DNA of 25,887 nucleotides from IMG/VR virus record IMGVR_UViG_3300022748_000040, positions 1 to 25,887 of that record; one strand, written 5' to 3'. Position 1 is the first letter of the stretch. Each line of letters opens with the position of its first letter. The DNA comes from a virus. Position numbers and translations under genes: made by a program. Below, in pieces: positions 1 through 25,887 of this stretch. The notes under the pieces are model-generated. The model worked only from the letters and a program-made list of their open reading frames with translations, had not been told where the DNA came from and searched no databases.

Positions 1-161
1 GGTAACGCGCGACCGCGATAAAACGCTAGTGAGTGCGTACTAACTTGCTTTTCACCGATGGGTCACTGGGTATCATTTTTAATCCCGATTTAAACAACGA
101 CACGCCTTCGCTATTTGGTGCAAAATCGCATTCCAGCTTCATAAATTAAACAAACAAGCAC
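1..161. other. Left-end noncoding region, probable cos/terminase recognition region
   Basis: No gene is visible before the terminase small subunit. The first ~28 bases (GGTAACGCGCGACC, then GCG, five bases and ACGCTA) have the layout of the lambda left cohesive end (GGGCGGCGACCT, then CGCGGGTTTTCGCTA), and the distance to the first gene (161 nt) is close to that in lambda (190 nt). The stretch 60-160 is AT-rich, as expected of a bendable cosB/IHF segment, but I could not identify repeated terminase-binding sites or a good IHF consensus. The cos assignment is inference from position and partial resemblance; the matching right end lies outside the window. Confidence 0.4.
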
Positions 162-677
162 ATGGGGAACTTCATTTCGGCTGCCAAGTACGCCACACAC
201 CGTGGCGTCAGCAAGCCTGCCGTGCTGCAAGCAATCCGCGACGGTCGACTGACGAAGTCGGTCACGCGTGACGGCAAGGCTTTCAAGATCGACGTGGACC
301 TGGCCGACCAGGAATGGGCAGCCACGACCAGCATCGACCGTGGCGAACACAACAACCGCATGATGCTTGGCGACGCTGGCATCGAAGGCGAGGCCGCGAC
401 CTACGCCGCAAGCAGGGCGAAGAAAGAGCAATATCAGGCTGAACTTTCGCGTCTCGAGTACGAACAGAAAGCTGGCACCCTGGTCGACGCCGAAGCTGTG
501 AAGAAAGAGGCGTTCAAGGTCGCGCGCATGATCCGCGACGGCATGCTGAACATCCCCGACCGCGTGGCTGCAGAACTAACCGGCCAGACCGACAACTTCG
601 TGATCCACCGGCGTCTGACCGAGGAAATCCGCAAGGCATTGGAAAGCGCGCTGGGGGCTGAAGATGGTGCAGCCTGA
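162..677 (+). CDS. Terminase small subunit (lambda Nu1-type)
   Basis: This 171-residue protein would recognise the cos region and recruit the large terminase for DNA packaging. Residues ~7-38 read as a winged helix-turn-helix (AAKYATHRGVSKPAVLQAIR followed by a short basic wing), the arrangement found in Nu1-like small terminases. Residues ~85-125 are a charged helical region suited to oligomerisation, and the C-terminal part would contact the large subunit. The ATG at 162 is the first start after an in-frame stop at 147-149. No Shine-Dalgarno sequence precedes it. The gene overlaps the large subunit by 14 nt. Assignment rests on the HTH and on its position just before a clear GpA-type large terminase; overall sequence conservation in this family is low. 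Confidence 0.85.
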   Translation: MGNFISAAKYATHRGVSKPAVLQAIRDGRLTKSVTRDGKAFKIDVDLADQEWAATTSIDRGEHNNRMMLGDAGIEGEAATYAASRAKKEQYQAELSRLEYEQKAGTLVDAEAVKKEAFKVARMIRDGMLNIPDRVAAELTGQTDNFVIHRRLTEEIRKALESALGAEDGAA

Positions 678-2562
678 CGGTTCGTTTTTATACCGCCAGG
701 CGTTTCGCGCTGGACTGACACCCGACCCCGACTTCACCGTCAGCGAGTGGTCGGACGAATTCCGCATGCTGTCGCAAAAGGCGTCGGCTGAACCTGGCCG
801 CTGGCGCACCGAGCGCACGCCGTACCTGCGCGAGATCATGGACGAACTGTCGCCGAACAGCCCTGTCGAACAGGTGGTGTTCATGGCTGGCGCCCAGGTG
901 GGCAAGTCCGAAACCGGCAACAACTGGCTGGGCTTCGTGATCAGCCACGCACCAGGCCCCATGATGCTGGTGCAGCCGACGGTCGACACGGCAAAGCGAT
1001 TTTCCAAGCAGCGCCTGGCGCCGATGATGGAAGAAACCCCGATGCTGAAAGAACGCATCGCGGACCAGCGTTCACGCGATGGCGGCAACACGCAGCTGGT
1101 GAAGGAATTCCAGGGCGGTGTTCTGGTTGTCACCGGCGCGAACAGCGCGGTCGGCCTGCGTTCGATGCCGGTGCGTTACCTGTTCCTGGACGAAATCGAC
1201 GGTTTCCCTGTCGACGTCGATGGCGAAGGCGACCCCGTCATCCTGGCGATCCGACGGACCACCACGTTCGCGCGGCGCAAGATTTTCATGTGCAGCACGC
1301 CGACGGTGAAGGACGTCAGCCGCATCGAGCGCGAATTTAACGTGTCCGACCAGCGGCGCTATTTCGTCCCCTGCCCGCACTGCGACCACATGCAGTGGCT
1401 GCGCTGGGCGCAGATCAAGTGGCAGGACGACGACCCGACGACGGCAGCCTACGCCTGCGAAGACTGCGGCACGCTGATCGAGGAACGCCACAAGACCAGC
1501 ATGCTGGCCAAGGGCGAATGGCGCGCTACGGCCGAAGGCAATGGCCGCATCGCAGGCTTCCACCTGTCGTCGCTGTATTCACCGCTGGGCTGGAAGTCCT
1601 GGCGTTCCATCGTCGAAGAATTCATCGCGGCCAAGGGCGACGCACCGCTGCTGAAGGGCTGGGTGAACACGGTCCTAGGCGAAACCTGGGAAGAAGAATA
1701 TTCGGCGAAGGTCGGGGCCGACAGCCTGCAGGCGCGCGCCGAGTTCTACGACCCGAAGGTGCTGCCAGCCCGCGTGCTGGCCGTCACCGCTGGCGTGGAC
1801 GTGCAGGACAACCGCCTGGCCGTGTCACTGTACGGGTGGGGCCGCGATGAAGAATGCTGGGCCGTGGCGCACCAGGAAATCTACGGCGACCCAGCGCGGC
1901 CCGAAGTCTGGCGCCAGCTGGACGACATGCTGGGCACGCCCATCGAGCACGAACTGGCCGAACCGCTGACCGTGATGGCGGCCTGCATCGACAGTGGTGG
2001 CCACCACACCCATGACGTCTATGCCTACGCGCGCGAACGCCGGTCGAAGCACTACTACGCGATCAAAGGCCAGTCGCAGCGCGGCAAACCGGCCATCGGA
2101 AAGCCCAGCCGCGTCGACCTGAACTGGAAGGGCAAGGTGATGAAGGGCAGCGCCGAAGTCTGGCCGGTGGGCGTCGACACCGTGAAGTCGGTGATTTATT
2201 CGCGCCTGAAGCACAACGAACCAGGCGCTGGGTACGTTCACTTTCACGCTGAACTGACCGCCGAGTATTTCGCGCAGCTGACGGCTGAAAAGCAGATCAC
2301 CAAGTACGTGAAGGGCTTCCCCGTGCGCGAGTGGGTGAAGAAACCAGGCGCGCGCAACGAAGCGCTGGACACGGCGGTGTATGCCTATGCCGCGATGCAG
2401 TCGCTTTACATGCGGTTCAACCGGCGCACGATCTGGGAACAGTTCGAACGGGCATTAAAATTGAAACCCGTGAAAGACGGTGAAAATGCCGCTGAATTGG
2501 CGGTCAAACCTGCGAAGCCTATAATCCCGAAAAAGCGCAATTCATTCGTCACGAACTGGTAA
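664..2562 (+). CDS. Terminase large subunit (lambda GpA family)
   Basis: This is the packaging motor ATPase and cos endonuclease, 632 residues, close to lambda gpA (641). The Walker A-like motif GAQVGKSE is at residues 76-83 and Walker B LFLDEID at 173-179. A zinc-ribbon-like pair, CPHC (237-240) and CEDC (265-268), follows, typical of this family. The nuclease domain shows GVDVQDNRL (D379), CIDSGG (D443) and a late acidic motif NEALDTAVYAYAA near the C terminus, consistent with an RNase H-like two-metal site. The start ATG lies inside the small subunit gene, implying translational coupling. All expected motifs are present and the frame is intact, so the gene looks functional. Confidence 0.97.
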   Translation: MVQPDGSFLYRQAFRAGLTPDPDFTVSEWSDEFRMLSQKASAEPGRWRTERTPYLREIMDELSPNSPVEQVVFMAGAQVGKSETGNNWLGFVISHAPGPMMLVQPTVDTAKRFSKQRLAPMMEETPMLKERIADQRSRDGGNTQLVKEFQGGVLVVTGANSAVGLRSMPVRYLFLDEIDGFPVDVDGEGDPVILAIRRTTTFARRKIFMCSTPTVKDVSRIEREFNVSDQRRYFVPCPHCDHMQWLRWAQIKWQDDDPTTAAYACEDCGTLIEERHKTSMLAKGEWRATAEGNGRIAGFHLSSLYSPLGWKSWRSIVEEFIAAKGDAPLLKGWVNTVLGETWEEEYSAKVGADSLQARAEFYDPKVLPARVLAVTAGVDVQDNRLAVSLYGWGRDEECWAVAHQEIYGDPARPEVWRQLDDMLGTPIEHELAEPLTVMAACIDSGGHHTHDVYAYARERRSKHYYAIKGQSQRGKPAIGKPSRVDLNWKGKVMKGSAEVWPVGVDTVKSVIYSRLKHNEPGAGYVHFHAELTAEYFAQLTAEKQITKYVKGFPVREWVKKPGARNEALDTAVYAYAAMQSLYMRFNRRTIWEQFERALKLKPVKDGENAAELAVKPAKPIIPKKRNSFVTNW

Positions 2563-2565
2563 AGC

Positions 2566-3126
2566 ATGCGAATCCCCGAACAAATATCTGCTGGCGACAG
2601 TTTCACCTGGTTGGACGACCAGACGAAAGACAACCTGGGCAACGTGTTGTCCAGCGCAGACTGGGCGCTGCATTACTTCATTCGCGGCGCGCAGGCGCTT
2701 GACCTGGTGGCTTCGGCCAACGGTCCAGGCTGGTCGACCACGATCACCGCCGCACAGTCCGCAACGCTGACACCTGGCCAGTTCTACTGGCAGGCCAGCG
2801 TGACCAAGGGCACCCAGCGCATCACCATCGGCACTGGTCAGATCAAAATCATCGCGGACATGGCGTTCACCGGCACGCCTGGCGCGTTCGATGGCCGCAC
2901 ACCGTCCGAGATCGCGCTGGACGCGATCAATGCCGAGATCACCGCCCGACTGAATGGCGGCATGTCCGAGGAATACACAATCGGCAACCGTTCACTGAAG
3001 AAAACGCCCATGCGCGACCTGTTGGAAATGCAGTCGCGCTACAAAACCATCGTGGTGCGTGAACGCCAGGCGCAGAAAATCGCGCAAGGCTTGGGCAATC
3101 CGCGCGCGCTTTACGTGCGTTTTTAA
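2566..3126 (+). CDS. gpW-position head-tail joining protein with extra N-terminal domain
   Basis: This 186-residue protein sits between large terminase and portal, where lambda encodes gpW (68 aa). The last ~55 residues (YTIGNRSLKKTPMRDLLEMQ and onward to RALYVRF) have the helix and terminal aromatic-basic pattern of gpW-like connectors: a helical 'LLEMQSRY' stretch and an ending resembling the gpW tail. Residues ~1-105 are predicted beta-rich and look like a separate Ig-like or beta-sandwich domain. A linker (FTGTPGAFDGRTPSEIALDA) joins them. The role in closing the head and stopping DNA leakage is inferred from location and the C-terminal pattern. It starts 3 nt after the large terminase stop, with no clear SD. 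Confidence 0.55.
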   Translation: MRIPEQISAGDSFTWLDDQTKDNLGNVLSSADWALHYFIRGAQALDLVASANGPGWSTTITAAQSATLTPGQFYWQASVTKGTQRITIGTGQIKIIADMAFTGTPGAFDGRTPSEIALDAINAEITARLNGGMSEEYTIGNRSLKKTPMRDLLEMQSRYKTIVVRERQAQKIAQGLGNPRALYVRF

Positions 3127-3135
3127 GGGGCAACC

Positions 3136-4722
3136 ATGAAATTTTGGCCATTCGGCAAAAAGGGCGACCAGCCCAAGAAGGCTGGCAAACGCATGTTCGG
3201 CGGCGCGACGTTCAACCGCTTGACCAACGACTGGAACGCCAGCATCGGCACCAGCCAGGACAGCGAAATTCGCAGCAGCTTGCGCGTGTTGCGCAACCGA
3301 ACCCGCCAGCTGGCGCGTGACAACGACTGGGTGAAGAACGCACTGCGCGCGATCCAGAACAACGTGATCGGCACTGGCGTGAACATGCAAATGCAGGTCA
3401 AGATGACCCGCCAGCGCAACGGCAAGGTGATGAACCAGGCCGTGAACGAAGCCATCGAAAACGCCTGGGCACAGTGGTGCAAGGCGCAGAACTGCCACAC
3501 CGCTGGCCTGCTGAATTTCAGCGACATCGAGCGCTTGCTGATCACATCGGCTGCCGAAAACGGCGAAGTGCTGGTGCGCATGGTGCGTGGCACTGCGTTC
3601 GGCACGTCACCCGTGCCGCTGGCGCTGGAAGTGATCGAATCCGACCAGCTGATGGACGAGCGCAACGGCACTGCCGACAATGGCAACATCATCCGCATGG
3701 GTGTCGAGAAGAACGAATGGGGCCGTCCGGTCGCATACTGGTTTTACCCGTACCATCCAGGCGATTACCTTTTCAAAACGGTCGAACTGTCGAAGTACAA
3801 GCGCGTCGACGCCGACGAGATCATCCACCTTTACAAGCATGAACGCCCAGGCCAGACCCGTGGCGTGCCGTGGTTCGCGTCTGCGCTGAAGCGCATGCAC
3901 CAGGTGGCCGGTTTCGAAGAAGCCGAAGTCGTGGCCGCGCGCGCCAGTGCGTCGATCATGGGTTTCATCCAGACGCCCGACGGCGAACTGCAAGACGACG
4001 GTGTGCAGGACAACCAGCGCGTTTCGGATTTCAGCCCAGGCAAGATCGAAGCGCTTGGCCCTGGCGAGACATTCAAGGAATTCGTGCCGAACCGTCCTGG
4101 CGGCAATTACGACCCGTTCGTGCGCGCCCAGCTGCGTGCCGTGGCCGCTGGCGTGGGTGTTTCGTATGAGACACTGAGCAAGGACTATTCGCAGTCGAAC
4201 TACAGCAGCAGCCGACTGGCCTTGTTGGACGACCGCGACAACTGGCGTTCACTGCAAGCCTGGATGATCCAGAATTTCCACCAGCGCGTTTTCGAGGAAT
4301 GGCTGGACATGGCCGTTTTGTCTGGCGCGTTGGACCTGCCAGGCTATGAGATCAACCCCGACGCCTACCGCGCTGTGCGCTGGATGCCGCGCGGCTGGTC
4401 GTGGGTGGACCCCGCGAAAGAAGTGGCCGCTTACAAAGACGCGGTGCGCTGCGGTTTTATGACCCAGTCCGAAGTGATCGCCCAGTCTGGCGGCGACATC
4501 GAGGAAGTGCTCGAGCAACGTCGGCGCGAAGTCGAAATGGCCGAAGGCATGGGCCTGGTGTTCGACACCGACACGGCGCAGGTCGACGACAAGGGGCAGC
4601 TGCAGGCAACTGTGGCGCCTGCTGTCGCAGCCGAAGAAGCTGCGCCTGGTGACGCAACCGACGACGCAGCAGCAGCGCCAGCCGAAGACGAAAGTGCCGA
4701 CGCATCATCGGATGCCACCTAA
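3136..4722 (+). CDS. Portal protein (lambda gpB family)
   Basis: The 528-residue protein matches the lambda-family portal in length (gpB 533) and character: an N-terminal basic segment, then RSSLRVLRNRTRQLARDNDW and VKNALRAIQNNVIGTGVNMQ, which are hallmark portal sequences, and RGVPWFASALKRMHQVAGF in the stem/wing region. The dodecameric ring forms the DNA channel at the capsid vertex and docks the terminase. The last ~45 residues are Ala/Asp/Glu-rich and probably disordered; lambda gpB is trimmed terminally during maturation, so this tail could be removed as well. A good RBS (AAGGGG) precedes ATG 3136. It is followed by a 54-nt gap containing a promoter. Confidence 0.95.
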   Translation: MKFWPFGKKGDQPKKAGKRMFGGATFNRLTNDWNASIGTSQDSEIRSSLRVLRNRTRQLARDNDWVKNALRAIQNNVIGTGVNMQMQVKMTRQRNGKVMNQAVNEAIENAWAQWCKAQNCHTAGLLNFSDIERLLITSAAENGEVLVRMVRGTAFGTSPVPLALEVIESDQLMDERNGTADNGNIIRMGVEKNEWGRPVAYWFYPYHPGDYLFKTVELSKYKRVDADEIIHLYKHERPGQTRGVPWFASALKRMHQVAGFEEAEVVAARASASIMGFIQTPDGELQDDGVQDNQRVSDFSPGKIEALGPGETFKEFVPNRPGGNYDPFVRAQLRAVAAGVGVSYETLSKDYSQSNYSSSRLALLDDRDNWRSLQAWMIQNFHQRVFEEWLDMAVLSGALDLPGYEINPDAYRAVRWMPRGWSWVDPAKEVAAYKDAVRCGFMTQSEVIAQSGGDIEEVLEQRRREVEMAEGMGLVFDTDTAQVDDKGQLQATVAPAVAAEEAAPGDATDDAAAAPAEDESADASSDAT

Positions 4723-4738
4723 GTTCACGGCTTACAAT

Positions 4739-4767
4739 TTGACCAGTTGATTCACTGACCTGATAAT
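4739..4767 (+). promoter_or_regulatory. Sigma70-like promoter for the Dps-like gene
   Basis: TTGACC (4739-4744) is 5/6 to the -35 consensus and GATAAT (4762-4767) is 5/6 to the -10 consensus, with an ideal 17-nt spacer. A start site 6-8 nt after the -10 box would fall at about 4773-4775, only 2-4 nt before the ATG at 4777, so the transcript would be near-leaderless. No Shine-Dalgarno sequence is present in the gap. It is the best promoter match noticed in the window, and it lies in one of the few gaps of the late operon. Confidence 0.7.
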
Positions 4768-4776
4768 CCGCGCCAT

Positions 4777-5163
4777 ATGGAAGCTATTGCAAAACTAATC
4801 ATCACGCTGATGCACGCAGGCACGGCAGCCCATGTGCTGCACCTGCAGTGCCAGGGTGTCGGCAGCTTCGCGCGCCACAAAGCGCTGGATGATTTCTACA
4901 AAGGCATCATCGACAAGGCCGACAGCATCGCCGAAACGTGGCAGGGCCGCAATCGACAGATCATCGTCGGCTATCCTGATGGCTATGTGAACCCGCCACA
5001 AGACGGCAGCAAAGAAGCGGTGCTGGAATTCCTGGCCGCACTGCTGGCGTTCGTGGACGAAACCCGCACCGAAGTCGACCAGCGTTCTGAAATCCAGAAC
5101 CTGATCGACGAAGCGACTTCGTTCATCGACGACACGATTTACTTCATCGAACAGCTACAATAA
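4777..5163 (+). CDS. Dps-like (ferritin superfamily) mini-ferritin, phage-encoded
   Basis: The 128-residue protein has four predicted helices and no signal peptide. The first two helices carry H22, H34, D38, D49 and E53. This spacing (12, 4, 11, 4) is exactly that of the Dps ferroxidase centre (E. coli Dps H51, H63, D67, D78, E82). G27, F31 and Y41 also sit where Dps has conserved Gly, Phe and Tyr. Helices C and D follow (SKEAVLEFLAALLAFVDETR and the segment ending DDTIYFIEQLQ). It lacks the Lys-rich N-terminal DNA-binding tail of Dps and has a shorter BC connection (YPDGYVNPPQDG). Expected activity is Fe(II) oxidation with peroxide and iron storage, if it forms a dodecamer. It resembles a widespread phage protein family that I recall as DUF5856, unverified. 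It lies between portal and protease-capsid, with its own promoter, and ends 4 nt before the next start. Confidence 0.7.
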   Translation: MEAIAKLIITLMHAGTAAHVLHLQCQGVGSFARHKALDDFYKGIIDKADSIAETWQGRNRQIIVGYPDGYVNPPQDGSKEAVLEFLAALLAFVDETRTEVDQRSEIQNLIDEATSFIDDTIYFIEQLQ

Positions 5164-5167
5164 GCCC

Positions 5168-7177
5168 ATGACAAAACAAGCACACGCAATGCCGTGGCAG
5201 GCAAAACCTGTCGAAGCCACGCCTGAAGCCAAGCGCGAAGTGGAGTTCACCGAGGTGGACGGCCAGCTGCGCTTTAAGCTGCCGCAGCTGGTGCGCGCGA
5301 TGTCCGAAGGCGACCTGGCGGTCGACCAGGACACCCGCACGCTGTCGTTCAGCTTCAGCAGCGAATACCCCGTCGAACGCTGGTTCGGCAACGAAGTGCT
5401 GTCGCACGCCGCTGGCGCTGCCGACTTGTCGCGCTTGAACGATGGCGCCCCGCTGCTGTTCAACCACAACATGGACGACATCATCGGCGTGATCGAGAAA
5501 GCCAGCATCGACACGAAGACGAAGCGCGGCATGTGTACCGTGCGTTTCGCGAACACGCCCCAGGCCGACGAGTGCATGGGCATGGTGAACGACAAGATCA
5601 TGCGGAACGTGTCGTTCGGCTACCGCGTGAACGAAATGGACATCACCGACGCAAAATCGGACATCCCCACATATACGGCGACCAGTTGGACGCCTTACGA
5701 AATTTCGCTGGTTACAGTGCCAGCCGACCCGTCCATCGGTGTCGGTCGGTCTGTGACTGCGGAAGAACGCGACGTACTTGTACGTCGTGATCACCAACCC
5801 GCTGCTGCCGCAGCAAATCCTCCAGAGGTCACAATGACGCAAGAAAACACTGCGGCTGCACCAGCCGTTGACATCAAACTCGTGCAGGGCGAGGCTATTG
5901 CAGCCGAGCGCGCACGCATCGCAACCATCGACGCCTTGGGCAAAAAGTTCGGCAACGAAGACCTGGCACGCAGCTTGGTCGAAGGTGGCCGTTCTATCGA
6001 CGAAGCCCGCGCCGCTTTCTTGGACAAGATCGCCGACGCAAAGCGCACCCCTGTCACCGAAGGCGCATCCGATCTGCCTTTGACTGACAAGGAAAAGCAA
6101 GAGTACAGCCTGGTTCGCGCCATCCGCGCCCAAGTGACTGGCAACTGGAAAGATGCCGGTTTCGAGCGTGCATGTTCCGAAGCCATCGCCAAGCGCAGCG
6201 GCAAAGACACCGCCGGTTTCTTCATGCCAATGAACATCAGCATGCGAAACGCATCGTCTGGCGCCTACGCTGTCGGTACAGCCGGTTCTGGCACTACTGG
6301 CGGCACCTTGGTGGCCACCAACTTGTTGGCTTCCGAGTTCATCGAAGTGTTGCGCAACAAGGCCCGCGTGGTTCAGTTGGGCGCCCGCATGTTGTCCGGC
6401 TTGGTCGGCAACGTGGACATCCCACGTCAAACCAGCGCCACCACCACCTACTGGGTGTCGGAAGGTGCAGACGTGACTGAAGCCGAAGCAGCCTTCGACA
6501 AACTCAGCTTGTCGCCCAAGACTGTTGGCGCACGCAGCCAGATGACCCGCAACATGATGATGCAGTCGACACCGGACATCGAAATGATCGTTCGCAGCGA
6601 CTTGGCAGCACAGTTGGCCTTGGCCATCGACTTGGCAGCTATCGCAGGCACTGGTTCAAACGGTCAGCCCACTGGCATTTTGAACACCAGCGGCATCGGT
6701 TCTGTGGCTGGCGGCACCAACGGTGCAGCCATCACCATTGACCACCTGATCGACTTGGAAACCCAAGTGACCACAGCCAACGCGGACGAAGGCAACCTGG
6801 CCTACTTGTCGAACAGCAAAGTCGTCGGCGCCTTGAAGAAACTCAAGTCGACCACCGGCCAGTACCTGTGGACCGACTACCCAGGCGGCCAGCGTTCTGG
6901 CACCCCTGGCGAGATCAACGGCTACACCTTCGGTCGTTCGAACCAAGTGTCTAGCACATTGACAAAGGGCACCGCCTCCGGCGTCGCGTCTGCTGTCTTG
7001 TTCGGCAACTGGTCTGAATTGATCATCGGCGAGTGGGGCGTTTTGGAAGTCCTGCCTAACCCATACGGTTCTGGCTACAACAACGGCAGCGTGGACATCC
7101 GCGCCTTGCAGTCTGTTGACATGGGCTTGCGCCACGCCAAGTCGTTCTCTGCAATGACTGACGCATTGACTGCCTAA
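5168..7177 (+). CDS. Fused prohead protease (S78) and HK97-fold major capsid protein
   Basis: Residues ~25-195 form an HK97-type prohead protease with the expected catalytic triad candidates: H100 in LLFNHNMDD, S149 in RNVSFGYRV and E178 in TPYEISLVTVPADP. Residues 196-222 are a linker. Residues 223-669 are a major capsid protein: a helical delta/scaffold domain (~235-350), then a capsid body beginning near 360, with LVATNLLASEFIEVLRNKAR in the N-arm region and NPYGSGYNNGSVDIRALQSV near the end. The protease would cleave the scaffold domain after assembly. The ORF begins 4 nt after the Dps-like gene with no good SD, suggesting coupling. An internal in-frame ATG (5834) with its own SD could yield unfused capsid protein. 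Such fusions are known in other proteobacterial phages. Confidence 0.93.
   Translation: MTKQAHAMPWQAKPVEATPEAKREVEFTEVDGQLRFKLPQLVRAMSEGDLAVDQDTRTLSFSFSSEYPVERWFGNEVLSHAAGAADLSRLNDGAPLLFNHNMDDIIGVIEKASIDTKTKRGMCTVRFANTPQADECMGMVNDKIMRNVSFGYRVNEMDITDAKSDIPTYTATSWTPYEISLVTVPADPSIGVGRSVTAEERDVLVRRDHQPAAAAANPPEVTMTQENTAAAPAVDIKLVQGEAIAAERARIATIDALGKKFGNEDLARSLVEGGRSIDEARAAFLDKIADAKRTPVTEGASDLPLTDKEKQEYSLVRAIRAQVTGNWKDAGFERACSEAIAKRSGKDTAGFFMPMNISMRNASSGAYAVGTAGSGTTGGTLVATNLLASEFIEVLRNKARVVQLGARMLSGLVGNVDIPRQTSATTTYWVSEGADVTEAEAAFDKLSLSPKTVGARSQMTRNMMMQSTPDIEMIVRSDLAAQLALAIDLAAIAGTGSNGQPTGILNTSGIGSVAGGTNGAAITIDHLIDLETQVTTANADEGNLAYLSNSKVVGALKKLKSTTGQYLWTDYPGGQRSGTPGEINGYTFGRSNQVSSTLTKGTASGVASAVLFGNWSELIIGEWGVLEVLPNPYGSGYNNGSVDIRALQSVDMGLRHAKSFSAMTDALTA
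5770..5787 (+). repeat. Perfect inverted repeat (hairpin) in the protease-capsid linker
   Basis: CGACGTAC (5770-5777), two bases, then GTACGTCG (5780-5787) form an 8-bp perfect stem. It lies 46 nt upstream of the internal capsid start codon, within linker codons that are under little protein constraint. It may be a structure influencing ribosome passage or RNA processing; no T-run follows, so it is not an intrinsic terminator. Confidence 0.5.
5824..5836 (+). promoter_or_regulatory. Internal Shine-Dalgarno and in-frame start for the major capsid protein
   Basis: AGAGG (5824-5828), a 5-nt gap and ATG (5834-5836) are in frame with the protease-capsid ORF (residue 223). The signal is better than that of the full-length start at 5168. 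Initiation here would make a 447-residue capsid precursor (MTQENTAAAPAVDIK...), close to the size of a normal HK97-type capsid protein with its delta domain, allowing far more capsid protein than protease to be made. Confidence 0.6.
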
Positions 7178-7193
7178 TCAGCAGGTGAGTGAA

Positions 7194-7216
7194 GGGGCGG
7201 CAGTGCCGCCCCTTTT
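7194..7216 (+). terminator. Intrinsic terminator after the capsid gene
   Basis: GGGGCGGC (7194-7201), loop AGT, GCCGCCCC (7205-7212) and TTTT (7213-7216). The perfect 8-bp all-GC stem followed by a short T-run lies 16 nt after the capsid stop codon. Because connector genes follow in the same direction, it is probably a partial (attenuating) terminator unless it is overridden by antitermination. Confidence 0.8.
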
Positions 7217-7240
7217 CCCTAGCCACCCCGAAAGCAAAAC

Positions 7241-7420
7241 ATGAAGTTCATCGTTCGCGACCAATTCGCCGTGAAGATCGGCAAAGACGTGTTCCACAGC
7301 GGCGACGTTGTCGACTTGGATGAAGACCAGGCCGAAGCCTACGCAAACGCCATCGAACCCGCAGAGAAGCCCAAGAAGGCTGCCAAGCAAACCGAACCAG
7401 CAGGCGACGAAGCCAAGTGA
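7241..7420 (+). CDS. Small conserved head-module protein, unknown function
   Basis: This 59-residue protein begins MKFIVRDQFAVKIGKDVF and continues HSGDVVDLDEDQAEAYANAI, a compact beta-strand/helix pattern, and then has a Lys/Ala/Glu-rich disordered tail. Short proteins of this type often follow the capsid gene in lambda-like and HK97-like phages, but I cannot name a function. The ATG lies 24 nt after the terminator. Its TGA is overlapped by the GTG start of the next gene (GTGA), which suggests translational coupling and supports it as a real gene. Confidence 0.75.
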   Translation: MKFIVRDQFAVKIGKDVFHSGDVVDLDEDQAEAYANAIEPAEKPKKAAKQTEPAGDEAK

Positions 7421-7692
7421 TTACCGAAAGCCCTGCCGTCTTTTTGAATGATTTCGGTGTCCCTGTTACCGACGGAACGGTGACGGGCAAAGGCGTGCTG
7501 GACATGCCTTCGGAAATCATCGCAGGCGGCATGGTGTTGACCACCGACTACACGCTGACCATTTTGGCCAGCGAGTTCGGTTCTAAAAAATACGGCGACG
7601 CGCTGACCATCAATGGCGCCGCGTACACCGTGCGCGAATGCCGTCTAATTGACGACGGCCTGTTCGCACAGATTTTCTTGAGTAAGACATGA
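7417..7692 (+). CDS. Head-tail joining protein (lambda gpFII-like)
   Basis: The 91-residue product (MITESPAVFLNDFGVPVT... KKYGDALTINGAAYTVRE... GLFAQIFLSKT) resembles the gpFII/Phage_attach group of head-tail connectors: small, beta-rich, with the GDxLxxxGxxYxVRE core and a C-terminal beta strand. It would attach the assembled tail to the filled head. The size is near lambda gpFII (117 aa). The start is GTG, overlapping the upstream stop by 4 nt; its own stop overlaps the next start (ATGA). The assignment combines the motif pattern with the gene order capsid-connector-tail terminator. Confidence 0.75.
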   Translation: MITESPAVFLNDFGVPVTDGTVTGKGVLDMPSEIIAGGMVLTTDYTLTILASEFGSKKYGDALTINGAAYTVRECRLIDDGLFAQIFLSKT

Positions 7693-8117
7693 CGACCCGT
7701 CGCGAAGCAATCCTGGCGCAGATCGTCACCCAGCTGCAAAGCGTTGACGGTGGCGTGAATGGCCGCGTCTACCGCAGCCGCGTCGAACCCATCGCGCGTG
7801 GCGAATCGCCCGCCGTCATTGTCGAACCGCGCCAAGACCAAGCTGCGCAGACAACAATTCCCCGACTGGACTGGACGCTGACCGTCGCCGTCATGGTGCT
7901 GGTGCGTTCACCGGTGCCCGACCAGGCGGCTGATCCCATCGTCGCCAGCCTGCACGCGAAGATGATGCAGGACCTGACACTGGGTGGCCTGTCTTACGAC
8001 ATTCACCCGAACGGCGTTTCGTTTGAAATGATCGAGGCAGACCAGGCCGCAGGTGTCGTCACTTGCGAATACAATGTGCTCTACAAAACGAGCCTGACAG
8101 ATCAGACAACGCTTTGA
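7689..8117 (+). CDS. Tail terminator / tail completion protein (gpU-position)
   Basis: The protein has 142 residues, close to lambda gpU (131). It begins with a helix (TTRREAILAQIVTQLQSV), followed by strands carrying VYRSRVEPIARGESPAVIVE, and later LDWTLTVAVMVLVRS and helix DPIVASLHAKMMQ, then strands ending VTCEYNVLYKT. This alpha/beta pattern is typical of tail terminators that cap the tail tube and form the tail side of the head-tail interface. It starts within the stop of the upstream connector (ATGA overlap) and precedes the tail-tube gene. The function is inferred from fold pattern and order. Confidence 0.75.
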   Translation: MTTRREAILAQIVTQLQSVDGGVNGRVYRSRVEPIARGESPAVIVEPRQDQAAQTTIPRLDWTLTVAVMVLVRSPVPDQAADPIVASLHAKMMQDLTLGGLSYDIHPNGVSFEMIEADQAAGVVTCEYNVLYKTSLTDQTTL

Positions 8118-8127
8118 GGTTTAGAAT

Positions 8128-8283
8128 ATGGACGAATTCGAAGGATTTGGTGGCAGCTACAACGTCGACCCGAAAACGGGCGCACGCACGCTGATCGAGC
8201 GCACGCAAGAGGCCGCCAGCCAGGACAACGTGGAGCCAGCCCAGGTTCCTGCAGAACAACCCGTAACCGCCGAAGGTGCCTGA
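8128..8283 (+). CDS. Small acidic protein, unknown function
   Basis: The 51-residue product, beginning MDEFEGFGGSYNVDPKTGAR, is hydrophilic, with an acidic, Pro/Ala/Glu-rich C-terminal half and no cysteines or membrane segment. A GAGG sequence precedes ATG 8128 at a usable distance, and its stop lies 1 nt before the tail-tube ATG, so the reading frame fits the tight operon. No family is recognised. It might be a minor tail or chaperone-like accessory; that is speculation from context only. Confidence 0.65.
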   Translation: MDEFEGFGGSYNVDPKTGARTLIERTQEAASQDNVEPAQVPAEQPVTAEGA

Positions 8284-8284
8284 T

Positions 8285-9214
8285 ATGCTATTAACCAGAA
8301 AACGCGTAATTCTCGCGAAGATTGAAACCACCTACGGCGTCGACAGCACCCCGACTGGTGCGACGAACGCGATCCTGATTCGAAACCTGAACGTGCAGCC
8401 GCAAGCCACGCAGCTGGTCGGTCGCGAAATCATCCGTCCGTTCTTGGGCAACTTCGAACAACTCGAGGCCAGCACCCACGTCGAACTTGACTTCGAAGTC
8501 GAAGCCGCTGGTTCTGGCGCTGCTGGCACTGCGCCTGGATATGGTGTTCTGCTTCGTGCATGCGGCTTGTCCGAAAACATCACGGCCAGCACTAAGGTCG
8601 ACTACAAACCTGTTTCGTCGGCCTTCGAAAGCGCAACGATTTATTTCAACGTCGACGGCGTCTTGCACAAGATCACCGGTTCGCGCGGCAACGTCGAACT
8701 AACGATCAACAGCGCGCAAATCCCCGTGTTCAAATTCAAGTTCGTGGGCATTTACAACGCGCCTACCGACACCGCACTGCCGACCGTGTCTTACAGCAGC
8801 TTCCAGACCCCACTGGTGGCCAACAGCACAAACACACCGGCTTTCAGTTTCTTCGGCGCCACCCCCGTGTTGCAAGACCTGTCGTTCCAGTTGGGCAACC
8901 AGGTGGACTACCGCACACTGATCGGCACGCAGTACGCCCAGATCACCGACCGCAAGGCCGCTGGCCAGGTCACGTTCGAAGCCAACACCATCGCGACGAA
9001 AGACTGGTTCACCACTGCACTGGCGAACGGCCTTGGCGCGTTGTCGATCACACACGGCACGACTGCTGGCAACAAAATCATCCTGTCGTCCAGCACGGTC
9101 GATTTGCTGCAGCCTACGTACACCGACAACAACGGCGTTCAAATGCTGCAGATCGGCTACGTGATGACGCCGAGCACTGCAGGAAACGACGAATTTAACT
9201 TGTCGATCCAGTAA
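8285..9214 (+). CDS. Major tail tube protein
   Basis: This 309-residue protein is Thr/Ser/Val-rich and beta-dominated, as expected for the subunit that polymerises into hexameric tube rings. It starts LTRKRVILAKIETTYGVDST, a recurrent N terminus of phage tail tube proteins, and has a central segment (FESATIYFNVDGVLHKITGS) and RKAAGQVTFEANTIATKDWF typical of this family. The ATG at 8285 was preferred over the GTG at 8276 because GAAGG lies 9 nt before 8285 and almost touches 8276. An intrinsic terminator follows 20 nt after the stop codon. Confidence 0.9.
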   Translation: MLLTRKRVILAKIETTYGVDSTPTGATNAILIRNLNVQPQATQLVGREIIRPFLGNFEQLEASTHVELDFEVEAAGSGAAGTAPGYGVLLRACGLSENITASTKVDYKPVSSAFESATIYFNVDGVLHKITGSRGNVELTINSAQIPVFKFKFVGIYNAPTDTALPTVSYSSFQTPLVANSTNTPAFSFFGATPVLQDLSFQLGNQVDYRTLIGTQYAQITDRKAAGQVTFEANTIATKDWFTTALANGLGALSITHGTTAGNKIILSSSTVDLLQPTYTDNNGVQMLQIGYVMTPSTAGNDEFNLSIQ

Positions 9215-9234
9215 GCGACAACGAGTTCAACAAC

Positions 9235-9263
9235 GCAGCGGCCACCAGGCCGCTGCTGCTTTT
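9235..9263 (+). terminator. Intrinsic terminator after the tail-tube gene
   Basis: GCAGCGGCC (9235-9243), loop ACCA, GGCCGCTGC (9248-9256), then TGCTTTT. The 9-bp perfect GC stem has a modest T-run, so termination is probably partial. It separates the abundant tail-tube message from the less abundant tail chaperone and tape measure genes. Confidence 0.7.
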
Positions 9264-9277
9264 AAGAAGGGGAAAAA

Positions 9278-9619
9278 ATGTTCGTAATTTCACAAAAGAC
9301 TTCATACACCTGGCCGGTCGCCGTCGAATTCCCAGTCGACGGTGGCAAGAGCGAGAAACAGACGTTCGACGCTGAGTTCAAGCGCGTGCCCCAGTCGCGC
9401 ATGGCCGAGATCAAAGCGAAGATTGAAAGCGGCGACATCACCGACATTGACCTGGCGCGTGAAGTGCTGACCGGCTGGGCTGGTGTCACCGATGCCAATG
9501 GCGACGCTGTGCCGTTCGCTGAAGGCACCCGCGACCAGCTGCTGGACGTGCCACTGGTGGCGTCTGCTGTCGTGATGGCTTGGATGAATTCTCTCACCGG
9601 CGCAAAGCGAAAAAACTAG
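9278..9619 (+). CDS. Tail assembly chaperone, short form (gpG-like)
   Basis: The 113-residue protein starts MFVISQKTSYTWPVAVEFPV and contains EFKRVPQSRMAEIKAKIESG and DIDLAREVLTGWAGVTDANG, the pattern of siphophage tail chaperones that bind the tape measure protein before tube assembly. A very strong RBS (AAGAAGGGG) precedes the ATG. The ORF ends CGA AAA AAC TAG, where the heptamer A AAA AAC lets a fraction of ribosomes shift to -1 and read the downstream T region. Its location between tail tube and tape measure is the canonical G position. Confidence 0.92.
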   Translation: MFVISQKTSYTWPVAVEFPVDGGKSEKQTFDAEFKRVPQSRMAEIKAKIESGDITDIDLAREVLTGWAGVTDANGDAVPFAEGTRDQLLDVPLVASAVVMAWMNSLTGAKRKN

Positions 9620-9654
9620 AAGACGCCGCACGCCACTGGGCAGGTGGCGGCGTC
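9610..9654 (+). promoter_or_regulatory. Programmed -1 ribosomal frameshift signal (G/GT)
   Basis: The slippery heptamer A AAA AAC (9610-9616) is in the correct phase of the G frame and stands immediately before the TAG. Five nucleotides later, GACGCCGC (9622-9629) pairs perfectly with GCGGCGTC (9647-9654), with an additional inner CAC/GTG pairing, giving a strong GC hairpin of the kind that stimulates slippage. The -1 frame then stays open to 9954. Confidence 0.9.
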
Positions 9655-9954
9655 AAAGACGAAATGGCCGACGACTTGGCCGTGATGGGTGCATCATCGG
9701 ACATCGTCGTCGCCGTTCAGGATTCAAGCCCTAGTCGCGACTTCGAAGTCCACGAAGAAAACTGGCCGGTGGTGGCCATGTTCATGCGCCTGCAGACGCA
9801 ATGGCTGACAAGCATGGGCGGCGTGGTCGGCCTGAATTACCAGTCCATCGAGTTCTTGTTTAAAATCGAAGGTGTCGAGAACCAGCGCGAAATGCTGGCC
9901 GACTTGCAGGTCATGGAAGTGACCGCGCTGCAGATCATCAACTCCAAAGACTGA
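9616..9954 (+). CDS. Tail assembly chaperone frameshift extension (T part of GT)
   Basis: Reading continues in the -1 frame after the slip and adds 112 residues, giving a 225-residue GT fusion (join 9278..9616, 9616..9954). The extension starts LEDAARHWAGGGVKDEMADD and is helical and acidic, with EENWPVVAMFMRLQTQWLTS and a final helix ADLQVMEVTALQIINSKD. In lambda, G and GT are required in a fixed ratio and are absent from the virion; the same role is expected here. An ATG at 9580 lies in this frame but has no persuasive RBS, so the extension is probably made only by frameshifting. Confidence 0.88.
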   Translation, partial: LEDAARHWAGGGVKDEMADDLAVMGASSDIVVAVQDSSPSRDFEVHEENWPVVAMFMRLQTQWLTSMGGVVGLNYQSIEFLFKIEGVENQREMLADLQVMEVTALQIINSKD

Positions 9955-9959
9955 CCAAC

Positions 9960-12167
9960 ATGGCACTGAACCAAGACGTCGCATTTAAGATTTCAGCCCA
10001 GGTCACTGGCCAGTCTGCTGTCGACCAGCTGAAGAATTCACTGGAAGGCGTCAGCGGTTCAGTCAACGGCATGATCGGCAAGTTCACCGCACTGAAAGGT
10101 GCGTTCGCTGGCCTGGCTGCCGCAGTTGGCGTGATGAAGTTGGCCGACATGGTCGAAAACGTGATCGACGCTGGCGACAAGATGAACAAGCTGTCGCAGA
10201 AAACCGGCGTCAGTGTTGAAACCCTGTCGATGTTTTCCCAGGCTGCCAAGCTGTCCGACGTGGCCATCGAAGACATGGCGAAGGCGTTCGGCAAATACGA
10301 AGTGGCCGTCAGCAAGGCCAACACCGGCAGCAAGGAAATCGCTGCGGCGTTCAGCGTCCTGGGCATCAGTGCCAAGGACCTGAAAAGCACGTCGGTCGAA
10401 GAACTGCTGCTGCGCACATCCGACGCGTTCAGCAAGATGGCCGACGGCCCGACGAAAGCGCGCCTGGCTGTCGACCTGTTCGGCAAAGCTGGCATCGAGA
10501 TGATCCCGATGCTGAACATGGGCCGCGACGCCATCGAAGAACTGGGCGTCAAGATGTCCAAGGACTTTGCCGCGCGCGCCGAGAATTTCAACGACACGCT
10601 GACAATGATCCGCGCCAAAACGAAGCTGATGACCACGTCGATGGTCAGCGAACTGCTGCCCACGCTGCAGGAAATCGCCAGCGCGTTCTTGGACATGGCG
10701 AAAACAAAGCCAGACGTGGCAGGGTTCATGGACTACGTGGGCGAGGCTGCGCGCCTGACTACGGTCGCGGTTTATGACCTGTGGATCGGTTTAAAACAGA
10801 CGGTCGACACGGTGCTGACCGGCGGCAAGCAAGTCCTTGCGTTCGTGACTGGCGACTTCGACAGGGTTGACCAGCTGGGCAAGGAATGGGTGCAGCGTGC
10901 AAAAGAACGCGCCGAAGACATGCGGGCGTTCCACGACAAGCTGCTGAAAAACTCGCTGGTGTTTGGCCAGGGCACCACCGAGGAAATCAAAGCGCGCCAG
11001 CGCGCCGACACCGCGCCCGAAATCAAAGTCGGCAAGGTCATCGACGACAGTGCGCTGGATACCGGCAAGGTCGATTTATACAAAAACGCCATCCGCGACC
11101 TGAGTGTCGAGGCTGCGAAACTTCAGTTCCAGGCTGAACACGTCAAGGAATTCCAGGACCGCATCACGACTGCCAAAGAAGCGCAGATGCAGTTCGACAC
11201 CACCGCGAAGCAGGGCAAGTTCGTCGAACTGGCGCAAGGGCAAAAAGACAAGCTGGTCGAACTGGCCAAGCAGGTCGACGACTATTCGCAAAAACTGCGC
11301 GTGGCAATGGCCGCGCTGACGTTTGAGAACGCCAACAAGAAGATGGCCGCCGAAACCGAGGCGATGACGCTGTCGGCGCGCGAACGCGACAAGCTGCTGG
11401 TGGGCATCGAGTTGGAAAACGCGGGCATCAAAAAGAACACCGAAGAATATGACCGCCTGCTGAAAAAGCGCCAGGAATTGATCGACCAAAAATACGACAA
11501 GCAGAACCAGTTCACGACCGGCTGGCAGCAGGCGATGAACGACTACGTCGACAGCGCGGCCAGCGCAGCGAACCAGGCGAAAACGCTGTTCGGGAACGCG
11601 TTCAAGGGCATGGAAGACGCGCTGGTGAACTTCGTGAAAACCGGCAAACTGGATTTTGGCAAACTGGCCGACAGCATCATCAGCGACCTGATCCGCATCC
11701 AGATTCAGAACAGCATCACCAAGCCACTGGCGGCTGCGATGGGCAGCGGTGACATGGGCGCCAGCATCGCCAAGATGTTCGGCTTCGCAAACGGCGGCAT
11801 TATGACCAGCAGCGGTTCGCTGCCGCTGAACAAATACGCCAGCGGCGGCATCGCAAGCAGCCCGCAGTTGGCCATGTTCGGCGAAGGCAAGACGCCCGAA
11901 GCATACGTGCCACTGCCCGATGGCCGGTCGATCCCTGTCAACATGACCGGCGGTGGTGGCCAGGGTGTCATCGTCAACGTGATGAACAACGGTGGCGGCA
12001 CAGCGACCACCAAAGAACGCACCGACAACAACGGCAACCGCGTCATCGACGTGATGATCGAACAAGTGAAGTCGGCCATCGCTGCTGACATCACACGCGG
12101 CACTGGCGTGGTTACGTCGGCGCTTGAACGAACATACGGCGCAAACCGCGCTGCAGGGGCATATTAA
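9960..12167 (+). CDS. Tail tape measure protein
   Basis: The 735-residue, mainly helical protein follows the G/GT pair. Residues ~35-70 include an Ala/Gly-rich hydrophobic segment (GKFTALKGAFAGLAAAVGVM) followed by helices typical of the tape measure N terminus (DKMNKLSQKTGVSVETLSMF). The middle, residues ~380-520, is charged coiled coil. The C terminus (residues ~615-735) is Gly-rich, with FANGGIMTSSGSLPLNKYAS and the region around EAYVPLPDGRSIPVNM that is common at tape measure ends. It sets tail length and may insert into the host envelope. At about 1.5 angstrom per residue, a tail of roughly 110 nm is predicted. The stop overlaps the next start by one base. Confidence 0.93.
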   Translation: MALNQDVAFKISAQVTGQSAVDQLKNSLEGVSGSVNGMIGKFTALKGAFAGLAAAVGVMKLADMVENVIDAGDKMNKLSQKTGVSVETLSMFSQAAKLSDVAIEDMAKAFGKYEVAVSKANTGSKEIAAAFSVLGISAKDLKSTSVEELLLRTSDAFSKMADGPTKARLAVDLFGKAGIEMIPMLNMGRDAIEELGVKMSKDFAARAENFNDTLTMIRAKTKLMTTSMVSELLPTLQEIASAFLDMAKTKPDVAGFMDYVGEAARLTTVAVYDLWIGLKQTVDTVLTGGKQVLAFVTGDFDRVDQLGKEWVQRAKERAEDMRAFHDKLLKNSLVFGQGTTEEIKARQRADTAPEIKVGKVIDDSALDTGKVDLYKNAIRDLSVEAAKLQFQAEHVKEFQDRITTAKEAQMQFDTTAKQGKFVELAQGQKDKLVELAKQVDDYSQKLRVAMAALTFENANKKMAAETEAMTLSARERDKLLVGIELENAGIKKNTEEYDRLLKKRQELIDQKYDKQNQFTTGWQQAMNDYVDSAASAANQAKTLFGNAFKGMEDALVNFVKTGKLDFGKLADSIISDLIRIQIQNSITKPLAAAMGSGDMGASIAKMFGFANGGIMTSSGSLPLNKYASGGIASSPQLAMFGEGKTPEAYVPLPDGRSIPVNMTGGGGQGVIVNVMNNGGGTATTKERTDNNGNRVIDVMIEQVKSAIAADITRGTGVVTSALERTYGANRAAGAY

Positions 12168-12526
12168 TGGCAACTTTTCCATCGACGCTACCGTCGCCCA
12201 TGACGTCTAGCTATCAGACGTCGGCGCAGGACCAGGTCGTTCGCACAAACATGGAAGTCGGCACGGCGCGCGCGCGTCTGCGTTCGACTGCCAAGATCGA
12301 CCACGTTTCGCTGCAGTGGCTGTTCACCGACGCTGAGATGGCCACGTTCAAAACCTGGTTCTACGGCGACGGCGCAGCTGGTGCGTCCTGGTTTGCGATC
12401 AACCTGGCGGTGGGTCAGACGGGCCTGACAACGGTCACGGCACGGTTCTTGGCGCCCTACAACGCGCAACCGATGCCGAACCTGCTGTGGCAGGTCCAGG
12501 CCCAGCTGGAAGTGCGATATGCCTGA
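12167..12526 (+). CDS. Minor tail protein (gpM-position)
   Basis: The 119-residue protein contains FPSTLPSPMTSSYQTSAQDQ, followed by VRTNMEVGTARARLRSTAKI and a compact domain ending QVQAQLEVRYA. It is beta-rich, with aromatic residues in FKTWFYGDGAAGASWFAINL. Proteins with this PSPMTSSY...VRT...RxRxRST layout are common directly after tape measure genes and are regarded as distal-tail or hub-associated proteins. It corresponds in position to lambda gpM (109 aa). The ATG shares one base with the tape measure stop, and the 3' end overlaps the next gene by 8 nt. Confidence 0.75.
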   Translation: MATFPSTLPSPMTSSYQTSAQDQVVRTNMEVGTARARLRSTAKIDHVSLQWLFTDAEMATFKTWFYGDGAAGASWFAINLAVGQTGLTTVTARFLAPYNAQPMPNLLWQVQAQLEVRYA

Positions 12527-13043
12527 CAGCACCCTATCCCAAGCCCTGAAAGAAGCCTACGCGTCGGCGCCCACCACGCAGGTGGCGTACCACACGCTGG
12601 AACTTTACCACCCAGCATTCACGGCGCCGATCCGCGTCGTGCGCGACTTCGTCGACCTGTCGGCCACGCTGGAAAGCACGGCGCCGCGCGATGCCAGCCA
12701 GACGGTTCTGTTTGTCGGCTTCGCGTTCGACATCGTGCCGCCCGAAGTGTCGGCCACCGGTGTGCCCCAGTGCCAGATCACCATCGACAACGTCAGCCGC
12801 GAGATCGTTTCGAATCTTGAACTGGCGATTTCGAGCAATCAGCCCATCACGGTGATTTACCGCCTGTTCTTGTCGTCCGACCTGTCGGCGCCACAGAACA
12901 ACCCACCCATGACGCTGACGGTCATCAGCATGACCGCTGACGTGTTCAAGGTGACGGCCACAGCCACGTTCGGCGACATGGTGAACCGCAAGTTCCCGTC
13001 GCAGATGTACACGCTGGACACCTTCCCAGGCTTGCAGCCATGA
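12519..13043 (+). CDS. DUF1833-type minor tail protein (gpL-position)
   Basis: The 174-residue protein has the sequence features I associate with the DUF1833 group: LELYHPAFTAPIRVVRDFVD near the N terminus, VGFAFDIVPPEVSATGVPQC and the central ITIDNVSREI segment, then a C terminus with RKFPSQMYTLDTFPGL. In many proteobacterial siphophages this protein replaces lambda gpL between gpM and the NlpC/P60 protein. It is likely to be part of the tail tip. Overlaps with both neighbours (8 nt upstream, ATGA downstream) indicate coupled translation. The family name is from memory; placement in the tail tip is from gene order. Confidence 0.78.
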   Translation: MPDSTLSQALKEAYASAPTTQVAYHTLELYHPAFTAPIRVVRDFVDLSATLESTAPRDASQTVLFVGFAFDIVPPEVSATGVPQCQITIDNVSREIVSNLELAISSNQPITVIYRLFLSSDLSAPQNNPPMTLTVISMTADVFKVTATATFGDMVNRKFPSQMYTLDTFPGLQP

Positions 13044-13429
13044 CGCACTGGGCCGTCCAGTACATCGGCGAACCCTGGGTGGCTGGCGAGCACGACTGCT
13101 GGGCGTTTGCGCGCCGCGTGTGGCGTGAACAGTTCGGCCAGGACGTGCCCGCTGTCGACGTCGACGCCTGCAACAAGCTGGCGTGCGTGCGCGCGTTCAC
13201 GGGGCATGAAGAACGGTCGAACTGGTATCATGTGGAAAAGCCGCAGGAAGGCGACGCGGTACTGCTTTCACAGTCAAAACACCCATCCCATGTCGGGGTT
13301 TGGATTGACGCCGACGGTGGTGGCGTCCTGCATTGTCTCGAAGGTTCTGGTGTCGTTTTCCAGAACGTCAGCGCAATGCGTGCAGCCGGATGGCATGGCA
13401 TGGAGTTTTACAAAAAATGCACGTCGTAA
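13040..13429 (+). CDS. NlpC/P60-like tail tip peptidase (gpK C-terminal domain type)
   Basis: This 129-residue protein has HDCWAFARRVWREQFG at residues ~18-33, where Cys19 would be the nucleophile, HPSHVGVWID carrying the catalytic His, and a third polar position in the following strand (HCLEGSG). These are the NlpC/P60 papain-like peptidase features. Lambda gpK has both a JAMM/MPN and an NlpC domain; here only the NlpC part exists. It may cleave peptidoglycan cross-links during DNA entry or act in tail assembly. The ATG overlaps the upstream stop (ATGA), and the 3' end overlaps the J-like gene by 13 nt. Confidence 0.85.
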   Translation: MTHWAVQYIGEPWVAGEHDCWAFARRVWREQFGQDVPAVDVDACNKLACVRAFTGHEERSNWYHVEKPQEGDAVLLSQSKHPSHVGVWIDADGGGVLHCLEGSGVVFQNVSAMRAAGWHGMEFYKKCTS

Positions 13430-16400
13430 CGGTCCACGATCCCTTCCATCCATTACGCCACCGCGAAGTGCGCGTGGTGAAAAACCGCCGCCGTATTTGC
13501 AACCTGGCGCCCAAGACCGACAAACCGTTCATCGCGATGGTCGATGGCGACATCGTGCTGCGCAAGGACTGGGACCGCAGCGTCGGTGGCGATCAGATCG
13601 TCACGTTTATGATGCTGCCGCAAGGCGGTGGTGGCGGTGGATCGAACCCACTGAACACCGTGCTGCTGCTGGCTGTGCTTGTCGCTGCACCGTACCTGGT
13701 CGGCCCTGCCATGCTGGGACTGACCGGCATCGCGGCCACCATCGGCACCGCTGCCATTGTCGTCGGAGGTTCCATGCTGGTGAACGCCATCGCGCCACCG
13801 GTGACGGCCAGCAGTATGTCGAACGCGGCAACACCTGCCGCCAGCCCGACCTACAACATCCAGGCGCAAGGCAACGCCGCACGGCTTGGCCAGGCCATCC
13901 CCGTTCAATACGGTCGCCTGCGCGTGTTCCCTGACTTCGCGGCGCAGCCGTATGTCGAATACGCGAACAACGAGCAATACCTGTATCAGCTGCTGTGCAT
14001 TGGCCAGGGCGACTACAGCATCGAAGCGATCCAGATCGCTGACAGCGCGATCAGTTCGTTCAACGGCGTGCAATACGAAGTGGTTCTGCCTGGCGCAGTC
14101 CCTACCCTGTTCCCTGCGAACGTGGTGCAATCGTCCGAAGTGTCTGGCCAGGAATTCTTGTCCGAGGCTGGCACATACTCGCAGACCGGCACCACGATCA
14201 CCGTCACCGCCACCGCGCACGGCTACACGACCGGCAGCAACGTCTATTTGAACATCACCAGCGGCGCGGCCACCAGCGGCGTCTACACGGTGGCCACAGC
14301 GCCCACGCTGGACACGTTCACCGTCACATCGACATCGAGAACAACCAGCGGCAACGTGATCGTGGCCACGTCCATCGGCCCGTTCACTGTGAACGCACCG
14401 ACCACAGTCTGCAAATCCATCGGCATCGACGTGGTGTGTCCGCGCGGCCTGTACTACGCGAACGACAACGGCAGCCTGGCCAGCAAGACGGCCCAGTTCA
14501 GAGTGGAAGCCAGGCTGGTCGACCAGGCAGGCAGTCCCATTGGTTCGTGGACGACACTAACCGGCGACAACGCGTACACCGACTGGGGCAACTGGAATTT
14601 TTATTCATGGGACTGGACGCATGTTCCAGCTAATACTGACACAGCGCAGTATCAGACAGCCAGCAGCGACGACGGCGATTATGTGATCACGCGCACGCGC
14701 ACGCTGGTCGCATCCAGCTTGATTTCGATCACTGGCGCCACCACGACACCGATCAGGAATTCATACAAGTTCGACGTGTCGGCGATCAGCGGTGGCCAGA
14801 CTTACCCACGCTTCCAGGTCCGTGCATTCCGCTTGGATGCGAAAGACACCAGCACCCGCGCAGGTCACGACATCGACTGGGCTGGCATGCGTGCGTACAT
14901 GCCGAACACGGCGAACTATGGCAACATCACGCTGCTGGCGGTGCGTGCGCAGGCCACGAACAACCTGTCGTCGCAGTCTGCCCGTCAGATCAACGTCATC
15001 GCCACCCGCAAGCTGAAAACCGTCACAGCGACCGGCCTGTCGTCCACCACCAGCGCCACGCGTTCGGTGGCTGCAGCCCTTGCTGACGCCGCGATGAATA
15101 CCGTCTACGGCGGCAAGCTGTCGTCGGCAAACATCGACTGGGCCGCCCTGTATGCGCTGGACCAGACGCTGGCCGCGCGTGGTGACTACCTGGACGTTCG
15201 GTTCGACACCGCTTCGACGCTGTGGGAAGCGCTGACACAGATCGGCGCCGTGGCCCGCACCAAGCCGTTCATGCAAGGCGGCATCCTGCACGTCTGCCGC
15301 GACCAGGCCGCGACCGTTCCTGTGGCGCTGTTTTCGATGCGCAACATCGTGCAAAACAGCATGTCGATTCAGTACATGACGGCGACCAGCATGACCGCTG
15401 ACAGCGTGAACGTCACGTACTTCGACAAGAACACCTGGCAGCAGACCACGGTGTCGTGCGTCCTGGCCGGTGGCACATCGGACAACCCCGCGAAGATCAG
15501 CCTGCTGGGTGTCAGCGAACGCGCCCAGGCATTCCGCGAAGGTCTGTATCAGGCCGCTGCGAACAAGTACCGCCGCAAGGTGATCAAGTTCAGCACCGAG
15601 GCTGAAGGCTTCATCCCATCGTTTGGCGACCTGATCGCCATCGCGCACGACATGCCCGCATGGGGCCAAACTGCTGAAGTCACCAGCTGGGTGTCTGGCA
15701 CGAAAACGCTGACCACCAACGAAACGCTGACCTGGACCGCTGGCGCGACGCACTATGTCGGCATCCGCAAGCGCGACGGTTCAATCGACGGCCCGTTCGT
15801 GGCCACCCAAGGCGCCAGCCCGAACGTGCTGGTGCTGGCCACATCGCCCAGCTTTACCCCGTACACTGGCCTGGACGAAGAACGCACGCACATCGCCTTC
15901 GGACCTGCCGACACCTGGCGTCAGCCTGCCCGTGTCGTGTCCGTCGTGCCGCGTGGCCCGTACCAGGTCGAAATCACTGCGGTGAACGAAGACCCATCGG
16001 TTCACACCGCCGACACCGGCCAGACCGCACCGGCGCTGAAATACTCGCAGCTGCCCATCACGGCGCCGCTGCCCACCGTCACCGGCCTGACGCTGGCCAT
16101 TGACGTCACTGGCGCGACCCCGCAGTACGTGGCCAGCTGGCAGGCGGCACCAGGCGCCGAGCATTACGCCGTCGAAATCAGCTTCGATGGTGGCACCACC
16201 TGGTCGGCTGTGGCCACCGAGTACGGCACGGCACATCGCTGGGCCGCGAACTACAACGCCAGCGCATCGGTGCGCGTGGCCGGCGTGAACATCGGACGCG
16301 GCGCCTGGGTGTCTGCGTCGGTGAACTATTCGGCTGCACCCGCATCGCCCACCGGATTCGCGAACACCGTCAGCGGCAACGCTGTGGCGCTGACCTGGTC

Positions 16401-18357
16401 GGCCAACGTCGAACTGGACGTGGTGGGCTACGAAATCCGCACCAGCGACACAGGCTGGGGCACGGCAGGCGCTGTGTTCAGCGGTTCGGCCACCAGCACA
16501 CAGGCAGCAGCGCCAGCAGCAGGCACGCCGCAGACGTACTACCTGCGCGCCATCGACTTCTTGGGTAACTACAGCGCAGCTTCGGCCACCACTACGTTCA
16601 CCCTGGGGGCGCCGAACGCGATTTCCAGCCTGGCCGCTTCGGTGACAGGCACGCAGCTGCAGATCACCTGGTCGAAGCCAGCTTCGCCGATTTCCACCCA
16701 GGTGCCCGTCGCCCAGTTCGAAGTCCGCACCGCCGACACCGGCTGGGGCACATCGTCCACCGCTGTGTTCAAGGGTGATGCGTTGACATTCCTGGCAGCG
16801 CCACCCGCAGCCGGTTCGTCTGTCACCTACTACGCACGCGCCATCGACGCGCTGGGCAACTACAGCAGCACGTCGGCCAGCGTGACATTCACGTCCAGCG
16901 CTGTGACGAATATCGCCAGCTTCGCGACATCGTTCTACGCCACCAGCGCAACCAGTTCGACGGTGACGCTGTCCTGGTCCGATGTGGCGCCGCAGTACGG
17001 TCTGGCTGGCTACGTCGTCAGCTATGGCGCAGTCAGCAAGACAGTGAAATCGAACGGCATCATGCTGCCTGCCGACTGGGTGGGCGACCGCACGATCACC
17101 GTGAAAACCGTCGACCTGCTTGGCAACATCAGCACGGGCTATTCGCAGACCGTCACAAAGCAGCTGCCGAACAGCCCGACAAACTTCCGCGCCGAAGTCG
17201 TCGACAACACCGTGATGCTGTTCTGGGGTCAGCCAGCGAACACCACACTGCCGATCAGCCACTACCTGATCCGCAGGGGCACCAGTTGGGCGTCCTACGA
17301 CGTCGACTTCGGGCGCAAAGACGGCCTGTTCACGACGATCAACGAAGCCCAGGGCGGCACGTACACGTATTGGATCGCAACGGTCGACACCGACGGCAAC
17401 CCGTCCACGGCTGTCAGCGTGACGGCCAAGGTGTCCGAACCGCCTGACTTCACGTTTTACGGCCAGTTCAACAGCACGTTTTCAGGCACGAAGTCGTCGG
17501 CGTTCTTGGAAAACGGCGCCGTGGTGATGCCGGTCAACACGACCGAGACATTCGCCAGCCACTTCACATCGCACAGCTGGGCAGCACCAGGCGACCAGGT
17601 GACAGCGGGCTTCCCCGTGTTCATCCAGCCGTCAAGCAGCCCTGGCTATTACGAAGAAACCTTCGATTTCGGCACACAGCTGGCTTCGTCACGCGTGACC
17701 ATCGCCTATACCGCCAGCGTCATCGCAGGCACGCCGAACATGGCGGTCACGATCAGCACATCGGCTGACGGTAGCACCTGGGTGACGAACACAGGCAGCG
17801 CGCAGATTTATGCGACTTCGTTCCGATACGTGAAGGTGCGGCTTACTGCGACCGACGCGGACGGCAAAGGCATTTTCACGCTGAGTGCAATGTCCGTCAC
17901 ACTGGACGCCAAGCTGAAGAACGACGCCGGTTCGACCGCATGCGCGTCGACCGACGCATCGGGCACGGTGGCGAACTTCGCGCGCGAGTTCATCGACGTG
18001 ACCAGCATCACGCTGACGCCTGCGGGTACAACACCGGTAACTGCCGTGTATGACTTCTTAGACGCGGTAATTAGCGGGACATACTCGATCACATCCAACG
18101 TCTGTACCGTGTCTGCAACAGCGCACGGTTTAGTCGTGGGTCAAAAGGTCCGACTGAGTTTTACGTCTGGCACTGCGCTGTCGGGTGTTTATACTGTGGC
18201 CAGCGTCGTGAACGCGAACAGCTACACGGTGGCCCTGACGACCGCAAACACCAGCGGGAACGTGTCGACGTACTCGCAAGGCATGCGGATATACTTATTC
18301 AATAGTTCTGGAACGCGCGTAAGCGGCACCGCGTCCTGGTCCATCAAGGGTTACTAA
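13417..18357 (+). CDS. J-like tail tip / host specificity protein with gpI-like N terminus and FN3 repeats
   Basis: The product has 1646 residues (lambda gpJ has 1132). ATG 13417 is preferred over upstream in-frame starts because GGAG precedes it and the upstream codons lie inside the peptidase gene. Residues 1-75 are basic and end in a Gly run. Residues 81-126 are hydrophobic (TVLLLAVLVAAPYLVGPAML), similar to the gpI region of other phages. The J body starts near 140 (NAARLGQAIPVQYGRLRVFP). Residues ~880-1350 contain about five FN3-like repeats, two being near-copies (VRTADTGWG and IRTSDTGWG). Two copies of a ~65-residue Thr/Ser/Gly module occur near residues 250-318 and 1553-1619. It forms the central tip fibre that contacts the receptor. 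Confidence 0.9.
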   Translation: MHVVTVHDPFHPLRHREVRVVKNRRRICNLAPKTDKPFIAMVDGDIVLRKDWDRSVGGDQIVTFMMLPQGGGGGGSNPLNTVLLLAVLVAAPYLVGPAMLGLTGIAATIGTAAIVVGGSMLVNAIAPPVTASSMSNAATPAASPTYNIQAQGNAARLGQAIPVQYGRLRVFPDFAAQPYVEYANNEQYLYQLLCIGQGDYSIEAIQIADSAISSFNGVQYEVVLPGAVPTLFPANVVQSSEVSGQEFLSEAGTYSQTGTTITVTATAHGYTTGSNVYLNITSGAATSGVYTVATAPTLDTFTVTSTSRTTSGNVIVATSIGPFTVNAPTTVCKSIGIDVVCPRGLYYANDNGSLASKTAQFRVEARLVDQAGSPIGSWTTLTGDNAYTDWGNWNFYSWDWTHVPANTDTAQYQTASSDDGDYVITRTRTLVASSLISITGATTTPIRNSYKFDVSAISGGQTYPRFQVRAFRLDAKDTSTRAGHDIDWAGMRAYMPNTANYGNITLLAVRAQATNNLSSQSARQINVIATRKLKTVTATGLSSTTSATRSVAAALADAAMNTVYGGKLSSANIDWAALYALDQTLAARGDYLDVRFDTASTLWEALTQIGAVARTKPFMQGGILHVCRDQAATVPVALFSMRNIVQNSMSIQYMTATSMTADSVNVTYFDKNTWQQTTVSCVLAGGTSDNPAKISLLGVSERAQAFREGLYQAAANKYRRKVIKFSTEAEGFIPSFGDLIAIAHDMPAWGQTAEVTSWVSGTKTLTTNETLTWTAGATHYVGIRKRDGSIDGPFVATQGASPNVLVLATSPSFTPYTGLDEERTHIAFGPADTWRQPARVVSVVPRGPYQVEITAVNEDPSVHTADTGQTAPALKYSQLPITAPLPTVTGLTLAIDVTGATPQYVASWQAAPGAEHYAVEISFDGGTTWSAVATEYGTAHRWAANYNASASVRVAGVNIGRGAWVSASVNYSAAPASPTGFANTVSGNAVALTWSANVELDVVGYEIRTSDTGWGTAGAVFSGSATSTQAAAPAAGTPQTYYLRAIDFLGNYSAASATTTFTLGAPNAISSLAASVTGTQLQITWSKPASPISTQVPVAQFEVRTADTGWGTSSTAVFKGDALTFLAAPPAAGSSVTYYARAIDALGNYSSTSASVTFTSSAVTNIASFATSFYATSATSSTVTLSWSDVAPQYGLAGYVVSYGAVSKTVKSNGIMLPADWVGDRTITVKTVDLLGNISTGYSQTVTKQLPNSPTNFRAEVVDNTVMLFWGQPANTTLPISHYLIRRGTSWASYDVDFGRKDGLFTTINEAQGGTYTYWIATVDTDGNPSTAVSVTAKVSEPPDFTFYGQFNSTFSGTKSSAFLENGAVVMPVNTTETFASHFTSHSWAAPGDQVTAGFPVFIQPSSSPGYYEETFDFGTQLASSRVTIAYTASVIAGTPNMAVTISTSADGSTWVTNTGSAQIYATSFRYVKVRLTATDADGKGIFTLSAMSVTLDAKLKNDAGSTACASTDASGTVANFAREFIDVTSITLTPAGTTPVTAVYDFLDAVISGTYSITSNVCTVSATAHGLVVGQKVRLSFTSGTALSGVYTVASVVNANSYTVALTTANTSGNVSTYSQGMRIYLFNSSGTRVSGTASWSIKGY
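14164..14370 (+). repeat. Copy 1 of a duplicated ~65-residue module in the J-like gene
   Basis: The encoded segment follows the pattern TYSxTxxxxTVxATAHGxxxG, then VxLxxTSGxAxSGVYTVA and TSGNV. A second copy lies at 18073-18273 near the C terminus of the same protein. Similarity is mainly at protein level, so the duplication is not recent. Such modules in phage adhesion proteins are often labelled FCCH-like. Confidence 0.6.
18073..18273 (+). repeat. Copy 2 of a duplicated ~65-residue module in the J-like gene
   Basis: This copy encodes GTYSITSNVCTVSATAHGLV through SGTALSGVYTVASV to TSGNV, colinear with the copy at 14164-14370. Its local base composition is less GC-rich than the rest of the gene (for example GGTTTAGTCGTGGGTCAAAA), which suggests separate acquisition rather than in-place duplication. 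Confidence 0.6.
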
Positions 18358-18359
18358 AA

Positions 18360-20231
18360 ATGGCTGATTTCAACAAACCGGCGACGACTGACACTTACGC
18401 CAATTTCCTGGCGTACCTGAACGCGAAGATCGCAGACCTGGCGCTGGGCCTGGACCCTGCGAACACGACCGCGACCAACGTGCCCACGAACGCGGTGCGC
18501 TGGAATAGCGCGAACAACCGGTTCGAAAAGTACAACGGCACGGTGTGGGCAATCCTGTCGACTTCGTTCGCATTCCAAGATTTAAGCGCATCGGGCAACG
18601 TGACGCTGTCTGGTGGTGCTGCGAACGGCGTGCCGTACCTGAACGCAAGCAAACAGCTAACCACTGGCGCGGTACTGGTTTTTGATGGCACAAATTTGGG
18701 CCTTGGAACGGCAACACCAAACAATTATGCAGGCTACAAAACACTGACCATCAACGGCACCGCAACGACAGGCGGTGGCGAGATAGATTTTCAAGACGGC
18801 GGCACAACTCGCGGCTCGATTTTCTCGACAAGCACTGGGTTTTTTGTTTCCAGCTATAGCAGCATCGCTCTGCAATTTGGCATCAACGGCGCTGAAAAGA
18901 TGCGCCTGGATAGCGCTGGCAACCTGGGTATTGGTACGAGTTCGCCTTCAAATCCTTTGACAGTATTTGGCGCAAACGGAAGCACCACAAACGGCGCTCA
19001 ATTCAAAATCGCCAATACGACAGGCACTGCCGGAGCAACTCGTCTATCTCTTGCTGTTGATGATGCGAACCATAAAGTTTGGTTTATCAACGGTGGTTCA
19101 TCGGTAAATCCATCATTTAACTGGGCAACGAACGACAGCAATACTGCTTTAATGACGCTTGATGCTGTAGGCAACCTAGGCTTGGGACTTACGCCTAGTG
19201 CTTGGGGTGGTGGTTATAAAGCGCAGCAGTTTGGCACAACGGGGTCTGTGAGATTTGCTTCAGGCAACTTAGCTTTTGGCGACAATTACTATTTCAACGG
19301 TTCTAGTAACTTGTATCTGACAACTGCCGCAGCCAGTAACTACGTTCAAAGCAGCGGGGCACATTACTGGTACAACGCACCTTCCGGCACAGCAGGGACA
19401 GCTATCACCTTCACCCAAGCAATGACGCTTGATGCTAGTGGGAAGCTTTACCTTGGTCTTACTACTGGCTTTTCAAAATTTACAATTCAATCTGAAAGCA
19501 CTTATGGTGCGGGACTTGGATTAGTTAATGACGCAACCTTAAATTACAGTCGTTTAGATTTTCAAGCCACAAACACTGGTGGATACACACGCATCATTGG
19601 TGATGGTCGTTCGACTGGCTATATTGCTTTCCAAACTAATGACACAGAACGCGCCCGTATCTTCGCCAGCGGTGGCATGTCAATCGGCAACACCACCGAC
19701 CCTGGCGCGACGAACTTGTCCGTCAGCGGCACGATCAATGATGGCACGGCAACGCTGCGCCCGCTGGTGTCCGGCACCAGCCAGGCAACCACATCTGGCA
19801 CGACGAAAGACTTCACAGCCATCCCATCGTGGGTGAAGCGCATCACGATCAACTTCGGTGGCGTGTCGCTGTCCGGCACCAGTAACCTGCTGGTGCAGCT
19901 GGGCACTGGTTCGACAACATTCACGACCAGCGGCTACGCGTCGCAAGTCGTCACCGGCTTGGCGTCTGTGGCCGCAAGCAACAGCACCGCAGGTTTTGTC
20001 GTGTCGAGCAACTTCGTGGCCAGTGACACAGCCAGCGGCGTGATCACGATCAGCACCATCGGTTCGAACACCTGGGTCGAAGGTGGCACGCTGGCGCGCA
20101 ACGGCAGCAACGGCGCGTCGTTTTCTGCTGGCGCGGTGTCGCTGGGTGCCGCACTGACCGCTGTGCGCATCACCACCGTGAACGGCACCGACACGTTCGA
20201 CGCCGGTTCGATTAACATTCTGTACGAATAA
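18360..20231 (+). CDS. Tail fibre, likely receptor-binding, mosaic
   Basis: The 623-residue protein is Thr/Ser/Gly/Asn-rich and predicted all-beta. Residues 1-60 form an N-terminal attachment segment (DFNKPATTDTYANFLAYLNA). Residues ~100-435 contain four spaced repeats: KMRLDSAGNLGIGTSSP, LMTLDAVGNLGLGLTP, AMTLDASGKLYLGLTTG and RARIFASGGMSIGNTTDP, typical of trimeric fibres. Residues ~480-623 (IPSWVKRITINFGGVSLSGT to FDAGSINILYE) form a C-terminal domain that recurs in diverse phage fibres. No Ser-Lys S74 chaperone is visible. The central part (about 18660-19650) is clearly AT-richer and uses different codons from the ends. An AAGGG precedes the start within the J gene tail. Confidence 0.85.
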   Translation: MADFNKPATTDTYANFLAYLNAKIADLALGLDPANTTATNVPTNAVRWNSANNRFEKYNGTVWAILSTSFAFQDLSASGNVTLSGGAANGVPYLNASKQLTTGAVLVFDGTNLGLGTATPNNYAGYKTLTINGTATTGGGEIDFQDGGTTRGSIFSTSTGFFVSSYSSIALQFGINGAEKMRLDSAGNLGIGTSSPSNPLTVFGANGSTTNGAQFKIANTTGTAGATRLSLAVDDANHKVWFINGGSSVNPSFNWATNDSNTALMTLDAVGNLGLGLTPSAWGGGYKAQQFGTTGSVRFASGNLAFGDNYYFNGSSNLYLTTAAASNYVQSSGAHYWYNAPSGTAGTAITFTQAMTLDASGKLYLGLTTGFSKFTIQSESTYGAGLGLVNDATLNYSRLDFQATNTGGYTRIIGDGRSTGYIAFQTNDTERARIFASGGMSIGNTTDPGATNLSVSGTINDGTATLRPLVSGTSQATTSGTTKDFTAIPSWVKRITINFGGVSLSGTSNLLVQLGTGSTTFTTSGYASQVVTGLASVAASNSTAGFVVSSNFVASDTASGVITISTIGSNTWVEGGTLARNGSNGASFSAGAVSLGAALTAVRITTVNGTDTFDAGSINILYE

Positions 20232-20243
20232 GGAAACCACACC

Positions 20244-20531
20244 ATGCAAACCACTTGGACCATCAACGAACTTGAACGTGAAGCCACCGACGGCCTGGTG
20301 ACTGTCGGCCACTACAGCGTGACCGCAGTGGACGGCGAATTCACCGCCAGCACATACGGCACGGTTAGCTTTGAGCGCGCCGACACGTTCATCGAGTTCG
20401 ACAAGCTGACCGAACACGACGTCATCAGCTGGGTGCAAGCCAAGCTGGGCAAAGCCGACGTCGAACAGTCGCTGGCCGCACAGATCGAGGCGCAGAAAAA
20501 CCCGCCCGTGTTGCGCGGCAAGCCTTGGTAA
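20244..20531 (+). CDS. Small conserved phage protein, unknown function
   Basis: The 95-residue protein begins MQTTWTINELEREATDGLVT and ends with EAQKNPPVLRGKPW. It appears to be a single beta-rich domain (HYSVTAVDGEFTASTYGTVS) followed by a helix (HDVISWVQAKLGKADVEQSL). I recall similar short proteins, with the WTIxxLE start and the NPPVxxGxPW end, in many aquatic phages next to tail fibre genes, but I cannot give a function. A GGAAACC RBS context precedes ATG 20244, 12 nt after the fibre stop. A virion or fibre-associated role is plausible from location only. Confidence 0.8.
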   Translation: MQTTWTINELEREATDGLVTVGHYSVTAVDGEFTASTYGTVSFERADTFIEFDKLTEHDVISWVQAKLGKADVEQSLAAQIEAQKNPPVLRGKPW

Positions 20532-20558
20532 TTGTTTTACAACCACAAAGGGGAAACC

Positions 20559-20807
20559 ATGAAAACCATCGAACTCAAACTGGCGCCTGAAGCGATCAAC
20601 GTGATCCTGGCTGGCCTGGAAGAACTGCCGCACAAGATCAGCCGCCGCGTGCTGGACGAAGTGCTGCAGCAGTGCCAGGCGCAGGCACAGCCCGCACCTG
20701 CAGCGCCACCCGCACCGCCTGCGACACCTGAAGCACCGGCGATCCCAACAGAACCGAATGCGGCGGCAATTCCCGCTGTCGACGTCATCCCATCCACTGA
20801 AGGCTAA
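20559..20807 (+). CDS. Small protein with Pro/Ala-rich tail, unknown function
   Basis: The 82-residue product has an N-terminal domain of about 45 residues (MKTIELKLAPEAINVILAGL, then EELPHKISRRVLDEVLQQCQ), one strand and two helices, followed by ~35 residues of Pro/Ala-rich disordered sequence. ATG 20559 is chosen because AAAGGGG lies 5-11 nt upstream; a TTG nine codons earlier has no RBS. The N-terminal pattern resembles short helical phage proteins found near lysis modules. No function can be assigned. Confidence 0.75.
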   Translation: MKTIELKLAPEAINVILAGLEELPHKISRRVLDEVLQQCQAQAQPAPAAPPAPPATPEAPAIPTEPNAAAIPAVDVIPSTEG

Positions 20808-20809
20808 AT

Positions 20810-21085
20810 ATGGGCGAAGAAGTTCAGCGCGACCTTGGAAAACATGAAGCGCAAATCGAAGCATTGGAACGTGACGTGCGCGATCTACGTGACGAAATCG
20901 CCGAATTACGCCGCGAGTTTTCAGGCATGCGCGCTGACTTCACCACCGCCTTGGCGACCATCAACGCCACACTGTCCGAAGCCAAGGGTGGCTGGCGTGT
21001 GCTGATGATGGTCGGTGGCGCATCGGCTGCCGTTGGCGGCCTGGTGGTCAAACTATCAGCCTGGTTCAACACGCTGCCCAAGTGA
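20810..21085 (+). CDS. Coiled-coil protein with C-terminal membrane segment, holin-like candidate (XhlA-like)
   Basis: Residues 1-55 form a heptad-rich, charged coiled coil (HEAQIEALERDVRDLRDEIA), and residues ~63-83 form a single hydrophobic segment (VLMMVGGASAAVGGLVVKLS) followed by a short tail. This soluble-helix plus C-terminal anchor layout is that of XhlA-type haemolysin/holin partners. At 91 residues the size fits. It starts 2 nt after the upstream stop with GAAGG as RBS. It may act in membrane permeabilisation with the two-TM protein at 22147-22518, but could also be a structural or regulatory membrane protein. Confidence 0.7.
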   Translation: MGEEVQRDLGKHEAQIEALERDVRDLRDEIAELRREFSGMRADFTTALATINATLSEAKGGWRVLMMVGGASAAVGGLVVKLSAWFNTLPK

Positions 21086-21086
21086 T

Positions 21087-21812
21087 GTGGACCCGTTCAC
21101 AGCACTTGCAGCACTGCGGGCCGCTTACAGCGGCATTCAGTATTGTTGCGAATGCCTGGGCGAAGGGACCGTGCAGGTCCAAAAAATCAAAAAGGCTGCA
21201 GAGCAAGCACAGCAGATCGTCAAGGATGCCAAGGGTATCTGGTCGATCATCAGAGGGCTGTTCGGCATCAAGCCAGCGCCCGCACCAGCTGCACCAGTGG
21301 CCGCTGCAGCCGCGCCAGCCGCGAAGTCACGCAAGCGCGAAGAATACACAACGCACATCCCCACCGAAGACGAAATCGTTCAGCAGTTCATCGGACACCT
21401 GGGCGAGTTCTTCACAAACCACGGCACGCTGGCGGCTTACATCGCCAAGCGATACGACGAAGTTTTCGGGAAGGACGTAATCGACCCGAAAGAAGTTCTG
21501 GAATTGACAACGCTGCAGGCCGAGGTCGACGGCGCGTATATGAAACTCAGCGAAATGATGCGCGTGCGCGCACCGTCACAGCTGGGGCCGCTGTGGACGC
21601 GGTTCAACGCGATGAACGACAAGGTGAAAGCTGGCCAAGAGGCCAGGCAGCTGAAGCAAAAGCGAGAAAAGGCAAAGCGCGACGCGCAACTGTGGAACGA
21701 ACGGAATGACCGCATCGACCGCAGCATCGCCTGGTCTGTCGGGCTTGGACTGGTTTTCTATTTTTGGGTTTTGATGGGCTGCGTATGGCTAAACACGACA
21801 ACAATGGGGTGA
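21087..21812 (+). CDS. Membrane-anchored helical protein, unknown function
   Basis: The product has 241 residues if the GTG at 21087 is the start (V/MDPFTALAALRAAYSGIQ). This was chosen because related-looking phage proteins start with MDPxTA and because the codon lies just after the upstream stop. Segments: an Ala-rich helix with Cys pair (YCCECLGEG), a helix (KKAAEQAQQIVKDAKGIWSI), a Pro/Ala linker, a helical domain (~95-195) with many charged residues, and a C-terminal membrane segment (SIAWSVGLGLVFYFWVLMGC). It lies in the lysis region and may anchor a lysis or superinfection function, which is speculation. I see no catalytic motif. The 3' end overlaps the next gene by 28 nt. Confidence 0.72.
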   Translation: MDPFTALAALRAAYSGIQYCCECLGEGTVQVQKIKKAAEQAQQIVKDAKGIWSIIRGLFGIKPAPAPAAPVAAAAAPAAKSRKREEYTTHIPTEDEIVQQFIGHLGEFFTNHGTLAAYIAKRYDEVFGKDVIDPKEVLELTTLQAEVDGAYMKLSEMMRVRAPSQLGPLWTRFNAMNDKVKAGQEARQLKQKREKAKRDAQLWNERNDRIDRSIAWSVGLGLVFYFWVLMGCVWLNTTTMG

Positions 21813-21982
21813 TCATTCTGCTGTGCGTGGTCATCGGCATTTTGTTTGTGTGCTTTGTGATCTTGCTGCTGCGGCTGATGACGGTCGACGCAGTTCTGGT
21901 GCACCACAAACGAGAAGTCGACAAGGCCATCGTGCTGCTGCGTGACGAACGGGAACGATTCAAGAAAGGCCAAGATGAATAA
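21785..21982 (+). CDS. Small single-TM protein, unknown
   Basis: This 65-residue protein begins MAKHDNNGVIILLCVVIGIL and continues with FVCFVILLLRL, one transmembrane segment (residues ~9-31), followed by a charged helix (KREVDKAIVLLRDERERFKK). ATG 21785 has only a weak RBS (GGGCTG), and it overlaps both neighbours, a typical arrangement in compact lysis cassettes. Possible roles are antiholin or accessory membrane protein; neither is shown by sequence. Confidence 0.68.
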   Translation: MAKHDNNGVIILLCVVIGILFVCFVILLLRLMTVDAVLVHHKREVDKAIVLLRDERERFKKGQDE

Positions 21983-22160
21983 ACTGAAACTGATCCTGGT
22001 GCTGGTGGTGATGATGGGCGCGACAGCGTGCCAAGAACGCTACCGCTACCACTGCCAAGACCCGAAGAACTGGGAAAAAGAAGACTGCAAACCGCCGATC
22101 TGCGAGGCCACGCAAACCTGCCCTGAATATTTAAGGAAACGCAACCATGACCCCAAGTGA
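21975..22160 (+). CDS. Small Cys-rich lipoprotein
   Basis: The 61-residue product has a signal peptide MNKLKLILVLVVMMGATAC with a lipobox-like ATAC, so Cys19 is the probable lipidation site. The mature part holds a regular pattern: YRYHCQDPKNWEKEDCKPPI followed by CEATQTCPEYL, with four Cys. I recall small lipoproteins with this YRYxCQDPxNW motif in marine phages; their role is unknown to me. AAAGG lies just upstream of ATG 21975. Location among lysis genes suggests an outer-membrane or periplasmic action at lysis or superinfection exclusion, which is inference. Confidence 0.75.
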   Translation: MNKLKLILVLVVMMGATACQERYRYHCQDPKNWEKEDCKPPICEATQTCPEYLRKRNHDPK

Positions 22161-22518
22161 ATTCAAACAGTACATCGACGCCTGGCGTGGCCCAGCCCTG
22201 ACGCCTGAACAGATCGAAGCGAACAGCAAACGGATGATCCTGCGTGGATTCGTCACCATTCTGGTGATGATCGCGGGTTTGCTGGCATATAGCGTGGTTT
22301 TCTCCGAACAGCCCATGCTGGACATGGCGCCAGCGGACAAGCAGAACTACCGCATACTCGAGTTGATCGCCGTGCAGATTTTCTCTGTGCTGGCCATCAT
22401 TCTGGGCGCGAAGGCGATGTCGACACCTGCACCAGCACCCGAACCAGAACCACAGGTCACGCAGACCGTGGTGATCGACAACGACAACGGTGACGAAAAT
22501 GTTCGGCCTGCTGCCTAA
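22147..22518 (+). CDS. Two-TM membrane protein, holin candidate
   Basis: The 123-residue protein has two predicted membrane helices: residues ~33-52 (FVTILVMIAGLLAYSVVFSE) and ~71-90 (ILELIAVQIFSVLAIILGAK). Both ends are hydrophilic, and the C terminus is acidic and Pro-rich (PAPEPEPQVTQTVVIDNDNG). Two TM segments with an acidic tail placed before spanin and endolysin genes fit a class II holin, but this size and pattern are not specific. The endolysin has no signal peptide and needs a holin, so one must exist in this cluster. AAGGAAACGCAACC precedes the start. Confidence 0.65.
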   Translation: MTPSEFKQYIDAWRGPALTPEQIEANSKRMILRGFVTILVMIAGLLAYSVVFSEQPMLDMAPADKQNYRILELIAVQIFSVLAIILGAKAMSTPAPAPEPEPQVTQTVVIDNDNGDENVRPAA

Positions 22519-22972
22519 CCCCTGGGTGATCATCGGTGTGATGCTGGCGATCAGCAGCGCGTTCGGCGGTGGCTACTACAAAGGCCACCACGACGCCACG
22601 ACCGAAATGCAAATCGAAGTCGCCAGGCTGAACGACGAAGCGCGGGTAAAAGAGCGCGAAATGCAAGAGCGCGCCAACAACCACGCGCTGGAATTACGAA
22701 AGGCCCAAGACAATGCAAAAACTGAAAACAACCGCGTGGCTGATGGCCTGCTGTCTGGCTCTATGTGGCTGTCAGTCCCCTGTGGTGCCGTTCAACCCGC
22801 CCCAAGCGCCCCTGCTGCCGCCCGACCTGGCATCAAAGCGCAGTGCAAACTTGACCCAGCAGCTGCTCGAAAACTTCTCGACATCGCAGCCGAAGGCGAC
22901 GACGCCATCCGGCAACTGAATGCCCTGATTGATTTTTACAACGACGTGCGCGGCACACTACTTGAAAGGTAA
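22499..22972 (+). CDS. Rz: Inner-membrane spanin (Rz-like)
   Basis: This 157-residue protein has an N-terminal membrane anchor (residues ~8-28, WVIIGVMLAISSAFGGGYYK) followed by a long coiled-coil periplasmic region (QIEVARLNDEARVKEREMQE) and a C-terminal segment LLDIAAEGDDAIRQLNALID that I recognise from many Rz-like proteins. ATG 22499 is preferred over GTG 22490, although neither has a strong SD. The gene overlaps the upstream membrane protein by 20 nt. It would pair with the outer-membrane lipoprotein encoded inside it to fuse the membranes at the last stage of lysis. Confidence 0.85.
   Translation: MFGLLPNPWVIIGVMLAISSAFGGGYYKGHHDATTEMQIEVARLNDEARVKEREMQERANNHALELRKAQDNAKTENNRVADGLLSGSMWLSVPCGAVQPAPSAPAAARPGIKAQCKLDPAAARKLLDIAAEGDDAIRQLNALIDFYNDVRGTLLER
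22713..22919 (+). CDS. Rz1: Outer-membrane spanin lipoprotein (Rz1-like), embedded in Rz
   Basis: The 68-residue product, in the +1 frame relative to Rz, has a signal sequence ending in the lipobox LCGC (MQKLKTTAWLMACCLALCGC) and a Pro-rich mature start (QSPVVPFNPPQAPLLPPDLA) followed by a helix, the hallmark composition of Rz1 proteins. AAAGG lies upstream of ATG 22713. Complete nesting of Rz1 in Rz is as in lambda. The overlap forces both frames to be maintained in the same sequence. Confidence 0.88.
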   Translation: MQKLKTTAWLMACCLALCGCQSPVVPFNPPQAPLLPPDLASKRSANLTQQLLENFSTSQPKATTPSGN

Positions 22973-22975
22973 ACC

Positions 22976-23500
22976 ATGAAACAAAACTTCGATGCTGCGT
23001 TTGCGCAGATCATCAAATCCGAAGGCGGCTATGTAAACGACCCGCACGACCACGGCGGCGAAACGAACCTGGGCGTCACAAAGAAAGCCTGGTCCGAGTA
23101 CCTGGGCCGCCCCATCGCCGACGGCGAAATGCGCGCGCTGACCGTCGATACGGTGAAGCCGTTCTACAAGAAACTCTACTGGGACAAGGTCCACGGCGAC
23201 GACCTGCCTGGTGGCCTGGATTATGCTGTGTTCGACTTCGCCGTGAACGCCGGACCTGGCCGCGCTGCCAAGTTCTTGCAGCAGGCTGTGGGCGTGACCG
23301 CCGACGGCGCCATCGGTCCTGGCACGATGGGCGCTGTGGCCAAGGCCGACCCGAAGCACGCACTGGACCAGTTCAGCGCTGCGAAAGAATCGTTTTACAA
23401 AGGACTGGTCGACCGCGACCCGTCGCAGGTGAAGTTCATCAAAGGCTGGCTGGCGCGTGTCGATCACGTTCAGCAGACAGCCGAAACGATGTTCGCCTGA
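22976..23500 (+). CDS. Endolysin, GH108-type N-acetylmuramidase
   Basis: The 174-residue protein starts FDAAFAQIIKSEGGYVNDPH and contains DHGGETNLGVTKKAW, the GH108 signature; Glu16 in SEGG would be the catalytic acid. YWDKVHGDDLPGGLDYAVFD and FAVNAGPGRAAKFLQQAVGV mark the middle, and the C-terminal portion (VTADGAIGPGTMGAVAKADP) is the PG_binding_3-like part. No signal peptide or SAR anchor is visible, so release depends on a holin. It is the last gene of the rightward operon, 3 nt after the Rz stop, with RBS AAAGG. Confidence 0.92.
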   Translation: MKQNFDAAFAQIIKSEGGYVNDPHDHGGETNLGVTKKAWSEYLGRPIADGEMRALTVDTVKPFYKKLYWDKVHGDDLPGGLDYAVFDFAVNAGPGRAAKFLQQAVGVTADGAIGPGTMGAVAKADPKHALDQFSAAKESFYKGLVDRDPSQVKFIKGWLARVDHVQQTAETMFA

Positions 23501-23530
23501 AGATTTCCCCTTGCTGGGTAAAACCGGCCT

Positions 23531-23746
23531 TTACAACCGACCTACGGGTCGGTTTTTTTGTGCCCGAAGGCGTTTGTCGTAGTCGTTGCGACAGTCGACG
23601 CCAGCGCAGAACACGCGGCCTGGTTCGATGTCTTCCCCGCAGTTATGGCACGACCCGCAGGGCTGCAGCATCATCACCTGGCGCGTGGCCAGGCGCGCTG
23701 CGGTTTCTTTTTCGATCAGGTCGTTGGCTTGGTCTGCGATGTCCAT
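23531..23746 (-). CDS. Small zinc-finger protein (TraR/DksA-type C4 pattern)
   Basis: This minus-strand gene encodes 71 residues. An N-terminal helix (MDIADQANDLIEKETAARLA) is followed by CGSCHNCGEDIEPGRVFC and a final Cys (DCRNDYDKR), a four- to five-Cys zinc-binding arrangement like TraR/DksA C4 proteins, which modulate RNA polymerase. The usual Cys spacing is slightly different, so it could be another zinc-ribbon protein. The last codons (NRPVGRL) are encoded by the hairpin of the convergent late-operon terminator. It lies downstream of the integrase in the same direction after a 189-nt gap in which I see no other convincing gene. Confidence 0.75.
   Translation of the reverse strand: MDIADQANDLIEKETAARLATRQVMMLQPCGSCHNCGEDIEPGRVFCAGVDCRNDYDKRLRAQKNRPVGRL
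23536..23559 (+). terminator. Intrinsic terminator of the late operon
   Basis: ACCGACC (23536-23542), loop TACG, GGTCGGT (23547-23553), then T6 (23554-23559). A 7-bp stem with a stable UACG-type tetraloop and a good T-run lies 35 nt after the endolysin stop. The same bases encode the C-terminal residues of the minus-strand zinc-finger gene. In the minus direction there is no T-run, so it should act on rightward transcripts only. Confidence 0.9.
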
Positions 23747-23935
23747 GATGGCGTGGGGTGTTGGCTACTCACTGCACCGAAGGACAGGCTGCCATAAGCG
23801 AATGCAAGTCGGGTTCGGAATCTGCTTTCACCAACACGGCTGTGGTCTGTGGTGGATTTACCAGAGGCAGCGCAAACCTTACGGCGGCAACCGCGTGAAC
23901 CATTCAAACCACAGCAGTCTTGGTGTGCGCGAATT

Positions 23936-25150
23936 CTAACCCCGCACCGTGCGGCGCAGCCACCAGGCCCAGCGTGCCATCGCCTGGCGCAGCTGTGGCC
24001 GGTAGTCGGTGTGGTCGTAATGCTTGGACCCCGTGTCGCTGACCTTGGCATGCTGCTGGATCAGATCGCGCGTGAAGCGGTCGACGCCTGCGTCCCCTGC
24101 CCGCGATTTCCACGTCCGGCGCAGGTCACGCGTCTGGAACGGTTCGACACCTTCGCGTTCAGCCCACCGACGCAGCGCCCGATTGATCGACGTGTCTTGG
24201 ATGGTGAACAGCTGGGCACCTTTCCTGGTGGCCATCAGCAGGCGCAGCACACGCACAGCCTGTGGCGGCAGTGGGACTTCGTGTTGCGCCCGCTTCGTTT
24301 TCGTCTTTTCAGCAGGCATCACCCAGGCCATCGCAGCCAGGTCGACTTCGCCACGTTCGATGCGCAGGGTTTCGCGCACGCGCTGCCCGCACGACAGCAG
24401 CACGCGAATGGCTGCTGCGGTTTCAAGATCAAAGCCTGGGCCATCCAGGTCGCGCCACAGCGCGCGGATTTCAGCCGCCGACAGGTTACGTTCGCGAGGT
24501 TTGGACGCGCCGCTGTCCTTGGGCACCACGTCCACGGGGTTCGACTTCAGACCCCAGTCCTGGCGGTCTTTGGCACGATAGTCATGCGTCGCGGCTGCCG
24601 CCCAGTTGAACGCTGCCGACAGATAGGCCCGCATGTGGTCGGCCATCGACCTGGCGCCACGGTCGTAAATCCGGCCAAGCAGAACCGAAATTTCGTTCGG
24701 CGTGATTGTGGGCACCAGGCGCTGGCGCCCCAGCTTGTCGGCTGCGTTGTTCTTACCCGTCAGCAGCTGCAGTTCGACTTCAGCGGCGCTGCTGCGCCCC
24801 TGCTGGCGCATGTGGGCCACGTACCCCTGGAACATCCGTTCGACGGTGGCGTCGGCCTGTTCGATGGCCAGGGCGCGCGGGTCACGACCTTCGGCCAGGG
24901 CGTCACGCACCTGGGTTTCGTACAGCCTGCGGGCCTTCACCAGCGGCAGATCGGGACACCGGCCCAGCGACTTTTTGCGCAGCTTCCCGTCGACGTACCA
25001 GGCGCCGAACCAGGTGGCCGACGTGCGGCCATCATTGTGACGAACGACCAGCTGCAGGCTGCCAGTGCCGCGACCAGCGGCGCCATCGTTCAGCACAATC
25101 TCGGGCTTTTTTGACTTCAGCGCGGCATTGACCTGGCGGGCACTTAGCAT
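23936..25150 (-). CDS. int: Tyrosine integrase
   Basis: The 404-residue protein has an N-terminal DUF4102-like arm-binding domain (residues 1-95: GSLQLVVRHNDGRTSATWFG... LGRCPDLPLVKARRLYETQV), a core-binding domain (~100-215) and a catalytic domain. Catalytic residues: R257 (CGQRVRE), K in EKTKTKRAQ (~283-286), H290 (HEVPL), R344 (RDLRRTW), H367 (QQHAK) and Tyr378 (KHYDH). The first residue of the HxxR box is Arg341 instead of His. RBS AGGGGG stands 5 nt before the ATG, partly inside a small hairpin. It should recombine the tRNA-Lys core located ~170 bp upstream with the host tRNA gene. Confidence 0.93.
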   Translation of the reverse strand: MLSARQVNAALKSKKPEIVLNDGAAGRGTGSLQLVVRHNDGRTSATWFGAWYVDGKLRKKSLGRCPDLPLVKARRLYETQVRDALAEGRDPRALAIEQADATVERMFQGYVAHMRQQGRSSAAEVELQLLTGKNNAADKLGRQRLVPTITPNEISVLLGRIYDRGARSMADHMRAYLSAAFNWAAAATHDYRAKDRQDWGLKSNPVDVVPKDSGASKPRERNLSAAEIRALWRDLDGPGFDLETAAAIRVLLSCGQRVRETLRIERGEVDLAAMAWVMPAEKTKTKRAQHEVPLPPQAVRVLRLLMATRKGAQLFTIQDTSINRALRRWAEREGVEPFQTRDLRRTWKSRAGDAGVDRFTRDLIQQHAKVSDTGSKHYDHTDYRPQLRQAMARWAWWLRRTVRG

Positions 25151-25157
25151 GTCGACC

Positions 25158-25171
25158 CCCTGTTTCCAGGG
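25158..25171 (-). promoter_or_regulatory. Hairpin overlapping the integrase RBS
   Basis: On the minus strand, CCCTG, a GAAA tetraloop and CAGGG form a 5-bp stem with a GNRA-type loop just ahead of the integrase start. The 3' arm contains the first part of the Shine-Dalgarno (CAGGGGG). Folding could lower integrase translation. An upstream TTGACT, 17-nt spacer and TAAACC (minus strand) is a weak promoter candidate overlapping the arm repeats. Confidence 0.4.
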
Positions 25172-25191
25172 TATGGTTTAGGGTAGGGTTC
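25168..25191 (+). repeat. Left pair of tandem ~12-bp arm-type repeats
   Basis: AGGGTATGGTTT (25168-25179) is followed directly by AGGGTAGGGTTC (25180-25191). A matching pair is found on the other side of the tRNA-derived core at 25416-25438. Paired direct repeats flanking a core are the expected layout of integrase arm-type sites in attP. Confidence 0.7.
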
Positions 25192-25317
25192 AGCCGAAGT
25201 CAAAAGCCCAAACCGGCGCTGGCACTTACAGTGGGAATTCATAGGAAATCACGCGTTTACAAAGGCTTGATGGGATATTCTGGGAACCAGCGTGATGCGC
25301 GATGATGGCATCAGGGT

Positions 25318-25365
25318 TGACTTTTAATCAGTAGGTCCAGGGTTCGAGTCCCTGCGCGCTCACCA
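25318..25365 (+). other. attP: Attachment core: 3' half of tRNA-Lys(UUU)
   Basis: The sequence holds an anticodon loop CTTTTAA (25321-25327), the 3' anticodon stem (TCAGT), variable loop (AGGTC), a perfect T arm (CAGGG, TTCGAGT, CCCTG; 25338-25354), acceptor strand CGCGCTC, discriminator A and encoded CCA (25363-25365). Upstream there is no D arm and no GAGCGCG acceptor partner, so it is not a complete tRNA gene. A 3' tRNA fragment next to an integrase is the standard sign of a tRNA-targeting att site: integration would rebuild an intact host tRNA-Lys gene. Confidence 0.85.
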
Positions 25366-25415
25366 AGCAAGATCAAGGACTTACGGCTGGTTTCAAGAAA
25401 CGAGAAAAACGGTTT

Positions 25416-25438
25416 AGGTAGGGTTCAGGGTAGGGTTT
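25416..25438 (+). repeat. Right pair of tandem ~12-bp arm-type repeats
   Basis: AGGTAGGGTTC (25416-25426, one G shorter) is followed by AGGGTAGGGTTT (25427-25438). Same orientation and nearly the same sequence as the pair at 25168-25191. The presence on both sides of the core argues that both flanks are phage DNA. Confidence 0.7.
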
Positions 25439-25448
25439 GCAAAAAGTC

Positions 25449-25481
25449 AAAAAAAGACCGGCCAGGCGAACCCAGCCGGTC
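25449..25481 (-). terminator. Intrinsic terminator after the excisionase-like gene
   Basis: Read on the minus strand, GACCGGC, a 12-nt loop and GCCGGTC (25456-25481) are followed by seven T residues (25455-25449). It lies 9 nt after the stop of the minus-strand gene at 25490-25678 and would stop leftward transcription before the attachment region and the integrase. Confidence 0.8.
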
Positions 25482-25489
25482 ACTGCAGA

Positions 25490-25678
25490 TCACGCCGCAT
25501 CAGTCTTGGTGCGGCTTTTCTCCCAAGTGTTGACGGCTTCGACTGGGTACAGGACGCGCCCGCCGATTTTGGTGAAGCGCGGGCCGTGGCCGGTGCTGCG
25601 CCAGTTGGCCAGCGTGCGCACGGTGATCGCGCCTTTGTAGCGGGCGGCGAGTTCGTTTGGTGTGAGATATTCAGACAT
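25490..25678 (-). CDS. Excisionase-like HTH protein (AlpA/MerR-type)
   Basis: The 62-residue product starts MSEYLTPNELAARYKGAITV and continues RTLANWRSTGHGPRFTKIGG, then RVLYPVEAVNTWEK. This is the winged helix-turn-helix of the AlpA/Xis type: LTPxELA...TLANWR..G.GP.F.KIGGRVLY. Such proteins serve as excisionases (recombination directionality factors) next to integrases, or as small transcription regulators. RBS AAGGA is present 5 nt before the ATG, and the gene begins 13 nt after the stop of the upstream minus-strand gene, suggesting one leftward operon. A terminator follows it before attP. Confidence 0.85.
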   Translation of the reverse strand: MSEYLTPNELAARYKGAITVRTLANWRSTGHGPRFTKIGGRVLYPVEAVNTWEKSRTKTDAA

Positions 25679-25691
25679 CGTCGTCCTTCCC

Positions 25692-25887
25692 TTAGACCCA
25701 GTTATCAGTTGTCGGCTGACTGGCAGCGTTCTCGATAGCCTGGTTCAACGCACCCACTGCGGCGGGCACTTCCGGTGCTGCTGGCTGGCGTGCGTCGTCA
25801 TAGGCGCGCGCGCTGGCCTTCAGCTGTTCCAAGAACGCAGCGCCCAACTTCTTGCGCACTGGGTTCGGTGTGTTCTGCCACGCATCC
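25692..25887 (-). CDS. 3' end of an unidentified leftward gene (partial)
   Basis: An open frame enters from the right edge of the window and gives 64 residues ending in SQPTTDNWV and a TAA at 25692-25694. It contains a helix (NPVRKKLGAAFLEQLKASAR) and a Pro/Ala-rich segment (QPAAPEVPAAVGALNQAIEN). No family is recognised from the part available. It lies directly upstream of the excisionase-like gene in the same orientation, so it is probably part of the leftward early region of the phage. Confidence 0.7.
   Translation of the reverse strand, partial: DAWQNTPNPVRKKLGAAFLEQLKASARAYDDARQPAAPEVPAAVGALNQAIENAASQPTTDNWV

Follow-up and report, generated by a model that had tools for sequence, protein, structure and literature searches.

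A sigma70-like promoter element lies between the portal and capsid genes of the 25,887-base IMG/VR virus record analyzed here (this whole stretch is called the window). We regard the site as probably an internal promoter of the host-sigma type that belongs to the capsid gene and behind which a Dps-like gene was captured as a near-leaderless first cistron; its activity is predicted from the sequence. The promoter is probably an old one of the capsid gene, because it also precedes that gene in sister phages whose portal-capsid junction has no ferritin-like gene.

Genomic context and the predicted promoter

All 25,887 bases of the window are matched by a longer record, G001 (IMGVR_UViG_3300022746_000010), and are identical throughout. 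G001 is 37.9 kb long with identical 121-base ends, and closes as a 37,791-base circle; primase-helicase and exonuclease genes are among the ten ORFs scanned in its remainder. The late operon runs from the terminase small and large subunits, the head-tail joining protein, the lambda-type portal and the DUF5856 (ferritin-like) gene to the fused S78 protease-HK97 capsid, the head-tail attachment protein, the tail terminator and the tail tube, followed by a chaperone pair and the tape measure. The assignment of the two genes between tail tube and tape measure as the tail chaperone pair is probable and comes from a weak Pfam match, and the tail tube family, phrog_290, bears the name 'minor tail protein' in PHROGs. 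Since an integrase gene is present, the phage is probably temperate. The features that matter here are:

2497..2525, forward strand: a further promoter-like site (TTGGCG-17-TATAAT), within the terminase large subunit gene at its 3′ end
3136..4722, forward strand: lambda-type portal gene (PF05136, E 2.4e-108), the neighbor upstream of the promoter
4739..4744, forward strand: −35 hexamer TTGACC
4762..4767, forward strand: −10 hexamer GATAAT
4775..4775, forward strand: A predicted from the sequence as transcription start, the 8th base past the −10 hexamer, giving a 2-nt leader
4777..5163, forward strand: DUF5856 gene for a Dps/ferritin-like protein of 128 aa, first cistron behind the promoter
5164..5167, forward strand: gap of 4 nt without a Shine-Dalgarno (SD) sequence, from the ferritin-like stop (5161-5163) to the capsid ATG
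5168..7177, forward strand: fused S78 prohead protease and HK97-type major capsid gene (PF04586, PF05065)
7194..7216, forward strand: GC-rich hairpin (8 bp, loop AGT) with TTTT, directly 3′ of the capsid gene
8276..9214, forward strand: tail tube protein gene (PF18906, E 1e-15)
9235..9266, forward strand: intrinsic terminator-like hairpin (9 bp) with a T-rich tail, 3′ of the tail tube gene
23936-25150, opposite strand: integrase gene

A tRNA-Lys(TTT) (25288-25365) adjoins the integrase gene and is possibly the attachment site. The heptamer A AAA AAC (9610-9616) resembles what we take to be the usual tail-chaperone frameshift; it lies just 5′ of the stop of gene 9278-9619, placed for −1 slippage into the 9580-9954 frame.

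TTGACC, 17 nt, GATAAT, 9 nt and ATG (4777-4779) are found in the sequence exactly as the preliminary description had claimed, and the hexamers are sigma70-like. Portal and ferritin-like genes are 54 nt apart, as the portal stop codon ends at 4722. The purine A4775 is most likely the start of the predicted transcript. A purine is found 8 bases past the −10 hexamer in the window and in three relatives considered below (L016, L010 and L015), and 7 bases past it in a fourth (L115). The claimed lack of an SD sequence at the ferritin-like ATG was borne out, with an anti-SD duplex energy of +0.1 kcal/mol vs. a random median of −2.9 kcal/mol (800 positions). A missing SD is not special in the window: the energy exceeds −1 at 5 of the 22 positions examined (162, 4777, 5168, 8276 and 9960), a set that includes several unverified starts and one position (20541) that is not a start codon. 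The operon had also been described as otherwise packed with overlaps, which is only partly right; other gaps exist, e.g., 9215-9277.

A consensus scan of 12 kb on both strands gave 4 promoter-like sites vs. 3.1 (sd 1.6) in shuffled sequences. The count equals the shuffle expectation and therefore says nothing about the promoter; what stands above chance is its rank, position and conservation. Over both strands, its score is the second best of the 37.9-kb G001, and the junction site ranks best in G002 and only fourth in G003. These scores are built on E. coli frequencies, which may not be those of the host. The pattern TTGACN-N16-18-(T/G)A(T/C)AAT, composed after the sites were seen, occurs once each in G001, G002 and G003 (38-40 kb), always at the junction, with 0.05 expected.

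The portal-capsid junction is not unique, because it is equaled by the site at the terminase 3′ end: TTGGCG-17-TATAAT is the best-scoring site of the genome. Its TATAAT is also present in G003 and L010, via ATA Ile codons, and coding constraint may lie behind it. Two further candidates were rejected. An operator in the spacer was considered from an imperfect CAGT...ACTG palindrome, which by eye is absent from L016. A second leaderless capsid promoter, with TACAAT 6 nt before the capsid ATG in the window, L016 and L015, has no acceptable −35 by eye.

The junction in related phages

Among 89 loci with a capsid or portal relative, the ferritin-like gene stands beside the portal gene in three: the window (L014), L016 and L128. 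A first ferritin-like scan of the genome contigs gave no match, an extra contig scan with the capsid alignment gave four loci, and 11 of the 399 genomes scanned in one order have a capsid relative at E ≤ 1e-100.

In L016 (genome G003, 39.9 kb) an orthologue whose protein is 62% identical occupies the same place, behind the promoter TTGACC-18-GATAAT-8-ATG. Its hexamers are identical to those of the window at 12/12 positions, and the spacer has diverged in sequence and by one base in length. Between the two portal genes 81 of 160 fourfold-degenerate sites (51%) are identical; the probability of 12/12 identity is ~3e-4 if sites are independent and neutral, a value that does not allow for the one-base shift. 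The sigma70-type promoter proposed earlier is thus conserved in both hexamers, and the near-leaderless geometry stands as well, with a predicted leader of 0–2 nt and a distance from −10 to ATG of 9 nt in the window and 8 nt in L016. The ferritin-like start codon of the window is also backed by L016, whose gene has an SD-like GAGGG ~17 nt upstream, within the promoter spacer. The stretch CTACAATAAGCCCATG at the 4-nt gap (5164..5167) is identical in L016.

The same element precedes the fused protease-capsid gene of L010, L015 and L115, the nearest relatives from whose junctions the ferritin-like gene is absent. L010 has TTGACG-17-GACAAT-9-ATG, with the −10-to-ATG distance of the window, a portal that is 84% identical and 3.6 kb of other genes after it. 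In L015 (capsid 78% identical) the element is TTGACG-17-GATAAT-24-ATG, and 2.9 kb of other genes lie between portal and promoter; in L115 (capsid 74% identical) it is TTGACG-18-GATAAA-39-ATG, with the portal directly upstream. No ferritin-like gene was found in the 40.4-kb record of L015 or the 7.1-kb record of L010. The contigs of L010 and L115 measure 7.1 and 5.1 kb, so the gene may be present elsewhere in those phages. From the layout of the sister junctions, inserted genes sit 5′ of the promoter in L010 and L015 and 3′ of it in the window and L016.

Three loci of other lineages, L128, L037 and L038, have a DUF5856 gene between portal and capsid genes, with its ATG overlapping the portal stop by 4 nt. 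The window-type promoter is absent before these genes (best upstream scores p 0.50, 0.07 and 0.08). The promoter can hence not be called private to the ferritin-like gene, as had been proposed: it occurs before the capsid gene without that gene at the junction, and it is missing from other lineages with the order portal-ferritin-capsid. Evidence against a private promoter had been named beforehand as related phages that carry the gene and lack a conserved promoter; these three loci are of that kind, and L016 keeps the promoter. Upstream promoter scores at p < 0.05 were obtained for 8 of the 48 non-redundant DUF5856 genes kept for this count (2.4 expected), window and L016 included. The other six have different elements and do not lie beside portal and capsid genes; because they sit in other contexts, some DUF5856 genes may own promoters.

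The portal-capsid junction looks like a cargo hot spot (window 4723-5167; L010 2719-6300; L015 2128-5000): the genes inserted there vary from one sister phage to another, and DUF5856 genes are found in three separate lineages.

Junction scores were compared with 100-nt tiles of the same locus in 86 of the 89 loci (L017, L166 and L178, with too little upstream sequence, were left out), which gave p values of 0.0022 for the window, 0.0103 for L016, 0.0017 for L015, 0.0042 for L115 and 0.0178 for L010. The enrichment test used 60 non-redundant loci of the 86 scored, and its p values are slightly larger because its tiles include the junction. With a capsid identity of at least 60% (7 non-redundant loci, window included), 6/7 reach p < 0.05 at the junction (Fisher 9e-6), namely the five promoter-bearing phages described above and L120 (the elements differ); L117 misses. 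At control starts of the same loci the counts were 0/6 for the portal, 0/2 for the terminase large subunit and 2/3 for the head-tail joining gene, the last owing to the second promoter-like site. Over all loci, promoter scores are raised at the head-tail joining gene start in 10/26, and the signal in the window, G003 and L010 is the site in the terminase 3′ end. The junction reaches p < 0.05 in 2/14 loci with 50-60% capsid identity and 5/39 with <50%, i.e., 13/60 across all non-redundant loci, and most relatives below 60% show nothing.

In a tree of 39 capsid proteins, built by a quick method with SH-aLRT support only and with L010 filling only 41% of the columns, the window, L016, L010, L015 and L115 form one clade (SH-aLRT 99), within which the window and L016 pair (support 99). 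The promoter is present in 5/5 members, and the ferritin-like gene is at the junction only in the window-L016 pair; at the least, the tree requires 7 changes of the promoter label and 3 of the ferritin-like gene. The sites of the next clade, the L120/L117 group, are different and weaker (p 0.03-0.05 and 0.27-0.36). A separate clade has TATAAT- or TACAAT-type junction sites, with p 0.002-0.026 in L137, L144, L020, L179 and L187 and 0.18 in L149, and a poor −35 match in most.

The proposed transcription unit and competing explanations

In the arrangement that we favor, a capsid promoter with a captured first cistron, host RNA polymerase of the sigma70 type would read an internal promoter of the head operon, whose conserved job in the clade would be extra transcription of the fused protease-major capsid gene. 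The same transcripts would take in the connector and tail tube genes before the next terminator ends them. Between promoter and capsid gene, the window and L016 have the Dps-like ferritin gene, which would be the first cistron. With transcripts that begin ~0–2 nt before its AUG, its translation would be leaderless or almost leaderless. Translational coupling, which we consider likely, would bring ribosomes to the capsid gene, which has no SD (anti-SD energy −0.7) and lies 4 nt past the ferritin-like stop. A terminator scan of the window found none between the ferritin-like stop and the capsid ATG. With the capsid ATG 4 nt downstream and no terminator found between, the ferritin-like gene does not look like the independently expressed unit that it had been taken for.

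A hairpin behind the capsid gene was scored by a strict criterion in 23/57 non-redundant loci vs. 3/570 random windows (57 loci kept, 29 dropped), and hairpins without a T-run are visible by eye in many other relatives. As a mark of the promoter unit the post-capsid terminator was discarded: it is unlinked to the promoter (5/12 promoter-positive vs. 18/45 promoter-negative loci). A terminator comparable to that behind the tail tube gene was found in 6/7 promoter-positive vs. 1/8 promoter-negative loci (Fisher p 0.010, kinship not corrected), in a test designed after ten rows had been seen. It comprised 15 non-redundant loci; those dropped had no tail tube match or <110 bases beyond it (L128, by length). 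L172, the one promoter-positive locus that lacks such a terminator, carries additional DNA behind its tail tube gene. Hairpins of equal strength occur in 4/225 random windows, and the counterparts in promoter-positive relatives have diverged in sequence. In our reading, the segment from capsid to tail tube is a nested unit in which the stop behind the capsid gene is leaky.

The reading of the gene as a moron, in which the promoter would serve the ferritin-like gene alone for expression in the lysogen or early in infection, independently of the late operon, is unlikely, and we set it aside. The gap, the promoter and the near-leaderless geometry before the gene are indeed kept in L016, a naturally leaderless phage mRNA exists (lambda cI; PMC8138138), and promoter scores at p < 0.05 are more frequent than expected before DUF5856 genes (8/48 vs. 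2.4). Promoter and gene mismatch both ways, however: L010, L015 and L115 have the promoter without the gene at the junction, and L128, L037 and L038 have the gene in the same place without the promoter (p 0.50, 0.07 and 0.08). The position of the capsid ATG, 4 nt past a gene with no terminator found directly after it, also speaks against a separate unit. Lysogenic or early expression as such, and the earlier idea of two expression modes, neither gain nor lose from these comparisons.

That an intergenic gap holds a functionless promoter-like string by chance would agree with the number of such sites in 12 kb, which is that of shuffled sequences. Chance is nevertheless quite an improbable explanation: the element is found at one and the same junction of five related phages whose spacers have diverged, its hexamers are 12/12 identical between the window and L016 against a neutral identity of 51%, and the junction is enriched when portal and terminase starts are not. 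Least probable, in our judgment, is a relic, that is, an ancestral capsid promoter made irrelevant in the window lineage since the ferritin-like gene intervenes, with both genes expressed from the long late transcript. L128, L037 and L038 do keep the same gene order without the promoter. Against a relic, neutral sites have diverged between the window and L016, yet both retain the hexamers and their distance to the ATG. Translation of the ferritin-like and capsid genes of the window from the late transcript also looks poor, because both are without an SD and the ferritin-like gene has no overlap with the portal stop.

A broader version of the capsid-promoter reading is more speculative, and we hold it to be doubtful. 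In it, a clade of temperate siphoviruses would carry a nested capsid unit, made up of the host-type promoter, the post-capsid hairpin and the tail-tube terminator, and in some members also a captured leaderless Dps-like first cistron. This would supply an iron- or DNA-protecting protein in fixed proportion to capsid, and the leaderless start would set capsid translation by coupling.

Known systems and the DUF5856 protein

Morons of lambdoid prophages are extra genes between conserved late genes, with a promoter in front. The ferritin-like gene of the window is alike in both respects; unlike in those morons, its promoter is common to the capsid gene of relatives that lack the gene at the junction, and no terminator was found directly after the gene. 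The private-looking promoter of an accessory gene can thus belong to the capsid gene behind it, and a gene-by-gene 'moron' reading of promoters can mislead. Sister phages with and without the inserted gene make the capsid-promoter reading directly testable.

A local promoter of the major capsid gene is described for the T7-like phages T7 and LUZ100 in PMC10134795. By that account, the promoter lies inside the structural block just before the capsid gene and a terminator-like hairpin lies just after it, as here, and the capsid gene gets its own transcription, to which we liken the predicted activity in the window. The T7-like capsid promoter is phage-specific, whereas the hexamers reported here are sigma70-like, as for a host polymerase, and the head operon around them is lambda/HK97-like and belongs to an integrase-bearing phage; a Dps-like first cistron, found in two genomes here (window and L016), is a further difference. 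If active, the site would be the host-sigma counterpart, in such a phage, of the T7-like local capsid promoter, and capsid production would be linked to a ferritin-like protein and to leaderless translation.

The naturally leaderless lambda cI mRNA (PMC8138138) has an AUG start, no SD, and its start codon at or next to the transcription start, and the window gene is alike by its predicted start. cI is a repressor, whereas the window gene precedes the capsid gene as first cistron and has a geometry that allows a predicted leader of 0–2 nt. In the literature searched, nothing was found on DUF5856, on a phage Dps-like or ferritin-like auxiliary gene, on a ferritin moron with promoter and terminator, or on phage leaderless transcripts by ONT-cappable-seq. 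PMC7567579 does no more than suppose that a late operon has internal promoters, and PMC7354516 concerns host dps.

The DUF5856 gene product of the window belongs to phrog_858 and scores 61.8 bits against PF19174 (curated cut-off 34.6). In a 28-row alignment 12 residues are invariant (H19, H22, H34, L37, Y41, D49, E53, G57, R97, N108, D111 and T120, window numbering). H22, H34, D49 and E53, invariant in 28/28 rows, align with identical residues of neutrophil-activating protein (E 0.21, the best match by sequence, with no close solved relative found), and by their spacing we take them to be Dps-type ferroxidase ligands. The AlphaFold2 model has four helices (pLDDT 95.4, pTM 0.88), and its best PDB match is a Dps (8pv9; TM 0.70, E 5e-3), with none at E ≤ 0.001. 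From sequence and model, an iron-oxidizing, Dps-like role is likely for this protein. It has in common with Dps the four-helix ferritin-like fold and is shorter, with 128 aa vs. 147-169 residues in the Dps chains listed.

Follow-up and report, generated by a model that had tools for sequence, protein, structure and literature searches.

The gene at 4777..5163 (+ strand) of a 25,887-bp IMG/VR virus record (the window, meaning the whole stretch of DNA analysed) encodes a 128-residue protein of the DUF5856 family, to which T4 RI.-1 also belongs. Its predicted fold, read together with four residues that never vary among its relatives, identifies it as a divergent phage mini-ferritin-like protein and not a classical Dps. 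We assign a probability of about 60% to the reading that this is a phage-specific protein whose oligomer oxidises and holds Fe(II) and so spares phage DNA. The original prediction, of a Dps-like mini-ferritin with the five Dps ligands, was right in kind, and too strong both on the five ligands and on membership of Dps.

The open reading frame is real and exactly as claimed (ATG start, 128 residues), and it does lie within a head module. This module is of lambda type, with a terminase large subunit gene, a lambda-family portal gene upstream (3136..4722, +; Pfam Phage_portal_2, E 2.4e-108; PHROG_21) and, 4 nt downstream, a gene for an S78 prohead protease fused to an HK97-type capsid protein (5168..7177, +; assigned by Pfam and PHROG_617). 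An integrase is also encoded in the window, which makes a temperate phage probable. Over the 10.5 kb compared, a 37.9-kb sister contig shows 100% identity to the window, and a search of it for a further ferritin gene returned the DUF5856 gene as sole match. The gap between the portal gene and the DUF5856 gene measures 54 nt and contains a sigma-70-like site, TTGACC-17-GATAAT (4739..4767, +; 10/12 match), 9 nt before the ATG; the chance of such a site in shuffled gaps is 0.0025, a figure judged post hoc. No Shine–Dalgarno sequence is visible in the gap ahead of the ATG. This arrangement of letters suggests that the gene may have its own promoter and a near-leaderless message.

Family membership is clear. 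The link to DUF5856, mentioned in the original prediction, is borne out by the Pfam profile (PF19174, E 1.3e-16, 61.8 bits against a cut-off of 34.6), and the protein also matches PHROG_858 (E 2.5e-19), which is labelled 'starvation-inducible transcriptional regulator'; both families are matched by each of the 94 sequences in a diverse alignment. Scores against established ferritin profiles fall below threshold, at 18.1 bits for PF00210 Ferritin (gathering cut-off 24.5, E 0.0027) and 11.9 bits for the NCBIfam Dps equivalog NF006975 (cut-off 114). Phages carry DUF5856 very often, its T4-like branch alone being matched by more than 1,400 phage records. In cellular genomes it is rare: a restricted pattern gave 4 loci across 84,980 bacterial and archaeal genomes, and, in a separate count, 3 of 199 genomes of one bacterial family were positive. 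Each alignment search matched more than 560 viral loci, a sample that is biased towards certain clades because relatives were gathered with narrow alignments (alignment A2 also being biased towards D38). In the literature searched, the name DUF5856 is absent and biochemical tests of any member were not found.

AlphaFold2 predicts a confident four-helix bundle for the 128-residue protein (mean pLDDT 95.2; helices 2–23, 30–59, 79–97 and 104–126), antiparallel over the whole chain as in ferritin-like folds. Dps chains lead a Foldseek search of the PDB (E 2.6e-3, probability 1.00) and account for nearly all of the best 50 matches; VIA-align, whose best 50 rows are likewise almost all Dps, superimposes the model on MsDps2 with a Z of 14.9 and an RMSD of 2.5 Å over 127 residues. 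Helical bundles reach Z of approximately 13–14 through a common arrangement alone, and the uniform list of Dps matches therefore weighs more than the top score. A divergent member with a short AB loop (L101) is predicted to have the same fold (pLDDT 94.7, Z 14.0). These predictions support the compact, Dps-like four-helix layout first proposed from the letters. Two features of Dps are absent from the model. There is no helix between residues 60 and 78 (nor a counterpart in the L101 model), where Dps has a BC helix that contributes to its two-fold interface, and there is no Lys/Arg-rich terminal tail, a DNA-binding element that only some Dps possess. The tail had been correctly called missing: helix A begins at residue 2, helix D runs to residue 126 and the pI is 4.6.

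Two variations on the domain were seen elsewhere. Several long phage proteins named as prohead proteases (A0A6J7XDU5, A0A6J7WPK9 and A0A6J7WIS1) hold a stretch with this predicted fold, hinting at protease–ferritin fusions in other phages. Open reading frames from L039, L040, L056, L059, L080 and L257 carry an additional N-terminal stretch with a common WYWGSKGPF-like motif ahead of the ferritin-like domain, which may be a small added domain or the product of a wrongly chosen upstream start.

Conservation was counted over 65 relatives, dereplicated at 70% identity. Six residues are invariant (65/65): H22 in helix A (codon 4840..4842), H34, D49 and E53 in helix B (codons 4876..4878, 4921..4923 and 4933..4935), L37 and G57. 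With D38 (codon 4888..4890; all codons given here are on the + strand), the two histidines, D49 and E53 make up the Dps ligand set His-His-Asp/Glu-Asp-Glu in the window protein, at spacings of 12 (H22–H34), 4 (H34–D38), 11 (D38–D49) and 4 (D49–E53). The same four spacings occur in a true cellular Dps from a Microvirga genome, and the ligand positions are in register with HpNAP; the exact Dps spacing on which the original prediction was built holds good. As a family trait the five-ligand set does not stand, since position 38 varies (G 26, Q 11, N 11, D 9, E 4 and others among the 65), leaving four invariant ligands. The separation of the two histidines varies as well, being 9 in 54 relatives, 12 in 10 and 13 in 1. 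Asp or Glu at position 38 is combined with the long spacing in the window protein alone among the 65, and it happens to be the most Dps-like of the set in its loop and fifth ligand. Of the other positions singled out earlier, Y41 is indeed conserved (64/65), and G27 belongs to the loop insertion seen in a minority of relatives, not to a position common to the family. A chance motif was considered and is ruled out by the invariance of H22, H34, D49 and E53. Conservation extends, at approximately 97%, to H19, N108, D111 and Y122, with Asp present at position 111 (codon 5107..5109, helix D) in 63/65 relatives. The near-invariant helix D residues D111, N108 and Y122 fall outside the Dps ligand set and may belong to a pore or to a second metal site.

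Searching the PDB with the DUF5856 family profile retrieves HpNAP (E 0.0015), whose motif falls in register. Profile–profile comparisons with 19 alphaproteobacterial Dps and with one host Dps brought part of the motif into register, but their scores did not rise above that of a shuffled control; homology to Dps is therefore not established by sequence alone. (Dps loci were selected separately, because bacterioferritins made up most of the PF00210 loci first drawn from host-type genomes.) The case thus rests on fold and invariance, not on sequence similarity. Membership of Dps proper fails, because the BC helix is absent and the PF00210 cut-off is missed; a classical Dps is further contradicted by the variation of D38 and of the histidine spacing within the family and by the lack of a Lys-rich tail. 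Metal binding does not follow from a predicted fold, and as there is no BC helix in the model, the oligomer and the geometry of its site may differ from those of Dps.

The place of the gene between portal and protease–capsid had been described as abnormal for lambda. It is indeed unusual there, and it is recurrent in DUF5856: a portal gene lies directly upstream in 13/60 dereplicated loci (a pattern-based sample with clade bias), and the adjoining portals or connectors span four PHROG families (21, 156, 332 and 1216). Mapping this state onto the protein tree gives 8 changes, at least 3 of them forced by well-supported branches. Portal adjacency recurs in at least three lineages, which rules out a reading of the position as unique. 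In the same sample, outside the window, 9 of the 12 portal-adjacent genes start −4 to +2 nt from the portal stop, compared with 10/47 genes within 4 nt when the upstream neighbour is another gene. For many relatives, the surrounding genes are of replication type (RusA, HNH). In one clade (L010, L038, L040, L045, L056 and L058), the next gene belongs to a related family of approximately 148 residues, whose member in phage P19250A is annotated as holin.

Related head modules define the gene as an accessory insert, because they lack it between portal and capsid. In Mica, S-LBS1 and VP882, the portal and capsid genes abut with no DUF5856 gene between them. In a prophage-like contig of a Phenylobacterium MAG (L259), the portal and capsid genes are approximately 55 nt apart with nothing between, and the DUF5856 gene has moved two genes downstream, right after a homologue of the head–tail attachment gene (L259:5055-7610). 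One further locus (L020) keeps the gene order of the window and another (L260) has other genes between portal and DUF5856 gene. In this phage type, then, the insert stays in the head region.

T4 rI.-1 (MobD.6), a member of both DUF5856 and PHROG_858, keeps H22, H34, D49, E53, G57 and D111. What is reported of rI.-1 function in T4, as summarised in a review (PMC6832632), bears only on lysis inhibition: the gene shares an operon with the antiholin gene rI, and its over-expression slightly delays the collapse of lysis inhibition. In some laboratory stocks of T4, rI.-1 is frameshifted (PMC8573959), and the gene is therefore dispensable under laboratory conditions. Gp108 of the Klebsiella T4-like phage VMC03 matches DUF5856 at E 5.2e-34; it was detected with 26 and 27 spectra when virions of two phages, purified on CsCl, were analysed, and is one of 40 proteins that the authors list as likely components of the virion (PMC13119998). 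This relative makes packaging, one of the roles first suggested for the window protein, a live possibility. The virion detection could be contamination, and a dense, iron-loaded ferritin could co-band in CsCl. Gp015, the family homologue in RaK2, is not named among the structural proteins of that phage in the text consulted.

The T4 data invite an alternative in which the protein is an accessory of lysis, modulating holin/antiholin timing as RI.-1 would, with the fold as a mere scaffold. In T4 and its relatives the gene stays beside rI, and in P19250A it abuts a holin gene, a downstream neighbour cluster common to ten loci. However, the gene lies beside a portal gene, not lysis genes, in the window and 12 other loci, and RaK2 retains its homologue although T holin and RI are absent (PMC3622015). 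A lysis role alone also leaves unexplained why the invariant residues coincide with Dps-type ligand positions, and we consider this alternative unlikely.

The tight coupling that recurs with portal genes from four families, the relative found in purified virions and the lack of the fifth ligand in most relatives could instead point to a redox-inert structural or head-assembly factor, a bundle with zinc or no metal that sits at the portal or inside the capsid. Against this, related head modules do without the gene (Mica, S-LBS1 and VP882) or displace it (L259), so it is not needed for head assembly, and the RusA/HNH neighbourhoods of many relatives are of replication type; such a factor seems to us quite improbable. 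We give least credence, as a far-fetched option, to a decoy that co-assembles with host Dps and stops condensation of the host nucleoid. An acidic, Dps-like fold without DNA-binding tails would suit it, the host of a related prophage encodes its own Dps, and host dps is induced early in one phage infection (PMC7354516). Yet identity to Dps in structural alignments is mostly 9–20%, and the BC interface differs.

We therefore return to the mini-ferritin-like reading as the preferred one. Its subunits would pair in the fashion of Dps, forming a metal site between them to which one subunit gives its two histidines and the neighbouring subunit its Asp/Glu, and the assembly could be a shell or a smaller oligomer. 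Bacterial Dps traps iron and protects DNA. The phage protein, whether made alongside the late head genes or driven by its own promoter, would oxidise Fe(II) with peroxide or oxygen and sequester it late in infection, with less Fenton chemistry around phage DNA, both replicating and packaged, as the outcome. In some lineages it follows the portal closely in translation and may be carried in the virion. For the window phage, it is oligomerisation, iron binding and chemistry, DNA protection and packaging that we infer. A wider version, in which many unrelated tailed phages encode a portal-cotranslated, virion-packaged mini-ferritin that binds iron and guards packaged or freshly injected DNA, is more tentative and on balance doubtful; proof of it would best be sought with T4 RI.-1.

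Relative to the literature searched, it is new to tie DUF5856 and T4 RI.-1 to a mini-ferritin fold with four invariant ligands, and so is the recurrent coupling of the family to portal genes. One of the commonest unexplained phage families thereby acquires a concrete structural and chemical hypothesis. Because rI.-1 belongs to DUF5856, phage handling of iron and peroxide, and the notion of a capsid-borne ferritin, become testable in the best-known laboratory phage.

Set beside Dps and other mini-ferritins (E. coli Dps, MsDps2 and HpNAP), the window protein shares the predicted full-chain four-helix fold (Z up to 14.9) and the His, His, Asp and Glu in register, to which it adds D38 and the exact spacing; it differs from them in its missing BC helix and Lys-rich tail, its shorter chain and its score below the PF00210 cut-off, and DUF5856 as a whole differs in that the fifth ligand is not conserved. 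The labels that PHROG and RefSeq attach to the present family already suggest a Dps-like annotation. Dps encoded by phages have been described earlier, for Gratiaviridae and for phages of Lactobacillus (PMC8008677, PMC6669764). Those proteins are likewise phage-encoded members of the ferritin superfamily proposed to act against oxidative stress, but their authors call them Dps or DNA-binding ferritin-like proteins, and the Lactobacillus phage genes lie near DNA metabolism genes, unlike the window gene. Within DUF5856, VMC03 gp108 differs from the window protein in having been detected in purified virions. T4 RI.-1 differs in its short AB loop, its 23% identity and a gene placed beside the antiholin gene rI and not a portal gene, but it belongs to the same Pfam and PHROG families as the window protein and has H22, H34, D49, E53, G57 and D111 in common with it.
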